Source: Anabaena sp. FACHB-1237 (GTDB lineage: Bacteria; Cyanobacteriota; Cyanobacteriia; Cyanobacteriales; Nostocaceae). From it: 64,000 nucleotides of DNA. Below the pieces are notes generated by a model, which saw only the letters and a program-made list of their open reading frames with translations, ran no database searches and was not told the DNA's origin. Of the stretch, positions 1 through 64,000 are shown piece after piece (within the stretch, counting starts at the first letter, position 1; each line of letters opens with the position of its first letter). The DNA lies in assembly GCF_014696225.1 (NCBI RefSeq), contig NZ_JACJPV010000001.1, forward strand, positions 124,001 through 188,000, written 5' to 3'. Made by a program: the position numbers and the translations under genes.

Positions 1-7
1 TGCGGAG

Positions 8-38
8 TGTAGGGGTTTAGCAGCGCTAAACCCCTACA
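8..38. repeat. GGGGTTTAGC hairpin repeat, copy 1
   Basis: A perfect hairpin with TGTAGGGGTTTAGC on one arm, its complement on the other and a very short loop. Related copies lie at 20451-20477 and 62446-62474, and a half copy near 21197. It lies downstream of pdxJ and could help end its transcript, but its recurrence next to unrelated genes marks it as a dispersed palindrome. Confidence 0.75.
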
Positions 39-84
39 ATTGCCTTCTAATAACTGCTGATGGCTGATAGCTGAAGGATGACTA

Positions 85-807
85 CTAAATACTACCTGCG
101 ATCGCCTGTTTCATTTCTCTTACTGCTCTTTCTATACCAACTAAAGCAGCACGACTAATGATAGTATGACCAATATTTAACTCTTCCATACCAGGAATAC
201 TAGCCACAGGATAAACATTCCAATATGTTAAACCATGGCCGGCATTGACTCGTAAACCTGCTTTTATGGCCTGTTCACATCCTTGAGTGAGAATTTTTAA
301 TTCTCTGTGACGACTAGCTTCATCCCTAGCTTCTGCATATTGTCCTGTATGCAGTTCTATAAATTTAGCTTGGATTTGAGCAGATGCAGCAATTTGGGCA
401 GGTTCAGCATCAATAAATAGACTCACAGGAATGTTAGCGCCTTGGAGTTTATTGACTATCTCTCCTATTCTAGCAATTTGCCCCACAATATCTAAACCAC
501 CTTCTGTGGTGACTTCTTCCCGTTTTTCTGGTACTAATGTCACATAATCTGGTTTAATGTCCACAGCGATCGCTAACATCTCCTCAGTAGCAGCCATTTC
601 TAAATTCAAATGAGTTCTTACCGTTTCTCTTAATAATCGCACATCTCGATCCTGAATATGTCTTCTATCTTCTCTTAAATGTACAGTAATACCATCAGCA
701 CCAGCCAATTCTGCTAACAGTGCTGCTGCCACTGGATCAGGTTCCACAGTACGTCTAGCTTGACGAATAGTAGCAATATGATCAATATTTACACCCAATG
801 TACACAC
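85..807 (-). CDS. pdxJ: Pyridoxine 5'-phosphate synthase PdxJ
   Basis: PdxJ condenses 1-deoxy-D-xylulose 5-phosphate with 3-amino-2-oxopropyl phosphate to make pyridoxine 5'-phosphate, the last ring-forming step of DXP-dependent vitamin B6 synthesis in the cytoplasm. The 240-residue protein has the expected TIM-barrel length. It opens with the hallmark [17 protein letters not shown], followed by [19 protein letters not shown] (phosphate and substrate binding), [16 protein letters not shown] and, near the C-terminus, VNAGHGLTY and [12 protein letters not shown], all typical PdxJ blocks. It starts with ATG and has no close co-directional partner, so it is probably monocistronic. Nothing looks damaged. 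Confidence 0.97.
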
Positions 808-875
808 GCCTAGTTTCTCCTGATTCTTGATCTTGTGAACTTGATTTTACTTTGTACAAGGTTAATTATCTTGTG

Positions 876-1014
876 GGACTTACGCAAGTGTCACACCAAA
901 AATCTGATGTAGGGTACGTCAGATATCAAGAATAGGTTTATTTACATGATTTATGCTGTCTTACGTGGTTGGTGAGCTTGCCGCACCCTACTAATGTGCC
1001 GGTTACGTAAGTCC
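876..1014. repeat. MITE-like element, GGACTTACGCAA family, copy 1
   Basis: A 139-bp element bounded by the inverted ends GGACTTACGCAA and TTACGTAAGTCC. The interior carries CACCAAAAATCTGA and GTGGTTGGTGAGCTTG blocks that recur at 52963-53050; a more diverged copy is at 19652-19763. It has no coding capacity, so it is a non-autonomous element or a processed palindromic repeat. Confidence 0.75.
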
Positions 1015-1485
1015 ATTTAATTAGATATGCTAGTTAACTTATAACTTGTATATATAAATTCGTGACATAAAATGAATGTTACCAGTATTTACGTAAGTAT
1101 CCAAAAATAATTGAGTATCATTATATCACTCTTTGCTGAAGTATAAATATATAAAAATAAATAAGTAACTAAGAGTTTATTAAGTAAACTTTTATTTTTT
1201 ATTACTAGGTTAACAAAAAAGATAAGGTATGATTTGAATCAATATTAAAATAGTATGATCTCAACATCACTAAGGAGAATATGTAGTATTCACATACAAA
1301 CCATTAGACATGAATGTACTTGATGGCATAGCAATGGATCAGCTAAAAACATCAAGAATTGCTGACTTTTCCACCCATAAATTTGTGATCACAAAAATGT
1401 TTTGATTTAGGCACATTCATATTAAACTCACAAGATGAGTTCTTCTACAAATCCGTGATAACTCAAAGATCAGAGGACAACATCA
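1015..1485. other. A+T-rich intergenic region upstream of the MscS gene
   Basis: No credible reading frame, tRNA or structured RNA was seen. It presumably contains the promoter and leader of the downstream channel gene. AGAGGACAACATCA just before the ATG at 1486 offers a weak GAGGA ribosome-binding site. Confidence 0.5.
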
Positions 1486-3144
1486 ATGATATATATTTTA
1501 GGTCAAGCGGCTACACCAACACCAGCCGCAAATGCAGTTCCAGTAGCACCATTTATTATGCCTAATGTGCAACAGATCACTAGTTTTCTATCCACATTAG
1601 GCATCTGTGCGGCAATTTCCTTTGGTATATTCTTCGGGTTATTTTACATTTTAAGACCCTTAGTAAGACGCTGGGAAAAAGATACATTACTTCTGATTTT
1701 GGGAATTTCCCAAACTCCAGTGACAATATTCTTGATTCTAGTAAGTTTTAAAATTTCCTTATTTCATCTGCAAGGGTTAGGATCAATAATTGATTTGATT
1801 CAAAAGGTTCTGACAGCTTTCTTAATAGCAGACATTACCTACTGGGTATCTCAACTATTTACAGAAGCAGCAGTAACCTATTTGAAAGCCTATGCTCGCA
1901 AAACAGAAGCAGTATGGGATGATGTTTTAATTCCGCTATTGCAAAATTTCATACCAGTCATTACTTACATCATTGGTATATCACTATTCTTTACCACATT
2001 AGGAGTTGATTTAACAGGACTAGGACTAGCATTAGGTAGTATTTCGCTAGTATTAGGATTAGCAGTTAGAGACATTTTAAGTAACTTTTTTAGTGGTTTA
2101 GTATTATTAGTAGATACACCATTCAAATTTGGTGATGTAATTACTACTTCCGATGGTTCCTTAGCAATTATCAAACAAATTGGCATTCGGGTAACAAAGC
2201 TGTATTTAATTGAACAGCATTGTGAAGTCTATATGCCTAATGCGGCTTTGGGAAATCAAAGTATTACTAACCTCAGTCGTCCCACAACTCACTATGCTTA
2301 TACTATTAAAGTTTCTGTGAGAATAGATGCTGATGCTATCATGGCTACAAATATTTTGAAAGAAATAGTTGTGGGACATCCAGATACCCTAGCTAATTTT
2401 GATGACAAATTAAAACATTTGGATGCTTTCTATGGATTAAGAGAAGCAGAAAATGATAAACTTTCCAAAAAAGAAGCTGGCCGTTTACGCATAAGTATTG
2501 AAAAGGACATTAATCTAGTTCTCCAGAAACTTAAAACTCTATTTGATGATTTAATTGAGGAGATTAAGATATTAGAAAGAGGAGGTTTAGATGCCCAAGA
2601 GTTAAGAATTCTGCAGAAAAATTATCAGGAAATATTGAATTTAGTAGGTATGGTTGTACTTACAGAACGTAAAGGTAAACGCCAACGTTCTTGGTTAGAA
2701 GAAGAACAGGAATCCCCAGAGAAACATAATCTCATTAGTTTAGTTAGAAATTGGTATAATATTTGGTTAAAAGACCCAGATCTAGTATTAGAAGATCAAC
2801 ATATTTTACCTGATGAATGGGAACAAAAAATTGACCTTTTGAAAATCAAACTGAATAAGTTATATCAAACTATTTCTAATCCCGGAGTTGATGAAACTAG
2901 ATTAGATGACTATGCCGTGAGATTTGTAGATTGGTTAGAAAGTAATTTTAAGGAATCTACAACCGCTTGGAAAGAACCACAAATTCAAATCACTGATATT
3001 CAAGGTTCAGGAATGCAATTTTCTGTGAGATTGTATATTGATAATATTCAATTAGAACATTGGAGACGTGGAGAACGAGTTAAAAATGAGGTGCGTCGAG
3101 AAATGATTAGAAGACTCAGACAAGCTCACATTTATACTGGTTGA
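1486..3144 (+). CDS. MscS-family mechanosensitive channel with a split C-terminal domain
   Basis: A small-conductance mechanosensitive channel family protein of 552 residues in the inner membrane, expected to release solutes on hypo-osmotic shock. About five hydrophobic segments lie between residues 35 and 210. The last, with LGLALGSISLVLGLAVRD followed by NFFSGLVLLVDTPFKFGD, is the MscS pore helix and the start of the beta domain. The alpha/beta domain begins near residue 270 (YAYTIKVSVRIDADAI) but is interrupted by about 190 charged, helical residues. It resumes near residue 497 with MQFSVRLYIDN and the helical tail RREMIRRLRQAHI. The insertion is in frame with normal codon use, so it looks like a real architectural variant. 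Start is the ATG preceded by GAGGA. Confidence 0.88.
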   Translation: MIYILGQAATPTPAANAVPVAPFIMPNVQQITSFLSTLGICAAISFGIFFGLFYILRPLVRRWEKDTLLLILGISQTPVTIFLILVSFKISLFHLQGLGSIIDLIQKVLTAFLIADITYWVSQLFTEAAVTYLKAYARKTEAVWDDVLIPLLQNFIPVITYIIGISLFFTTLGVDLTGLGLALGSISLVLGLAVRDILSNFFSGLVLLVDTPFKFGDVITTSDGSLAIIKQIGIRVTKLYLIEQHCEVYMPNAALGNQSITNLSRPTTHYAYTIKVSVRIDADAIMATNILKEIVVGHPDTLANFDDKLKHLDAFYGLREAENDKLSKKEAGRLRISIEKDINLVLQKLKTLFDDLIEEIKILERGGLDAQELRILQKNYQEILNLVGMVVLTERKGKRQRSWLEEEQESPEKHNLISLVRNWYNIWLKDPDLVLEDQHILPDEWEQKIDLLKIKLNKLYQTISNPGVDETRLDDYAVRFVDWLESNFKESTTAWKEPQIQITDIQGSGMQFSVRLYIDNIQLEHWRRGERVKNEVRREMIRRLRQAHIYTG

Positions 3145-3242
3145 TTTTGAGTTATCAGTTATCAGCTATCAGTTATCAACTTAAAATCAAAAACTGACTA
3201 CTGACGGCTGACCGAAAATAATGGGATACAAGCCCCGTCCTT

Positions 3243-3602
3243 CTAGGACGGCTTTTCTTGAGTTTTGATATACTCCTTTAATATCTCTAGCTGCGCACCT
3301 CCTACAGAGATAGCAAAATAACTAGGACTCCACAATGCTTCTTTATGGGGTTTTTTATAGCCAGCTTGCCCATACCTACGACTAGATACGCCTTTTAAAG
3401 CATTTACTATCTGGGAAATAGATAGCTTGGGCGGATACTCAATAAGTGCATGAACGTGATTATCTTCACCATTAAACTCAAGCACTTGAAAATTCATTTT
3501 TTCAGCGACTTCTCGAAATGATTTTTCAATGTTATTAGCAGATGGGAAGCAACAAGTCAAGTTGGCTCTGAATGTGGATACAAATGGGGTAAACTTGATT
3601 TA
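3243..3602 (-). pseudogene. tnpA: IS200/IS605 Y1 transposase TnpA, 5'-truncated
   Basis: Remnant of a single-strand HUH transposase. The preserved 3' part has the HUH motif in NHVHALIEYPP and the helix with the catalytic tyrosine in LEILKEYIKTQ. About the first 30 residues of a normal TnpA (roughly 135 aa) are replaced by sequence antisense to the tnpB fragment, so the apparent TTG start at 3560 is not a real initiation site. The stop codon lies inside the left-end hairpin. Without the N-terminal strand it is almost certainly inactive. Confidence 0.85.
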
Positions 3603-3785
3603 AAAATTCGGAAAATTCAGTGTTTAAATTATGGAACTGAACAGGACCGTGATGAAAACCAAAAATATCAATAAAGTCGGGATAGGGCATTGCCACGACT
3701 CTAAACGGACGCAGAGGCAGAGTAAGACTACTTCGGTAGCATCAGTCAGTGAAGCGTCAAGAATCACCGCGCCTTTAGGTCGGTG
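3552..3785 (+). pseudogene. tnpB: IS200/IS605 TnpB C-terminal fragment, frameshifted
   Basis: This encodes the C-terminal zinc-finger region of the RNA-guided nuclease TnpB: SECGYKWGKLDLKIRK, then CLNYGTEQDRDEN, then a stop. One shift of frame continues as INKVGIGH and ends SRITAPLGR at 3785. Two zinc-ligand cysteines have changed (to Gly before SECG and to Tyr in CLNYG), and everything upstream of the RuvC-III region is missing. The 3' part overlaps where the element's omega RNA would be encoded. Confidence 0.8.
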
Positions 3786-3861
3786 AGTATGTCAATAGTG
3801 TACAATTATAAAGTTAGGTTATTTAAAGAATTAACTAGAAAATTAGCCAATTATAGCAGCC

Positions 3862-5115
3862 ATGAATCAAGCAAATACAAGTACCAGTACAAATACAAAA
3901 ATATGTATATTAGGCGGAGGCTTTGGAGGACTATACACAGCATTGCGCTTAAATCAATTGCCTTGGGAAAATAGAAAAAAGCCTGAGATTATTTTACTGG
4001 ATCAGAGCGATCGCTTTATCTTTTTACCTCTACTTTATGAACTCCTCACTGGAGAAATGCAAACTTGGGAAATAGCACCACCCTATACAGAAATACTCCA
4101 AGGTACAGATATCCATTTTCATCAAGCTACTGTCACTGACATTGATATTAATACACACACTGTCACTGTCCAAAATCACACCAATATTCAAGCTACTACC
4201 TCCATCACTTATGATAGATTAGTTCTTTCCTTGGGAGGAGAAACACCTTTAGAATTAGTACCAGGGGCTAAAGAATATGCTTATCCCTTCCGCACTATTA
4301 GCGATGTTTATAACTTGGAAGAAAAACTGAGGAAATTAGAAAAAACTAACTTAGAAAAAATTAGAATTGCCATAGTTGGTGCAGGTTATAGTGGAGTGGA
4401 AATAGCTTGTAAACTAGCAGACAGGCTAGGAGAAAAAGGGCGTTTTCGGATCATTGAAACCGGTGATCAAATATTACGTACATCTTCAGATTTTAACCGG
4501 GAAATTTCTAAAAAAGCCCTAGATAAACGAGGCATATTTATAGATTTAGAAACTCAAGTTACAGCCATAAATGAAAACAGCATTTCCCTAGAATATAAAA
4601 ATCAAATAGATACCATACCTGTTGACTTAGTAATTTGGACAATAGGTACAAAAGTTTCCCCAGTAATTCACAATTTACCACTACAAAAAAATCCCCAGGG
4701 AAAAATTACCACTAACAACAAATTACAAGTTATTAACTATCCCGAAATCTTTGCATTAGGAGATGTAGCAGACAGTCGAGATATACAAGAAAAACCAATT
4801 CCATCTACAGCACAGGTAGCATTTCAACAAGCAGATTATACCGCATGGAATATCTGGGCTTCTTTAACAAATCGTCCTTTATTACCCTTTTGCTATCAAC
4901 CTTTAGGAGAAATGATAGCTTTAGGAATAGATAATGCTACCCTCACAGGTTTAGGAATTAAATTAGATGGTTCTTTGGGCTATTTAGCGCGTCGTTTAAC
5001 CTACTTGTACCGTTTACCAACTTTCAATCATCAAATGAAAGTAGGATTTAATTGGTTAGTTCAACCTATAATTCAAACCATGACCAAAAATCTGGGATAC
5101 AAGCCCCGTCCTTGA
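3862..5115 (+). CDS. ndbB: Type 2 NAD(P)H dehydrogenase, NdbB-like
   Basis: A single-subunit FAD-dependent NAD(P)H:quinone oxidoreductase of 417 residues, peripheral on the membrane. The first Rossmann motif is ICILGGGFGGLYTALRL near residue 13, the second IAIVGAGYSGVEIA near residue 170, and the FAD-closing motif IFALGDVAD near residue 295. The N-terminal block with LYELLTGEMQTWEIAPP resembles the slr1743 (NdbB) branch, reported to act on demethylphylloquinone; this subfamily call is inference. The ATG at 3862 places the Rossmann motif at the usual distance. The final codons (GYKPRP and stop) are encoded by an IS200/IS605 left end, so the native C-terminus has been replaced. Confidence 0.85.
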   Translation: MNQANTSTSTNTKICILGGGFGGLYTALRLNQLPWENRKKPEIILLDQSDRFIFLPLLYELLTGEMQTWEIAPPYTEILQGTDIHFHQATVTDIDINTHTVTVQNHTNIQATTSITYDRLVLSLGGETPLELVPGAKEYAYPFRTISDVYNLEEKLRKLEKTNLEKIRIAIVGAGYSGVEIACKLADRLGEKGRFRIIETGDQILRTSSDFNREISKKALDKRGIFIDLETQVTAINENSISLEYKNQIDTIPVDLVIWTIGTKVSPVIHNLPLQKNPQGKITTNNKLQVINYPEIFALGDVADSRDIQEKPIPSTAQVAFQQADYTAWNIWASLTNRPLLPFCYQPLGEMIALGIDNATLTGLGIKLDGSLGYLARRLTYLYRLPTFNHQMKVGFNWLVQPIIQTMTKNLGYKPRP

Positions 5116-5340
5116 CGGCTTTTCTTGATTTTTAATATACTCCTTTAATATTTCTAATGGCGCACCTTCTACAGAAAAATTATTAGGCGTTGCTGAATTG
5201 GGGTATGATACTTATTTCGCGCATCAGCGAAGCGAAGCACTTGAGTTAGACGCAAAGTTTCAAATTTTGAATTTCTCAATTTCATACCTGAGTTCAGCAA
5301 CGCCAATTATTAATTATGTAGGGTATATTTATAGCAAGGT
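5093..5340. mobile_element. IS200/IS605 left-end remnant fused to ndbB and split by a MITE
   Basis: TGGGATACAAGCCCCGTCC and the following hairpin match the left end at 3222. After it, on the minus strand, comes a decayed end of tnpA (GAPLEILKEYIK). The remnant supplies the ndbB stop codon and is interrupted at 5186-5304 by a MITE. There is no right end or tnpB nearby. Confidence 0.75.
5186..5304. repeat. GGCGTTGCTGAA MITE, copy 1, intact with target duplication
   Basis: A 119-bp element starting GGCGTTGCTGAA and ending TTCAGCAACGCC. It is flanked on both sides by AATTATTA (5178-5185 and 5305-5312), a perfect 8-bp target-site duplication. Related copies: 14684-14785 (inverted, truncated), 24430-24543 (intact ends) and 32319-32413 (truncated). 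Confidence 0.9.
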
Positions 5341-5355
5341 TGTTAAAAGATTAAC

Positions 5356-5466
5356 TAGTACAGCTTGGCGTAAATAAACAGACCATTCTAAATCGTCCAA
5401 AAGCCTATACCGTCTTGGTTTTGAATGCATTACTTTTGAATGCATGACTTCCGCCTTGCGCTACTA
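5356..5466. repeat. TAGTACAGCTTGGCG element, copy A
   Basis: About 111 bp with imperfect inverted ends, TAGTACAGCTTGGCGTAA against the complement of CCGCCTTGCGCTACTA. A closely similar copy in the opposite orientation lies 50 kb away at 55804-55903, where it interrupts a pseudogene. Copy A contains an extra short duplication around TTTTGAATGCAT. No coding capacity. Confidence 0.8.
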
Positions 5467-5602
5467 GGGTTAAAACTTGCATACAACCACAGTTTTTTAC
5501 CTCTGTCACCCGTAACCTGCTATAATACCTCCAACCTGTGACATTTAGTTATTGTTTCAGTTTCATGCACCCTGTTTGTAGAAAACTGGAAAAGTTAGTA
5601 TC

Positions 5603-6271
5603 ATGCAAAAACCAAAAGTTATTTTTTTAGATGCCGTCGGTACATTATTTGGGGTAAAAAATAGCGTGGGTGATATTTATAGTCAAATTGCCCAACAATT
5701 TAATGTTGATGTTGAACCGCAACAATTAAATAAAATTTTTACCAAAAGTTTTCAAGCAGCACCACCTCCCATATTTCCTAATACAGATAGTAAAGATATC
5801 TCTGAAAAAGAATATCATTGGTGGTATAGGATAGTTTTCAACACTTTTGCAGACGCAGGAGTTATTAACCAATTTGCTAACTTTTCAGATTTCTTTAGTG
5901 AATTATATGTTCATTTCAGTACTTCCGATCCTTGGTACGTCTATCCAGATGTACCTTTAGCATTAGTGAATTGGCGTAGATTAGGGATAGAATTAGGTAT
6001 ATTATCTAATTTCGATTCTCGTTTATATCTAGTATTGCAAAGTTTAGGGCTAAAAGAATATTTTAACTCTATTACTATTTCTACACAGGTATGTGCAGCT
6101 AAACCTGATCTAAAAATCTTTAAAATTGCTTTAGAAAAACATAATTGTTACCCGGAAGCAGCATGGCACATAGGAGATAGTCTTAAAGATGACTATGAAG
6201 GTGCCAAAGCAGTAGGTATGAGAGGTATTTGGCTGAATCGCCATCTCAGTATAGGTAATATAAAAAATTAA
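5603..6271 (+). CDS. HAD-superfamily hydrolase, REG-2/HDHD3-like
   Basis: A 222-residue soluble haloacid dehalogenase-type hydrolase, subfamily IA with a helical cap. Motif I is FLDAVGTLFG, where the usual second aspartate of DxDxT is valine, as in REG-2-like HADs. Motif II is LSNFDSR, the motif III lysine is in AAKPDLKIFK, and motif IV is HIGDSLKDDYEGAKAVGM. The nucleophile Asp and the metal-binding acidic pair are present, so it should bind Mg2+ and act on a phosphate ester; the substrate cannot be read from sequence. Single gene between repeat-rich spacers, starting at ATG. Confidence 0.88.
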   Translation: MQKPKVIFLDAVGTLFGVKNSVGDIYSQIAQQFNVDVEPQQLNKIFTKSFQAAPPPIFPNTDSKDISEKEYHWWYRIVFNTFADAGVINQFANFSDFFSELYVHFSTSDPWYVYPDVPLALVNWRRLGIELGILSNFDSRLYLVLQSLGLKEYFNSITISTQVCAAKPDLKIFKIALEKHNCYPEAAWHIGDSLKDDYEGAKAVGMRGIWLNRHLSIGNIKN

Positions 6272-6344
6272 GCTTATGGCCTAACTAACTTTGATAATTT
6301 TAGAAGCAGGATTTTATTAAATTGCTATTGCTGCTACCAATTTA

Positions 6345-6463
6345 TCATATTTACAGCACATTCCATCTACATGAGGTACACTATGAACACAGCAAGATGC
6401 CTGTGTTACAAGGGTTTTATCATTAACATCTGTACCTCATAATAACGGAAACTGCCGTATCAT
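6345..6463. repeat. ATGATACAGCA MITE-like repeat, copy 1
   Basis: About 118 bp, matching the inverse of 18539-18654 almost base for base. It contains the inner hairpin AACACAGCAAGATGCCTGTGTT and ends CGTATCAT just before the 3' end of the thioesterase gene. A third, truncated copy is at 7393-7483. Confidence 0.8.
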
Positions 6464-6465
6464 AT

Positions 6466-7227
6466 TTAGTCTGGGAGAGCCAAAATAATTTGACTGATAT
6501 ATTGTAATAACGGTTTTTTTGCTGAATTAATAAAAAAATGATCACCTGGTAACATTTTTAAACAGAAACTAGCATTAGTTTGTACTTCCCAAGCCTGTAA
6601 AGCATTATGACTGACTTCAGGATCTTGTAATCCTCCAAAAGCAGTAATAGGAAAATCAAAAGGTGCTTTTTCAGTATAATTATAAGATTCTAAAAGAGTA
6701 AAATCAGCGCGAATGACCGGTAAGAAAATCTCCATCAATTCAGGATTATCTAATATTACTTGGGGAGTACCATTAAACTTAGATAATTCTACAATAAATT
6801 GATCATTTGGTAAATGAGATATCAAAGGTTTTTCTGGAGGAAATTGCGGTGCGCGACGGGCAGCTACCAACAAATGTAAGGGGGATAAATTATATTGAGA
6901 ACGTAAAAGACGACATAATTCAAAACTAATTAATGATCCCATACTATAACCAAAAATTAGAAAAGGTTTATCTAAAAAAGGGATAATATGATCAGTAATT
7001 TCTGTTAATAAAGGGGCAATTTTTTGGTGAGGAATTGCTTTGATCTGTCTTCCTCTACCGGGAATTTCTATAGGACATACTTCAATGTTATTAGGTAAGT
7101 TATGATGCCATGTTCTAAAAGTTGTTGCATTTCCACCAGCATAGGTAAAACAAAATAACCGCATTGTTGCGTCAGGATTAGGTTGAGGAGAAGTTACCCA
7201 GGAGTTAAAGGTGGTTGTGCTTTTCAT
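6466..7227 (-). CDS. Type II thioesterase (GrsT/RifR-like)
   Basis: An alpha/beta hydrolase of 253 residues of the external thioesterase type that clears misloaded or stalled acyl groups from carrier domains of nonribosomal peptide and polyketide synthases. LFCFTYAGGNATTFRTWH near residue 24 is the family's oxyanion block. The nucleophile serine is in FGYSMGSLISFEL, the acidic residue in GGLQDPEV and the histidine in LPGDHFFI. Its stop is immediately beside a MITE. It is divergent to a TPR gene and, 2 kb away, an A-T-TE synthetase; this proximity suggests, but does not prove, that the two act together. Confidence 0.9.
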   Translation of the reverse strand: MKSTTTFNSWVTSPQPNPDATMRLFCFTYAGGNATTFRTWHHNLPNNIEVCPIEIPGRGRQIKAIPHQKIAPLLTEITDHIIPFLDKPFLIFGYSMGSLISFELCRLLRSQYNLSPLHLLVAARRAPQFPPEKPLISHLPNDQFIVELSKFNGTPQVILDNPELMEIFLPVIRADFTLLESYNYTEKAPFDFPITAFGGLQDPEVSHNALQAWEVQTNASFCLKMLPGDHFFINSAKKPLLQYISQIILALPD

Positions 7228-7392
7228 AATGTATTTTGTGATTGATCTTGCGAAGTGATATAAGTAGCAACTTTAATTGCTGGGTCATGTATCACAAAAC
7301 TGAATTATACATGATTGACTAACTCTGATCTTAATTGTGACTCTATTTACCACTGATTAGAACAAACTTTTAATCAATTTAATGACAGTGGA

Positions 7393-7483
7393 AAATACAG
7401 CAAATTCCATCTACATGAAGTACACTATTAGCACAGCAAGATGCCGGGACTACAAGGGTTTTATCATTAACATCTGTACGTCA
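7393..7483. repeat. ATGATACAGCA MITE-like repeat, copy 2 (truncated)
   Basis: Matches copy 1 from TACAGCAAATTCCATCTAC to CATTAACATCTGTACGT, then stops where the CCCCGACTTCTT hairpin begins. The inner hairpin is degraded (GCCGGGACTACA in place of GCCTGTGTTACA). Confidence 0.7.
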
Positions 7484-7486
7484 ATA

Positions 7487-7518
7487 GATCCCCGACTTCT
7501 TCAACAAGTCGGGGATCT
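7487..7518. repeat. CCCCGACTTCTT hairpin repeat, copy 1
   Basis: A palindrome with AGATCCCCGACTTCTT on one side and AAGTCGGGGATCT on the other. Other copies: 28856-28886, 30809-30841, 57387-57418, 63289-63321 and a decayed one near 63390-63420. Always intergenic. Confidence 0.8.
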
Positions 7519-7703
7519 GGCGCAAAAGTGAAATTAAAATTTCTCAATCCCTGTTATTGTTATATGGGCTGATTACTGATTACTGTTCGCGTAGCGTCCA
7601 GTTAAGAATTAACTGAATACTTACGTTTTGACAAAGTTATAATTACAGGTTACATTAGAAAAAACTTAAGACAGAATTACTTACTGAATTTTGATACGTA
7701 GTT

Positions 7704-8966
7704 ATGAATGATGAATCTTACAATCTTGGTTTAGAAAAGGCTAAGTCCCAAGATTATACAGCCGCGATCGCACAATTTACCTTAGCTATTGCTAATAATC
7801 CCTACTTTACCTCAGCCTATATTCACCGAGGTTTAGCATATTACGATTCTGGAGCAATTCTCCAAGCTGTTTATGATTATACAGAGGCTTTAAAAATAGA
7901 TGAATCTAGTATGGAAGCCTACTATTGTCGTGCTTTAGCTAGGGTAGCATTAAAAAATTTACCTGGCGCTTTGGAAGATGTAGATAAAGCCATTCGCTTA
8001 AATGCAAATTATGCCCCAGCTTACAATTTACGGGGAATAATTCACAGGAAACAAAGCTGTATTTTAGAGGCGATCGCTAATTTTAAAAAAGCCGCAGAAT
8101 TATATTTAAAAGAAAAAAATGCTGCTCAATGTCAACAATGTTTAGATAATATTAAACAACTACAACCACCAACAACAATATCTCCAGAAGTTTCATCTAT
8201 ACCCCTACCAATTATCTCCACTGAAGAATATTTTATCCAACTATTACAAAAAGCACAAAACGGTAAAACTAGAGAAGCTATTGCTGACATAGATTGGATA
8301 TTGAAAGCCGATCCGCAAGATGCACAAGCCTATTGTTATCGCGGAGTAGTCAAGTGTAAAATGGGTAATTACCGAGAAGCGATCGCTGACTTTAATCAAT
8401 CCTTAAACCTGAAATTTACCGATGCTTTAGTATATCGTAATCGCGGCAAAGCTAGGTTTATGATTGCAGATTATCAAGGAGCATTAAACGATTTTCATAA
8501 AACTATAGAGATTCAACCGGAAGATCCCCTAGTTTATGTCGCTAGAGGTAATGCTTATCAAAAAATGGGTAAATATTTAGACGCTATGCAAGATTATGAA
8601 AAAGCATTACAACTAGATCCCAATTATGCTTTAGCTTACTACAATCGTGGACTTACCTACACATTATTAGAAGAAATGAGTAATGCTATCTTAGATTATC
8701 AAAAAGCCGCCAGTATTTATTCAGAAAAAGAAGATTGGGACAATTATCAACAAGTATTAAATAGTTTACAGAAAATTCACACATCTACACCAGAAATTCA
8801 TCAACAAAAATATGAAATCCTGCGTCAAAGACTATTACGTAAGGTAGGAGGCCATTGGGAAATTGCACAACGTTTAATTCAACAACAAGAATATAATTAT
8901 CCAGGAATGTCTCAAGAATGGTATTTACAAAGAGTCATTGAAGAAATAGAAAGCGATCGCAGTTAA
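7704..8966 (+). CDS. Tetratricopeptide-repeat protein
   Basis: A 420-residue soluble protein built from TPR units, which usually act as protein-interaction scaffolds. About seven to eight 34-residue repeats are visible, for example IHRGLAYYDSGAILQAVYDY, YCYRGVVKCKMGNYREAIAD and YVARGNAYQKMGKYLDAMQD, in two blocks (residues 1-135 and 175-350) separated by a proline-rich linker. There is no signal peptide. The C-terminal 80 residues are not TPR and contain LIQQQEYNYPGMSQEWYLQ. It precedes the A-T-TE synthetase by 250 bp on the same strand, but the gap and an intervening hairpin argue against an operon. Specific role unknown. Confidence 0.88.
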   Translation: MNDESYNLGLEKAKSQDYTAAIAQFTLAIANNPYFTSAYIHRGLAYYDSGAILQAVYDYTEALKIDESSMEAYYCRALARVALKNLPGALEDVDKAIRLNANYAPAYNLRGIIHRKQSCILEAIANFKKAAELYLKEKNAAQCQQCLDNIKQLQPPTTISPEVSSIPLPIISTEEYFIQLLQKAQNGKTREAIADIDWILKADPQDAQAYCYRGVVKCKMGNYREAIADFNQSLNLKFTDALVYRNRGKARFMIADYQGALNDFHKTIEIQPEDPLVYVARGNAYQKMGKYLDAMQDYEKALQLDPNYALAYYNRGLTYTLLEEMSNAILDYQKAASIYSEKEDWDNYQQVLNSLQKIHTSTPEIHQQKYEILRQRLLRKVGGHWEIAQRLIQQQEYNYPGMSQEWYLQRVIEEIESDRS

Positions 8967-8967
8967 A

Positions 8968-9020
8968 ATCCCTGATATCCCCTATTTTTCAAGATTTTTT
9001 AAGAAATTTGGGGATTTTAT
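8968..9020 (+). terminator. Possible terminator after the TPR gene
   Basis: ATCCCC and GGGGAT arms separated by an A+T-rich stretch that can extend the pairing, followed by TTTTATTTT. It lies directly after the TPR stop codon. The stem is loose, so this is tentative. Confidence 0.4.
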
Positions 9021-9216
9021 TTTCATAAAGTTTAAACTCCTGATAAAGATTTTGTGAAAGCCACTATCTAACTATAGTCATTTGTTTTTTATTACTATAA
9101 CATAGATTTTTATCAATAGATTAGTAGTCTAGCTAGTAAAACTTGAGTAAAAAACTGCTGGAACTACTAAATACAACCGTGCAAAATAATTAATAAAAAT
9201 CAGATGGTATAAATGT

Positions 9217-11937
9217 ATGTCAATCATAGATTTTAGACAAACACATCCCCAAACTACTTTTAAAAAACAACTGGAACAACAGTTTAAACAAAGATTCGTT
9301 TGTAACCGTTTAATTAATCCTCCTGAAAATTTTATTCCATTTTCTAAAACAGAGATTGAACAATCAATATCCCAAAGATTTGTACAACAAGTTAATAAAT
9401 ATCCTGATGCGATCGCTATTAAAGCTGATCAACAAACTTTAACCTATGAACAACTTAATCACAATGCTAATCAACTAGCAAATTATATACTGCAACACAG
9501 AGGAAATCAACTAGAAGTAATTGTCATTCTCTTAGAAAAAGGTACTGATTATATTACTAGCATTCTGGGAATATTGAAAACCGGAAAAATATTTGTTCCC
9601 TTAGATCCTACATTTCCCCTAGATAGATTAACTTATATTATTCAAGACTCTCAAGCAGTTGCAGTGATCACAAATAATCAAAATCTATCTTTAGCAAATC
9701 AATTAATTCATCCCCTAATTAATTGCCAATGTCAACTATTAAATATTGACGCAATAGATCCAGAAATTTCCGCTCAAAACCCCCAAATTAACATAGAACC
9801 ATCCACACCAGCTTACATTATTTACACCAGTGGATCAACAGGAAATCCTAAAGGAGTATTACAAAATCATCGTCATTCTTTACATTATTCTATGAATGAC
9901 ACAAATACTTTATTAATTAGTCATCAAGATCGGGTAATTTTCCTCTATTCCTGTAGTGCTTTAGGAGGAATATTATGTATTTTCTACACATTATTAAATG
10001 GTGCAAGTTTACATTCATTTGATGTAAAAAGACAGGGATTAACTAATTTAATTAGCTGGTTAATTGATGAAGAAATTACAATTTACCATTCCTTTACGAC
10101 ACTATTTAGACACTTTATAAATACACTAGTTGGTACAGAAAGTTTTCCCAAAATTCGCCTAGTTAAATTAGGAGGAGAAGCCACATCTATTAGAGATGTG
10201 GAAAATTACAAAAAGTATTTCACCACAGATAGTATTTTATATGCCAGTTTGGGAGCAACAGAAACAGGAACTTTTAGAAATTTTATAGTAGATCATCACA
10301 CGAAAATTACTCATAGTACCGTACCTATAGGTTATCCAGTGCAAGATATGGAAGTCATTTTATTAGATGACAATGGCCAAGAAGTTCCACAGGGTAAAAT
10401 TGGGGAAATAGCAGTTAAAAGTCCATATTTAGCTTTAGGTTATTGGCAAAAACCAGAATTAACAAAAACTGTATTTTTACCAGATACAGAAAATCATCAT
10501 CAAAGAATTTACCGCACAGGAGATTTAGGTTATATTCAACCTGATGGTTGTTTGTTTCATGCAGGAAGAAAAGACTTTCAAGTGAAAATTCGTGGCTTCC
10601 GCATTGAAGTTACAGAAATTGAAATGGCATTATTAAAAAGTGGTAATCTTCAAGAAGTAGTAGTCATAGCTAGTGAAGATATAAACCAAGATAAACGATT
10701 AATAGCTTATATTGTTCCCAAAGCAAAATTAACCCCAACTGTTAAAGAACTACGGCAATTTTTACAGCAACAACTACCAGAATATATGATTCCTGCTGAA
10801 TTTGTATTTTTGGAGGCATTACCATTAACACCTAATGGTAAACTAGATAGAAAAGCATTACCACAATATCACCGGAAATATCAAAATATTGAACTTCATA
10901 CTTTTACTCAAGTTCATCATAGTGTAGAACAACAGTTAATAGCTATTTGGGAAGAGTTATTAAATGTGCGAGGAATTAATCTTTATGATGACTTTTTTGA
11001 ATTAGGAGGAAATTCTTTATTAGCTGTGAGATTATTTGCCATTATAGAACAGCAATTTCAGCAAAAATTACCATTATCTAGCTTATTTCCTGATAGTACA
11101 ATATCAGCGATCGCCCAAGAAATTCGCCAGCAAAAAATCTTAACAAATCAAAAAATCAAAAATTGGTCATCCATTGTTAAATTACAACCCCAAGGAACAA
11201 AACCACCTTTATTTTTAATACATTCTTTAAGAGGAGAAGTATTATGTTATCGTAATTTAGCCTTACATCTAGGTTTAGATCAACCTGTATATGGTTTACA
11301 ACCTCAAGGATTAGATGGAAAACAACCATTTCTCGTTACAATTGAAGATATGGCTAGAAAATATCTCCAAGAAATGCAAACTATTCAACCCCAAGGTCCC
11401 TATTATTTAGCAGGTTATTCTTTCGGAGGTATTATTGCTTATGAAATAGCCCAACAATTACATCAACAACATCAACAAGTAGCAATTTTAGCTATAGTTG
11501 ATACCCTACGTCCAGGTTATAGTCAACGTTTATCATTTATACAACGTTTACCTTTGCATCTCAAAAATATCTTACAACAAAAACCCGATTATTTGTGGCG
11601 AAAACTTCCCGGTTGGTATGAACACACTAAATATTATTTTCAAAAAGGATATCATTCCCTAAATATTAATCATACAAAATATATCGATCTTGGTATGATT
11701 AATTTACAAGCTATGAATCAATATGTTTTTCAACCTTATCATGGTCAAGCTATCCTTTTCCGTACTAAGGATGAAGAACGTACTGACTCAATAAGTGTAA
11801 AATATGATCCGCAATTTGGCTGGGGTGAAATAATTACAGGAGGTGTTAATGTGGAATATATTCCCGGTTCCCATATTTCGCTATTAAATGAACCTTATGT
11901 TAAAGTATTAGCACACAAATTAAAAACTTATTTGTAG
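9217..11937 (+). CDS. Stand-alone A-T-TE nonribosomal synthetase without condensation domain
   Basis: A 906-residue enzyme with three domains: adenylation (residues about 40-550), carrier (about 570-640) and thioesterase (about 655-906). Adenylation motifs are YTSGSTGNPKG (A3), ASLGATETG (A5), YRTGDLG (A7), GRKDFQVKIRGFRIE (A8) and the catalytic lysine in NGKLDRKAL (A10). The phosphopantetheine serine is in ELGGNSLLAV. The thioesterase has GYSFGGIIAYE and GSHISLL. No condensation domain is present. Where A4 normally has FDxS, the sequence reads SALGGILCIF, so the aspartate that binds an alpha-amino group appears replaced. Comparable tridomain enzymes in bacteria and fungi activate alpha-keto acids and dimerise them. 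Product unknown. ATG start. Confidence 0.9.
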   Translation: MSIIDFRQTHPQTTFKKQLEQQFKQRFVCNRLINPPENFIPFSKTEIEQSISQRFVQQVNKYPDAIAIKADQQTLTYEQLNHNANQLANYILQHRGNQLEVIVILLEKGTDYITSILGILKTGKIFVPLDPTFPLDRLTYIIQDSQAVAVITNNQNLSLANQLIHPLINCQCQLLNIDAIDPEISAQNPQINIEPSTPAYIIYTSGSTGNPKGVLQNHRHSLHYSMNDTNTLLISHQDRVIFLYSCSALGGILCIFYTLLNGASLHSFDVKRQGLTNLISWLIDEEITIYHSFTTLFRHFINTLVGTESFPKIRLVKLGGEATSIRDVENYKKYFTTDSILYASLGATETGTFRNFIVDHHTKITHSTVPIGYPVQDMEVILLDDNGQEVPQGKIGEIAVKSPYLALGYWQKPELTKTVFLPDTENHHQRIYRTGDLGYIQPDGCLFHAGRKDFQVKIRGFRIEVTEIEMALLKSGNLQEVVVIASEDINQDKRLIAYIVPKAKLTPTVKELRQFLQQQLPEYMIPAEFVFLEALPLTPNGKLDRKALPQYHRKYQNIELHTFTQVHHSVEQQLIAIWEELLNVRGINLYDDFFELGGNSLLAVRLFAIIEQQFQQKLPLSSLFPDSTISAIAQEIRQQKILTNQKIKNWSSIVKLQPQGTKPPLFLIHSLRGEVLCYRNLALHLGLDQPVYGLQPQGLDGKQPFLVTIEDMARKYLQEMQTIQPQGPYYLAGYSFGGIIAYEIAQQLHQQHQQVAILAIVDTLRPGYSQRLSFIQRLPLHLKNILQQKPDYLWRKLPGWYEHTKYYFQKGYHSLNINHTKYIDLGMINLQAMNQYVFQPYHGQAILFRTKDEERTDSISVKYDPQFGWGEIITGGVNVEYIPGSHISLLNEPYVKVLAHKLKTYL

Positions 11938-12088
11938 CAGTCAGTTATCAGCTATCAGCTATCATTAACCTGTACTTTCTGGTCTATTCTATCTTAATCT
12001 GTGATAATCTATGATATAAATAAAATCACGGTATTCCTACCTGTAATTCGTAGATTATTTAAGATTATTGACACGAGGTATAGTATCA

Positions 12089-13105
12089 GTGGGCATAGTA
12101 GTTGAAAAAATTTGTAAAAAGTTTGGTAACTTTCAAGCAGTTCAAGACGTGAACCTAGAAGTTAAAAGTGGTTGCTTAGTAGCTTTATTAGGTCCATCAG
12201 GATCGGGTAAATCTACACTGTTAAGATTAATAGCTGGTTTAGAAATACCTGATAGTGGTAAAATTATCTTAACAGGTAAAGATGCCACCTATCAAAGTGT
12301 GCAAGATAGAAATATAGGCTTTGTGTTTCAACACTATGCCCTATTTAAACATTTAACCGTGAGAGAAAATATAGCTTTTGGCTTAGAAATTCGTAACCTA
12401 CCAAGGAAAAAAATTAAAGGTAGAGTGGAGGAATTACTAGAACTGGTACAATTAACTGGATTAGGCGATCGCTATCCTTCCCAACTTTCTGGAGGACAAA
12501 GACAGAGAGTAGCCTTAGCTAGGGCTTTAGCAGTAGAACCTAAAGTCTTATTATTAGATGAACCCTTTGGGGCGTTAGATGCTAAAGTGCGAAAGGATCT
12601 GCGTGCTTGGTTACGTCGTCTCCATGATGAAGTTCATGTTACCACAGTATTTGTTACCCATGATCAAGAAGAAGCAATGGAAGTTGCTGATGAAATTGTG
12701 GTCATGAATAAAGGTAAAGTGGAACAAGTTGGTACACCCGCAGAAATTTACGATCACCCAGCATCAGCCTTTGTGATGAGTTTTATTGGACCTGTTAATG
12801 TATTACCCAGTTCTGCCAAAATATTCCAAAGTAGTGGTTTTGACTCAGCAAACCCAGAAATATTTTTACGTCCTCAAGACATTTTAGTAGAAAGAGTGGC
12901 TAACGGTACAACCACACCGGCATTAATTAGGAGAGTGATTCATTTAGGGTGGGAAATTCAAGTAGAATTAGCTTTAGATGATGGACAAACCATGACAGCC
13001 CATTTAACTAGAGAAAAATTTGATGAATTAAAATTAGAACCACAAGAAAGAGTTTTTGTGAAACCTAAAGATGCGAAATCATTTCCTCTGGATTATTCTA
13101 TTTAG
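12089..13105 (+). CDS. cysA: Sulfate/thiosulfate ABC transporter ATPase CysA
   Basis: The ATP-hydrolysing subunit of the sulfate/thiosulfate importer, about 338 residues. Walker A is GPSGSGKST, the Q-loop lies in VFQHYALF, the signature is [15 protein letters not shown], Walker B is [11 protein letters not shown] and the switch histidine is in [12 protein letters not shown]-terminal TOBE-like regulatory domain starts near residue 235 ([21 protein letters not shown]). I prefer the GTG at 12089, which has GAGG ten bases upstream; an in-frame TTG at 12068 would add seven residues. The permease and binding-protein genes usually found with cysA are not in this window, so it sits alone. Confidence 0.92.
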
Positions 13106-13343
13106 GTGGATAATTTCTCAAAATCATTAATTAGCATTAACTAGTGTGTGTAAAATCTTAACTAAATCAACGCCAAAATATATGAAAATATATTTAATAG
13201 TGCTAAGTAAACACACACTACTAAACATTATTAAACATTAATCTTGAAAAATCCTAAAAACTTAGTCATATTTTGTAAATTTCCTGTATTGTAAATATCT
13301 AATTTCACAGTACAACCTTATTATATTTTTACATATTTAAACA

Positions 13344-14612
13344 ATGGATAAATTTAGAGTGGAAGTTATTAGTAAAACACCAAATCCGCAACAAACAATC
13401 TACGCGGCTATGCACCAAGATTATACTGATGAGTTTGTCTATAATGAGCGCAATTCCTGGCCATCGGAAAGTGAAGCAGGAGAAATTATTGTTAAACGTT
13501 TATTAGCTGGACAAAGGGGACATTATGGACCTTTAGAACATCCCCAAATAGTTTTTAATTGCGGTTATTTTCCTCATGGTGTGATGCAGCAAGCGCGTAC
13601 TCATCGCGTAGGAGTGAGCTTTGATGTACAATGTTTGTCCTATGATACTGAAATTACTCTTGTGAACTGTGAAGGGGAAACTAATGAGAAACTGAAAAAA
13701 AGTATTGGTGAACTATACAATATTTGGACAAAGAACGAAAAACAAGATATGGGAAAAATGCCGTTGCGAGTTCTTGATGAAGGAACTGGAATATTTAAAA
13801 TTGGTAACATTAAAGATGTAATATGTAGTGGTATTCAACCAGTTTACAGAGTATCTTTAGAGGATGGTAAAACCTTAGATTGTACTGTTAATCACCGTCT
13901 ATTTACGTCAGAAGGATGGTTGACAATGGGTGATGCAGTTGGTTTAATAACTAAACATGATGGTACAGTCCTAAAAATAACGAATCCTTGTTATTTAATG
14001 TGTAATGGTTTAGCAGTGGCAGAAAACCCTATTGAACAAAATTCCCATCATAAACAGATACAAGCACATCCAGTCAAGGTCAAAACTGTAGAATACCTTG
14101 GTCTACAAATGACCTATGATTTAGAAGTGGAAGGTAATTGGCATAATTTTGTGGCTAATGGCGTAGTTGTTCACAATTCATTTCGGTATACGGGAAACCA
14201 ATTTATTGAAGTAGCAGAAGGTAAAAAAGATATAGAAGATGTTTTCTATCTGCGTCCTGTGGGTTATTACGCAGATAGACAAGGTAAAAAGTATTATTAT
14301 TCACCAGAAAAGAGAACAGCAGATTTACAATGGTGTTTGGAAGCAGTTAAACAATATAAAGCAGATTTTGAAAGTGGAATGTCGGAGGAGCATATTCGCG
14401 GGAAGATGCCTTTTGATTATCGTCAGCATTTTGTAGTAAGTTTTAATTTGCGATCGCTTTTACATTTTCTCGACTTAAGAAATAAAAAAGACGCCCAGTT
14501 AGAAATTCAGAAGTTATGTGAATTGATGTGGCCACACTTTCAAAAATGGAGTCCTGCTATAGCTGCATGGTATGAAAAAACCAGGTTAGGAAAGGCTAGG
14601 TTAGCGCCATAA
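13344..14612 (+). CDS. thyX: Flavin-dependent thymidylate synthase ThyX containing a mini-intein
   Basis: ThyX makes dTMP from dUMP with FAD, NADPH and methylenetetrahydrofolate. The host protein is split: residues 1-96 end in ARTHRVGVSFDVQ and residues 279-422 resume with SFRYTGNQFIEV. Joining them restores the ThyX signature (RxHRxxS...S.RY) and gives about 240 residues, the usual length. Residues 97-278 are an in-frame intein (separate entry). Downstream host blocks such as FYLRPVGYY, MPFDYRQHFVVSFNLRSLLHFLDLR and the C-terminal helix are intact. The enzyme needs protein splicing to be active. Single gene with an ATG start. Confidence 0.95.
   Translation: MDKFRVEVISKTPNPQQTIYAAMHQDYTDEFVYNERNSWPSESEAGEIIVKRLLAGQRGHYGPLEHPQIVFNCGYFPHGVMQQARTHRVGVSFDVQCLSYDTEITLVNCEGETNEKLKKSIGELYNIWTKNEKQDMGKMPLRVLDEGTGIFKIGNIKDVICSGIQPVYRVSLEDGKTLDCTVNHRLFTSEGWLTMGDAVGLITKHDGTVLKITNPCYLMCNGLAVAENPIEQNSHHKQIQAHPVKVKTVEYLGLQMTYDLEVEGNWHNFVANGVVVHNSFRYTGNQFIEVAEGKKDIEDVFYLRPVGYYADRQGKKYYYSPEKRTADLQWCLEAVKQYKADFESGMSEEHIRGKMPFDYRQHFVVSFNLRSLLHFLDLRNKKDAQLEIQKLCELMWPHFQKWSPAIAAWYEKTRLGKARLAP
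13632..14177 (+). other. Mini-intein inside ThyX (182 residues)
   Basis: The element starts with Cys97 (CLSYDTEITLV, block A) and ends with the His-Asn pair of GVVVHN before the +1 serine of the host. Block B is TLDCTVNHRLFTSEGW with the catalytic histidine; block F is MTYDLEVEGNWHNFV. At 182 residues there is no room for a LAGLIDADG or HNH homing nuclease, so it is a mini-intein. The site is the dUMP-binding loop of ThyX, a highly conserved position typical of inteins. All residues needed for splicing (Cys1, block B His, His-Asn, +1 Ser) are present. Confidence 0.93.
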
Positions 14613-14683
14613 TGTGAAACAGGACTTACTCAAGACAGAACAAAACTAAAGGATAATTCATGAATTACCCCATACGCAATAAT

Positions 14684-14785
14684 GGTATTGCTGAACTCAG
14701 GTATGAAATTGAGAAATTCAAAATTTGAAACTTTGCGTCTAATGCAAGTGCTTCGCTTCGCCAATGCGCGAAATAAATATCATAG
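14684..14785. repeat. GGCGTTGCTGAA MITE, copy 2 (inverted, truncated)
   Basis: Begins GGTATTGCTGAACTCAG and follows the complement of copy 1 closely, including GTGCTTCGCTTCGC, to AAATAAATATCATA, where the last 17 bp and the second terminal repeat are missing. The break is next to an inverted fragment of the TAAGCTG repeat. Confidence 0.8.
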
Positions 14786-14790
14786 TAAAA

Positions 14791-14850
14791 TTACTGTAGT
14801 GCAAGCTTCTTGCTTGCATCTATTATCCAAATTAAAATCAAAACAGCTTA
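14791..14850. repeat. TAAGCTG repeat, inverted 60-bp fragment
   Basis: The reverse complement starts TAAGCTG and runs to CTACAGTAA, matching the first 60 bp of the element at 14895-14998. The two copies face each other across about 45 bp and form a large imperfect palindrome. Confidence 0.75.
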
Positions 14851-14894
14851 TTACTCTGTGCAACAGTGCGATCCTCATGCGTGAAACAAAGTCA

Positions 14895-14998
14895 TAAGCT
14901 GTTGTGCCTTTAACTTGAATAATTAATACAAGCAAGATGCTTGTGCTACTGTAACTTCAGGTTTTTTAATTATACAGTGAGTGCTGCACATTAGCTTA
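14895..14998. repeat. TAAGCTG MITE-like element, uninterrupted copy
   Basis: 104 bp with inverted ends TAAGCTGTTGTGC and GTGCTGCACATTAGCTTA, and an internal hairpin ACAAGCAAGATGCTTGT. Another copy at 24407-24632 carries a MITE insertion; removing the insert and its duplicated target restores exactly 104 bp. Confidence 0.85.
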
Positions 14999-15102
14999 CT
15001 CTTAATCAGTAACATAAAAATCTGCAACTATCCACTAAAAATGATCCAACAACATCCTCTAAATCGTAAAATTCTGGATATCCTGATTTATGGTATACTC
15101 AA

Positions 15103-15193
15103 TAGATATCTGGTGATAATTAATGTAGAGACATTTTATAGAATGTCTCTATAAGGTTTTTAAACATTTACAGCGATTTTCATCAGATGTCTA
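15103..15193. repeat. TAGACATCTG element, copy 1
   Basis: About 91 bp bounded by TAGATATCTGGTGATAAT and the complement of TAGACATCTGATGAAAAT. It contains the palindrome GTAGAGACATTTTATAGAATGTCTCTAT in shorter arms. A related copy is at 62348-62440. Confidence 0.7.
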
Positions 15194-15228
15194 ATATCTA
15201 ATTTACGCAAAAACTTAGAAAATCATCA

Positions 15229-15888
15229 ATGAACATTAGTAACATATTTCAAGCAGGTGGGGTAGTAATGTGGCCACTACTATTTTTCTCAGTGTTAGCA
15301 GTAGCACTAATTATAGAAAGGATAGTATTTTGGCAAAAAATTATCAATCGTCAAAATCGTACAGCTAGACAAGTATTAAACTTTTATCGTCAAGGAAATG
15401 TTGTCATAACTTTAGATATATTAAAAAATAATGCTGATTTACCAATTGCCAGAATTTTTTTAGCAGCTTTGGAATTAGAAGAAGCTACTCCAGAAGAGTT
15501 TAGATTAGCTTTAGAAAGTGAAGCGCAAGCAGAGATTCCACTGTTGAAAAGGTTTCAAAATATCTTTGATACAATAATTGGACTAGCGCCGTTATTAGGA
15601 CTTTTAGGCACAGTATTAGGCTTAATTTCTGCCTTTGCATCTTTAAATATTGGTGATGTGGGAGGTACAAAAACCGCCACCGTTACATCTGGTATTAGTG
15701 AAGCGTTAGTTTCCACAGCTTCAGGACTAATAGTGGCAATTTTTACCCTATTTTTTGCTAATACATTTCGCGGTTTATATATACGTCAAATAGCTAGTAT
15801 TCAAGAATTGGGCGGACATTTAGAATTATTATATCGTCGTTATTATGAAAGAGGAGATAAGGATAAATCCTATGCGCCTACAAGATGA
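15229..15888 (+). CDS. exbB: MotA/TolQ/ExbB proton-channel family protein
   Basis: An inner-membrane proton-channel subunit of 219 residues that, with an ExbD/TolR partner, passes proton-motive force to outer-membrane processes. The N-terminal membrane segment (GGVVMWPLLFFSVLAVALII) is followed by a cytoplasmic loop. Two more segments around residues 120-145 and 160-182 include the family core GLAPLLGLLGTVLGLISAF and SGISEALVSTASGLIVAI. The next gene overlaps its 3' end, so the two are translationally coupled. No TonB or TolA gene is in the window, so the process served is unknown. Confidence 0.92.
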   Translation: MNISNIFQAGGVVMWPLLFFSVLAVALIIERIVFWQKIINRQNRTARQVLNFYRQGNVVITLDILKNNADLPIARIFLAALELEEATPEEFRLALESEAQAEIPLLKRFQNIFDTIIGLAPLLGLLGTVLGLISAFASLNIGDVGGTKTATVTSGISEALVSTASGLIVAIFTLFFANTFRGLYIRQIASIQELGGHLELLYRRYYERGDKDKSYAPTR

Positions 15889-16276
15889 ACCAGACATTCC
15901 ACCACAAATTAATATTGTGCCAATGATAGATGTGATCTTTGCAATTTTAACATTTTTCATCATGTCCTCATTGTTTTTAACTAAATCTGCTAGTTTACCT
16001 GTTAATCTTCCCAAGGCTGCCACTGCTAAATCACAAACTTCCCCGGCTCCAGCAACAGTAACTATAGATAAAATGGGTAATATTAGTTTGAATAAACAAT
16101 TAACTAACTTGGATAAATTACCTACAAACATTAAAAACTTAATGGGTAATAATTCGGAAATAATTGTGATTATTAATGCTGATAAACAAGCTACTCATGG
16201 ACAAGTGGTAACAGTTATGGATAATTTACGTCAAGTTAATGGTGTAAAATTAGCGATCGCTACTGAAAAACCGTAA
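15872..16276 (+). CDS. exbD: ExbD/TolR family biopolymer transport protein
   Basis: Partner of the ExbB-like channel. One N-terminal membrane helix has the family motif PQINIVPMIDVIFAILTFFI, where the aspartate is the proton carrier, followed by a small periplasmic domain with STITLVK-like strands such as ATVTIDKMGNISLN and a C-terminal DNLRQVNGVKLAIAT. I chose the ATG at 15872 because AAGGA lies eight bases upstream; the in-frame ATG at 15845 has no ribosome-binding site. Either start overlaps exbB. Length is about 134 residues, normal for the family. Confidence 0.9.
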   Translation: MRLQDEPDIPPQINIVPMIDVIFAILTFFIMSSLFLTKSASLPVNLPKAATAKSQTSPAPATVTIDKMGNISLNKQLTNLDKLPTNIKNLMGNNSEIIVIINADKQATHGQVVTVMDNLRQVNGVKLAIATEKP

Positions 16277-16479
16277 TTAGCTATCAGGAAATTTCCCTTT
16301 ACTTCCTGAAATATTGAGTTTTGCAAATAAAAATGTCAAAAATAAACTTTCTGTAGTACCTTAAAAAGTACTTAACTCCTACGATCCTAAAATAGTAGTG
16401 TAAGCATCTTACCTGCAACAAAGATCAAAACTCAACACTTAACAACTTAATTATCTAAAATATAGGATGAAAAACAATT

Positions 16480-16686
16480 ATGACTATTTGGGTAAACGAA
16501 CAAATTGATCCATCAGGCATGGTTTATGCTTGTATTGCCTGTTGCAACGAATCTCAAGCACAGGAATGTCATGAATCATTTAGAAAAAACCTGACCCCCA
16601 TGCAAAAAGCCGAGGGTTGGATTGCTAAAATCAGAACAGTGAGTTCCTGGGATGAAGTACCCGTGAATGCTTTGAAACTCAATTGA
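16480..16686 (+). CDS. Conserved small cyanobacterial protein of unknown function
   Basis: A 68-residue soluble protein beginning MTIWVNEQIDPSG. It has the cysteine-rich patch YACIACCNESQAQECHESF, which could bind a metal or be redox active, and ends with the tryptophan motif SSWDEVPVNALKLN. The start has a good ribosome-binding site (AGGATGA). I recall near-identical short proteins in heterocyst-forming cyanobacteria but know no function. Codon use matches its neighbours. Confidence 0.75.
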   Translation: MTIWVNEQIDPSGMVYACIACCNESQAQECHESFRKNLTPMQKAEGWIAKIRTVSSWDEVPVNALKLN

Positions 16687-16763
16687 TTTTGATGGATTGA
16701 TTTTACTTTACTGATTTTACTTGATTGCTAAAATCAAATTGATAGTATTTCCTGAGCAAAAAT

Positions 16764-17135
16764 GTGTTAACAACATTTATTATCATTGTCATTGGATTCT
16801 TAGCATTTTTATGTTCATTTTGGGCAATGCGTAAATATCAAAGACATAAAAGAAATCATAGAAATAGAATCAGACAAAACATCCCTGAATATATACCGAG
16901 CATTGCCCTTAACTCTATGATTGAGCAAATACAAACAGATCCACAGGATGGTGATTTTCCCAGCGATCGCTATTATTTAGAAGGAGTAGGCTATATTATA
17001 GGCGATATTACTTGTGAATTTAACGCCCAATCTAGCCATATTCGTTGTGCAGTTAATCCTCTAGGTCCGTGTGAAAACTGTCCTCACTATAGCAAACAAC
17101 AACAATCAGACTATCAATCAGATAATAGTCAATAG
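16764..17135 (+). CDS. Membrane-anchored protein resembling DUF6464
   Basis: 123 residues starting at GTG. The N-terminal helix FIIIVIGFLAFLCSFWAM is a membrane anchor, followed by a basic stretch (KYQRHKRNHRNRIRQN). The C-terminal domain has YLEGVGYIIGDITCEFNA and LRCAVNPLGPCENCPHY-like cysteines (C..C..C..C), suggesting metal or disulfide chemistry. The pattern is that of the cyanobacterial DUF6464 family as I remember it; function unknown. It follows the 68-residue gene by 77 bp on the same strand. Confidence 0.7.
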   Translation: MLTTFIIIVIGFLAFLCSFWAMRKYQRHKRNHRNRIRQNIPEYIPSIALNSMIEQIQTDPQDGDFPSDRYYLEGVGYIIGDITCEFNAQSSHIRCAVNPLGPCENCPHYSKQQQSDYQSDNSQ

Positions 17136-17262
17136 GTTCTCAATAATGAATTATATCTGAGGTATGGTATAGAATGGATAATGATCGATCCTAGTGAATC
17201 ATCTATGATAAATTGCAGTAAAACCATTAAAATAGTTATGTTTTGTAAAGTATAGACCACAG

Positions 17263-17565
17263 ATGCTGATCAAGTTAGAAACCAAGAAATATTATAAATG
17301 GGTATGGGACGAACCCCTGGGAGGAGACTTTGACGAATGGGGTACTAGTACATACTTTATGGAAATTGGCAAAGATTTATACCCTTTAAGACAAATAGAA
17401 GTTTACCAAAATGGTAACGTTTTATTTTATGATAATAGCCATATATTAGATGACTATGGGATGCTGTGCGATAAGAAAATAGATATAGAAGATATAGAAG
17501 AATTTGAAATTACACAAGCGGAATTTGAAAAAGTCTGGCATAGCAAAATACCCATTAATAGGTAG
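17263..17565 (+). CDS. Small acidic protein, possibly DUF6881-like
   Basis: A 100-residue acidic protein with no signal or membrane segment. Its layout, a WDEPLGG start, then GTSTYFMEIGKDLYPLRQIEVYQNG and an acidic tail rich in D and E with ITQAEFEKVW, recalls the DUF6881 family, whose members often occur as lone small genes and sometimes next to toxins. That link is weak. No partner toxin gene is adjacent. Confidence 0.55.
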   Translation: MLIKLETKKYYKWVWDEPLGGDFDEWGTSTYFMEIGKDLYPLRQIEVYQNGNVLFYDNSHILDDYGMLCDKKIDIEDIEEFEITQAEFEKVWHSKIPINR

Positions 17566-17690
17566 TTGTGGTGTGTGTATAGACCTGTTAATTCTTAGGA
17601 TAGCCTAAAGCCAGTCTCGCATTTACCTGCTATGCTTGAGGTAATCATGCCAGAGCCATGGAATATCAGTAAATCTACTCATTTTTAATC

Positions 17691-18362
17691 ATGACCAACA
17701 ATACTCAACTTAGTCTTTTTGATAACTCTAACAATCACCAAAATGATTTTATACCTACAGATGCAAAAGTTCCCATTCTATCAGCAACTTATCAGACCAT
17801 AGAACAAATAGAAAAACACTGCAATCAATGTCAACGTTGTTCCTTAGCAGAAAATCGTACTCACGCAGTGATAGGCCGAGGTAATTTGCAAGCAAAAATC
17901 ATGATTATTGGGGAAGCACCAGGAAAAAATGAAGATGAAACTGGTTTACCATTTGTTGGTAGATCAGGACAATTACTAGATAAAATTTTAGAATCAGTAA
18001 ATTTAAGCACCGAAAAAGATACTTATATAGCTAATATTTGTAAATGTCGTCCGCCAGAAAACCGTGTTCCTACTAATGAAGAAATTACAGCCTGCAAACC
18101 ATATTTATTAGAACAAATTAGATTAATAGACCCAAAAATTATCCTGTTAACAGGAGCAACATCTGTAAAAAGTATTACAGGAGATAAAAGAGCAATTACG
18201 AAAATTCGCGGGCAGTGGTTAGAATGGCAAGGGCGGTTATGTATGCCCATTTTTCATCCATCTTATCTACTACGCAACCCTTCCAAAGAGCCAGGATCAC
18301 CTAAGTGGTTAATGTGGCAAGATATTCAAGAAGTACGGAATAAACTGGATAGTTTGAGATGA
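17691..18362 (+). CDS. Family 4 uracil-DNA glycosylase (iron-sulfur)
   Basis: A 223-residue base-excision-repair enzyme that removes uracil from DNA. The active-site motif is MIIGEAPGKNEDETGLPFVG and the second motif is IFHPSYLLRN. Four cysteines that bind a 4Fe-4S cluster are placed as in family 4 enzymes: the C..C pair in CNQCQRC, one in ICKCRPPENR and one in ACKPYLLEQ. The N-terminal 35 residues (TQLSLFDNSNN) are a less conserved extension. ATG start. Confidence 0.92.
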   Translation: MTNNTQLSLFDNSNNHQNDFIPTDAKVPILSATYQTIEQIEKHCNQCQRCSLAENRTHAVIGRGNLQAKIMIIGEAPGKNEDETGLPFVGRSGQLLDKILESVNLSTEKDTYIANICKCRPPENRVPTNEEITACKPYLLEQIRLIDPKIILLTGATSVKSITGDKRAITKIRGQWLEWQGRLCMPIFHPSYLLRNPSKEPGSPKWLMWQDIQEVRNKLDSLR

Positions 18363-18538
18363 AAGGGAGTTTAGGGGGTAGGGGAAAAGTCAAAATTCTT
18401 GATTCTGACTTCTTCTGATCTGTTGCTGCCTAATTTCGTTTTGTTTTGTATCAGGTAGGATATAAATCATATCATGTCCGGTTTAACACTTATCATATCT
18501 GTTGAGGCTGGTAATGGGTCATTGGTAATTGGGCGGAC

Positions 18539-18654
18539 ATGATACAGCAGTTTCCGTTATTATTAGGTACAGATGTTAATGATAAAACCCTTGTAACACA
18601 GGCACCTTGCTGTGTTCATAGTGTACTTCATGTAGATGAAATGTGCTGTATCAT
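18539..18654. repeat. ATGATACAGCA MITE-like repeat, copy 3 (intact)
   Basis: 116 bp with perfect 11-bp inverted ends ATGATACAGCA and TGCTGTATCAT. It is the inverse of the element at 6345-6463 and contains the hairpin centred on AACACAGGCACCTTGCTGTGTT. It lies downstream of the uracil-DNA glycosylase and pheA stop codons. Confidence 0.85.
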
Positions 18655-18713
18655 ACCCAAAATTAGCAATACTGGGGAATATTTGGGGAATTTGGTAATT
18701 TCAACAACCTATT

Positions 18714-19574
18714 CTATTCATCAATCTCTAACACATTATAAGTACCAAATATCTTTAATATCTCCGTGTATTCTTGTAGCTCTAACAAAGCAGATTGCAT
18801 ATTTGCTGAATTAATATCTGCCTCTATATCCAGAAAAAACAAATATTCCCCTAAATAGCGCTTAGTAGGACGTGATTCTATTCTACTCAAATTAATGTTT
18901 AAATCAGCAAATATTTGTAATGTTTTCACTAACGCACCAGGTAAATTGGCGGGTAAACTAAAAGCTAAAGATGTGTGACTATGACTTGTAAATTCGTGGT
19001 TATGCTCACTCACTACCCAAAATCTAGTACAATTATCAGGGTAATCATTAATACCTTTTGCTAATATTGGTAAATTATAAATTTCCGCAGCGCGACTAGA
19101 AGCAATAGCGGCTGTATTAGTGTTTTCTTTAATTCCTTTTAGTGCTTCTGTAGTAGAATTAGCCGGAATTAATTTAACATTGGGTAGAAATTGTGATAAC
19201 CAACCTTGACATTGTGCTAATGCTTGAGGATGAGAATATACAAAATTTATTTCATTTAAGCTATTTGCACAGGAAATAATAGTGTGATTAACAGGTAGAA
19301 TCAAAGCTAATTGAATTTGTAAATTTTCTAATTGCCAAAAAGTATCCAAAGTCATGCTAACACTACCCTCAATGGAATTTTCCACAGGAACAACAGCTAT
19401 TTCCGCTTCTTGATCAGCTACAGCTTGCAAAGACTGGGCAATTGTAGTATGGGGATGCAAAGTTGCCGGAATGCCTCGATTTGTTCTTAACCAATTAAGA
19501 TAGAATAAAGCCGCTTGTTCGGCATAAGTTCCTGGTGGTCCAAGATGGGCAATTTTCTTATGGATGTCTTGCAT
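18714..19574 (-). CDS. pheA: Prephenate dehydratase
   Basis: Converts prephenate to phenylpyruvate, the last committed step to phenylalanine. The 286-residue protein has the catalytic periplasmic-binding-like domain first (AHLGPPGTYAEQAA; VVPVENSIEGSVSMTLD; the conserved TRFWV block NCTRFWVVSEH). A C-terminal ACT domain follows from about residue 195, with the regulatory motif NLSRIESRPTKRYLGEYLFF that binds phenylalanine for feedback inhibition. It is a monofunctional dehydratase with no chorismate mutase. Its product phenylpyruvate is one kind of alpha-keto acid that A-T-TE enzymes elsewhere use, but no direct link to the synthetase at 9217 is shown. Confidence 0.95.
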   Translation of the reverse strand: MQDIHKKIAHLGPPGTYAEQAALFYLNWLRTNRGIPATLHPHTTIAQSLQAVADQEAEIAVVPVENSIEGSVSMTLDTFWQLENLQIQLALILPVNHTIISCANSLNEINFVYSHPQALAQCQGWLSQFLPNVKLIPANSTTEALKGIKENTNTAAIASSRAAEIYNLPILAKGINDYPDNCTRFWVVSEHNHEFTSHSHTSLAFSLPANLPGALVKTLQIFADLNINLSRIESRPTKRYLGEYLFFLDIEADINSANMQSALLELQEYTEILKIFGTYNVLEIDE

Positions 19575-19651
19575 TTTTCCTCCCTAAACTGATTAATAAT
19601 TAAATTAAATTAATTATTGTTTCTAATTTGCTACTGTTGACTCTAGTTGAT

Positions 19652-19763
19652 TGTTAAGTGTCTTACCAAAAATCTTTTGTAGGGTGCATTAGACAACATG
19701 ACTGCAAATAAACAGATTCTTGATATCTGATGTACCCTACCAATGTTCCAGTTGCGTAACTCC
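19652..19763. repeat. GGACTTACGCAA family, copy 2 (diverged)
   Basis: Retains AAGTGTCTTACCAAAAATCT at one side and CCAATGTTCCAGTTGCGTAAC at the other, with TGTAGGGTGCATTAGA and TGATGTACCCTACC arms that pair. The terminal GGACTTAC is degraded. Lies between divergent pheA and the DUF1997 gene. Confidence 0.65.
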
Positions 19764-19832
19764 TGTAATTTGTTACTGTTTACTCTAGTTTATTGTTAAG
19801 AAATATTACAATAATAAAATAATCAATGTAAA

Positions 19833-20438
19833 ATGAATAATCTAAATTTACTAATGGCTACCAAGTTTACTGCTTCTCAATCAGTGGAAATTTCTGTTCC
19901 TAAGCAGCCTATTCCCATTCATCATTACTTGCGTCAGCCGCAAAGGTTGGTTTATGCTTTGGCTGATAATAGTCTCATTAAACATATATCTGATGACGTA
20001 TATCGTTTAAAAATGCGTCCGTTATCGTTTATGTCGTTAAGTATTCAACCAACAGTAGATATGAGAGTATGGGCAGATGCAGATGGAACAATTTATTTGC
20101 GATCGCTTAGTTGTGAAATACTAGGATTTGAATACATCAATCAAAGATTTGCCCTAAATTTAAAAGGTTACTTATCGCCTGTATCATCAGATAATGGTAC
20201 AATGTTACAAGGAAAAGCGGATTTAGAGGTACAGGTAGATATTCCTCAGCCATTTTCCCTAACACCAAAAAACATTTTAGAGGCAACAGGTAATAGCCTA
20301 CTCAAGAGTGTACTATTGACCATTAAACAAAGACTGTTGCATCACCTATTAGCAGATTATCGTCATTGGGTAGCATCACATATAGATAATATCAAAGAGT
20401 CAGGAGTCAGCAAGGGCTTAATGTTAAGCCCAGACTAG
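19833..20438 (+). CDS. DUF1997 family protein
   Basis: A 201-residue soluble protein of the DUF1997 family, found in cyanobacteria and plastids, function unknown. Typical blocks are VPIHHYLRQPQRLVYAL-like (IPIHHYLRQPQRLVYAL here), DVYRLKMRPLSFMSLSIQP and WADADGTIYLRS. The ATG at 19833 gives eight residues before a second possible ATG (MATKF at 19857). The last dozen codons run through heptamer and palindrome repeats (GGGCTTAATGTTAAGCCC), so the C-terminal tail is probably not native. Confidence 0.82.
   Translation: MNNLNLLMATKFTASQSVEISVPKQPIPIHHYLRQPQRLVYALADNSLIKHISDDVYRLKMRPLSFMSLSIQPTVDMRVWADADGTIYLRSLSCEILGFEYINQRFALNLKGYLSPVSSDNGTMLQGKADLEVQVDIPQPFSLTPKNILEATGNSLLKSVLLTIKQRLLHHLLADYRHWVASHIDNIKESGVSKGLMLSPD
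20414..20431. repeat. Palindrome at the end of the DUF1997 gene
   Basis: GGGCTTAATGTTAAGCCC, a perfect short hairpin inside the last codons of the DUF1997 gene. Could be a terminator stem without a U-run, or a repeat. Confidence 0.5.
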
Positions 20439-20450
20439 GAGTCAGGAGAC

Positions 20451-20477
20451 TGTAGGGGTTTAGCAGTGCTAAACCCA
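20451..20477. repeat. GGGGTTTAGC hairpin repeat, copy 2
   Basis: TGTAGGGGTTTAGCAGTGC with the complementary arm GCTAAACCC; the outer bases of the second arm are lost. Same family as 8-38 and 62446-62474. Flanked by GTCAGGAG heptamer-type repeats. Confidence 0.7.
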
Positions 20478-20532
20478 CAAGTCAGCATTCCCCACTCCGC
20501 ACTCAACAGTCAGGAGAAACAATCAGTTGTAA

Positions 20533-21168
20533 TTAAACCTGACAAGGACGAAATGATAGACGATGTAAGGGAGATGGTCCATACTGTTGTAAAGCCAGTA
20601 AATGTTTCTGGCTGCCATAACCCTTATTGTTGGCAATATCATACATCGGATATTTAGATCCTAGACGAGTAATTAAATCATCACGCCATACCTTAGCCAT
20701 AATACTAGCTGCGGCGATGTTCAGCGATCGCTCATCACCCTTAATTACAGTATTTTGTGACCTTGACAACCCAGGTACTAACTGATTACCATCAATTAAA
20801 CATAAACTAGGTGTAATTTTTAACTTATCCACAGCCCGTTTCATAGCCAATAAACTAGCCTGTAAAATATTTAACTTGTCTATTTCCGCAGTAGTAGCAT
20901 AACCAATTTTCCAATCTATAGATAGACTAGCAATTTGTTGAGCCAATTTCACCCTACGAGAACTAGAAAGCTTCTTACTATCATTAATTTTGTCCCCCAT
21001 CAGCATTGAAAAAGCACTTTCTGGTAAAATTACAGCCGCAGCAACCACAGGACCAAATAAACAACCTCTTCCCACCTCATCCACACCAGCAACCATACCA
21101 TGAAAATTTGAGTAGTCAGATAATTCTAACCACATAGAAGTTAATGGTAATAGTTGTGTTTGTGTCAT
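20533..21168 (-). CDS. rnhB: Ribonuclease HII
   Basis: Cleaves RNA in RNA/DNA hybrids, including single ribonucleotides in DNA. Key motifs are VAGVDEVGRGCLFGPVVAAAV (catalytic DE and GRG), INDSKKLSSSRR, LIDGNQ and VIKGDERSLNIAAASIMAKV with the remaining active-site aspartate. I place the start at the ATG at 21168 (MTQTQLLPL), giving 211 residues. The longer reading frame to 21285 adds about 39 residues read from repeat sequence and is unlikely. It lies downstream of rne on the same strand, an arrangement I recall from other cyanobacteria, but an IS fragment now separates them. Confidence 0.93.
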   Translation of the reverse strand: MTQTQLLPLTSMWLELSDYSNFHGMVAGVDEVGRGCLFGPVVAAAVILPESAFSMLMGDKINDSKKLSSSRRVKLAQQIASLSIDWKIGYATTAEIDKLNILQASLLAMKRAVDKLKITPSLCLIDGNQLVPGLSRSQNTVIKGDERSLNIAAASIMAKVWRDDLITRLGSKYPMYDIANNKGYGSQKHLLALQQYGPSPLHRLSFRPCQV

Positions 21169-21299
21169 AATAGTGCGGAGTTGGGTGTTAGGAGTCAGTA
21201 GGGGTTTAGTGCCACTCATAGATGTCAATTTACAGCATTTTTCAGGTAAATAAGCTACAGTAGTTGAACCAGTTGAAGGCATCATCCTTTGTAATATAA

Positions 21300-21422
21300 T
21301 TAACTATTAAATCGTTCAGCCAGCAAATAATTATATTGATATCGCAACATTTCTAGGGTTTTATCAATTTTTTCTGCTTGCTCTTTTGTCGGTTTAATTT
21401 TGTATTGATAGGATATCCGCAC
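21300..21422 (-). pseudogene. tnpB: TnpB N-terminal fragment of an IS200/IS605 element
   Basis: Forty codons from GTG, reading VRISYQYKIKPTKEQAEKID and then TLEMLRYQYNYLLAERFN, the standard start of IS605-type TnpB, followed by a stop. The rest of the gene is gone. Upstream on the same strand, 21467-21515, is a hairpin (CCCACGCTCTTAAG with GTGGGG arms) typical of an IS200/IS605 end. The fragment sits between rne and rnhB. Confidence 0.75.
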
Positions 21423-21466
21423 CTGATTATTGCCTTTTTCTGCTGTTGGTGTTACTGTCTACAAGC

Positions 21467-21600
21467 CATTCATCCCACGCTCTTAAGAGTGAGACGTGGG
21501 GCTTCTGTCAGGATAGCTAAACCCCGGAGTTGGAAGTTAGTAAAATTAGTCGTTTAAAACCGACTTAAGCTTTGAGACAGGGAATAAATTCCCTGGCTGG
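21467..21600 (-). other. rne 3' flank with stem-loops and an IS end
   Basis: Reading the minus strand after the rne stop come the hairpins CAGGGAATTTATTCCCTG and AGTCGGTTTTAAACGACT, then a CCCCACG...CGTGGG hairpin that looks like an IS200/IS605 end. The first two may stabilise or terminate the rne transcript. Confidence 0.55.
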
Positions 21601-23703
21601 CTACTCATTCATATCATCACACGAAGATACATCTCCTTCCGTTGCTGAAGAACGACGACGGCGACGACGGTTAGGAATAGAAGTTGTTATAGATTCTATC
21701 TCCTCCGTATTTGATGTCATCATTGCTTCATCACTGGTTGTCATAATTGGTGTACTATCAGATGTACTAACGGTTGTAAAAATAGGAGAAGCTTCAAATT
21801 CAGAAACAGCAGGAGTATACTCATCCATCACATCAGAAGTAGGTTCTGCTTCAGGGAAAATATCATCAATGCTTGTACTGTTGACCCTGGGAAAAATAGA
21901 GATAATTTCCTCATCAGGCATTTGTCCAGGTTCAACTACATTAATCGTAACCGGACGAGAAATTTTTTCCATACCTAACTTAATTAAAGGAGAAACTCCC
22001 ATTTCTGCAAAGGTATCTTGTTCTCTAGTGGACATTTCCACCATCACAATTTCTGGTGGTTCAATTTTTACAGTTTCTAATTTTACCTTACCCCGTTCTG
22101 GTTTTTCCGTCCAACTCGATTTAAGATTAGGTGTAGGTAGGTCTGATGCTCCTAATTCCCCTTCATCTAAATCTAAATCTGCATCATTAATAAACCCTAA
22201 TGGATTATTATCTTTACCATTACTTCCCGTCATGCCCAAACGACTGCGACGGGTACGAGTGCGGCGTTTATCCCCTAATTCTTGATAACTGGGATGATGG
22301 GAAAGAGTTAAAGAGCTAAATTCTGACTCACTTTCAAAACCATCAGCAAAAGTATCATATTCCTTGGGTTCAGGAATACGCGGTGCTGGTAAACGTACCT
22401 CCTTTTGTGGAGTGGGAACAAAACGCTCAGGAATATCCGCCGCAGGTATAGGTAGACGGTTTTCCAGTTCTCCTGGTAATCTCACTGTATGACCTAAACC
22501 ACCGCAAGTAGGACAAGTTTCCCCAAACAACTCATAGATATTTTGACCCTGACGTTTACGAGTTAGTTCTACTAACCCTAACTCTGTCAACTGGGCAATT
22601 TGGGGACGTGCTTTATCAGCCTTGAGTGTTTTATTAAAGTGCTCTAAAACCTGCATTTGATCACGGCGAGATTCCATATCAATAAAATCTACCACAATCA
22701 CACCAGCAATATTTCTTAAGCGTAACTGACGAGCAATTTCTGTAGCAGCTTCACAGTTTGTCCATAATACCGTTTCTCTGGCTGTAGCTGATCTGGTAAA
22801 TGAACCAGAGTTCACATCAATTACCGTTAACGCTTCCGTTGGCTGAATGATGATATAACCACCCGAAGGTAAATCTACTCTCGGCCTAAGTGCTTCTCGA
22901 ATAGCAGCATTGATCCGGAAATATTCTAAAATTGGTGAGCGATCGCGGTGATGATCAATTAATAAACCCTGGGGCGTTTGGCCACCGCTCCAATTTTGTA
23001 AATACTGCTTAACCCTTCTTAACCCAGTGTTAGAATCAACTACAATGCGGTTTACATCCCCACCATACATATCCCGTAACACACGCTGAATAAAATCATC
23101 ATCCCTATTTAACAAAGCTGGTGCACGAGTAGAAGCTGCTTCTTGTTGAATAGCTTCCCACTGCTTTTGTAATACTTCTAAATCCTCAATAATTGCTTCC
23201 TCTGGCTTTCCTTCCGCTTCCGTTCTTACCAATAAACCCATCCCAGCAGGTTTAATCAAAATTGCTAAAGCTCTTAACCTATTACGTTCATTTTCGTTCT
23301 TGATACGTCTTGATAAGTTAACACCTCTACCATAGGGCATTAACACCATATAACGACCTGGCAACGTAATATTACCTGTTAACCTTGGACCCTTGGTTCC
23401 CGTTGGCTCTTTCATCACTTGCACCAGAGCCTTTTGTTGCGGAGTCAATAGTTCCGTGATTGCTGCTGCACTGCGTTTTAACCTCAATGGACCTAAATCA
23501 GTCACATGAATAAAACCATTGCGCTCAGGGTCGCCAATATTGACAAAGGCCGCATCTATACCAGGTAATACGTTTTCAACTACACCTAAATAGATATCAC
23601 CAATTTGATGATGCCCCGTAGCTACAACCAACTCTTGTATTTGATCTTCCGAAAAAACCGCAGCTATTTGATGCTGTTCGGCGATAATAATTTGTTTTGG
23701 CAT
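21601..23703 (-). CDS. rne: Ribonuclease E
   Basis: The main RNA-decay and processing endoribonuclease of cyanobacteria, 700 residues, shorter than the enterobacterial form. The S1 domain lies at about residues 35-125 (GDIYLGVVENVLPGIDAAFV), followed by the 5' sensor and the DNase I-like catalytic core with TVIDVNSGSFT and VVDFIDMES supplying the magnesium aspartates. The zinc link is CPTCGG near residue 400. The C-terminal half is low-complexity and acidic. It carries the arginine-rich nonapeptide RRRRRRSSA about 15 residues from the end, reported as the PNPase-binding site of cyanobacterial RNase E. ATG start. Confidence 0.96.
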   Translation of the reverse strand: MPKQIIIAEQHQIAAVFSEDQIQELVVATGHHQIGDIYLGVVENVLPGIDAAFVNIGDPERNGFIHVTDLGPLRLKRSAAAITELLTPQQKALVQVMKEPTGTKGPRLTGNITLPGRYMVLMPYGRGVNLSRRIKNENERNRLRALAILIKPAGMGLLVRTEAEGKPEEAIIEDLEVLQKQWEAIQQEAASTRAPALLNRDDDFIQRVLRDMYGGDVNRIVVDSNTGLRRVKQYLQNWSGGQTPQGLLIDHHRDRSPILEYFRINAAIREALRPRVDLPSGGYIIIQPTEALTVIDVNSGSFTRSATARETVLWTNCEAATEIARQLRLRNIAGVIVVDFIDMESRRDQMQVLEHFNKTLKADKARPQIAQLTELGLVELTRKRQGQNIYELFGETCPTCGGLGHTVRLPGELENRLPIPAADIPERFVPTPQKEVRLPAPRIPEPKEYDTFADGFESESEFSSLTLSHHPSYQELGDKRRTRTRRSRLGMTGSNGKDNNPLGFINDADLDLDEGELGASDLPTPNLKSSWTEKPERGKVKLETVKIEPPEIVMVEMSTREQDTFAEMGVSPLIKLGMEKISRPVTINVVEPGQMPDEEIISIFPRVNSTSIDDIFPEAEPTSDVMDEYTPAVSEFEASPIFTTVSTSDSTPIMTTSDEAMMTSNTEEIESITTSIPNRRRRRRSSATEGDVSSCDDMNE

Positions 23704-24406
23704 TCAATTTCCTCAAAAACTGACAGCATAAATGATGGGATTTGTGAAAAATTTTCTGTTATTCTTCTTCCGTTGATGTTATTGCTGCAAAGTGCTAATT
23801 AGTCATCAGTAGTCAGTAGTCAGTAGTCAGCCATCAGCTTTTCTTCTTCTATAAAACTCAAGGTGGTTGTTACAGTAAACATCTTTTGTATTGTGCATCA
23901 GCATATAGCAGGTGACAGGTAACAGGTAACTCCAGTTGAAAGTCCGTTGGTGTCTTGTGTTGTATGATCACAATATGTTCTCATCTAACTAACAACCACT
24001 ATATTACTAATTTACTGATAGCTGATAGCTGATAGCTAATAGCCGATTATAGCTTAAGAAATCAAATCAACCATCTATGGTTAATTTTTCACAAATTATA
24101 TCTACCATTGAGTGAAATGCTATGTAGCAGGTATTTGTAGAAAGCATCATGGACGAGAACTTGACAAAAGCTATGGTAACTATCAATTCACAAGGTACTT
24201 ATAGAAAGAGTGTTTTATAATTTACATATCTGGGATATAATTCTAATTGCACTCTTATATATTTACTTACATCTCCTGAACTTCAGGTTTGTGAACTAAG
24301 TCATTCAATGCAGCGCCAGAAAATTTCTCTTCACCTAATTGTAACGCAAACTTGCAAAAAATCAATTAGTATTTTTGGTAATTGGTAATTGGTGATTGAT
24401 AATTGG
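23704..24406. other. rne upstream region with heptamer repeats
   Basis: Includes the probable long rne leader on the minus strand. Short tandem heptamers occur at about 23801-23840 (AGTCAGT units) and 24017-24046 (CTGATAG units). A weak GTAACAGGTAAC repeat is near 23910. No open frame or known RNA was recognised. Confidence 0.5.
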
Positions 24407-24632
24407 TAAGCTGTTGTGCTTTTAATTTGGGCGTTGCTGATTAAGGGTATGATCAAGGTTTAACGCAGAGGCACTCCAGATACACAAGAGTAAGATTTTC
24501 ATTTTTGTAACTTTTCCATTTCACACTCTAATTGAGCAACGCCTTAATTTGGATAATAGATGCAAGCAAGATGCTTGAACTACAGTAATTTTAGGTTTTT
24601 TAGTTATACAGTGAGTGCTGCACATCAGCTTA
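24407..24632. repeat. TAAGCTG element interrupted by a MITE
   Basis: Second full copy of the 104-bp element at 14895-14998. It is split after TTAATTTG by a 114-bp GGCGTTGCTGA MITE; TTAATTTG is repeated on the far side. The length is 104 + 114 + 8 = 226, exactly the span observed. Confidence 0.9.
24430..24543. repeat. GGCGTTGCTGA MITE, copy 3, inside the TAAGCTG element
   Basis: 114 bp with ends GGCGTTGCTGA and TGAGCAACGCC, flanked by the perfect 8-bp duplication TTAATTTG (24422-24429 and 24544-24551). The interior differs from copy 1 apart from the ends and GGGTATGAT, so it is a distinct subtype with the same ends. Confidence 0.9.
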
Positions 24633-24800
24633 TGATAGTATATATTATGGAATATATCTGTATTAATCAGCATAATCTTACAAATTAGAATTTAGATATA
24701 GAATATCACTTCCTAGTTTAAAGAAGTACAAAATTATCTGCGTTCATCCGCGTTCATCTGCGTTTAACTCAAACTTTATGTACTTCAATGCAATACTATT
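24633..24800. other. Short spacer downstream of the radical SAM gene
   Basis: A+T-rich sequence with the direct repeat GCGTTCATC (three near-copies at 24740-24765). No gene seen. Confidence 0.4.
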
Positions 24801-27443
24801 TTAGACATCTCCATCATTAACCAAGCGTTGACGATGAATGTGCAACATCTGAAATTCTGTCATCATTTCTGACTCTGGAGTGCGGAGTGAGGAGTGCTGA
24901 TAGCTGACCCTTGAAAACATTAATAATATCTGTTCAGGACGCAATATTGAACCATCAGCGCGACAACTTCCTAAATAACGAATTACTGCGATAGATTCTC
25001 CATCTACAATTGTAGTTTTAATTAACTCTATTTCCCACAATCTTTCTCGCAGATTTATCATTTGTTCTTTTCCTGACTTGGTTGTATGTGGTGTTAAAAT
25101 CTCCTGTGCATTTTTAATACTATCTATCCAATTTTGCCATTGTTCATGACTGGCTGATGACGTAGATATAGTTAATAAATACTCTGCTCCTACCAATGTT
25201 TGATTAGCTGACTTATTTTTTAAGTCAACCTCTACTACTTTATACACAGGTATATCTGCTGGTAATTGATTTACTAACTGTTGCTGAAAATTATTAATAT
25301 CCATCCGTTCTGTTAATTCAAAGTCTACCATTTCGCCACTACTAGTTGCGCCTAAAGCTAAAGCACTAGCTATAGCAATACGTGGTGAAGGATGAAAACC
25401 TCCTGTAAAAGCTATCGGTAAACCTGCACGACGGATAACTCTATCAAATAATCTTAACAAATCTAAATGACTGACTAAAGCCATATCACCTTGTTTACCA
25501 AACCATACCCGCAGTCTTTGACTCTTTGTGGTATTGGGAACAAATTCACCTTGAAACTGGGGAATAGGAGGTGCAGGAATTACCACATTATGCCCAAATT
25601 CCGGGCTACAAACCCCACAATGGGAACAACCTTCAAAAGAGCAGTCAGGAACGGTTGCGGCTGCTAGAGCGCGTTCTAGGTCTTCCTGAAGCCATTTTTT
25701 ATCTATACCTGTATCTATGTGATCCCAAGGTAGGGGAATGTCTAAGGGAGATACTGGTTTTTGTTCGTCGTTGGTATGAAATAAGTTCCATTCGCCATTT
25801 TCCACTTGACGATATTTCCAGTCTAGGCCAGCCTCGGATATGGCTTGTCCCCAGGCTGCGTAAGCTGTTTGTATATTATCAAACCATGAATCCATACCTG
25901 CCCCTAGTTCCCAAGCCCGACGGAGAACTTTTCCGAGACTGCGATCGCCTCTGCCGATAAAATCTTCCATAGCAGAAATACGAATATCGGTAAAATTGGC
26001 TTTAACATTTCGCATTTGGCGAAATTCCTGCCGCAACAAGTCTCGTTTACGCGCAAATTCTGCCGTTGCTACGGAATGCCATTGAAAAGGTGTATGGGGT
26101 TTAGGGGTAAAATTAGAAATAGTTAAGGTAAAATTAATTGGCCTACGTCCTTTACTCCAACATTCCCGTTGTAACCATCGGATAGTGTCTGCAATACCAA
26201 TCACATCTTCATCAGTTTCACCGGGTAGACCAATCATAAAATACAATTTGATTTTATCCCAACCTTGATCTCTAGCGGTTTTTATCCCCCGCAATAATTC
26301 CTCATTGGTTAACCCTTTATTTACTATATCGCGCATTCTTTGCGTTCCCGCTTCTGGCGCAAAAGTCAAACTTCCCTGCCGTGTTCCTCCTAAAATATTA
26401 GCAATATTTTCATCAAACCTATCTACTCGTTGACTGGGAAGTGATAGGGAAATATTGTCATTCTTTAAGCGGTTTTTAATTTCCATACCCACCGCAGGTA
26501 AAGCCAAATAATCGGAACAACTCAGAGATAATAGAGAAAATTCGCTGTACCCCGTTTGTCGCATTCCCGTTTCTATGGCTTCTACCACTTTTTCCGGTTC
26601 TACATCTCGCGCTGGCCTGGTTAACATTCCTGGTTGACAAAAACGACAACCGCGAGTACATCCCCTACGAATTTCCATAACTAGTCTATCATGTACTGTT
26701 TCCATATAAGGAACTAAACCGATGGAATAGGCAGGAATAGGAGTAGCCACACGCCGAATGATACGCTCTGGTACATCTGCTGTGAGAGGATAGACAGATC
26801 CGGTATCAGCCATAGCATAAAATTGAGGTACATAAACACCAGGAATTTGTGCCAAATCTAGTAAAATAGCTTTTTTGCTTAAACCAGCATTTTTGCCTTC
26901 TGCCATCACTAAACCTATTTCGGGAAGGAGTTCTTCTCCATCCCCTAAAGCGAAAAAGTCGAAAAAGTCTGCATAAGGTTCGGGGTTAGATGTGGCAGTT
27001 TGTCCACCCGCAAAAATTAGGGGATAATTCCCTTGGAGTCTTTCTTCCCAAGTCAGAGGAATACCTGCTAAGTCTAACATTTCTAAGATGTTAGTCGCGC
27101 CTAATTCATAGCTGAGACTAAAACCTAAAATATCAAATTCTGTTAAGGCACGTTTTGATTCTACTGCAAATAGTGGTATTTGAGTTTGACGAAGTTTAGC
27201 AATTAAGTCTGGACCAGGAAGATAAGAGCGATCGCATAATTGTCCAGGTTGAGCATTTAAAATATTATATAGGATAATATGTCCTAAATTGGACGCGCCC
27301 ACTTCATATATTTCAGGATAAGTTAATACCCAGCGTACTGTAGCATTTTCCCAAGGTTTATGAACCGCTAACCGCTCATTGCCTAAATAACGGGCAGGTT
27401 TTAAAATATCTGATGTGATTAATTTTTCAGTTATAATAGTCAC
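24801..27443 (-). CDS. Fused radical SAM protein with DUF2344 domain
   Basis: An 880-residue protein joining an uncharacterised radical SAM module (TIGR03960 type) to a C-terminal radical SAM-linked domain (TIGR03936/DUF2344). The N-terminal domain resembles a B12-binding fold (TYPEIYEVGASNLGH). The 4Fe-4S motif is RRGCTRGCRFCQPG near residue 260. A cysteine cluster CSFEGCSHCGVC near residue 620 may bind a second cluster. The DUF2344 part has VWFGKQGDMALVSHLDLLR and GGFHPSPRIAIASALALG. This family is often encoded beside rne/rng, as here; it may modify RNA or the ribosome, but the reaction is unknown. Near the C-terminus about 13 residues (SYQHSSLRTPESE) derive from heptamer repeats inserted in frame. 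Confidence 0.88.
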   Translation of the reverse strand: MTIITEKLITSDILKPARYLGNERLAVHKPWENATVRWVLTYPEIYEVGASNLGHIILYNILNAQPGQLCDRSYLPGPDLIAKLRQTQIPLFAVESKRALTEFDILGFSLSYELGATNILEMLDLAGIPLTWEERLQGNYPLIFAGGQTATSNPEPYADFFDFFALGDGEELLPEIGLVMAEGKNAGLSKKAILLDLAQIPGVYVPQFYAMADTGSVYPLTADVPERIIRRVATPIPAYSIGLVPYMETVHDRLVMEIRRGCTRGCRFCQPGMLTRPARDVEPEKVVEAIETGMRQTGYSEFSLLSLSCSDYLALPAVGMEIKNRLKNDNISLSLPSQRVDRFDENIANILGGTRQGSLTFAPEAGTQRMRDIVNKGLTNEELLRGIKTARDQGWDKIKLYFMIGLPGETDEDVIGIADTIRWLQRECWSKGRRPINFTLTISNFTPKPHTPFQWHSVATAEFARKRDLLRQEFRQMRNVKANFTDIRISAMEDFIGRGDRSLGKVLRRAWELGAGMDSWFDNIQTAYAAWGQAISEAGLDWKYRQVENGEWNLFHTNDEQKPVSPLDIPLPWDHIDTGIDKKWLQEDLERALAAATVPDCSFEGCSHCGVCSPEFGHNVVIPAPPIPQFQGEFVPNTTKSQRLRVWFGKQGDMALVSHLDLLRLFDRVIRRAGLPIAFTGGFHPSPRIAIASALALGATSSGEMVDFELTERMDINNFQQQLVNQLPADIPVYKVVEVDLKNKSANQTLVGAEYLLTISTSSASHEQWQNWIDSIKNAQEILTPHTTKSGKEQMINLRERLWEIELIKTTIVDGESIAVIRYLGSCRADGSILRPEQILLMFSRVSYQHSSLRTPESEMMTEFQMLHIHRQRLVNDGDV
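24873..24910. repeat. Heptamer repeat insertion inside the radical SAM gene
   Basis: GGAGTGCGGAGTGAGGAGTG followed by CTGATAGCTGA is the same short-tandem repeat material seen in intergenic regions (for example 1-8 and 24017-24046). Here it is within the coding frame and adds about 13 residues without breaking it. Confidence 0.7.
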
Positions 27444-27527
27444 TTTGTCTCTCTTTATAACTATGTAAATAAAGCTAACAGTTTTTAATTATAGCATGAT
27501 TGTAAGTATTTCGAGATAAGTAGGGTG

Positions 27528-27643
27528 TGTTAGCGATAGCGTAACGCACCATAGCACCATAAATGGCAATTATTTATAGATAAAGTGTTAGCGATAGCGT
27601 AACGCACCATAGCACCATAAATGGCAATTATTTATAGATAAAG
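27528..27643. repeat. Perfect 58-bp tandem duplication
   Basis: Two identical 58-bp units (27528-27585 and 27586-27643), each TGTTAGCGATAGCGTAACGC followed by ACCATAGCACCATAAATGGC and an A+T-rich tail. Each contains the palindrome GTTAGCGATAGCGTAACGC. Perfect identity suggests a recent slippage event. Confidence 0.9.
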
Positions 27644-27936
27644 CGATTAAAAATTGGCGACTAGAAATCGCATCTACACAAATAAAACCTGCCTACGCAG
27701 GTTAAAATATTTATACCAATTCTGTATGAAGATTCTCTAAATTTAGATCATAAATGAACCACGAAGACACAAAGGAAGCGAAGAAAGAAATACAAGATCA
27801 AAAAATTTGGCGCAAACTCATAAAGAAATGGTATTACTATATTATTATTAGTCCACGAAAGTGGACTTTGATTGTGTAGCAGCGAATTACATTCGCCCAA
27901 TACCGCCCAATAAATTTAAAATATCCTCTTAATTTA
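27644..27936. other. Spacer with two small hairpins
   Basis: Contains AACCTGCCTACGCAGGTT (27689-27706) and AGTCCACGAAAGTGGACT (27850-27867), both compact stem-loops, the second of a kind that recurs in cyanobacterial spacers. No gene seen. Confidence 0.5.
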
Positions 27937-28806
27937 TCACCTAATTTCCCAAGCAACTTGACTTAAAATATTCATAGGTTTAATCTCTTTTAATAACTGC
28001 ATTTGTTCTGTATTTTTAACTAATAAACAACCTGCAAAACCCAAAGAATTAATCGAAATTGAAGCAAACTCTTCTAACTTTCTAGGAACTATTAATAACC
28101 ATTCTTTAGTTGCTAATAAATTATATGCTGCTGATTGTTGATGATTAATTTCTGTAATTCCTAAATATGCTAGTAATGTCTTATATTTCTCATAAATTGT
28201 AATTATATCATCTGTAATATTGATTTTAGCAAAAGCGTGTAAAAAAGGCAATGTAGGAATAATACCAACATCATGAGAAAATTTGGCTAATGCTAATAAT
28301 GGAGTAATGGGAATATCTGTTTTTGAAAAAGGTACTAATTGCAAATGTTTATGTTTTTGACTAGCGCCAGCAATTTTACCACCATTATAAAATACTAAAC
28401 CAGGAAAATCTTGTAAACAAGTCCATGTAGCGGTAAAATCTGCTAAATCTAATAAAGTTTCTTGTTGTACAAAATTGCGAGTCACAATTAATAAATGATG
28501 ATTGACAACATTGAATTTATTTAAAATACAAAGATGTGTATTAGAAATTTCTGTAACAAATAAATCTGGTTCAGGAGGTAAAAAAGGATTGAATTGTTGA
28601 CCATGAATATCTTTTTTCTTGGCTGCTTTTTGTTTATTATTAATATTAGTTAAAATTCTCACTAAAAATTGCACTCCATCTTGTTCAACTATTTCTAATT
28701 CTGTGGAAATGGATTTTAATGCACCTGTTTCTAAGGCCTTTTGAGTGGTTTGCTTTACGCTTGTCCATAATGTTCCTGGTTTTAATAGTATTGTATTGTT
28801 ATTCAT
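27937..28806 (-). CDS. ATP adenylyltransferase / Ap4A phosphorylase-like
   Basis: A 289-residue HIT-superfamily nucleotidyltransferase that phosphorolyses diadenosine tetraphosphate to ADP and ATP. The catalytic histidine triad variant is in GASQKHKHLQLVPF near residue 150, preceded by NPFLPPEPDLFV and HHLLIVTRNFVQQETLL, which match the Ap4A phosphorylase family rather than classic HIT proteins. A C-terminal domain (YNLLATKEWLLIVPR) completes the family layout. ATG start with no nearby co-directional gene. Confidence 0.9.
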   Translation of the reverse strand: MNNNTILLKPGTLWTSVKQTTQKALETGALKSISTELEIVEQDGVQFLVRILTNINNKQKAAKKKDIHGQQFNPFLPPEPDLFVTEISNTHLCILNKFNVVNHHLLIVTRNFVQQETLLDLADFTATWTCLQDFPGLVFYNGGKIAGASQKHKHLQLVPFSKTDIPITPLLALAKFSHDVGIIPTLPFLHAFAKINITDDIITIYEKYKTLLAYLGITEINHQQSAAYNLLATKEWLLIVPRKLEEFASISINSLGFAGCLLVKNTEQMQLLKEIKPMNILSQVAWEIR

Positions 28807-28855
28807 AATATATAAAATAATATATAAAATTTAGATAAATTTAGATAAATTTAGA

Positions 28856-28886
28856 TCCCGGACTTCTTTAAGAAGTAGGGGATCTA
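28856..28886. repeat. CCCCGACTTCTT hairpin repeat, copy 2
   Basis: AGATCCCGGACTTCTTTAAG followed by AAGTAGGGGATCT; two arm mismatches. Same family as 7487-7518. Confidence 0.7.
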
Positions 28887-28890
28887 AAGA

Positions 28891-29079
28891 TTAACACCAA
28901 ATACGACCACGACGGAAAGGTTTATCAGGTTCAGTTTGTTGGGCTTTTTGTCTAGCCATTTCCTGTTACCAAAAACTATAATCTTCCAAACCAGTTGACA
29001 GAATATTACGTTTAATTTCTTCTGGTTGTTTAGGTTGTGGTTCGCTAGAATTTACCGATGTTTTATTTTTTTGACTCAT
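28891..29079 (-). pseudogene. Small hypothetical gene interrupted by a stop codon
   Basis: A 62-codon frame starting MSQKNKTSVNSSEPQPKQ, reading LEDYSFW, then a TAA stop (28966-28968), then continuing in the same frame QEMARQKAQQTEPDKPFRRG to RIWC and stop. A C-to-T change in a CAA codon would explain it. Composition is uniform on both sides, so this looks like one recently broken small gene. Alternatively the frame ends at the first stop as a 38-residue protein. Function unknown. Confidence 0.55.
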
Positions 29080-29271
29080 AATATTAACAACTCCTAAATC
29101 ATACAACTACAAGAAGATTTAATTTGCTGATAGCTACGATATTGAAAAGCAGCCGGATAATTATAATTAGCGCCATGTAATAAATCCATGCGAAGCACAG
29201 GGAGGGTGAGAAAGGGGTGCGATCGCTCCTATGAGGATATGTGGTAGTTTTAGAGCGATGGCTTATCACCT

Positions 29272-29596
29272 AAAAAAGATTCTGGTGAATCACAACTCGT
29301 TAAATTACCCTTCAACATCAATTTAACGCCTTCACCAAACCAGTCTTCTTCACAAGGAAGAAGTTAAACTCGAAATCCAGGGGGGTATCCTTTTGCGGGC
29401 GACGACGCGGAGTAACTCACCCCATTATACCACTCACCTCAACGAAAGTAATAAGTCTATTGACCCATCCCTTGGCGCACGGTTCGCCTCGATGAATTGA
29501 CGAACAACCCTTGTCAGTTCCGGGGTTTCGGATACCTGGCACGGGGGTGGTGGAAAACTGGACTTAGATCCCACATTCCGCACCCTGGGGTGTCAC
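29272..29596 (-). ncRNA. Structured RNA, candidate HEARO/IscB-type omega RNA without IscB
   Basis: On the minus strand a G+C-rich block of about 325 nt stands out from its A+T-rich surroundings. A long-range stem joins CCAGGTATCC with GGATACCCCCCTGG. Inside it are AACCC/GGGTT and GTTCG/CGAAC hairpins. After it come CTTCTTCCTTGTGAAGAAG and a nested hairpin GGTGAA-CGTTAAATT, closed by AATTTAACG and ATTCACC, then TCTTTTTT as a likely terminator. CCCCGGAACTG and GATGGGTCAATAGACTTA resemble remembered blocks of IscB omega RNA (CCCCGGAACUG; GAUGGAGCAAUCUAUC). A GATAAT box at 29602-29607 could be its -10. It lacks the RNase P and tmRNA signatures. No IscB gene follows. Structure is seen; family is inference. 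Confidence 0.55.
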
Positions 29597-29655
29597 ATGG
29601 TATTATCACTTAATTTACTCTTGATTTTTGGATATAAATTATGCGTTTTTGGCAT
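29593..29655 (-). other. Twenty-codon leader frame with strong ribosome-binding site
   Basis: GGAGGTAGG precedes an ATG that opens MPKTHNLYPKIKSKLSDNTM and then a stop, just upstream of the structured RNA. The first residues resemble the start of bacterial reverse transcriptases (MPKT..NLY), so it may be a remnant of one, or a short leader peptide. Weak evidence. Confidence 0.3.
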
Positions 29656-29820
29656 CCTACCTCCGTTAATTTTCCGAGAATTAGTATACAATACAACCTC
29701 ATGTTATCATAAAAAACGGTAAAAACCGATTGTGACAGTTGAGGGTGCGAAAGATAGGTTTAATAAAATAATAAAAATTTAATAACACATACAAAAAGTT
29801 TGATAGTTAACATCTAACTG

Positions 29821-30210
29821 TTAACTCTTATGTCTTTGCCAAATTTGATTTATGAATAAATTTAATTGTTTTTGAGCAATCTTATCAATTTCAAATCTTA
29901 GCTCCTTTGGTACAAGCTGTGATAATAAATTAATAACTTCTGTATCTAAAGCGGGTCTAAACGCGGTAGTATTCCATAATAAATCACCTGCTTCTCGTAA
30001 ATCAATAATATTAGCAGTATCTTCGTGCAGATTTCCGTTAAAATAGTGATTATAATGTTGTAAATCGTCATGATACTCAACTAACAATAAAGGACGAACC
30101 CAACATAAACCACGAGAAACTACTTCTTCAATTACTTCTACATAAAGATGCTTATTGTAATCATCTAAAGATATAATTTGCCCTGATTGAAACTTTGGTT
30201 TAATATTCAT
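29821..30210 (-). CDS. Conserved hypothetical protein
   Basis: 129 residues, soluble, no recognisable motif beyond a compact N-terminal beta-type region (GQIISLDDYNKHLYVEVIEE; CWVRPLLLVEY) and a helical C-terminus (LVPKELRFEIDKIAQKQLNL). I recall similar short proteins in filamentous cyanobacteria but no function. It is divergent to clpS across a spacer holding a 12-bp inverted repeat. ATG start. Confidence 0.65.
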   Translation of the reverse strand: MNIKPKFQSGQIISLDDYNKHLYVEVIEEVVSRGLCWVRPLLLVEYHDDLQHYNHYFNGNLHEDTANIIDLREAGDLLWNTTAFRPALDTEVINLLSQLVPKELRFEIDKIAQKQLNLFINQIWQRHKS

Positions 30211-30241
30211 ATTGATTTAATTTTCTCTCAATTTCTGGATC

Positions 30242-30271
30242 AACTTAATTATAATCAAGTATAATTAAGTT
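30242..30271. promoter_or_regulatory. Perfect 12-bp inverted repeat between divergent genes
   Basis: AACTTAATTATA and TATAATTAAGTT separated by six bases, placed 32 bp upstream of the 29821-30210 gene and about 180 bp upstream of clpS. Could be an operator for a dimeric regulator or a hairpin in a leader; TATAAT inside the right arm may also be a -10 box. Confidence 0.4.
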
Positions 30272-30451
30272 TATATCCCTGTGATGACAATGCTGAACAG
30301 TTAGCGTAGCAACAATTAAGGTACTTAGGTAATTAACTGATGATCAAAGTTAGACATAAATAAACTGTTAAGTCTATCTTGCTGATGTTGTACCTATATC
30401 CTTTACTTTGCTATATATTGTAGTCTATTAAAATTAAAAGAGCAAAGAATA

Positions 30452-30733
30452 GTGTCAGTTCAAACCATTGAGAAAAACTCTACTACCCGCAAAATTGCAC
30501 CTAGATATCGGGTGTTACTCCATAATGATGATTATAATTCTATGGAGTATGTTGTTCAAGTTCTTTTAACTACTGTTAGCAGTCTGACTCAACCTCAAGC
30601 TGTTAGTATTATGATGGAGGCACACCATAATGGTTTAGCTTTGGTGATTACTTGCGCTCAAGAACACGCTGAGTTTTATTGTGAAACGCTAAAAAGTCAT
30701 GGTTTAAGTAGTACAATAGAACCAGATGAATAG
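30452..30733 (+). CDS. clpS: ATP-dependent Clp protease adaptor ClpS
   Basis: The 93-residue adaptor that delivers N-degron substrates to ClpAP/ClpCP. The core PRYRVLLHNDDYNSMEYVVQ carries the substrate-pocket Asn-Asp-Asp residues. AHHNGLALVITCAQEHAEFY is the Clp ATPase-binding helix with the conserved A-x-E. The N-terminal tail (VQTIEKNSTTRKIA) is normal for cyanobacteria. It starts at GTG. Cyanobacteria often have two ClpS paralogues; which one this is was not decided. Confidence 0.93.
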   Translation: MSVQTIEKNSTTRKIAPRYRVLLHNDDYNSMEYVVQVLLTTVSSLTQPQAVSIMMEAHHNGLALVITCAQEHAEFYCETLKSHGLSSTIEPDE

Positions 30734-30808
30734 CTATCAGCTATCAGCTTTTAGTTGTAAAATTTGTTTTTTGCATGGCTAGATCATGTTAAATATTATC
30801 AAATATGA

Positions 30809-30841
30809 GATCCCCGATTTCTTCAAGAGGTTGGGGATCTA
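30809..30841. repeat. CCCCGACTTCTT hairpin repeat, copy 3
   Basis: GAGATCCCCGATTTCTTCAA with AGGTTGGGGATCT; G-T pairs and one mismatch in the arms. Between clpS and the CPBP gene. Confidence 0.7.
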
Positions 30842-30872
30842 AATAATTTTAATAGTGATCATATCAAGTATT

Positions 30873-31700
30873 ATGAAATTAAATTTGGCTGAATTTGCTC
30901 AACGCTCTGCTCCCGTGAGACTAGGTTGTTTTATTATAGCATTATTATTAATATGGTTGCCTTTTGCCATTCCTATTTATTTATTAGTTGCAGATACTAA
31001 TTTACAAAGTATTATTACATTAGTAATATTATATATCCAATTCATGATTTTAGTCAAGGTTTCTGGTAAGTTTATTTATCAACAACCTCGCATTTTTAGT
31101 GATTATGGTTTAGAGTTTTCGGGGCTGAATTTTGTGAATATTATTCAAGGTTTAAGTTTAGGTTTCTTCAATATATTCTTAGTTTTTATTATTCAAGGTT
31201 TATTAGGTTTATTAACATGGCAAAAACCGCAATTATTGTTAATTAACCTGATAGGAGAAAGTTTATTAGTGGGGTTAGGAATAGGTTTTGCAGAAGAGTT
31301 ATTTTTTCGTGGTTGGTTTTTAGAAGAATTGCGAAAAGATTATAGTTTTGATGTGGCTTTATGGGTAAGTGCAATTTTCTTTGCATTAACTCATTTTATT
31401 AAACCTATAGATGTGATGATTGCCAGTTTACCACAGTTTCCAGCTTTGATATTATTGGGTTTAAGTTTGGTATGGGCTAAAAAATGGAAAAGGGGAAGAT
31501 TGGGTTTCTCTATGGGTTTACATGGTGGTTTAGTGGGTGGTTATTATATTATTAATGTGGGTAATTTGGTGAAATATTCTGGTGTTGTTCCTGATTGGGT
31601 TACAGGGGTAAATAATAATCCTTTACAGGGTATAATGGGGGTAGTTTTTATGTTAGGTTTAGCTGGGTTGATGTATCACAAAGGAACAGCAAATAATTAG
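30873..31700 (+). CDS. CPBP family intramembrane metalloprotease
   Basis: A 275-residue multi-pass membrane protein of the CAAX-prenyl-protease/Abi family. About seven hydrophobic helices are visible. Catalytic motifs are AEELFFRGWFLEEL (EExxxR, zinc site and active glutamates), FFALTHFI and the late histidine in FSMGLHGGLVGG. Members process membrane proteins or act in bacteriocin immunity; the role here is unknown. I chose the ATG at 30873 (MKLNLAEF) over the in-frame GTG at 30855 because neither has a ribosome-binding site and ATG is commoner. Confidence 0.88.
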   Translation: MKLNLAEFAQRSAPVRLGCFIIALLLIWLPFAIPIYLLVADTNLQSIITLVILYIQFMILVKVSGKFIYQQPRIFSDYGLEFSGLNFVNIIQGLSLGFFNIFLVFIIQGLLGLLTWQKPQLLLINLIGESLLVGLGIGFAEELFFRGWFLEELRKDYSFDVALWVSAIFFALTHFIKPIDVMIASLPQFPALILLGLSLVWAKKWKRGRLGFSMGLHGGLVGGYYIINVGNLVKYSGVVPDWVTGVNNNPLQGIMGVVFMLGLAGLMYHKGTANN

Positions 31701-31772
31701 CCGTAGGGGCAAAACCCCTGTGGTTGCCCAAGGAGTCAGAATAAACAATTTGCACTCCGCACTACCCAATTA

Positions 31773-32237
31773 TCAATTCCCTAAATATTTTTGTACAACC
31801 ATCCAACCTGTGATAGATACCCAAGTTAAACCTATAAATAATAAGAGATTACAGGTAATATGTAAAGGTTTTGCCCAAGTTGCACCACTACTAATTTGAG
31901 TGGCACTAAAAGAGGAAATTAAGGTTAAAATAACGACGGTTACACCTGCTATTAAATGTGATGAATGTCCTAAATTTCCAAAATGTCCTAATGTGCCGAT
32001 AATACCAATTACTAGTAATAATAATACTAAACCTACCATTGTTAAACCGATGATATAATGGAGCGATCGCAATTCCTCACGGTTTCTTGGTAATAATATT
32101 CCTAAAGGTGCTTGTTGTCTGGTTCTCATGATAAACATAGAAAAACCACTAATAGCTAAAAATAGATATGCTAATAATGATAATCCCATAGACCAGGCTG
32201 CTATTTTCCATAGCCATAAAAATGAAGGTAGGTGCAT
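31773..32237 (-). CDS. DUF4079 domain membrane protein
   Basis: 154 residues with four membrane helices (WKIAAWSMGLSLLAYLFLAI; HYIIGLTMVGLVLLLLVIG; HLIAGVTVVILTLISSFSA; HITCNLLLFIGLTWVSITGW). Histidines at helix ends (LRSLHYIIG, LGHSSHLIAG, AKPLHITCN) give a cytochrome b561-like appearance and might bind haem, as proposed for the DUF4079 family. Function unknown. It converges with the CPBP gene, with a short palindromic repeat between them. Confidence 0.8.
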   Translation of the reverse strand: MHLPSFLWLWKIAAWSMGLSLLAYLFLAISGFSMFIMRTRQQAPLGILLPRNREELRSLHYIIGLTMVGLVLLLLVIGIIGTLGHFGNLGHSSHLIAGVTVVILTLISSFSATQISSGATWAKPLHITCNLLLFIGLTWVSITGWMVVQKYLGN

Positions 32238-32318
32238 ATTTTTTATTTCTTTATTTAGACAATTATCAAACTATTATATATCATAATTTCATTATTTGCA
32301 TTAGGAGTTAAAAAATAA

Positions 32319-32413
32319 GGCGTTGCTGAATTGGGATATGATATTTATTGCGCGCGTCAGCGAAGCGAACCACTTGCGTTAGATGCAAAGGAGCAAAGAC
32401 ACAAAGTTTCAAA
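32319..32413. repeat. GGCGTTGCTGAA MITE, copy 4 (truncated)
   Basis: Starts GGCGTTGCTGAATTGGGATA, contains GCGTCAGCGAAGCGAACCAC and AAAGTTTCAAAT, then loses similarity before the second end. An extra GAGCAAAGACAC interrupts the middle. Confidence 0.75.
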
Positions 32414-32493
32414 TATGGTATTTTATCACCAATTACCAGCCTGAATTAGATGAATAGTAATTTGTGTAACTAACAACAATAAAGAACAAAAAT

Positions 32494-33105
32494 ATGGCAA
32501 CTAAACTAACTGAAAGATTTGAAAAAGCTGTGGTTTATGCCATTCAATTGCATTCTTTACAAGTGCGTAAACAAACAGAAATTCCCTATGCGACTCACTT
32601 ATTGAGTGTATCATCTTTAGTATTAGAAGATGGGGGAGATGAAGATGAAGCGATCGCTGCATTATTACATGATGCTATTGAAGATCAGGAAGGGTTATAA
32701 ACAAGAAAAGTAAATATTAGAATATTTTGGAGAAAGAGTGACAGAAATAGTAGATGGTTGTACAGAATAAATTATCAAACCTAAACCACCTTGGCGCGAT
32801 CGCAAATTGAATTATTTAGAAAAAATTCGCAATGGTTTCTTACCGTCGTGTAGCCTTAGCAGATAAGCTCCATAATTCCCGTTATATTTTAACGGACAAA
32901 AGACAAAAGAAAGATGTAATTTGGGATAAATTCGGTGGTAAAAAAAGCAGGAATTTTATGGTTTTATCGCACGTTTTTAGATATTTATAAGGCCGATAAT
33001 TTTCTATCTATGTTACTACCAGAATTGGAAAAATAGGAAGATGGTGTAATTCGTTTATTTAGTTTTAATCCTGAACAGGAGGTAATTGTCAAATGGATTC
33101 CTTAA
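32494..33105 (+). pseudogene. HD-domain phosphohydrolase (RelA/SpoT HD-like), degraded
   Basis: An intact start, MATKLTERFEKAVVYAIQLH, leads to the HD motif AALLHDAIED, then a stop at 32698-32700. The original frame can be followed through several shifts: EYFGERVTEIVDGCTE, PPWRDRKLNYLEKIR, ALADKLHNSRYILTD and, at the end, FNPEQEVIVKWIP with a stop at 33103-33105. At least three frameshifts or stops occur, so the gene is dead. It resembles stand-alone HD hydrolases related to the SpoT ppGpp hydrolase domain. Its 3' end overlaps the start of the coiled-coil gene. Confidence 0.8.
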
Positions 33106-33803
33106 CTAATCAATATCGTCAGATTATTAAAAAAAATCTTGAAGAATATGCTGATTTATTTGGTAAAGCTGAAAAAAAACTTGCATCTTTACAAGCTGAA
33201 TACTTAGAATTACAAGAATCTATTAAGAATATAGAAATACTGAAATCAGAATCATCTTTGCGAAAGCAAGAATTAGACCTGGAAACCATAAAAATAGAAG
33301 AGGATATTGAACAAATTACAACAGAAAATAAAAATCTCAAAAGTCAATTAGAAGAATTAAATCAGAGTAACCAAAACTTAACCAAGGTGAATTTACAACT
33401 AGAAAAAGAAAATGAAGAATTAAAACTATTAGAAAATCAATTATTTCTGTTACACAAAGAATATAAAGAATTAAAAGAATCTATTGAACATATAGAAATC
33501 TTAAAATCAGCATCAACCTTACGGAAGCAAGAATTAGAACAAGAAACAAGAAAACTAGAGGAAGATATTCAACGCATTTCTAAAGAGAATAAAAACCTTC
33601 AAACTCAAGTAGATACATTAAGTTATAATAATCAACAGCTAACTGAAGCTAATAGTAAGCTGAAAAAAGATAACAGAGATTTAAAGAATATATTAGATCA
33701 AATCAAACTTAAATTAACAATTCATATCAATAGTTTATTGAGATTAGAAGATAGTGAAATTCGCAAGGGTTTAATCAAGTTATTACAATCTATACAGGGT
33801 TAA
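33093..33803 (+). CDS. Coiled-coil protein with two 72-residue internal repeats
   Basis: 236 residues, almost entirely helical and charged, predicted coiled coil. Residues about 40-111 and 124-195 are a duplication: IKNIEILKSESSLRKQELD matches IEHIEILKSASTLRKQELE, and ENKNLKSQLEELNQSNQNL matches ENKNLQTQVDTLSYNNQQL. A short C-terminal domain ends RKGLIKLLQSIQG. There is no signal peptide. A strong ribosome-binding site (AGGAGG) lies nine bases before the ATG, partly inside the end of the HD pseudogene. It begins a three-gene run with 8- and 13-bp gaps. No function recognised. Confidence 0.75.
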   Translation: MDSLTNQYRQIIKKNLEEYADLFGKAEKKLASLQAEYLELQESIKNIEILKSESSLRKQELDLETIKIEEDIEQITTENKNLKSQLEELNQSNQNLTKVNLQLEKENEELKLLENQLFLLHKEYKELKESIEHIEILKSASTLRKQELEQETRKLEEDIQRISKENKNLQTQVDTLSYNNQQLTEANSKLKKDNRDLKNILDQIKLKLTIHINSLLRLEDSEIRKGLIKLLQSIQG

Positions 33804-33811
33804 TAATTTTT

Positions 33812-34249
33812 ATGGTTAATTATAAAAGTAAGAAAATTTTTCAAGGGATGACTTATTGTGAACTGCAAAAACATAACTCACAAAATAGAATTAAATTATC
33901 TCCAGAAGATCAAAAATGGTTAAAAGAGAATAATTATAAAAATATCAGATGGGAAAATGTTATTAGTCTATATAATCAAATTCAAGATTTTTTAGTGAAG
34001 TATCAGGTAGAAGATTTAACCCTGGAAGAATTATTTTTACAAGCGGATCATATTGGTAATAAATATCTCACAGAGGAAGAAATACAAGATTTTCAGCAAA
34101 AACTAGCAAAACAACTTAATGAAATTGCAGAAGAAATAGATAAACAGTTTCCTGATACAGAAATAGAAATTATTGATTTTAGTCAAAACACTAAATCTAA
34201 ACCCAGAAAAAAACGCAATCAAAAAACCTACAGAACTACTAAATTATAG
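33812..34249 (+). CDS. Hypothetical protein, middle gene of the coiled-coil/HNH operon
   Basis: 145 residues, charged and helical, with a strongly basic C-terminal tail (KSKPRKKRNQKTYRTTKL) that could contact nucleic acid. Residues about 73-100, LEELFLQADHIGNKYLTEEE, resemble the start of the next protein (IDELFKIADKIGNKRYHKLT), so the two share a module. Eight bases separate it from the coiled-coil gene and 13 from the HNH gene. Not recognised otherwise. Confidence 0.7.
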   Translation: MVNYKSKKIFQGMTYCELQKHNSQNRIKLSPEDQKWLKENNYKNIRWENVISLYNQIQDFLVKYQVEDLTLEELFLQADHIGNKYLTEEEIQDFQQKLAKQLNEIAEEIDKQFPDTEIEIIDFSQNTKSKPRKKRNQKTYRTTKL

Positions 34250-34262
34250 GAATCATAAAAAT

Positions 34263-34712
34263 ATGAAGTTAGAAAATAAAAATATTGACGAATTATTTAA
34301 AATAGCAGATAAAATTGGTAACAAGAGATATCATAAGCTGACAGCGCAAGATTTTGAGAATTATAAAAAATTCGACCATTGGAGATATATTAATGGTGAT
34401 TCAGAATGTGGAATAACTGAAGAAAGTAAAAATTGGGTAAGAGATAATTCTGATTGGTGTTGTCCAATTTGTGATCAGAAATACAAAGACGATAATGTGA
34501 GAACTATTGATCATAAGTTAGCAAGATCACAGTATCCCTGGTTATCATTAGAATTTAAAAATTTATGGGTTATTTGTCGAAATTGTAATTTGGAAAAGGG
34601 AGAAATGCACTGGTATGAATATGAACTTTATATTTTTAAAAAATATCCAGAAATTTATCCTTTTATAAAATCTGTACGTCCTGTTAGCTTATTACGTTCT
34701 TTAAAGGAATAA
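34263..34712 (+). CDS. HNH-type nuclease domain protein
   Basis: 149 residues. The C-terminal part carries an HNH/zinc-finger nuclease fold: WCCPICDQKYKD (zinc cysteines), RTIDHKLARSQYPWLS (first catalytic His after Asp), FKNLWVICRNCNLEKGEM (Asn and the second zinc pair). The N-terminus has the module IDELFKIADKIGNK shared with the preceding protein. I used the ATG at 34263 because upstream in-frame codons overlap the previous gene and AGGA precedes this ATG. It could be a nicking or restriction-type nuclease working with the two proteins encoded before it. Confidence 0.82.
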   Translation: MKLENKNIDELFKIADKIGNKRYHKLTAQDFENYKKFDHWRYINGDSECGITEESKNWVRDNSDWCCPICDQKYKDDNVRTIDHKLARSQYPWLSLEFKNLWVICRNCNLEKGEMHWYEYELYIFKKYPEIYPFIKSVRPVSLLRSLKE

Positions 34713-35050
34713 ATAAAAGGAAATTATGTAGAATGACAGGCGATCGCATTTTTGATTTAGAGTAAGGAGTGCGATCGCATTATCTAATGTAGATTTGAGA
34801 GCGATTTTTAATATTTTCAAGTCATATCCTAGTTTAACAATAAATGGAAGTAAGTACCATAATTAAACACTAAAAACCTGCCTAAAAAATTACCTACATC
34901 TATTTGCAACCATCAGCCATATCAAACAATAATCTCACGCCCAAACACAAAAATACTTAGTTCACTGCATATTTTCGCGCCTCTGCGTGAGAATTAAAAC
35001 ACATTTTCAGTCAACAATAAACTTTACTGCTGATAGCTAATCACTAATAA
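34713..35050. other. Spacer between the HNH operon and hemB
   Basis: Convergent spacer with two HIP1 octamers (GCGATCGC at about 34740 and 34772). No gene, terminator or structured RNA recognised. Confidence 0.45.
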
Positions 35051-36031
35051 CTAATTCAACCACCTAGCAGCATCTTTAGCATGGTAAGTTAAAATTAAAT
35101 CAGCACCAGCGCGCTTAAAACTAGTTAAAGTTTCCATTACTATTCTTTCTTCATCAACCCAACCATTTAAAGCCGCAGCTTTTACCATAGAATATTCACC
35201 GGACACATTATAAGCTGCCACAGGTAAATTACTAGCCTGCTTAACCTGCCAAATAATATCCATATAAGATAAAGCTGGTTTAACCATCAAAATATCCGCA
35301 CCTTCAGCTACATCTAATTCAATTTCTTTGATAGCTTCGCGGGAGTTACCAGGGTCCATTTGATAGGTGCGTCTATCTCCAAATTGAGGAGTAGAATCTG
35401 CTGCATCTCTAAAAGGTCCATAATAAGCAGAAGCATATTTAGCTGCATAAGACATAATAGGAATATCTATAAAACCTGCTTCATCTAAACCGGAACGAAT
35501 AGCTTGCACAAAACCGTCCATCATTCCCGAAGGTGCAATAATATCCGCACCAGCTTGCGCTTGAGAAACTGCGGTTTTTTTCAACAATTCTAAAGTAGGA
35601 TCATTTAATACTCTACCTGTTAAATCACCTGTTTGTAAATAACCACAATGACCATGACTTGTATACTCACACAGACAAGTATCATTAATCACTATTAAAT
35701 CAGGAACAGTATTTTTAACTGCGGTTGTGGCTTTTTGGACAATACCACAATCATGCCATGCACCAGTAGCTTCTATGTCTTTATCGGCGGGAATACCAAA
35801 TAAAATAATTGCGGGTATTCCTAAGTCATAAACTTCCTTAGCTTCTTCCACAATTTTATCTATTGAAAGCTGATAAACTCCTGGCATTGACTTTACTTCA
35901 TTAGCAATTTGTTCACCAGGAACTGCAAATAATGGATATATCAAATCACTAGTATTTACAACAGTTTCGCGCACCATACGACGTAATTGAGGATGAGTGC
36001 GTAAGCGACGAGGACGATGTATAGGAAACAT
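35051..36031 (-). CDS. hemB: Delta-aminolevulinic acid dehydratase (porphobilinogen synthase)
   Basis: Joins two 5-aminolevulinate molecules to porphobilinogen, feeding haem, chlorophyll, bilin and B12 synthesis. The 326-residue protein has the expected length. The metal-binding segment is [15 protein letters not shown], whose cysteines point to a zinc-containing catalytic site. The two active-site lysines lie in [14 protein letters not shown] and [18 protein letters not shown] and [15 protein letters not shown] are also family hallmarks. ATG start. Upstream are A+T-rich tandem repeats and a hairpin that may affect its promoter. Confidence 0.97.
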
Positions 36032-36339
36032 GGCTTTTTGTCAATTAAAAAAATAAAAATGGACGCAAAAAAAACCGTCACAAAAACTAGTTTTGTGTTG
36101 ACTTTATTCAGGGAAACTACAAACAGTGCTTTTAACTGTCTTTTGCCCTGCTCTTCATGAAGTGGTGGGGCAATTTTGTATTTTACATCTTTATGGACAT
36201 TTTCCTGGATTTTTTTGCGAAAATATCAAAAAAATATTTCAAAAATATTTCAAAAATATCGAACATATTTTCTCATTAAGTAGTGATTCAAAGTAAATTG
36301 TATATTTAGGAAGGTAACTTAGGAAAGGGTTTTTATGAA
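36032..36339. other. hemB upstream region with hairpin and 11-bp tandem repeat
   Basis: TTGCCC (36143-36148) pairs with GGGCAA (36168-36173) around CTCTTCATGAAG, followed by TTTT, a terminator-like hairpin on the + strand that lies in the hemB upstream region. A CAAAAATATTT unit repeats about three times at 36225-36260. No open frame. Confidence 0.5.
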
Positions 36340-38028
36340 CTATTTAGTATCATTTACCCCATCTGCCGTAATAAAAATCACTAAGTTGTGAAATCTCTTT
36401 AATGTTGGCCGATGTCCCACACTAATAAAAGTAGTACCACTTTGTAACAGTAAATCATAAAGACTAGCTTCATTTTGTTCATCTAGGGCACTGGTAGCTT
36501 CATCTAAGATGACATATTTAGGTTTGCTTACTAAAAACCTAGCAAAAGCGAGTCTTTGCTGTTCTCCTAAAGATAATACCTCACTCCAATCCTGTTCTAC
36601 ATCAAAACCACCAAATCTCATATCTAAATCTAATAAATTGACTTTTTGGAGAATTTCATGTAATTGATGATCAGTTAAATGACTATTACCAAAAGGGTAA
36701 AATAGTTGATCTCGTAAACTTCCTAACATCATATAAGGACGTTGGGGTAAAAATAGCATTTCTGATAATTCTGGACGAAAAATCACACCAGTACCGCTAT
36801 TCCATAACCCAGCAACAGCACGTAATAAGGAACTTTTCCCACAACCACTTTCTCCCATAATTAATAATCCCTGGCCTGTAGCTAATGTAATAGACAAATT
36901 TCTAAATAGGGTTTTTTCATAGTTAGGAGTTTGTAAGGTGAGATTTTCTACTGCTATTTTATTACTAGGAATAATTTTAATTACTTCCTGTGGTTCTACC
37001 AAAATGTGACGATTTTTTAAAGAATGATTTAATAAATATAAACGATTAATAGAAGCAGCAAATTTGGTAAATTTCTCAAATTGATACATAATTACATTTA
37101 CAGAAAAAGCCACTTGTCCAAAAGCACCTCCAGCTTCCACTACTTTTCCTACCAGAATTTCTCCACTTAATACTTGATTTCCTAAAATAATTGCGGGAAT
37201 GATCACTGGTAAATAACTAAATTGGTATTTGAAAATATTTAGATACACCTCTGACCATAAAATTAGTTTTTGGAAGTTTTGAAACACTTCTTGAAAAATT
37301 AATTTAATTTTATTATCTTCTTGGATAATGCCATTATAAAAAGCGATAGATTCGGCATTTTCTCTAATTCTCACTAGTCCGAATCGAAAATTAGCTTCTT
37401 TTTTTAGTTGCTCATAATTTAGATTAGTTAATTTTTTTCCATAAAAACCAATAGTTAAGGCATAAGCTAAAATAGAGTAAATTACTAAGGCAAAAACTAA
37501 ACTTTGAGAAATAGACCAAAGAATAATACTAAAAGTACCAACTACAAAGATAGACTCCACAATATTTACTAAAAATTGTAAACATTGTTGACAAAAATTA
37601 GCGATATCCTCAGAAATACGTTGATCGGGATTATCAATATCTTTATAAAGATAGGTTAAGTCATAAAATGAGCGATCGCTAAAATACTTATCTAAGAAAA
37701 AATTAGTTAACCACCTGCGCCAATAAATGCCCAAAGTTTCTCTTACGTAACCATAACCAGAATTAAATAATCCAAAAATCATGATTCCGGCCAAAACTAG
37801 CAAAATGCCTTGCCAAAAACCTGGACTATTTTTAGCTGCAAGGGATGTAATTAAATTACCCTGAACAGTATTTAAAACTACCTTGAGTTGTGTATTAGCA
37901 AATAAAAGGACACCGAGAAATACTAACAAAGCCAAAGCACCTTGTTGTTCATTGCCAAACCAATAGAGTTTAGCGATCGACCAAAACCGCTTAACAGATT
38001 GAAACTTAAATCTTTTGCGTAAATTCAT
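36340..38028 (-). CDS. ABC transporter, fused permease/ATPase (BacA/SbmA/ABCD-like)
   Basis: 562 residues combining a six-helix membrane domain (about 1-330) with an ATPase (about 345-562). The membrane domain has the family signature YKDIDNPDQRISEDI, typical of the ABC_membrane_2 group that includes SbmA/BacA peptide and cobalamin uptake proteins and peroxisomal ABCD transporters. ATPase motifs are GESGCGKSSLLRA (Walker A), LSLGEQQRLAFAR (signature), YVILDEATSALDE (Walker B) and SVGHR (switch His). It functions as a homodimer; the substrate is unknown. Divergent from an MFS transporter gene across 124 bp. Confidence 0.9.
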   Translation of the reverse strand: MNLRKRFKFQSVKRFWSIAKLYWFGNEQQGALALLVFLGVLLFANTQLKVVLNTVQGNLITSLAAKNSPGFWQGILLVLAGIMIFGLFNSGYGYVRETLGIYWRRWLTNFFLDKYFSDRSFYDLTYLYKDIDNPDQRISEDIANFCQQCLQFLVNIVESIFVVGTFSIILWSISQSLVFALVIYSILAYALTIGFYGKKLTNLNYEQLKKEANFRFGLVRIRENAESIAFYNGIIQEDNKIKLIFQEVFQNFQKLILWSEVYLNIFKYQFSYLPVIIPAIILGNQVLSGEILVGKVVEAGGAFGQVAFSVNVIMYQFEKFTKFAASINRLYLLNHSLKNRHILVEPQEVIKIIPSNKIAVENLTLQTPNYEKTLFRNLSITLATGQGLLIMGESGCGKSSLLRAVAGLWNSGTGVIFRPELSEMLFLPQRPYMMLGSLRDQLFYPFGNSHLTDHQLHEILQKVNLLDLDMRFGGFDVEQDWSEVLSLGEQQRLAFARFLVSKPKYVILDEATSALDEQNEASLYDLLLQSGTTFISVGHRPTLKRFHNLVIFITADGVNDTK

Positions 38029-38152
38029 AAAAACCCGGCAACCTATAAAATAGAAATTAATGACTTAATCAAACTACTCAGGTTTACTGACACAAATTAG
38101 GTTAGTATCATAACTGAATATCAATATTACATATCATTGAGAATATAGGACA

Positions 38153-39415
38153 ATGCGTAATTTCACATTCATTTGGATAGGACAACTAATATCACTAATT
38201 GGCACATGGATGGCATCCTTCGCCCTAGACATTTGGGTATTTCAAAAAACTGGATCTGCTACCCAATTTGCTCTGGTTACAATTACCACCAGCTTACCAC
38301 TAGTTTTAGTCTCACCCATAGCAGGAACATTAATAGACCGATGGAATCGCCGATGGACTGTAATTATTAGTGATGCTTGTATAGGAATATGTATTCTTAT
38401 CTTCACCATTTCAGTGAGTACAGGTCAATTACAAGTATGGCACATATATTTAATTAACACATTTATATCCCTTTTTAGTGGGTTTCAGAATCCCGCCTAC
38501 AAAGCCTTAATTACCTGCTTAGTACCAATAGAAAAACTACATAAAGTAAGTGGTATGGTACAATTAGCCTTTGGTATTCAACAAATAGCATCCCCCTTAC
38601 TAGCAGGTTTATTACTTTCTATCATAGATATTCAAGGTATTCTCATCATTGACCTAAGTACAGTTATCATTGCTTTAATTCCACTACTGATGACTAAAGT
38701 AGTAGAAATTTCTCAATATCCTGTAGAAGAAACCCAAAAAGTATCATTTTGGCAAGAAATGATTTATGGATGGAAATACCTGCAAGAAAGTTCTGGACTG
38801 CTAGAATTTTTAATCCTCTATACTATTTATCAATTTTTAGTAGGTTGTGTTTTTGTTCTAGCTTATCCACTAGTTTTATCCCTCACTACCTCCTCACAAC
38901 TAGGAATAATCATGTTTGTTGGTGGGTTAGGAATACTCACAACCTCACTAATTATCAGTAAATGGGGGAATCAATGGGAAAACCTGACGAATATAGTCAT
39001 CACAGCTATGATATTCAGTGGATTATGGATAGCGATCGCCGGATTACGTCCTTCCATATTACAAATTAGTATATGTACCCTCCTATTTTTTCTCTGTAGT
39101 CCCATCATCAACGGCTTAACCCAAGTCATCTTCCAGAAAAAAGTCCCCCCTCAAGTACAAGGCAGAATTTTCGCCATCACTGGTGCAATTTCCACCGCCG
39201 GTTTACCAGTAGCCGCCGTATTTGCTGCCCCCCTAGCAGACAACATTTTAGAACCACTCATGGACTTTAACGGTCCTTGGGCAAACAACATCATCGGACA
39301 AATCATTGGTTCAGGTCCAGGAAGAGGTATAGCCCTATTATTTGTTATCTTAGGATTATTCACCTTAATAATCACATTGATTGGTTCACAATATCCCACC
39401 ATTCGTAAATTATGA
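38153..39415 (+). CDS. MFS transporter, MFS_3/enterobactin-exporter-like
   Basis: A 420-residue major facilitator with about twelve membrane helices. The helix 2-3 loop motif is AGTLIDRWNRRWTVIISD, typical of the MFS_3 group (drug and siderophore exporters). The late segment LEPLMDFNGPWANNIIGQII followed by GPGRGIALLFVI is shared with the paralogue at 41671-43071. ATG start. Substrate unknown. It lies beside a GH13 glycosidase gene on the opposite strand. Confidence 0.88.
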   Translation: MRNFTFIWIGQLISLIGTWMASFALDIWVFQKTGSATQFALVTITTSLPLVLVSPIAGTLIDRWNRRWTVIISDACIGICILIFTISVSTGQLQVWHIYLINTFISLFSGFQNPAYKALITCLVPIEKLHKVSGMVQLAFGIQQIASPLLAGLLLSIIDIQGILIIDLSTVIIALIPLLMTKVVEISQYPVEETQKVSFWQEMIYGWKYLQESSGLLEFLILYTIYQFLVGCVFVLAYPLVLSLTTSSQLGIIMFVGGLGILTTSLIISKWGNQWENLTNIVITAMIFSGLWIAIAGLRPSILQISICTLLFFLCSPIINGLTQVIFQKKVPPQVQGRIFAITGAISTAGLPVAAVFAAPLADNILEPLMDFNGPWANNIIGQIIGSGPGRGIALLFVILGLFTLIITLIGSQYPTIRKL

Positions 39416-39445
39416 TTTAGGTAATTGGCAATTGCCAATTGCCAA

Positions 39446-41470
39446 TTAGTCTCTTAACAACTCCCCCAACACAAAAGTAAATGGTGGTAACAAAATCCGC
39501 ATTCCACCATTGGTAAAATGTAACCCACCACCAGCCGTAGCCAACAGTAAATTAACACCAGAAAACTCACCATACCAATCAGGAATTTTTACATCCTCTT
39601 CAGAAATAGAATTTCCGCTCAAATTCATCGCCACAAATAACCATTTTTCCCCCTCATCACCATGAATTAACACACACCATAAACCATTATTTCTTGAAAA
39701 TAATAAAGTTCTCACCCCTTCATAAAACAAAGGATGATGAAAGCGAATATTTGCTAATTGGTGAATAATTTTAAAAGTGGGATTATCTTGACTATAAGAA
39801 ACAAAAGATTGGCGATTAATTGGACCAAAAATCCATACACAACCAGGATTTTCAAACATATCTTCCCGCACATAACAATCATGGCCAATAGTTTCCCCGG
39901 TTTCCTGTTTTTGGTGAAAACCTAAAGCCCCAGAATATTCCTGTTCAGTACCCTGATACATATAGGGAACTTGGGGACCCAAAATCAAACAAGCTAAACC
40001 GAAATGTAACCTAATTCTAGCTTCCTCTGCATTTCCTAAACGACTTAAAAACTGATGAAAAATTCTGGTAGTATCTTGATTATCCAAAAACATCAAATTA
40101 TTTTGCCACCCACCAGAATAAATTTCTGAAGGTTCTAAAAAACCACAAAAATAGTCAGCTAAACCTCCCAACCAATGTGGATTATCAAACGAACGTTTCA
40201 CCGCATAATATGTGGGATAATCAATCATATTAGTGAACTTAGCATCATTGTATTCCAGCACTTCTGCATGGTTACTACCTGCGTGTTCAGCAATCTGTAA
40301 AAACTTATTTTTACCTAAAAATTTTGCATATCTATCAATTTCTTCCACACAAGGTTGCCAAAAATCTAAACCAATATGTCGCGCTGAATCATATCGCAAC
40401 CCATCCACATCTGTTTCTGCAATCCAATATTTTAAATGTTGAATTAATAACTCTCTGACATAACTTGTTTCCGTGCGCCAATCTTCCAAAAAACCAAATA
40501 ATCTTTGATTGATCATATCAGTATATTCAGGACCATGAAACAAGCAAGTATTCCGTGCTTCTATAGGATAAGGTAAAACCGCCTCTGGATCACCCTGTAT
40601 ATACTTAAATTCCCCTCCAGGAGGACCACCATACTGTTCCCAATTAATACTATCAGTAATGTGATTATTAACCACATCTAAAATTACATAAATATCAACA
40701 TCATGAGCTTTTTTGACTAATTCCTTGACACAGTTAAGTGTACCCAAACGAGGATCAACCATTAACAGATGAATAGGATGATAACCATGATAACCATCCG
40801 GTGCATTTACATAAACTGGACTTAAAATAATAACTTTCACTCCGAGAGATTTTAAATAATCTATCTTTTCAGTTACACCACGAATTGTGCCACCATGACT
40901 GGTATAAGGTGAAGCAGGATCATATTTAACTCTACCTAAACCTGCAAGATTAACTTGAGAACTACGGGCAAATCTATCAATAATAATAGAGTAAAATACT
41001 CGTGATTGCCAGCTTTTTGGACTAGGTGTAGTTTCCCCCTTTGGTAATGGTCCATAGAGGGGTTTACCATCTACAAAACCCAAAAACGTGGCAGGTATTT
41101 CTGTCATACTCTGAGGTGCTTCATCACAAACTAATATACACCTTGATTCTCGACTAGTATATTCATTACCAAAATCATCAATATATCCTAGTCTATATTT
41201 ATAATCTCCACCATTACCAATAGGCGGTAAAGTTACAGAAAATAATTTAAAACCATTTTCCAAAATTCTTTCACTGTGTGCTGTAATTCTACCAGAATCA
41301 CTGTATCCTTTTTGATCATGTATTTGATATGCTATTTGTCCTATTTTGGGATTTTTGGACAGGGAAACACCAAAATGAATACATATTTTCTCATCACTTC
41401 TAAAAACCCAATTAAAGGGTGCTGTATGATGATCTAAATGCAGTTCACAATATTCATCAAAATAACGCAT
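39446..41470 (-). CDS. Alpha-amylase family (GH13) glycoside hydrolase
   Basis: 674 residues with no signal peptide. An N-terminal beta-sandwich (about 1-130) precedes the TIM barrel. GH13 regions are DVVNNH (I), DGLRYDSARH (II, nucleophile Asp), FLQIAEHAGSN (III, acid/base Glu) and LDNQDTTR (IV, transition-state Asp, where the usual NHD is NQD). It probably acts on alpha-glucans such as glycogen or maltodextrins in the cytoplasm. The missing region IV histidine may alter specificity. Its stop is 30 bp from the converging MFS gene, and a second MFS gene lies upstream on the same strand. Confidence 0.92.
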   Translation of the reverse strand: MRYFDEYCELHLDHHTAPFNWVFRSDEKICIHFGVSLSKNPKIGQIAYQIHDQKGYSDSGRITAHSERILENGFKLFSVTLPPIGNGGDYKYRLGYIDDFGNEYTSRESRCILVCDEAPQSMTEIPATFLGFVDGKPLYGPLPKGETTPSPKSWQSRVFYSIIIDRFARSSQVNLAGLGRVKYDPASPYTSHGGTIRGVTEKIDYLKSLGVKVIILSPVYVNAPDGYHGYHPIHLLMVDPRLGTLNCVKELVKKAHDVDIYVILDVVNNHITDSINWEQYGGPPGGEFKYIQGDPEAVLPYPIEARNTCLFHGPEYTDMINQRLFGFLEDWRTETSYVRELLIQHLKYWIAETDVDGLRYDSARHIGLDFWQPCVEEIDRYAKFLGKNKFLQIAEHAGSNHAEVLEYNDAKFTNMIDYPTYYAVKRSFDNPHWLGGLADYFCGFLEPSEIYSGGWQNNLMFLDNQDTTRIFHQFLSRLGNAEEARIRLHFGLACLILGPQVPYMYQGTEQEYSGALGFHQKQETGETIGHDCYVREDMFENPGCVWIFGPINRQSFVSYSQDNPTFKIIHQLANIRFHHPLFYEGVRTLLFSRNNGLWCVLIHGDEGEKWLFVAMNLSGNSISEEDVKIPDWYGEFSGVNLLLATAGGGLHFTNGGMRILLPPFTFVLGELLRD

Positions 41471-41670
41471 AAATTTATTTTTCTCCCCCAGATTTTGCTG
41501 ACTGATGATGTGAGAATGAACAATTAATTGTTGATTATCCAGACTATAACTTCTGCGTAATGTAAATGTAGAAGTGTAACAGTTAAAATTATAACCTCTT
41601 ATAACTTATAAAACTAAGTAACAACTGAGGATACATGGTAGCATCCTCAATCATACTATGTGAAGCTATC

Positions 41671-43071
41671 TTACGAGTTAGTAATTTTATCAGATTCTTC
41701 TATTGTATTAGCTATTGTAGTAGCTGTAGTATTTAGCCATTGCTCATCCATTTTAGGCATTGACCATTTTTGATCAGATTGCCGAAAATAAAAGTAATTG
41801 TATAATAACATAGCAGTGATTAACATAAGTAATCCTTCTAATATCATCAACAAACCGATACCACGACCTTGACCAATTTCTATAATTTGTCCTACTGTAC
41901 TAGCTAATAAGCCACCATTAGATAACATTGGTTCTAGCATACCATCAGCTAGGGGACTAGCACTAAGATTACCACAAGCTAATCCTAATCCTGTCACTGC
42001 TCCTAATAGTGAAAGTACACGACCTTGGACTTTAGGATGTACACTAGTTTGCCAAATTGTATAGTTCGTACTTAAAACAATAGGAATGGTAAAGAAAGAT
42101 ATAAAAAGACCTACTGCTATAGTAGGAATAAAGGGTTTAAACCCAGCAATTATTAAAGCAACACCATTAAGTGCAGAAAATACAAAGAGGGTTAATATAG
42201 ATTTTTTTCCTCCTCCCCAAATACTCATAAATACACTACCAACTACCATACCACAGCCAGCAATTGACATCACTGTACCAAAAGTTATTGTGGAAGCGAA
42301 TGATAAAATCAACGGATCAATTAACACCGTAGTCATACCACTAATAAAAAAGTGTAGTGTCATAAATACTAGCAGAATTACCAAGACAAAGTGACCAGAA
42401 ATACTTGCCCAACCGTAAGCAATTTCCTGGAAAACTGTCAGTCGTTGACTCAAATTATTATCAGAAGATTCAGGTTCAGGAATTTTGATAATAGATAATA
42501 TTATTAAAGCAATGATATAGCTAGAAAAATCAAGTACTAGTAATCCTTGTAGTTCTATTGCGCCTATTAGTATACCTGCTAAAATTGGTGCTGTTAATTG
42601 TCCTACTGCTGTACTTAATTGTATTAAACCATTGGCTCTACCTATTTGATCGTTTTTTACCATCATGGTAACTGCTGCTGATTTGGCAATCATTTGGAAA
42701 GAACCACATAGTGATGTGATAAAGGCAGAAATGTAGGTATGCCACACTTCTAAATAATTTGTAAATAGTAGTATTGCTAACGTTAATGTCACTATTGCAG
42801 CTACCATATCACTGATGATAATAATAACCTGACGATTCCATCTATCTACTAATGCACCCACTACAGGTGTAATTAATACTCCTGGTAATGTTGTCAAAAA
42901 TATTACTACACTTAACTGTGTAACTGCGTGAGTATGTTGATATACCCAAATACTCAGTCCAAACCCTGTCAGACGGTTGCCAATTTCTGACAAAGATTGT
43001 CCACCCCAGAAGAGAAAAAATGTTCGTATCTCTAGGATGAAGTTAATTAGTTGATGGAAATATCTAATCAT
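41671..43071 (-). CDS. MFS transporter, paralogue of the 38153 gene
   Basis: About 466 residues with twelve predicted membrane helices. The loop motif VGALVDRWNRQVIIIISD and the late motif LEPMLSNGGLLASTVGQII with GQGRGIGLLMIL align with the MFS protein at 38153-39415, so the two arose by duplication. The frame extends to a TTG at 43113, but I prefer the ATG at 43071 (MIRYFHQL). A 30-residue C-terminal tail beyond the last helix is extra. Substrate unknown. Confidence 0.85.
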   Translation of the reverse strand: MIRYFHQLINFILEIRTFFLFWGGQSLSEIGNRLTGFGLSIWVYQHTHAVTQLSVVIFLTTLPGVLITPVVGALVDRWNRQVIIIISDMVAAIVTLTLAILLFTNYLEVWHTYISAFITSLCGSFQMIAKSAAVTMMVKNDQIGRANGLIQLSTAVGQLTAPILAGILIGAIELQGLLVLDFSSYIIALIILSIIKIPEPESSDNNLSQRLTVFQEIAYGWASISGHFVLVILLVFMTLHFFISGMTTVLIDPLILSFASTITFGTVMSIAGCGMVVGSVFMSIWGGGKKSILTLFVFSALNGVALIIAGFKPFIPTIAVGLFISFFTIPIVLSTNYTIWQTSVHPKVQGRVLSLLGAVTGLGLACGNLSASPLADGMLEPMLSNGGLLASTVGQIIEIGQGRGIGLLMILEGLLMLITAMLLYNYFYFRQSDQKWSMPKMDEQWLNTTATTIANTIEESDKITNS

Positions 43072-43217
43072 ATAAACAGTAATGAATGTGGGAATTATAA
43101 CTCTTTTTATCAATAATCAGTATTTTTTGATGCTAGAGTTGTGATAGCATTATACAACCTCTGGTCAAAAACTGTCTCAAAATTTTTGAATTAGTTATCA
43201 CCAGTCAGGAGTCAGTA

Positions 43218-43262
43218 GGGCCGCCGTTGTTGTTTTTGTTGTTGTTGTTTTTGTTCAACCCT
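43218..43262. repeat. GTT-type microsatellite
   Basis: CCGTTGTTGTTTTTGTTGTT and more TGTT units in about 45 bp, flanked by heptamer repeats (AGTCAGGAGTCAG). Polymorphic-looking simple sequence. Confidence 0.7.
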
Positions 43263-43273
43263 ACCGCACTCCG

Positions 43274-43570
43274 CTATTGCCAAGTTGCTACATCTGTTAG
43301 TATTTCAGGAATTTGGCCTTGTGATATAGGAAATTCTAATAAAGTTTCTCTAATGCCTAAATAACCTGACTCTGCAAATGATAGTAACATCCTTCTCAAT
43401 GCAAACCACACATCTGACTCGTATTCCCAATCACTATACCGTTTAGAATGACCTGCAATAGAACGTAATGCCCAAAAGTAGGAATTTCTGACTACAGAAC
43501 CACCTTTTTTAAATTCTGGTAAGTCTTCATGATATATAAATAATATGTTATTCTCGATTCTAGCTCTCAT
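43274..43570 (-). CDS. Hypothetical protein
   Basis: 98 residues, soluble, with no recognised domain. Visible features are LFIYHEDLPEFKKGG near the start, an aromatic middle (DWEYESDVWFALRRM) and LEFPISQGQIPEILTDV at the end. The preceding sequence gives no clear ribosome-binding site, but the codon use and length suggest a real gene. ATG start. Confidence 0.55.
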   Translation of the reverse strand: MRARIENNILFIYHEDLPEFKKGGSVVRNSYFWALRSIAGHSKRYSDWEYESDVWFALRRMLLSFAESGYLGIRETLLEFPISQGQIPEILTDVATWQ

Positions 43571-43820
43571 AGATGATTATCGGATAAATTACAGTTACTA
43601 ATAAGTATAAGTATTTATATTATATATATTATAAATCCCTGTTCAAAGTTAGCTCTCTATATTTTATGCCTAGACACAATTTACTATACTACTTTTTACT
43701 CTTAGGAAATGCTTATAATCAAAAACATTAAGTAATGATTCTAGTGGTCTGTCAGGCTAAAAATTGTGAGTTTGAGGGAAAAGAGAGAGCCTATAAACTA
43801 TAAACCTCATCTACAAATAG

Positions 43821-44027
43821 GAAATTGACGTACCATTAGAAATCATAGAAGCAGCCTGCAAAATTCATGGGGATTTAAAAATCAAATGTATACCTATACA
43901 AGATGCAGATATTTTAATTGGAGCTACAGCTATTGTACGCGGGTTGAAATTCGTTTCTAATGATACTGATTTATGGGAAGTGGAGAGCATTAACTTAGAA
44001 AACTGGCTGATAACTGATCATCAATAA
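43821..44027 (+). pseudogene. PIN-domain (VapC-like) toxin, C-terminal remnant
   Basis: An open stretch without a start, preceded by an in-frame stop. It reads IDVPLEIIEAACKIHGDLK, then IPIQDADILIGATAIVRGL and FVSNDTDLWEV, ending LENWLITDHQ. DADILIGATAI and SNDTDLW match the C-terminal catalytic acidic motifs of PIN ribonucleases of the VapC type, which cleave RNA. The N-terminal half with the first aspartate is missing and no VapB antitoxin is present. Confidence 0.65.
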
Positions 44028-44063
44028 TGGGTAATCGCTCCTTTATTAATCTAACATTGACGA

Positions 44064-44091
44064 TTGATCTTAGAAATTCCTGTATTATAAT
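44064..44091 (+). promoter_or_regulatory. Probable serA promoter
   Basis: TTGATC at 44064-44069 and TATAAT at 44086-44091 with a 16-bp spacer, placing the transcript start about 20 bp before the preferred serA ATG at 44120. This supports the shorter serA start. Confidence 0.45.
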
Positions 44092-44119
44092 AAAACTTCT
44101 AAATTTAGATACCATAATC

Positions 44120-45700
44120 ATGTCCAAGGTTCTTGTTTCCGATCCTATAGATCAAGTTGGCATTGACATCCTTTCCCAAGTAGCAACTGTAGATGTCAAA
44201 ACTAATCTCAAACCTGATGAACTTAAAGCCATTATTGGTGAATATGACGCGCTAATGATTCGTTCTGGTACTCGCGTTACTGAAGATATTATCGAAGCTG
44301 GTACACAGTTAAAAATTATTGGACGTGCCGGAGTAGGAGTAGATAATGTAGATGTTCCTGCTGCCACACGCAAAGGTATTGTAGTTGTTAATTCTCCTGA
44401 AGGTAATACTATTGCGGCGGCTGAACACGCTTTAGCAATGATGTTATCTCTATCTCGTCACATCCCAGATGCGAATGCTTCTGTAAAACGCGGAGAATGG
44501 GATAGAAAAAGTTTTGTTGGTGGAGAAGTCTATAAAAAGACTCTGGGTGTGGTTGGTTTAGGTAAAATAGGTTCTCATGTAGCTACTGTAGCTAAAGCTA
44601 TGGGGATGAAACTGTTAGCTTATGATCCTTTTATTTCTGCCGAACGGGCTGAACAATTGGGTTGTCAATTGGTGGATTTAGATTTACTATTCCAACAAGC
44701 TGACTATATCACTTTACACATTCCTAAAACCTCGGAAACTACTAATTTAATTAATGCTAAAACCCTGGCATTAATGAAACCTACTACCCGGATTATTAAC
44801 TGCGCTCGTGGTGGTATTATTGATGAAGCAGCTTTAGCCGCAGCTATTAAGGAAGGTAAAATCGCAGGTGCAGCTTTAGATGTATTTGCTAGTGAACCTT
44901 TGGGAGATTCGGAATTGCGATCGCTCACTAAAGACATAATTCTTACACCCCATTTAGGTGCATCCACCACTGAAGCACAAGTTAATGTGGCTATAGATGT
45001 AGCTGAACAAATTCGTGATGTAATATTAGGATTACCTGCCCGTTCTGCCGTGAATATCCCCGGACTCGGACCTGATATACTAGCAGAATTGAAGCCTTAT
45101 ATGGAATTAGCAGAAACTTTGGGTAATTTGGTAGGACAGTTAAGTGGTGGTAGAATTGATAGCTTAACTGTGAGACTACAAGGGGAATTGGCCAGCAATA
45201 AGAGTCAGCCTATGGTAATTGCTGCTTTAAAAGGACTATTGTATCCAGCATTACGGGAGCGGATTAATTACGTTAATGCTACTATTGAAGCTAAGGAACG
45301 TGGTATTAGAGTTATTGAGACGAGAGATAGTTCCGCTAGAGACTATGCTGGTTCATTACATTTAGAAGCAATAGGTACTTTGGGTACACATTCAGTAACA
45401 GGTGCATTATTAGGGGACAAAGAAATTCACCTCATAGATGTGGATGGTTTCCCCATCAACGTCCCACCTAGTAAATATATGTTGTTTACCCTACATCGGG
45501 ATATGCCTGGTATTATTGGTAAACTTGGTTCTTTGCTAGGTAGTTTTAATGTGAATATTGCTAGTATGCAAGTAGGCAGGAAAATCGTCCGTGGTGATGC
45601 GGTTATGGCCTTAACTATTGATGATCCTTTACCTGAAGGGATTTTAGAAGAGATTAAGAAATTATCAGGTATTCGAGACGCATACACAGTTACTCTGTAA
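44120..45700 (+). CDS. serA: D-3-phosphoglycerate dehydrogenase
   Basis: Oxidises 3-phosphoglycerate to 3-phosphohydroxypyruvate with NAD+, the first step of serine synthesis. From MSKVLVSDPIDQ the protein is 526 residues, matching the long three-domain form. It has a substrate domain (GRAGVGVDNVDVPAATRKGI), an NAD-binding motif (GVVGLGKIGSHVA), the catalytic histidine in LTPHLGAST, an intervening ASB domain (about 310-450) and a C-terminal ACT domain (HRDMPGIIGKLGSLLG; NIASMQVGR). The longer frame from 44027 crosses the PIN pseudogene stop and the promoter, so the ATG at 44120 is preferred. Confidence 0.96.
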   Translation: MSKVLVSDPIDQVGIDILSQVATVDVKTNLKPDELKAIIGEYDALMIRSGTRVTEDIIEAGTQLKIIGRAGVGVDNVDVPAATRKGIVVVNSPEGNTIAAAEHALAMMLSLSRHIPDANASVKRGEWDRKSFVGGEVYKKTLGVVGLGKIGSHVATVAKAMGMKLLAYDPFISAERAEQLGCQLVDLDLLFQQADYITLHIPKTSETTNLINAKTLALMKPTTRIINCARGGIIDEAALAAAIKEGKIAGAALDVFASEPLGDSELRSLTKDIILTPHLGASTTEAQVNVAIDVAEQIRDVILGLPARSAVNIPGLGPDILAELKPYMELAETLGNLVGQLSGGRIDSLTVRLQGELASNKSQPMVIAALKGLLYPALRERINYVNATIEAKERGIRVIETRDSSARDYAGSLHLEAIGTLGTHSVTGALLGDKEIHLIDVDGFPINVPPSKYMLFTLHRDMPGIIGKLGSLLGSFNVNIASMQVGRKIVRGDAVMALTIDDPLPEGILEEIKKLSGIRDAYTVTL

Positions 45701-46153
45701 CAGTGAGATACTACGCAGACATAACGCTAAGACTATGGTAATAGGAGTCAAGAGTCAGAATAATTTTGACTTTTGACTTTTGATGAAAATTTGGGATCAC
45801 AAGTGCGGATGCGATCGCACCAATGATGACTTTTATGTATAATGAAAGAGCGATCAATATCCCAATAATTTGATTACCAACAGGAACAAATTTAATCATT
45901 AACCAATAGACATCTTGTGCTAATTAAATGTGCATAACCACCAAACCCTTGTAGGGAAAATTCATGAATTGTCCAGGGGATAATTTTCACTCATAAGTCT
46001 AATAACTTTCAACAAAGTCCAAATCTGATTTGGTATTGACATGGATTTTGAGTCAAGATATTTCTAGCAGTATGTGGCCACGCTACGCTATCAGACTATA
46101 GCCAAATTAGCTAAAATATAAATCATCATCATACCTCTAAACTTACTTGACCA
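45701..46153. other. Spacer between serA and the methyltransferase gene
   Basis: Contains a HIP1 site and a GACTTTTGACTTTTGA tandem. On the minus strand a 62-codon frame (45711-45899) has a hydrophobic stretch PVGNQIIGILIALSLYIKV, which might be a fragment of a membrane protein gene, but no family was recognised. Confidence 0.4.
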
Positions 46154-47107
46154 ATGAATACAAAAATCAAACCAGACTGGACTGGACAAACCTTACTTTC
46201 GCAAATGGTTAATCTGCTCATCAATACTAAGCCTATATATAGTATTATGAAACAACAAGCTAGGCAAGTAATGATCAAAACTGCGGAAAAAAATGGTATT
46301 CCTTGGCGTAAAAATTACGAAAAGCTAGACAAGTCAGGAATTAAAGAAAAACTAGCAGAAATTGTTAATACTAATGTAGTTTATCCCGATTATTACCAAG
46401 TTCCTTTTCATGCTTATAGTCAAGGAAATCTTTGTTGGGAGGCTGCTTTTGAAGCTGCTAGTGCTACCTATTCTATGGCATTACGAGTATATCCACAAGA
46501 AAATATTACTTGGGAAACTGCACACCGCAGATTAAGATCCAGTTTTCACGAAGTTGTAGGCAATTATGTAACTCAAGAGGTACAAGATATCCTAGATATT
46601 GGTTGTTCCATTGGTATTTCTACTTTACAAATACATCGCTATTTTCAACAAAAACAAAAGCATCCAGTCAAAACAGTCGGTTTAGATTTATCTCCCTATA
46701 TGTTGAGTGTAGCTAAATATTCGGATGTTAATCATGAAATATCTCAATGGTTACATTCTCTAGCAGAAAACACACAATTACCCCATGAATCTTTTGATTT
46801 AATCACTCTCCAATTTATCACTCATGAACTGCCAGATTTTGCTAGTAAAGCTATTTTTCAGGAAGTTTTACGTTTATTGCGTCCAGGTGGTTGTATTGCT
46901 ATCGCAGATAATAATCCTAAATCTCCTGTAATTCAAAATTTACCCCCGGTACTCTTTACATTAATGAAAAGTACAGAACCTTGGAGTGATCAATACTATC
47001 TTTTTGATATAGAAGCAAATTTAGACAATATAGGTTTTCAGAATGTCAAAACTTTTTGTACTGATCCTCGACATCGTGCTATTGTTGCCCAAAAACCAAG
47101 TTTGTAA
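46154..47107 (+). CDS. Class I SAM-dependent methyltransferase
   Basis: 317 residues. The SAM-binding motif I is LDIGCSIGISTLQIHRY near residue 146, followed by VGLDLSPYMLSVAKY (motif II acidic residue) and LRPGGCIAIADNNP (post-III motif). The N-terminal 120 residues (NTNVVYPDYYQVPFHAYSQ) form an extra domain seen in a cyanobacterial methyltransferase group. Substrate unknown. It converges with typA, and a shared terminator lies between the stops. Confidence 0.85.
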   Translation: MNTKIKPDWTGQTLLSQMVNLLINTKPIYSIMKQQARQVMIKTAEKNGIPWRKNYEKLDKSGIKEKLAEIVNTNVVYPDYYQVPFHAYSQGNLCWEAAFEAASATYSMALRVYPQENITWETAHRRLRSSFHEVVGNYVTQEVQDILDIGCSIGISTLQIHRYFQQKQKHPVKTVGLDLSPYMLSVAKYSDVNHEISQWLHSLAENTQLPHESFDLITLQFITHELPDFASKAIFQEVLRLLRPGGCIAIADNNPKSPVIQNLPPVLFTLMKSTEPWSDQYYLFDIEANLDNIGFQNVKTFCTDPRHRAIVAQKPSL

Positions 47108-47126
47108 CAGCAGAAACCAATACCAA

Positions 47127-47150
47127 AAGGGTGGAGTAACCCCCACCCTT
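47127..47150. terminator. Bidirectional terminator between the methyltransferase and typA
   Basis: AAGGGTGG and CCACCCTT arms with a short loop (AGTAACCC), midway between two converging stop codons. A short T-run is missing on the + side, so efficiency is uncertain. Confidence 0.6.
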
Positions 47151-47173
47151 GAACATTTGACGCTAAAAAAAGA

Positions 47174-48964
47174 TTAACGTTTTGCCAGTTTTTTCGCCAT
47201 TTTACGCAGACGAATTGATTGCGGTGTTACTTCTACTAATTCATCCGGTCCAATATATTCTAATGCCCGTTCTAAGCTCATGTCTACTGGTGCCTGTAAT
47301 TGCACTAATTCATCACCACCTGATGCCCGATGGTTTGTTAACTGCTTGGTTTTACAAACATTCAATTCTAAGTCTTGAGGACGGTTGTGTTCACCTACTA
47401 TCATCCCTCTATAAACTTTAGTTCCAGGAGTGATAAAAAATGCACCTCTATCTTCGGCGTTTTTCATGGCGTAGAATGTGGAAACACCTTCTTCAAAGGA
47501 AATTAATACGCCTTTATTGCGAGCTTCAATTTCACCGCAAAGGGAGCGATAGTCTAGGAAGCTGTGGTTCATGATTCCTTCACCACGAGTCATCCGCATA
47601 AATTCACCACGGAAGCCAATTAAACCACGGGCGGGAATAACAAACTCTAATTGTGTGCGATCGCCTGCGCCGGGCTGCATATCTTGCATTTCGCCTTTTC
47701 GTTGTCCCAAACGTTCAATACAGCTACCAACGGAGTCCGCAGGAACGTCTAAAACTAATAACTCATAAGGTTCGCAAGGTTGGCCATTCACTGTGCGGTA
47801 AATTACTTGGGGTTGGGAAACTTGGAATTCGTAACCTTCACGACGCATGGTTTCAATTAAGATCCCCAGGTGTAATTCTCCCCGTCCAGATACTAGGAAT
47901 TTTTCGGGAGAGTCTGTTTCTTCTACGCGCAAGGCCACGTTTGTTTCCAATTCACGGAATAAGCGATCGCGCACTTGTCGAGATGTTACCAGCTTACCTT
48001 CTTGACCTGCAAATGGTGAATCATTCACCCAGAAGGTCATTTGTAATGTGGGTTCATCTACCTTAATCAGAGGTAAAGCCAGAGGTTCATTAGGATCTGT
48101 AATAGTTTCACCAATATAGGCATCAGCAAAACCAGCTACAGCCACAATATAACCTGCGGTAGCTTCGGCCATTTCTACCCGTCTTAATCCTTCAAATCCC
48201 AATAATTTGGTAATTTTACCCTTAACAATATTGCCACTTTCTGTTACTAAAGCTGCTTGTTGTCCAGAGCGGATAGTACCATTATGGATTCTACCAATTA
48301 CAATACGTCCTAGATATTCAGAATAATCTAGGGTTGTCACTTGTAACTGTAGAGGTTTATTAGGATCTCCCACAGGTGCAGGTACATGACGCAGAATAGC
48401 CTCAAATAAAGGCTGCATATCTACCGCTTCATCATCCAAACTTTCTTTAGCGTAACCGCCCATACCGGAGGCGAACAGATAGGGAAAATCACATTGATCT
48501 TCATCTGCGCCTAATTCTAGAAATAGATCCAAAACTTTATCAACAGCAACGTGGGGATCAGCTTGTCCTCTGTCTATTTTGTTAACCACAACAATAGGAC
48601 GTAGACCTTTCTCCAAAGCCTTTTTCAGTACAAAGCGGGTTTGGGGCATTGGTCCTTCATTGGCATCAACAATCAGTAAACAACCGTCAACCATGCCAAG
48701 TACCCGTTCTACTTCTCCGCCGAAGTCAGCGTGTCCAGGAGTATCAACAATATTGATCAGTGTTTCTCTATAGCGAACTGCTGTATTTTTAGAAAGAATA
48801 GTAATCCCACGTTCCCTCTCCAAAGCATTGGAGTCCATGACGCAATCCGGAACGTCTTCGCCTTCGCGGAAAATGCCGGACTGTTTCAAAAGAGCATCAA
48901 CCAGGGTGGTTTTACCGTGGTCAACGTGAGCGATAATGGCGACGTTACGAATTGGGAGCGTCAT
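47174..48964 (-). CDS. typA: Ribosome-associated GTPase TypA/BipA
   Basis: A translational GTPase of 596 residues that binds the 70S ribosome and supports assembly and stress growth. G-domain motifs are [15 protein letters not shown] (G1), [14 protein letters not shown] (G2), [15 protein letters not shown] (G3) and [12 protein letters not shown] (G4). Domains II, III and V and the family-specific C-terminal domain ([19 protein letters not shown]) are complete; it ends with a basic tail [15 protein letters not shown] start. Confidence 0.97.
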
Positions 48965-49174
48965 AGATTAGGTAAACTTTAATGTTTTTAGATTAGTAAC
49001 TAAGTGTTTGGCGTTTGGCTCTTTTATCAGAAGTGGGGATTTTTTGCCAGTTCTGTAATGAACCTTTAATAATTCTAGCGTAATTGTGACAAATATTGTT
49101 GTTTTGATAAGAATTAATAAAATATTTTTTCAGGTTTAGGTAAATCCTGTTTTAATTGTTGATAAGTTGGGGAT

Positions 49175-49217
49175 TTTTTAGTAAAAATGTACTAAAAAGT
49201 TTAACTTAAACTATAAT
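49175..49217 (+). promoter_or_regulatory. Promoter with operator-like inverted repeat before the Panacea gene
   Basis: TTTTTAGTA (49175-49183) and TACTAAAAA (49190-49198) form a perfect inverted repeat with a six-base gap. TATAAT follows at 49212-49217. The right arm overlaps where a -35 box would lie, a layout expected for repression, possibly autoregulation by the downstream antitoxin-like protein. Confidence 0.5.
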
Positions 49218-49252
49218 AGAGTGTGTATGATATTGGATTTGCGAGTGTGATT

Positions 49253-49618
49253 ATGATTGACTGTCTAACTGTATCTCGCTATTTCATTATTAAGGCTTAC
49301 CAAGAAGGTATAGAAGCAGAAATGACTAACATGAAAGTACAAAATCTGCTTTATTATGCCCAAAGTTTACATTTAGCCATGTATGATCAACCATTATTTC
49401 CCGAAGAAATACAAGCATGGCGTTATGGTCCAGTTTGTCCACCTGGCTATAGATTTTACAGCGAATTTGAAGCTAAACAATTACCTATTCCTGATCAAGA
49501 ATCATTATCAAAAATATCTGAAGATGAAAAACAACTACTAGAAGAAGTATGGGAATATTTTGGTGGTTATCATGCCTATCGTTTAAGTGATATGACTCAT
49601 TTAGACAAATCAGATTAA
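49253..49618 (+). CDS. Panacea (SocA/DUF4065) domain protein, C-terminally shortened
   Basis: 121 residues from the ATG at 49253. The reading frame extends 30 bp further up to a GTG, but the predicted promoter makes that unlikely. MKVQNLLYYAQSLHLAMYDQ and AWRYGPVCPPGYRFYSEF match the Panacea domain (SocA/GepA type), which neutralises varied toxins in PanAT toxin-antitoxin pairs. The protein ends DMTHLDKSD where full-length members continue with about 20-40 more residues (THxxxPW...), so it is probably truncated. No toxin gene is adjacent; the divergent typA and convergent ftsQ are housekeeping genes. Confidence 0.75.
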   Translation: MIDCLTVSRYFIIKAYQEGIEAEMTNMKVQNLLYYAQSLHLAMYDQPLFPEEIQAWRYGPVCPPGYRFYSEFEAKQLPIPDQESLSKISEDEKQLLEEVWEYFGGYHAYRLSDMTHLDKSD

Positions 49619-49875
49619 TGTATATGGAATATATGGTTATTGGGCGATCGCTAGGTCAGTAAAAAGGATATTCCCCGCTATCGCTCTTTTCCTCCTTATT
49701 TATTAAGGGTTTCAGCTTGAGTTGACACCAATGAGCATTGTTAAACTCTACCTGTGCATTCCTAATTAACTAAAACCGTTGGTTATTAACACCGTCGACT
49801 ACGTATCTTTCAAGAATCAAATATTAGTCCCATATCCATATCAATGGTGCATGCTAACATAATTTGTCTTAATAA

Positions 49876-50796
49876 TTAAGGAACGTGAGATTTTTCTAGC
49901 TTTTCATTAGTATTGGTACTTGTTTTTTTGAGATTTTTTTCTACTAACATAGGACTATTAGGATTTTGCAGATCAATATAATCTATATTACCTGGATTAA
50001 GTTGATCTGCTAAACCTTTCATTTTTGCCATTAACTTAATTTGTTCTGGTAACTTATAACTGGGACTACCCAAATGGAATTTACCTAGTTCTGTGGTGAA
50101 AATTATATTTGTGGGATCTCGATAATCAATTTCTTTTACCTGCAACGAACTGTCTGCAATAGCTTGATAAATTTGACTCCAAAAAGGTTTATATTCTCTG
50201 GGATCGCCCAAAACTCTTAGCTGAGGTAATTCCAAGTTAGGATTTAGAGATTGATAGATTTTTAAGGGTATTAACTCTCCTTGCTCATCTAACAAATTAA
50301 GGTTATTTTGTTGACTATTATTACTACTGATTGCACAAGGTTTACTGGCTGATTTCTTATCAGTCTGACAAGGCTGAGGTTTTTTATATAGTGGTAGTTC
50401 AGCGATCGCTACCGGTAGTTTTTCTTTAATGTCAATAATTAAACCTGGTGGAAATAAGCGACGAGTTACGCTTGCTTCAGATATGGTCGGTTTTTTCTTT
50501 AAAGATTCCGCAATTTTTCCTGGTTTAATTCTCCATAAAGATTGAGGATAAGACAACGCAATTAAATCATTAACATCTTTTCCTGTTAAAATTTTATCTC
50601 CTGATTTAACTACAATTTGTTCTGCATTTTTTAACACCCATATAGGCTGTAATGCTATCCAAAATAACCCAGAAGCTAAACCTGTTACAGCTAAAGTTTG
50701 CCAGATATTCTGCATAATTTTGATTTGTCTCTGCCGTTGCAGTTTTTTCCGGCGCTGCCTCAAACTTTTCCGAGAAACTGATAATATACCCGCCAT
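49876..50796 (-). CDS. ftsQ: Cell division protein FtsQ/DivIB-like
   Basis: A 306-residue bitopic membrane protein of the divisome. A basic cytoplasmic N-terminus (RKSLRQRRKKLQRQRQIK) is followed by one helix (TLAVTGLASGLFWIALQP) and a POTRA domain starting near residue 60 (KSGDKILTGKDVNDLIALSY; ASVTRRLFPPGLIIDIKEKL). The beta domain follows, interrupted by a low-complexity Asn/Gln/Ser linker (about 145-165), with a conserved end PGNIDYIDLQNPNSPML. ATG start. No ftsZ neighbour is in the window. Confidence 0.85.
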   Translation of the reverse strand: MAGILSVSRKSLRQRRKKLQRQRQIKIMQNIWQTLAVTGLASGLFWIALQPIWVLKNAEQIVVKSGDKILTGKDVNDLIALSYPQSLWRIKPGKIAESLKKKPTISEASVTRRLFPPGLIIDIKEKLPVAIAELPLYKKPQPCQTDKKSASKPCAISSNNSQQNNLNLLDEQGELIPLKIYQSLNPNLELPQLRVLGDPREYKPFWSQIYQAIADSSLQVKEIDYRDPTNIIFTTELGKFHLGSPSYKLPEQIKLMAKMKGLADQLNPGNIDYIDLQNPNSPMLVEKNLKKTSTNTNEKLEKSHVP

Positions 50797-50983
50797 AGCA
50801 ATTCCTTTTTCTCCTTTTTTATCAATAATAAAAACTAATTATTAATTTTTTCATGATTTGACATCATTTTAATTTACTATCACCAAGTCAAAACCTAAGA
50901 AATATCAAAACTATTAGCTATTTTATCATCATAATAAACTCCTGTTATTTGTTCAGTTACTTAGAGGCATTTACCGTCTACCT

Positions 50984-51310
50984 TTAACGATCAATATTAT
51001 CTTGAATATCTTGATCTTCATCAGAAAACTTTACTAATAAGGCCTGCAATCTCATACGTTCAATATAAGGCCAACCTCCTTGAGATTCCATATTTTTCAG
51101 TAGCGAATATAATCTTTGGCGATTATCTGGTAAACTTTCCTGAAATAGACCATCACGAATTTCTTTGTGTAACTTCTCTAAATGTCTTAACAAATTTAAG
51201 AGAGCCATTACATCTCCCTGACAAGATTGAGAAGCGGTACTAACTACAGATGAGATAGTGTCAAGTTGGTGCTTCAAATGTTCTGATATACAATTTTGAT
51301 TATTGCTCAT
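50984..51310 (-). CDS. Conserved hypothetical protein
   Basis: 108 residues, helical and acidic, with no membrane segment. Visible blocks are LLNLLRHLEKLHKEIRDGLF and ESLPDNRQRLYSLLKNMESQ, then GGWPYIERMRLQALL. I recall similar short proteins in filamentous cyanobacteria near ftsQ or psbO but know no function. ATG start; spacing from ftsQ (187 bp) is too wide for a tight operon. Confidence 0.65.
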   Translation of the reverse strand: MSNNQNCISEHLKHQLDTISSVVSTASQSCQGDVMALLNLLRHLEKLHKEIRDGLFQESLPDNRQRLYSLLKNMESQGGWPYIERMRLQALLVKFSDEDQDIQDNIDR

Positions 51311-51676
51311 AAAAGGTTATACTCCATAAAACTTGTTAAAGACAAGGAAATAAAATTGATGAAAAGTTAGTAGAGATGGATGTTTTCTCAATAGATTGGC
51401 AAATTATATAGCAATCCTCTGGAATTTGCGAATATATCTCATCATCAATGCTGGGATCACTAGATTTTTCTAGTAGTAAGCAATCTTATTCTGCTATTTT
51501 TTAGGAATAAACACTTGATGGTAAGGTAAATGTATCCCTATAGTATTTACCCACCCAAGGGACAATGGGCGTTATAGTTCGTCCTATCAGGGTTATACCC
51601 AAAAACTAAAAGCATAGAATAAATACTTATGCTTTTTGAAACTATTAAATATTTATTTTTAACACTGAGGTTGATC
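51311..51676. other. psbO upstream region
   Basis: Promoter and leader of psbO should lie here. A hairpin with AAAAGCATA (51608-51616) and TATGCTTTT (51628-51636) followed by T residues lies 40 bp upstream of the psbO ATG, so it would be in the leader as a possible attenuator or stabiliser. An AGCATA/TATGCT stem also occurs downstream of psbO (about 52575-52610). Confidence 0.5.
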
Positions 51677-52507
51677 ATGAAGTATCGCGCTTTAATAGTT
51701 GCTTTTTTCGCTTTATGTCTAGGATTCATTACTGCTTGTGGTGATAATACATCTGTAAGTGCCAAGGAGGTACGTACTTATGAACAAATTCGCGGTACAG
51801 GATTAGCTAACAAATGTCCACAGTTAGCAGAAACTAGTCGAGGTTTTATTGCTATTGATCCTAGTAAATCCTATAGCGTTAAAGAACTTTGTTTAGAACC
51901 AACAAACTATTTTGTTAAGGAAGAACCTGCTAACAAACGTCAAGAAGCTGAATTTGTTCCTGGTAAACTATTGACTCGCTACACTTCTACCATTGACCAA
52001 GTACAAGGTAAATTAACTGTTAATCCTGATAATAGCTTTACCTTTACTGAAAAAGATGGTTTGGACTTCCAAGCTATTACTGTAAAACTTCCTGGTGGTG
52101 AATTAGTTCCCTTCCTCTTTACTATCAAAAACTTAGTGGCTCAAACACAACCTAACTTAAACAGCATTAATACTTCTACTGACTTTGAAGGGAATTTTAA
52201 AGTTCCTTCCTATCGTGGTGCATCTTTCCTAGATCCTAAAGGTCGTGGTGTAGTAAGTGGATATGATAATGCTGTAGCTTTACCTGCTCAATCTGATGAT
52301 CAAGATTTAGATCGCGCTAATATTAAGCGTGCAGAGATTCTCCAAGGTAAAATTTCCTTACAAGTGGCTAAGGTAGATAGCGTTTCTGGTGAAATTGCTG
52401 GAACTTTTGAAAGTGAACAACCTTCTGATACAGACTTAGGTGCTGGCGAACCTAAAGAAGTGAAAATTCGTGGTTTGTTCTATGCTCGCGTTGAACCTCT
52501 TGCTTAA
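51677..52507 (+). CDS. psbO: Photosystem II manganese-stabilising protein PsbO
   Basis: The extrinsic 33-kDa subunit that stabilises the Mn4CaO5 oxygen-evolving cluster on the lumenal side of PSII. From MKYRALIVAFF the precursor is 276 residues with a cleavable signal ending near ITACGD or VSAKE. Mature-protein hallmarks are TYEQIRGTGLANKCPQL and SYSVKELCLEPTNYFVKEE, which provide the disulfide cysteines, and FLFTIKNLVAQTQ plus SYRGASFLDPKGRG. The ATG at 51677 is chosen over 51629 because it begins the signal peptide and the upstream codons lie in the leader hairpin. Confidence 0.97.
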   Translation: MKYRALIVAFFALCLGFITACGDNTSVSAKEVRTYEQIRGTGLANKCPQLAETSRGFIAIDPSKSYSVKELCLEPTNYFVKEEPANKRQEAEFVPGKLLTRYTSTIDQVQGKLTVNPDNSFTFTEKDGLDFQAITVKLPGGELVPFLFTIKNLVAQTQPNLNSINTSTDFEGNFKVPSYRGASFLDPKGRGVVSGYDNAVALPAQSDDQDLDRANIKRAEILQGKISLQVAKVDSVSGEIAGTFESEQPSDTDLGAGEPKEVKIRGLFYARVEPLA

Positions 52508-52962
52508 ATAAACTATCAATCAAAAGTTCAATGATTTAAAAGATTTCAAACATAGAACAACAAAAAAAGTAAGCATAGGAGTAACTCATAAATTATTCTT
52601 ATGCTTATTCCTATCCTAAATAGGCTTCCTCCAAAAAATATTCTCCTAATGAATGACAGGTAAAAGGTGACAGTTTTAGTCAGGTGGTCTTATCTACTTA
52701 AGAAGTGTTGAATGTTAAGATTGTCACCTACCTTCTGCACCCTAAACTTTCACACAACAACGTTGTTTGGGGATTTAGAACAAGCGAACTGCTTGCAGCA
52801 GCACTTCGCTATCTCAAATTTCCATTGAGGTATTTAAAAATCCGATAGCGGAGCGTGGTGTTAGTCATAATTACTGATGTGGCACCTGGGTGTGCAAAAT
52901 GTGGGTTGTAAATATTTATTGTATAATTCCGTAGGTTTTACTTATAGCTTTATAATACAATA
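52508..52962. other. Spacer downstream of psbO
   Basis: Contains an imperfect AAGCATA/TATGCTT stem (about 52575-52610) and a stretch AGCGAACTGCTTGCAGCAGC with an inverted GCTGCAAGCAGTTCGCT character. No gene or known RNA recognised. Confidence 0.45.
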
Positions 52963-53050
52963 CGACTTACGCAAGTGTCACATCAAAAATCTGACGTGGT
53001 TGGTGAGCTTGTCGAACCACACCCTACTAACGTGCCAGTTGTGTAAGTAC
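52963..53050. repeat. GGACTTACGCAA family, copy 3 (short)
   Basis: 88 bp starting CGACTTACGCAAGTGTCACA, continuing AAAAATCTGACGTGGTTGG and CCCTACTAACGTGCCAG, and ending TGTGTAAGTAC. The middle of copy 1 is absent. It lies 85 bp upstream of sigF. Confidence 0.75.
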
Positions 53051-53135
53051 TGTACAATTAGCAATTAGCTGAAAAGCTAAAAGAATATATTTAACATCTT
53101 AACAAATTAATTGCTTTAAAAAAACCTAAACTACT

Positions 53136-53915
53136 ATGACTACGATCACATCTAATGCTAATGAACTTAAACAGCAAATTACACAACTACTCAAACAATA
53201 TGAACAATCCCGTTCAGAAAGAGTCCGTAATCAATTAGTGGAACTAAATTTTGGGCTTGTCAGAAAAGAAGCTCTCTATTGGATGAATCAATGTCATGAG
53301 AGTTATGACGATTTGCTGCAAGTAGGCTCTATCGGGTTAATTAAAGCAATAGAAAAATTTGAACTTTCTAAGGGTCATGCTTTGAGTTCCTATGCGGTTC
53401 CCTATATTCGCGGGGAAATCCAACACTATTTGAGAGACAATTGTGTTACTGTGCCTATCCCCCGTCACTGGGTAACCATTCAACAAAAATCCGTTTTGCT
53501 GACTCATTGTTTCCAAGAAAAATACAATCGTCAACCTACAGATGTTGAATTAGCCGCAGGATTAAAAATTTCTGTAGATGAATGGCAAAAAATTAAATTA
53601 GCTTGGATAAATCGTAATCCTTTAAGTTTAGATGTAACAATTAAAAATCATGAACAAGAATCTACTTGTTTAAATGAATTAGTTCCAGATCACAATTATC
53701 GGAGTTTTCAATTAGCGCAGGAAGACCAGTTACTTTTACAACAAGCCTTAATGCAATTAGAAGAGCGTACTCGTCAAATTCTGGAATATGTCTTTTTACA
53801 TGATTTAACTCAGAAAGAAGTAGCAGAACAATTAGGTATTAGCATAGTTACTGTTTCTCGCCGTATCAAAAAGGGATTATATGCTTTGAAAAATTTTATA
53901 TTTGCTGCAAACTAA
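53136..53915 (+). CDS. sigF: Group 3 sigma factor SigF
   Basis: A 259-residue alternative sigma factor of the SigF/SigB type, linked in cyanobacteria to motility, pili and stress. Region 2 is ESYDDLLQVGSIGLIKAIEKF with SSYAVPYIRGEIQHYLRDN. Region 3 lies around CFQEKYNRQPTDVELAAGL. Region 4 has a helix-turn-helix, LTQKEVAEQLGISIVTVSRR. Region 1.1 is absent, consistent with group 3. ATG start. A short MITE lies just upstream and could affect its promoter. Confidence 0.92.
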   Translation: MTTITSNANELKQQITQLLKQYEQSRSERVRNQLVELNFGLVRKEALYWMNQCHESYDDLLQVGSIGLIKAIEKFELSKGHALSSYAVPYIRGEIQHYLRDNCVTVPIPRHWVTIQQKSVLLTHCFQEKYNRQPTDVELAAGLKISVDEWQKIKLAWINRNPLSLDVTIKNHEQESTCLNELVPDHNYRSFQLAQEDQLLLQQALMQLEERTRQILEYVFLHDLTQKEVAEQLGISIVTVSRRIKKGLYALKNFIFAAN

Positions 53916-54098
53916 TGTTAGAGTTATATCCGGATCCATTGGTGTCAAATTAAGGTACAGATAGCTTATTTGTTTGGGTGACCTACCCGCCCAGAAATGA
54001 TAGCGTAGCCTGCCTGGCGTGAGCCATATTTGAGGGTTAATAGCGTGCATTTTACTAAAGTAAACTGAGGTTACAAAGATTTTCATGTAGTATGTAAG

Positions 54099-54123
54099 GT
54101 TGGGTTGAGAAACGAAACCCAAC
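54099..54123. repeat. GTTGGGTT hairpin after sigF
   Basis: GTTGGGTT and AACCCAAC around a nine-base loop, followed by further GTTGGGTTTGAC repeats. It lies between converging sigF and cysteine desulfurase genes and may act as a terminator, though it has no clear U-run. Confidence 0.5.
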
Positions 54124-54185
54124 ATTTACAAGGGTTTGTTGGGTTTGACCCTCAAACCTTTGATTTATCTGAGTTTTATATTTAT

Positions 54186-55361
54186 TCAGCAAGCCCTAGT
54201 TACTAGTGAACAACTGCGTAAACTTGTCACAGTATTAATAAAATGCTCCGCAACTTGGTCTATTTCTTCGGCAGTATTAAACCTACCAATACCAAAACGT
54301 ACAGTAGCATAGGCTAATTTATCAGGATGCCCTAAAGCCTTTAAAACATAAGAAGGTGCAATATTATGGGAGGAACAAGCAGAACCAGAAGATACTGCGA
54401 CAATTGGTTGTAAACCTAAAGATAAGGCTGCACCATCTAAACCTTCCACGCTAATATTCAAATTTCCTGCTAGTCGTTTTTGGGGATGTCCATTAAGATA
54501 AATTCCCTCGATAGTTGATAATTTTTGCCATAGTCTTTCTCGCAATTGTGTTAACCTTTGATTTTCGGTTTCTTGTTCCAAAATTGCAATTTCTACAGCT
54601 TTACCAAAACCAACTATTTGCGGTGTGTATAAAGTTCCAGAACGCATTCCTTTCTCATGTCCTCCTCCATGCAATTGTGCAGCAAGTTTGACTTTAGGGT
54701 TACGTCTTCTTACATATAAAGCCCCAATACCCTTGGGACCATAAACTTTATGGGCTGTTAAAGACATCAAATCAATATTCGATTCTTCCACATTTAAAGG
54801 AATTTTACCAATGGCTTGGGCTGCATCTGTATGAAAAAGAATCTCTTTTTCATGGCATAATTTACCAACTTCTGCTAAAGGTTGTAAAACTCCAATTTCA
54901 TTATTTGCCGCCATGACAGATACTAAAATTGTATCAGGACGCAGGGCTTTTTCTAATTGTTCTAAATCTATAAAACCTTGTTGATTAACTGGTAAAATTG
55001 TGACTTCAAAACCAATACTTTTTAAATATTCACAAGGGTCTAAAACCGCTTTATGTTCTGTTGCTACTGTAATAATATGTTGACCCTTGGAAAAATAGGC
55101 TTCTGCTACACCTTTAATAGCTAAATTATTCGCTTCTGTTGCACCACTGGTAAAAACAATTTCTTCTGGTGTAGCATTAATACTACTAGCTAAAATTTCC
55201 CGGGTTTTTCTCACTGCTGCTTCTGACTCCCAACCATAAATATGACTTACACTAGCTGCATTACCAAACTTTTCTGTAAAGTAAGGAATCATTGCATTTA
55301 AGACTCTTTCATCTAGGGGTGTGGTAGCATGACAATCAAGGTAGATGGGACGATTAGACAT
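54186..55361 (-). CDS. Cysteine desulfurase (IscS/NifS family)
   Basis: A pyridoxal-phosphate enzyme that takes sulfur from cysteine for iron-sulfur clusters and thio-modifications. 391 residues. It starts with the conserved YLDCHATTPLDERVL. The PLP lysine is in SLTAHKVYGPKGIGA, PLP contacts are in TEHKAVL and HTDAAQA, and the persulfide cysteine is in SSGSACSS with the long flexible loop of group I (IscS/NifS) enzymes. It could serve general Fe-S assembly or nitrogenase; no isc or nif genes adjoin it. ATG start. Confidence 0.93.
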   Translation of the reverse strand: MSNRPIYLDCHATTPLDERVLNAMIPYFTEKFGNAASVSHIYGWESEAAVRKTREILASSINATPEEIVFTSGATEANNLAIKGVAEAYFSKGQHIITVATEHKAVLDPCEYLKSIGFEVTILPVNQQGFIDLEQLEKALRPDTILVSVMAANNEIGVLQPLAEVGKLCHEKEILFHTDAAQAIGKIPLNVEESNIDLMSLTAHKVYGPKGIGALYVRRRNPKVKLAAQLHGGGHEKGMRSGTLYTPQIVGFGKAVEIAILEQETENQRLTQLRERLWQKLSTIEGIYLNGHPQKRLAGNLNISVEGLDGAALSLGLQPIVAVSSGSACSSHNIAPSYVLKALGHPDKLAYATVRFGIGRFNTAEEIDQVAEHFINTVTSLRSCSLVTRAC

Positions 55362-55439
55362 AACTTAACTCGACAATTAATTCAACAATTAACTCAATAT
55401 TTGACCTAATTTTTTTAAGATTTTTATAATTTGATAAAG

Positions 55440-56095
55440 TTCATTTTGTTGACAATGCAAATTGAATCTATGCGATAAAGCATATCTAGGTTGATCTTTT
55501 TTTGGGGAAGTTTGATAAATTGAACATCTTCTCCATTCATTACTAATGCATATAGAGGACAATTAGCTTTAGTATTAGCCAACATATAAGTTAGTGCTTG
55601 AGGTATAGCTTTAGCTAGGGAAAACGCAGCGGTTTTAGATTCAATTACTAATAACCATAACTAACTGTTGCTGTATAACTAAAACATCAATTCGGCCTCT
55701 GATTATTTCTCCTTCATCTTCTGCTGAAATTTATACTGATAGTTCACTTCTCACAAAAAAGGTTCACCATAAAACCCGGTTAAACTTAGTAGCGGAGATA
55801 AGACTACTACCACAGAGCGGAAGTCATGCATTCAAAACGAAGACAGTATAGGCTTTTAGACGATTTAGAATGGTTGGTTTATTTACGCCAAGCTGTACTA
55901 CTAATTTTACGGTTTCTTCTGATAAAGGAGGATTCTTAACTAATCGGAGAAAATGCAATTTTACTGTGTCTAGATATTCTCTCTGTAAATCTGTAATTTC
56001 TGGCAGATTTTCGTACCATTCAGGAAGTAGTATATCATTATCTACCTGTTTTAGTCCAAATCTTTTTTCTAAATAGCCAAGACCTACATTTTTCG
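55440..56095 (-). pseudogene. Restriction-enzyme R-subunit-like (HSDR_N) gene, broken by a MITE
   Basis: On the minus strand two blocks can be joined. The N-terminal block reads YLEKRFGLKQVDNDILLPEW and QREYLDTVKLHFLRLVKN. The C-terminal block has GEIIRGRIDVLVIQQQL and, after a frameshift, VIESKTAAFSLAKAIPQALT and YALVMNGEDVQFIKL. The RGRIDVLV...ESK pattern is the PD-(D/E)XK core of HSDR_N-type endonuclease domains. A 100-bp repeat (55804-55903) separates the blocks, and there are an in-frame stop (55720 region) and a frameshift. The N-terminus is lost. Clearly inactive. Confidence 0.75.
55804..55903. repeat. TAGTACAGCTTGGCG element, copy B, inside a pseudogene
   Basis: The reverse complement matches copy A (5356-5466) over nearly its full length, including CCATTCTAAATCGTCTAAAA and TTTTGAATGCATGACTTCCG. 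AGTAGT-type sequence borders both sides (TTAGTAGTA and GGTAGTAGT), consistent with a short target duplication. The host reading frame resumes after it. Confidence 0.8.
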
Positions 56096-56447
56096 CTTAA
56101 ATGAACTGAATCATATTGATACAATAGATAAAGGTATCACTCCTATTATTATAAGGTCTGAATCATGATCTTATTTTATTCACAGGAGTAAATTACACAA
56201 ACTTAAAAATAATTAACAATTTTTAACGGTTCTACCGTACTTGTTATACTAAATCACCAGTCTCCAGTCTGAATGAGAAAACAGAGTAAAAAGGTAAACT
56301 TTATAATAATGTTCAAAATTTATGGCTTATTTCTTATGTATAGTAAGCCTTCCGAGATTTTTTGGGGCTTATTTTGGATATTAGTCTCAATTCTATCTTT
56401 ACGCGATATTTATTTACCAGTTAATCATATCTGAGGATAGCTAATAG
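56096..56447. other. Spacer upstream of the broken restriction gene
   Basis: A+T-rich, convergent on the cupin gene. No credible gene, repeat or RNA recognised. Confidence 0.4.
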
Positions 56448-56720
56448 CTACCCAAAACAATAATGTTTTTTCACATCACTAATAATTTCCCAAGTACAAC
56501 TCATACCCGCAGGAAATGTTACTAAGTCTCCTTTAGCCATTCTTACAGGTTTTCCCCCATTAGGAGTGACAATCACATCACCAGTCAAAAAGTAACAAGT
56601 TTCTTGTTCGTCATAAACCCAGGAAAATTTAGATGCTTCCTTTTGCCAAACTGGCCAGTTCTCAATACCTAACTCTTCGATAACTTCTTGACTTGGTTGA
56701 TGCTGAATTTTGATTTCCAT
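56448..56720 (-). CDS. Small cupin-domain protein
   Basis: 90 residues forming a single cupin barrel of the Cupin_3 type. Motif 1-like CYFLTGDVIVTPNGG and motif 2-like AKGDLVTFPAGMSCTWEI are separated by KPVRM. The metal-binding histidines of classic cupins are mostly replaced, so catalysis is uncertain. The next upstream gene is the Mo-nitro_C protein, 19 bp away and on the same strand, so they are probably co-transcribed. Confidence 0.85.
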   Translation of the reverse strand: MEIKIQHQPSQEVIEELGIENWPVWQKEASKFSWVYDEQETCYFLTGDVIVTPNGGKPVRMAKGDLVTFPAGMSCTWEIISDVKKHYCFG

Positions 56721-56739
56721 GACTCCCTGTTATTCCTAT

Positions 56740-57090
56740 TTAGCAGTAAGATTGAATGTCTTGTCCACACTCATCTACTAAATAACATAATGCCCGAAAA
56801 CGCAACCCTACAAACTGCTCATACAGAGGATTTAATTTACACAAGGGTGGAATATGACCAATTTTACGACCAAAAATTACTATATCACGTTCAAATGGAC
56901 ATTGAGCGGGAATTAATTTGGCGATAAAATGCGCGAATTGTGCATCTTTGACTTCTATCCCATCACACCAATTACGTAATTGTTGCAGGAGGTTTAATTT
57001 AACTTGTAACTGGTTCACCAGTTCTTGCATTTCTCCTATAGCAGTAATTAATGTGGGGAGAATTAGAGATTGAGTATTTGTTTTGATCAT
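56740..57090 (-). CDS. Mo-dependent nitrogenase C-terminal domain protein
   Basis: 116 residues. The C-terminal two thirds (VKDAQFAHFIAKLIPAQCPF; ERDIVIFGRKIGHIPPLCKL; NPLYEQFVGLRFRALCYL) match the Mo-nitro_C domain of small cyanobacterial proteins named after a nitrogenase-linked region; their role is not established. Conserved cysteines (QCPF, PLCKL, ALCYL, DECGQ, final C) may bind metal. ATG start. Followed closely by a cupin gene on the same strand. No nif genes are in view, so a link to nitrogen fixation is only by domain name. Confidence 0.85.
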   Translation of the reverse strand: MIKTNTQSLILPTLITAIGEMQELVNQLQVKLNLLQQLRNWCDGIEVKDAQFAHFIAKLIPAQCPFERDIVIFGRKIGHIPPLCKLNPLYEQFVGLRFRALCYLVDECGQDIQSYC

Positions 57091-57582
57091 GGCGAAAATC
57101 CTCTTTTGACGAATGTTTTACGAATGTCATTAAACTCGGTACAGCTATATCTAGCTTGTTACCATCTAACTTATCTTTACTTCTTTTATCTGTGAATAAT
57201 TGATATTTAATCCTGTCTTCTCCCTGAAAACTGTTCACATGAATACAAAATACCAAAGAAAATCTAAAAGTGGTATAAATTCCCTTTATAAATTTTTTAT
57301 ATTTTATATAATTTTCTCATATATTAAATTTCTATTTTTAATTATTGGAAAGTAAAGAAAATCTTATATATAGCAATTCTCTTCAGATCCCTGACTTCTC
57401 CAAGAAGTCGGGGATCTTTACATCTTATCTAAAAGCTAAAAAAAGGGGGACAAACAAAAATTTGCCTCTTGATATCGCCGAAAAAACCTGTTGCAATAAT
57501 TTTGATCAGGAAGAGCTATGTTTAACACATAAATAAAACAAATTAAAACAAGTCAATACAATACTCTATCTCTGATTAATTC
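57091..57582. other. Spacer upstream of the Mo-nitro_C gene
   Basis: Contains the hairpin repeat at 57387-57418. Short frames on both strands have no family resemblance. Promoter for the Mo-nitro_C/cupin pair expected here; no NtcA-like GTA-N8-TAC site was found by eye. Confidence 0.45.
57387..57418. repeat. CCCCGACTTCTT hairpin repeat, copy 4
   Basis: AGATCCCTGACTTCTCCAAG followed by AAGTCGGGGATCT. Same family as 7487-7518. Confidence 0.75.
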
Positions 57583-58398
57583 TTACCTAATATTAAGCGT
57601 AGTTAATAGACTGCATAATTCAGCAAATCCGTCTATTTCAGAGGATTGGGTGATATAGTTGGGTTTATGCGTTAAATAGTCTAAATACTTGTATATATTA
57701 GCGACACCAACAGAAAGAGGAAAATAATCTGAATTGAAAAGACTTTCATCATTAGGACTATCGCCCACAGTAATGACCTGTTGGGGAGAGTATGTGGGAA
57801 AATATTGAGACAAAACTTTTAATAAACCAGTAGCTTTATCCTGATTTTCAGGTTTAATATGACACTGTACATTACTATAGGTAAAACCCCAACCCATATT
57901 TTGACAAAGATCAGCCAGAGTTTTGATTTCATCAGGTGTGAGGGACGCAACATCAAAAGTCCAATCAGTGACTCGAAATTGATTATCAGCAGATTCTCGG
58001 ATTTGAGGGAAGTAACTTTGTAGTTTATTAAAAGCTATACTCAAATTTTGACGATGTTTGTGTATATCACCAATAGATGTCAAAATTACAGAATCGGAAC
58101 TTGCTGATGGATAGAATAAACCGCCATTTTCAGCTATAGCACCAATTACAGGCATCAGGCTGCTAATAGCACTAACCCAGCCTGCCGAACGTCCAGTAAT
58201 AATTAAAACTGGAATGTGGGCGATCGCTAACTGCTCCAAACTTTTTAGTAGTATAGATGTAAATTTTCCATGATTAGTCAAAGTACCATCCATATCAGTT
58301 GCGACTAGGCAATTATCGTATAAAGTCGAAATTGTTCCAGAAGAAACCTGTTGTATATTTATCAGATGATTCCTAAGATCCTGCATAGGTTTGAACAT
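57583..58398 (-). CDS. HAD-superfamily phosphatase (Cof/SPP-like)
   Basis: About 271 residues from the ATG at 58398, chosen because GGAG lies nine bases upstream; a TTG at 58416 would add six residues. Motif I is VATDMDGTLTNHG, motif II is LIITGRSAGWV, the cap holds FRVTDWTFDVASL, motif III lysine is near HIKPENQDKATGLLKVL and motif IV is ITVGDSPNDESLF. This is the HAD IIB (Cof) type that includes sucrose- and mannosyl-phosphate phosphatases. The substrate is probably a sugar phosphate but is not fixed by sequence. Confidence 0.87.
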   Translation of the reverse strand: MFKPMQDLRNHLINIQQVSSGTISTLYDNCLVATDMDGTLTNHGKFTSILLKSLEQLAIAHIPVLIITGRSAGWVSAISSLMPVIGAIAENGGLFYPSASSDSVILTSIGDIHKHRQNLSIAFNKLQSYFPQIRESADNQFRVTDWTFDVASLTPDEIKTLADLCQNMGWGFTYSNVQCHIKPENQDKATGLLKVLSQYFPTYSPQQVITVGDSPNDESLFNSDYFPLSVGVANIYKYLDYLTHKPNYITQSSEIDGFAELCSLLTTLNIR

Positions 58399-58502
58399 TA
58401 CTAAAATCTCCTGCAAATCTAAGAAATATTTATATTACATTAGTTTCCGATGGAAAAGTTAGCCATCGTCAAGATCAAGAACTGATTATTTCAGGTTGTA
58501 AA

Positions 58503-59210
58503 TTAATGATCTCGTTTATTTTGAGCATCGCGAGTTAATAAACCATCTTCCATTTCCACAATTCTATCAGCTATATCTAAAATTCGGTTATCATGGGTGA
58601 CTAGTAAAATAGCTGTTTCCTGTTCCTTAGCTAAACGTTGCATGATTTCTACTACATCACGTCCTGATTGTTTATCTAGTGCGGCTGTAGGTTCATCTGC
58701 TAATACTAGAGGAGGATGATTAACTAATGCACGAGCGATGGCTATTCTTTGTTTTTGTCCACCAGATAAATTATCTGGATAGTAATTAACTCGCTCTTGC
58801 AAACCTACTGCTTTTAACATATTTTCTGATTTGTGAATGGCTTCTTGTTGGGAAACATAATGATTTAATTCCACAGCCATTTGTACATTTTGTCTAGCAG
58901 TTAAAAAGCCCAATAAATTATGAGCTTGGAAAATATAACCAATATTACGGCGTAACTGTACTAGTTTATGTTGACTAGCACCATATAATTCATTTCCTAA
59001 AAACTTTAAACTTCCTTCTTGTACTGATCTTAAACCACCAATTAGACTTAATAAAGTAGTTTTACCTGAACCAGAAGGACCAGTCATAATTACAATTTCA
59101 CCTGGATATATTTCCAAATTAATATCAAATAAAATTTGTTTTCTCAGACTACCTCTACCATAATAATGGTTAATATTGCTAATGGATATTATTGGTTCTT
59201 TATTGTTCAT
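58503..59210 (-). CDS. devA: DevA-like ABC transporter ATPase
   Basis: Third gene of a devBCA-type operon. 235 residues with GPSGSGKTTLLSLIGGL (Walker A), GYIFQAHNLL (Q-loop), LSGGQKQRIAIARAL (signature), PLVLADEPTAALD (Walker B) and LLVTHDNRIL (switch His), typical of LolD/MacB-type ATPases. In Anabaena PCC 7120 DevBCA works with TolC to export heterocyst glycolipids; several devBCA paralogues exist, so this copy may export another lipid or peptide. About 80 bp separates it from devC. Confidence 0.9.
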   Translation of the reverse strand: MNNKEPIISISNINHYYGRGSLRKQILFDINLEIYPGEIVIMTGPSGSGKTTLLSLIGGLRSVQEGSLKFLGNELYGASQHKLVQLRRNIGYIFQAHNLLGFLTARQNVQMAVELNHYVSQQEAIHKSENMLKAVGLQERVNYYPDNLSGGQKQRIAIARALVNHPPLVLADEPTAALDKQSGRDVVEIMQRLAKEQETAILLVTHDNRILDIADRIVEMEDGLLTRDAQNKRDH

Positions 59211-59289
59211 AAGTTTACCTTTATTATGTAGGATTCAGGAGATTAAGGAGTTAGAAAAATGATATTTTACCCAATCACCAATCACCAAA

Positions 59290-60444
59290 TTAAAAAATAT
59301 CTGCCGGATCAGCAGAACTTAATTTACGAATAGCAATCATCCCGGAAATAAAACACATTAAAATAGTTAATACTATTACCATAATAGCTCTATCATAACT
59401 CATAATTATAGGTAAAAGTGTAGCATCTCTAGCAACATGATAAAGAAATAAAGCACAGGCAAATCCTGGTAAATAACCAATTACTGCTAATAGAAAAGCC
59501 TCTTGTAAAATCACCACTAATAAATAATTTTGTGTGTAACCTATAGCCTTTAAAGTAGCATATTCCGATAAATGATCTGTTACCTCTGTATACAAAATTT
59601 GATAAACAATTACAGTTCCCACAATAAAACCCATAATTGTTCCTAAAGTAAAAATAAAACCAATAGCTGTACTACTTGCCCAATAATTTCTTTCAAAATC
59701 AATAAATTCTGCTTTGGTGAAAACATTAACATCTGTGGGTAAATAACTTCTTAATTGTTGGGCTACTTGGTTAGCATCTGCACCTGATTTTAACTTAATT
59801 ATGCCAATATCAATTAACCCCCTTTGCCGATTTGTAAAAATTCTAAAAAAGTTGACATCGCTGGTAATTAAGTTACCATCTGCTCCGAAAGACGCACCTA
59901 AAGTAAATAATCCGGCTACTTTAACCTTACGTCTTCTTACTTCTGCTGTTACTAATTCCCCTTGATTAAAACTATCAGCAATTGGTCCATATTCCGTTCG
60001 GGAAGAACGATCATATAAAACTACATCAGGTAATTTTAATTTATCAAGATTTTCTTCGACTCCTGGTAAATTAAACACATTAACTTCTGGATTCATGCCA
60101 AAAATTAAAATACTTCGAGGACGGCCTGTAACTGGATTGCGCCAACTTGTATAGTCTAAATAAATCGGATGTACTGATTTAACTTGGGGTAAATCCAATG
60201 CTTTGTATAGTCGTCTTTGAGAAAAGGTTTTCATGGATAAAACAGCATTAGATTGGCTGTTAATTAAAACTACATCACCTATTAAACTGCTGTGCATTCT
60301 CACGTTACTGTAATATAATGCATCCCTAAAACCTAGCTGCATGAACATTAAAATATCTGCAAAAGCAATACCTGACAAAGCTACCGCTAGGCGAGTTTTT
60401 TCCCTTGTCAGTTGTAGCCAAGATAAAGGTATTTTTGGACTCAT
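59290..60444 (-). CDS. devC: DevC-like ABC transporter permease
   Basis: 384 residues, FtsX/MacB-type permease. An N-terminal membrane helix (VALSGIAFADILMFMQLGF) is followed by a large periplasmic domain (about 45-255) and three C-terminal helices (FIFTLGTIMGFIVGTVIVYQ; VVILQEAFLLAVIGYLPGFA; AIMVIVLTILMCFISGMIAI). The motif ATLKAIGYTQNYLL is typical of DevC. ATG start. Lies between devB (53-bp gap) and devA. Confidence 0.9.
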   Translation of the reverse strand: MSPKIPLSWLQLTREKTRLAVALSGIAFADILMFMQLGFRDALYYSNVRMHSSLIGDVVLINSQSNAVLSMKTFSQRRLYKALDLPQVKSVHPIYLDYTSWRNPVTGRPRSILIFGMNPEVNVFNLPGVEENLDKLKLPDVVLYDRSSRTEYGPIADSFNQGELVTAEVRRRKVKVAGLFTLGASFGADGNLITSDVNFFRIFTNRQRGLIDIGIIKLKSGADANQVAQQLRSYLPTDVNVFTKAEFIDFERNYWASSTAIGFIFTLGTIMGFIVGTVIVYQILYTEVTDHLSEYATLKAIGYTQNYLLVVILQEAFLLAVIGYLPGFACALFLYHVARDATLLPIIMSYDRAIMVIVLTILMCFISGMIAIRKLSSADPADIF

Positions 60445-60496
60445 TTTTTAACCTTATTGTTTAATCTTTGTGAGCATCAAATTTATTAATAACCAA

Positions 60497-61924
60497 TTAC
60501 TTATAATTAGAATCTTGGTTAATTTCCACTGTAACTTTAGCGTTTGTTAAGCCAGAAACTTGCTTGTTAAATTGTGGAGAAAGTCCAATTTTTACTTCAA
60601 TCACTCTGGCATCAACATCGGCTGCTGGATCGTTATTTAAAACATCTTTTTTGCCGATTTTTCTACCAATTTCTACTACTTTACCTTTCAATTCTCCTGT
60701 AAAAGCACCATTATCACTTGTGATAGTAGCTGTTTGACCAATGCGAACTTTACTAATACTATCTTCAGGAATTTCAGCTACTACAAACATTTCATCTGTT
60801 TGCCCAATTTCTGCTATGCCATTAGTTCCCATCATTTCACCTGATTTTGTGTGAATTTTCAGTATTTCTCCAGGAGTTGGGGCTTTGACGTAGCTTTGTT
60901 GTAGTTCTGCTTGGGCTTTTCTTACTTGTGCTAAAGCGTTAGTAACTTGGGCTTGAGCTACTTGGGCATTTAAGGGACTAACTGTTAAAATCCGGCTTAA
61001 TCTGGCTTTTTCCTCTTCTATTTGTCTTTGTAAAGTAGCAATAGTTTTATCTCTATTTACTTTAGCTTCTATAAGTTGTTGTTGTAAAGTGGCAATAGTT
61101 TTCATTTGTGTAGCTCTAGCTTGAGCTATTTGCTGTTGAATTGTTCCTATTGCTTGCTTTAAATTAGCTTGACTTTCTTTTAACTGTTGTGTAGCAGTAT
61201 TAGCGCTTAATCGGCGGCGATCGCGTTCCTGTTGAGAAATTGCCCCTTCTTGGTATAAAAAATCATAACGTCCCGCATCTACTTGGGCGTTACGTTCTTC
61301 TGCTCTAATTCTAGCTATGGTAGCTTTTAAAGAATCTCTTTGTCCTACTAATTCGGCTTCTAAACGGTTAATAGTTGCTTGTTGGGCAACTTTTTCACCA
61401 CTTAATTCTGCCGCAATTCTCTCAATTCCCGCTTGTTGAGCTTGTTTTTCACCATTTAATTGAGCTTGTAATCGGGCAATTAGCATTTTTTGAGCTTGAA
61501 TATCTTTAGGAGGTCCAGCTTTTACTTGAGCTAAATTAGCACGAGATTCTATGAGTCTGGATTTAGCCTCTTCTAATAAAGCTATGTTACTATCACGATT
61601 ATCTAAAATGGCCACAATTTGACCTTGTTGAACTTTTTGCCCCTCTTTAACTAATATTTGTTGTACTCTTGTACTTCCAGAGATACCCGCAGGAGCAGAA
61701 AGTTTGATAACTTCTCCTTTTGGTTCTAACCTACCTATGGACGTAATACTATTAGGAACTGGGGCAATAGATACAGAAGAAGTTAACTTTTTTAGCTGTT
61801 CCATTTTAGCTGTAGCTAATAATCCTACGGCAATTGCTACCGGTAAACCTACCGCAATTGCTAACCAAATTTTTGGTTGTTCAGATATTTCTATAAATTT
61901 TGGTTTTTCTTTCACCCTCGACAT
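60497..61924 (-). CDS. devB: DevB-like membrane-fusion (HlyD) protein
   Basis: First gene of the devBCA operon. 475 residues with one N-terminal helix (IWLAIAVGLPVAIAVGLLAT), a lipoyl-like half (IGRLEPKGEVIKLSAPAG; VKEGQKVQQGQIVAILD), a very long coiled coil (about 120-330, rich in Ala, Gln and Arg), the second lipoyl half (APTPGEILKIHTKSGEMMG) and a beta-barrel. It bridges the permease and a TolC-type outer-membrane channel. The coiled coil contains short internal repeats (LQAQLNGEKQAQQAGIERIA; LSGEKVAQQATINRLEAEL). ATG start. Confidence 0.9.
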   Translation of the reverse strand: MSRVKEKPKFIEISEQPKIWLAIAVGLPVAIAVGLLATAKMEQLKKLTSSVSIAPVPNSITSIGRLEPKGEVIKLSAPAGISGSTRVQQILVKEGQKVQQGQIVAILDNRDSNIALLEEAKSRLIESRANLAQVKAGPPKDIQAQKMLIARLQAQLNGEKQAQQAGIERIAAELSGEKVAQQATINRLEAELVGQRDSLKATIARIRAEERNAQVDAGRYDFLYQEGAISQQERDRRRLSANTATQQLKESQANLKQAIGTIQQQIAQARATQMKTIATLQQQLIEAKVNRDKTIATLQRQIEEEKARLSRILTVSPLNAQVAQAQVTNALAQVRKAQAELQQSYVKAPTPGEILKIHTKSGEMMGTNGIAEIGQTDEMFVVAEIPEDSISKVRIGQTATITSDNGAFTGELKGKVVEIGRKIGKKDVLNNDPAADVDARVIEVKIGLSPQFNKQVSGLTNAKVTVEINQDSNYK

Positions 61925-62347
61925 AGTATTTTACCTATTTATCTAAATTTTGGTGAGCAAATTACAACATTTGCAAAATTTACTGAAGCAATCTATTAGT
62001 CGAGTAAATTAAATGTTGAAAATTTGGGTGGGAAATTTGTAAATTGTTACTCAATTATCCAGCTTGATGCACTATGAAAAAATACTTGTAACACTTAAAA
62101 ACTTACTTTTCATATTTTTAGGTAATGTTTTTTGCTGAGGTTTTGATTATCTATTTTTTACATTCCTTGTGTAATTAGGTATTGGTTATACAGTAAATCT
62201 AAAGCTGATTAGTTTATGTATTAACATTAGCTTTTTTGTGGCAAGGTATCTGTGGTGATAACTTGAGATAAATTCTATATTTATTCGTTAAAATAAAACG
62301 TAACGGAACTTACAAAGATAAATATCCCCTATTGTCGGGGTTTATTA
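61925..62347. other. devBCA upstream region
   Basis: Presumably holds the operon promoter. The closest NtcA-like sequence is GTATTGGTTATAC near 62180, but its spacer is seven bases, not eight, so it is not claimed as a site. No gene or known RNA seen. Confidence 0.45.
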
Positions 62348-62440
62348 ATAGACATCTGGTGAAAATTAAATATGCGTTTTCTATAACCCTTGTAGAGACA
62401 TTCTATAGAACGTCTCTACATTAATTACTGAATATGTCTA
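62348..62440. repeat. TAGACATCTG element, copy 2
   Basis: Starts TAGACATCTGGTGAAAATTA, contains the palindrome GTAGAGACATTCTATAGAAC plus GTCTCTAC, and ends TTAATTACTGAATATGTCTA. Related to 15103-15193. Confidence 0.7.
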
Positions 62441-62445
62441 ATTTT

Positions 62446-62474
62446 GTGGGGGTTTAGCATTGCTAAACCCCTAC
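62446..62474. repeat. GGGGTTTAGC hairpin repeat, copy 3
   Basis: GTGGGGGTTTAGCATTGC and the complementary arm GCTAAACCCCTAC. It lies just downstream of the pcyA stop on the minus strand. Confidence 0.75.
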
Positions 62475-62486
62475 TGACTCCTATTA

Positions 62487-63215
62487 TTAGGCTGGTAAGT
62501 CAAATAATACTTTAGTCATGTAATTTTCTGCCCAGTCTACACCAAATGCTTTTTCTAAAACTCGACGGGTTTTATCATTCTGTTGTTGTTTGGTACAATA
62601 ATTTTTTTGTCCAGCAATAACTTCTTGCATTTCTAATTCTGTAATTGGTTGAGAAGCGATCGCTTGACTACAATGAATCTCTAAAAATGATTCTACATGA
62701 TTTAAAAACCATGTTTCTTCTTCTACTGAACTGGGACGCACAAATATACAAAAGTCAGAAAAAATGTTGCCCCATTCTGGTAATTCACGAGGTTGGGAAA
62801 AATTTGGTACAGTTAATTTACTAAGTTGAGTATTATAACCTTCTGGTAAAATACGTTGTAAATTTACAGGAGAAAGATCAGCGATCGCTGCACTAATTTG
62901 TCCTCTTCCTCCCACTAAATCAGAACCAAACATAGGTATATTATATTCAGGATGGGGAAACATTACACAATGCAAGATATCTAACATATTGCCAACTCTT
63001 GCTAATTCTAAGTGCATTTTGCGGAATTGTTTACTTTGATAACAACGGTTTTCTATGACTAATTTTTCCCCTTCTAATTTACCTTCTACATAGCCTAATT
63101 CTGCTGGTAAATGATAAGGTGATAAATCTAAATGTTTATGCCAAACAGACTCAATACAATTAGCTAGTTGGCAAATTAAAGGATGTTGTTGTTCACGCAA
63201 AGAAATTGAAGACAT
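62487..63215 (-). CDS. pcyA: Phycocyanobilin:ferredoxin oxidoreductase
   Basis: Makes phycocyanobilin from biliverdin in two ferredoxin-dependent steps, supplying the chromophore of phycobilisomes and phytochromes. From MSSISLREQQHPL the protein is 242 residues, the usual length; the frame reaches a TTG/ATG 12 codons further up but that extension lacks family similarity. LDILHCVMFPHPEYNIPMFG holds the catalytic histidine, and FGSDLVGGRGQISAAIADLSP holds the catalytic aspartate of PcyA. The C-terminal tail QKNYCTKQQQNDKTRRVLEK is also typical. Confidence 0.95.
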   Translation of the reverse strand: MSSISLREQQHPLICQLANCIESVWHKHLDLSPYHLPAELGYVEGKLEGEKLVIENRCYQSKQFRKMHLELARVGNMLDILHCVMFPHPEYNIPMFGSDLVGGRGQISAAIADLSPVNLQRILPEGYNTQLSKLTVPNFSQPRELPEWGNIFSDFCIFVRPSSVEEETWFLNHVESFLEIHCSQAIASQPITELEMQEVIAGQKNYCTKQQQNDKTRRVLEKAFGVDWAENYMTKVLFDLPA

Positions 63216-63288
63216 ATTTTTTCTATAATGCAATTTCTCTAGTTTACTCATTTACAGCCCCATAAAATTATCAAATTATGTATATTCA

Positions 63289-63321
63289 GATCCCCGACTT
63301 CTTGAAGAAGTCGGGGATCTA
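63289..63321. repeat. CCCCGACTTCTT hairpin repeat, copy 5
   Basis: AGATCCCCGACTTCTTGAAG followed by AAGTCGGGGATCT, a perfect palindrome and the best-preserved copy. A decayed relative follows at about 63390-63420. Confidence 0.8.
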
Positions 63322-63484
63322 AAACTTTCTATATTGCGTATATATGGACTTCATTTTTATATTAGCGCATTATATTAAAAATAATCACATCCTCATTTGT
63401 TAGAGAAGTGGAGGATCTAACTCTTGTAGATAAGTAAGGTAATATTATATTCATGGATGTTTTTAACACTACTCATGTTTTCCT

Positions 63485-64000
63485 ATGCTATTTAATTTTT
63501 TTCCAGGTTTTACAGGTTTTACAGGTTTTAAAAGTTATGAATTTTCTACTCCTGATATAATTCCTAGTTGGTATATAGTTTATGGACATGATGAAAAATT
63601 AAACGATATAGCAAAAAATTGTCTTTATCAAAATCAACAATTGGCAGTTATTTCTCCCTATCAAAATATAGCATTCAGTCCTAATCAAAGATTTATAATT
63701 ATTGGCGATATTTGGTTAAGCAATAGAACAGAATTATTAAATACATTAACATTAAATCAAGAAAATATTACCAATCAAGAAATAATTGCCCAACTTTGGG
63801 AAAAACATCATTCTCAATGTTTAAATTTATTAGTGGGAATGTTTGCTTTAGTAATTTTCGATAAACAAACTCAAGAATTATGCTTAATAAGAGATCCTAT
63901 AGGTGGTAAAAATATATATTATACTCTCAATCATAAAACTTGTTATATTGCCCCAAAATTAAGAAATCTATCACCTTTTCATCAACATAATATAGATATT
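63485..64000 (+). CDS. Asparagine-synthetase-like protein, N-terminal part (runs off the window)
   Basis: An open frame of 172 codons still open at the window edge. LLVGMFALVIFDKQTQELCLI followed by RDPIGGKNIYYTL matches the Ntn-type glutaminase domain of AsnB-like enzymes. The N-terminus is MLFNFFPGFTGFTGF, with no Met-Cys start, and an in-frame stop lies seven codons upstream, so the nucleophile cysteine for glutamine hydrolysis is absent. Such proteins include ammonia-dependent AsnB relatives and lasso-peptide cyclases (McjC type). The downstream synthetase domain is outside the window, so the choice cannot be made. GGTTTTACA is repeated in tandem near the start. Confidence 0.7.
   Translation, partial: MLFNFFPGFTGFTGFKSYEFSTPDIIPSWYIVYGHDEKLNDIAKNCLYQNQQLAVISPYQNIAFSPNQRFIIIGDIWLSNRTELLNTLTLNQENITNQEIIAQLWEKHHSQCLNLLVGMFALVIFDKQTQELCLIRDPIGGKNIYYTLNHKTCYIAPKLRNLSPFHQHNIDI

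Follow-up and report, generated by a model that had tools for sequence, protein, structure and literature searches.

A conserved cyanobacterial operon encoding a coiled-coil protein, a linker and a predicted HNH nuclease carries a docking-like segment that recurs in viral proteins

The stretch of DNA analysed here, which we call the window, comprises 64,000 nucleotides from Anabaena sp. FACHB-1237 (contig NZ_JACJPV010000001.1, positions 124,001 to 188,000), an organism with a genome of 4.65 Mb. It contains three open reading frames (ORFs) on the + strand, encoding proteins of 236, 145 and 149 residues, that follow one another with intergenic gaps of 8 and 13 bp, and both the ORFs and their spacing were confirmed as described in an earlier interpretation of the letters alone (the sequence-only reading). 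The features of the locus, in window coordinates, are as follows:

32,489–33,033, + strand: degenerate RelA/SpoT-type HD gene outside the operon (HD_4 match, DNA similarity)
33,037–33,166, + strand: start of xisI with the preceding bases, joined in frame to gene 1 (DNA identity to locus L006 and to G393:C79)
33,093–33,803, + strand: gene 1, coiled-coil protein of 236 aa, made of about 24 xisI codons and a truncated family-protein body
33,189–33,424, + strand: gene 1 duplication, copy 1 (87 codons, period 261 nt)
33,450–33,685, + strand: gene 1 duplication, copy 2, 72% identical to copy 1
33,812–34,249, + strand: gene 2, linker of 145 aa, below every family cut-off
33,827–34,009, + strand: N-terminal helical domain of the linker (YREVQ..N...GYkN.GW), common to the middle genes of type B and type C trios (hhalign, AlphaFold2)
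34,013–34,195, + strand: C-terminal half of the linker (residues 68–128) with the docking-like segment, consensus LEELFLEADRIGNKYLT...EIDKQFPDTEIEIIDFS, also found in viral proteins (C-half profile)
34,263–34,712, + strand: gene 3, predicted HNH nuclease of 149 aa
34,275–34,370, + strand: the shared segment, N-terminal copy of the HNH protein (IDELFKIADKIGNKRYHKLT; BLASTP, hhalign, profile scores)
34,461–34,601, + strand: HNH core with two Cys pairs (PF01844, residues 67–113)

The product of gene 3 had been taken for an HNH protein, and a domain search agrees with this assignment: PF01844 scores 25.5 bits against a cut-off of 21.4, the pattern Cx2C...DH...N...Cx2CN is intact, and C67, C70, D83, H84, N100, C105, C108 and N109 are invariant in 30 sequences. 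With a core that includes the catalytic histidine and the metal ligands, the protein can be placed in the HNH superfamily and is predicted to be a nuclease; the core is generic, and the structure model of the protein is poor (pLDDT 55.8). The linker is not the basic protein that it had been called, having an overall pI of 7.7 and 24 K+R residues against 23 D+E. AlphaFold2 models a confident helical block at residues 11–60 (pLDDT 90–93) and two less certain helices across the segment (residues 71–82 and 88–112), and a fold search with this model returned no convincing match (the top hits have E 4.7 for PDB and E 0.15 for BFVD). No Pfam or NCBIfam family reaches its cut-off for gene 1 or gene 2. 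The PADLOC and PHROGs matches of gene 1 are to the coiled-coil parts of large proteins, the best candidates being those of SMC-like models, which lie far below cut-off. The best candidates for the linker are AbiEi in PADLOC (PDLC02243; E 1.7e-4, 19.5 bits, residues 32–124) and DUF1542 in Pfam (E 0.005), neither above cut-off; we do not claim an AbiEi identity, as the match is too weak and runs across two portions of the linker that occur separately in other proteins, and no AbiE partner was seen. A search of titles and the beginnings of abstracts, with subscription journals mostly outside its scope, found no published description of the operon.

In related loci the gene 1 product opens with an N-terminal domain, of which there are two different kinds, and continues with a coiled coil and a conserved C-terminus. 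The window copy carries neither N-terminal domain and has the start of xisI in its place: residues 1–24 match at 79% the start of a 112-aa ORF that adjoins the operon in L002 and L006. This 112-aa ORF is XisI, and the 3 of 131 neighbour proteins matched by the Pfam XisI family are probably the same three clustered ORFs. At the DNA level, positions 33,037–33,166 are 88% identical to the XisI start region of L006 and 85% identical to G393:C79, the bases before the xisI start being presumably the end of xisH, and the similarity to gene 1 of L002 begins at 33,162, with the junction at 33,162–33,166. By these alignments, window gene 1 is a chimera in which the first codons of xisI run in frame into a truncated family body, and because the N-terminal domain has been lost, the window's copy of the operon is probably impaired. 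Across six pairs of close relatives, dN/dS ranges from 0.11 to 0.28 for the HNH gene and from 0 to 0.36 for the linker; the HNH values of the window against L002–L004 (0.20–0.28) lie above that of the L002–L003 pair (0.11), which would fit mild relaxation. The coiled-coil protein had also been described as two 72-residue repeats; the duplication is real (236 nt alike at 72% identity), but its period is 87 residues, or 261 nt. The same 87-codon duplication is found in L002 and L004 (281 aa, that is 194 + 87) and is absent from L003 (194 aa). At L013 the three genes lie in frame, and a read-through of them was inspected. As for the HD pseudogene that had been placed upstream of gene 1 and overlapping it, the remnant is indeed upstream but ends at 33,033, short of the gene 1 start at 33,093. 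Its first 68 codons match Pfam HD_4 (E 2.8e-11), and it is 87% identical to G000:C67:86863-87410, on another contig of the same genome. We rejected membership of the HD domain in the module, since the remnant duplicates a gene on that other contig and was not found at relatives' loci; it is debris unrelated to the operon.

A scan of genome contigs with the HNH protein recovered 32 relatives that are 58–86% identical, all in cyanobacterial records, with Anabaena lutea the closest (86%). Of these 32, 31 have the linker as a neighbour and 30 have gene 1, the misses being L016, which sits at a contig end, and L010 from Chlorogloeopsis (a locus that exact matches identify with L144), which has lost gene 1 and the N-terminal half of the linker and keeps an HNH ORF with half a linker. 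Among 386 cyanobacterial genomes, the HNH profile matched 13 (10 nearly full-length) and the linker profile 16, nearly full-length in the same 10, with the G209 linker read with one internal stop. The linker is present in 35 of 217 Nostocaceae genomes (E<1e-20); 30 of these loci were fetched, and gene 1 accompanies it in 29, the HNH gene in 29 and both in 28. Nine further full-length loci all hold the complete trio (the 30 fetched loci include the window and five genomes of these 9). One locus, L170, has gene 1 and the linker without the HNH gene. Among plasmids a single record was recovered, Acaryochloris pMB01, which holds the complete trio; no phage record matched the HNH protein at E 1e-5, and HNH relatives on viral contigs (24 loci at 24–33% identity) were rejected as generic HNH proteins. 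Co-occurrence of the three genes in other genomes is thus borne out across cyanobacteria, and we conclude that the trio is a conserved cyanobacterial operon.

The linker and the HNH protein had been said to share a module, and this similarity is significant both in pairwise comparison (BLASTP E 9e-5) and between profiles (hhalign probability 87%, E 3.6e-6, 30 columns); it is short. With a profile built from linkers only, 33 HNH ORFs score between -1.7 and 17.9 bits, the median being 11.9, compared with at most 10.0 bits in 9,900 shuffled HNH sequences and at most 7.7 bits in 318 neighbouring ORFs, so that 23 of the 33 HNH ORFs exceed the best shuffle and 10 do not. The two lowest scores belong to L022 and L029, both lacking the N-terminus as called, while the HNH protein of L006 (3.3 bits) and some others are simply weak on this profile. 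Proteins that we take to be Uma2-like reach 12–18 bits with the same profile through a G(N/Q)RYxT string; support for the motif therefore comes from the pairwise test and not from a database-wide one, and the second half of the segment alone is not distinctive. Strong segment hits in the 386 host genomes were 10 linkers only, and in the 217 Nostocaceae they were 35 linkers, which restricts the segment to the operon among strong host hits. Eight weak hits in the 386 genomes (E 0.003–0.009) comprise one HNH copy, five Uma2-like proteins containing G(N/Q)RYLT, an acetolactate-synthase-like protein and an unrelated 617-aa frame (names assigned by eye); the seven non-HNH matches were set aside. Of 18 places in Nostocaceae with segment E-values of 2.7e-5 to 8.6e-4, the seven that were read are all Uma2-like, and these matches were rejected as convergence.

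Other trios with the same gene order have a middle gene that begins with the N-terminal domain of the linker. Beside type A, to which the window belongs, these are type B (L056, L057) and type C (L059–L061, L063, L064 and the plasmid loci L111–L114, where L064 equals L111 and L060 equals L112 by exact matches). Comparison by hhalign relates the middle-gene N-terminal domains of type A and types B/C (98.5%, E 3.8e-15), and the HNH cores of types A and C are related at E 9.6e-14; homology between gene 1 of type A (first N-terminal kind) and that of types B/C went undetected (hhalign 4.4%). The third gene of type C encodes an HNH protein, whereas that of type B is HNH-like without the Cys pairs (by eye), and in alignment the middle genes of types B and C lack the segment shared with viruses that the type A linker has. 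No family is assigned to types B and C either. One type C copy on a plasmid has hsdR nearby, and two more frames, L058 and L062, carry the linker N-terminal domain.

The small Septu system combines an HNH nuclease with a PtuA-type ATPase encoded beside it. Gene 3 matches the PADLOC PtuB1 profiles (best E 7.4e-10, residues 33–134), but it scores only 12.5 of the 150 bits required by the NCBIfam model of Septu PtuB, and the operon has no PtuA-type ATPase, the partners being a coiled-coil protein and an unfamiliar linker. No ATPase domain was found in genes 1 and 2, gene 1 matching only the coiled-coil stretches of SMC/JetC-like models. The best PADLOC match of gene 3 is M01B of PDC-M01 (E 3.9e-11), which covers residues 59–115, the HNH region only, and no PDC-M01 partner model is among the matches listed for gene 1 (25 of 26) and gene 2 (one). 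IscB, an RNA-guided HNH nuclease, differs in that gene 3, at 149 aa, has the HNH part only, without a RuvC-like part, and scores 15.3 of 175 bits with the IscB model.

The surroundings of the operon vary. Nine genes flanking it in the window, when sought at relatives' loci, gave only ABC-transporter matches at 25–42%; L002 shares flanking genes with L006, and L003 with L004 (by eye). In one Nostoc group, 6–7 loci have recA- and xseA/xseB-like genes on either side of the operon, and five of them also a small antitoxin-like gene (names by eye). In a comparison directed at empty sites, the gene hemB was found in relatives. A scan of 131 neighbour proteins, hand-picked from 202 ORFs within 3 kb at 26 of 32 loci, gave in PADLOC (E 1e-10) one family with 4 matches, one with 2 and 17 further rows with 1 each, counted without a background set. 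The commonest Pfam families (25 of 150 listed) were ABC transporters (4), AAA_21 (4), XisI (3) and Phd/YefM (3), and the toxin-antitoxin-type neighbours amount to 3 Phd/YefM, 2 ParE and 3 XisI of the 131. The PADLOC search revealed no clear defence-island association among these 131 proteins, and the operon itself lacks an ATPase, a methylase and any other of the customary genes for sensing or self-protection. The description of the trio as an accessory module with no place in a known system holds, given its patchy occurrence, its varied surroundings and the scores of genes 1 and 2 below all cut-offs; judged from sequence, a defence-type role of the module is possible.

Beyond what the sequence-only reading had in view, the C-terminal half of the linker recurs in viruses. 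Its segment is present in five distinct viral proteins from six records, namely ORFs of 44, 57 and 121 aa, an extension of a portal protein and a protein of 1939 aa. A tblastn search of 50,697 phage records with the linker found the 57-aa protein of Leptolyngbya phage Lbo402-yong5 (L110; WYD66234.1, E 0.02) and, at E up to 10, one more match at chance level. In IMG/VR, L117 is a 121-aa ORF on a Mu-like contig with Phage_Mu_F nearby; L139 and L140 each hold the 44-aa ORF near a C5 methylase, on contigs that share nearly all compared sequence; L137 is a 1049-aa portal protein (Phage_portal_3) with the segment in its C-terminal extension; and L138 is the 1939-aa protein, adjoining a gene that matches peptidase and tape-measure families. 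Because the IMG/VR scans rest on exact peptide patterns, the viral count is a lower bound; a host is recorded for one of the six records. A linker profile built from host sequences only gives 70.3 bits for L137, 56.4 for L138, 44.7 for L117, 36.2 for L139 and 35.0 for L110, with E-values, for a database of 1e8 sequences, between 6.5e-16 and 6.8e-5, compared to at most 1.5 bits in 40 shuffles of the two long viral proteins. The viral copies are linker-like (KYLT, KYQT, KYQS), unlike the HNH form (KRYHKLT), and the portal copy spans nearly the whole C-terminal half of the linker, including EIDRQFP...VDYS. Sites that we take to be HIP1 number 11 in L137, 19 in L139 and 22 in L140, where fewer than 0.2 are expected by base composition, and none occur in the stretches examined of L117, L138 and L110.

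We propose that the trio is a horizontally spread cyanobacterial unit in which the HNH protein would be held and aimed by the gene 1 product and the linker. Since the linker and the HNH protein contain a similar helix-loop-helix-like segment, both probably dock through it on one partner, most likely the gene 1 product or a host factor. The variable N-terminus of gene 1 may serve as a sensor, a role that exchangeable N-termini would suit, and the nuclease would act on DNA, its target probably being invading DNA. The viral copies of the segment would then be decoys that occupy the docking site. That the trio is an accessory DNA-cleaving and probably anti-phage system, whose docking segment is imitated by phages, is the reading we tentatively prefer, at somewhat less than an even chance. 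A narrower version, in which it is a new nuclease system confined so far to cyanobacteria and cyanophages deploy decoys both as mini-proteins and as virion-delivered domains arriving with the phage DNA, is doubtful. Counting against the preferred reading are the few PADLOC neighbours, the recA/xseAB-like setting at 6–7 Nostoc loci, the lack of a customary sensor or self-protection gene, the shortness of the linker/HNH similarity and its scores no better than the best shuffle in 10 of 33 HNH ORFs, the small number of viral copies, with a host on record for just one (found at a tblastn E of 0.02), and the lack of HIP1 in three of the six records.

Precedents exist for both elements of the viral side. 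One report describes polyvalent proteins of phages and conjugative elements and predicts host delivery of the domains carried by portal and MuF fusions and by very large virion-packaged proteins (PMC5512222), and L137 (portal-fused) and L138 (very large) resemble these polyvalent proteins in carrying an accessory domain. Another report concerns a phage antitoxin mimic that acts against DarTG, a precedent for the imitation of a bacterial defence part (PMC11481870); the part that phages would imitate here differs from it in being a docking-like segment, with a presumed decoy role.

The viral matches also bear on the converse explanation, that the segment was originally a virion or packaging element of phages and that the operon uses it to reach the portal or packaging machinery and cut DNA at packaging or injection. 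The two strongest matches, a portal C-terminal extension and a 1939-aa protein encoded beside a gene matching tape-measure and peptidase families, speak for such an origin, as does the extent of the portal match beyond the part shared with the HNH protein. Yet IMG/VR and the 50,697 phage records together yielded six viral records only (a lower bound), and three of the viral copies are small ORFs. Moreover, portals related to the L137 core were found in 6 of 194 cyanobacterial genomes, and five of these align only to residue 457 of 1049, their own tails remaining unaligned, while the segment lies at residues 573–631; the sixth gave no alignment, and a search for relatives of the L137 extension returned only itself. 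We consider a phage origin of the segment unlikely.

A toxin-antitoxin or other selfish addiction unit, with the HNH protein as toxin and the gene 1 product and linker as antidote, would agree with the small size, tight spacing and patchy occurrence of the trio and with the toxin-antitoxin families and XisI among the 131 neighbours. Suggestive evidence points the other way: an HNH ORF persists in L010 beside half a linker and without gene 1, L170 retains gene 1 and the linker without the HNH gene, and the window has a constrained HNH gene beside a damaged gene 1. The separate retention in L010 and L170 speaks mildly against addiction, which we regard as improbable. Equally improbable is a function in host DNA processing or repair, or as a homing-type endonuclease cassette, without a role in defence: many homing enzymes are HNH proteins, and the recA–xseA/xseB-like setting in the Nostoc group (by eye) and the varied neighbours elsewhere agree with it, but the operon is absent from most related genomes and sits in varied places, its three genes are co-inherited, and the viral copies would be left unexplained.

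Two of the three proteins fall below the cut-offs of all described families, and the trio is inherited together across very different cyanobacteria. A segment that is restricted to this operon among strong host hits and is also present in viral proteins is a direct pointer to a bacterial system with which these phages interact, and its viral recurrence hints at an unrecognised conflict between cyanobacteria and their viruses. If the tentatively preferred reading is right, the gain would be a new system for cyanobacterial phage biology together with a candidate counter-gene, WYD66234.1, in an isolated phage, Leptolyngbya phage Lbo402-yong5.

The XisI gene of the window is reduced to a fragment, which is fused to gene 1, the coiled-coil gene of the operon. 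XisI-like genes lie near the operon in three loci from cyanobacterial relatives:
L002:4133-4471, XisI-like gene
L006:6580-6918, XisI-like gene
L007:6945-7295, XisI-like gene

Gene 1 also differs in length between two further relatives, L003 and L004, whose operons are otherwise very similar, and the difference amounts to one 87-codon unit:
L003:4958-5542, gene 1, 194 aa
L004:4697-5542, gene 1, 281 aa
This comparison indicates gain or loss of a repeat.

Upstream of the window operon lie two other elements:
window 32311-32390, stretch of ~80 bp
window 32489-33033, remnant of a RelA/SpoT-type HD gene (87% identity to contig C67 of the same genome, 86863-87410)
The ~80 bp stretch has four further copies in the genome (88-92% identity; on contigs C19, C12 and C67, and at window 5175-5257), and resembles a small dispersed repeat.

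Among the other trios, the third protein of type B (L056, L057) resembles, as judged by eye, an HNH fold from which the cysteine pairs have disappeared. Four cyanobacterial plasmids bear type C trios (L111-L114), with hsdR near one, VapC near one and BrnT near one. In locus L044, two other coiled-coil-like genes lie before an HNH gene, and downstream of the latter are genes that by visual inspection are nucleotidyltransferase-like and HEPN-like; L044:1107-2812 possibly represents a further trio type.
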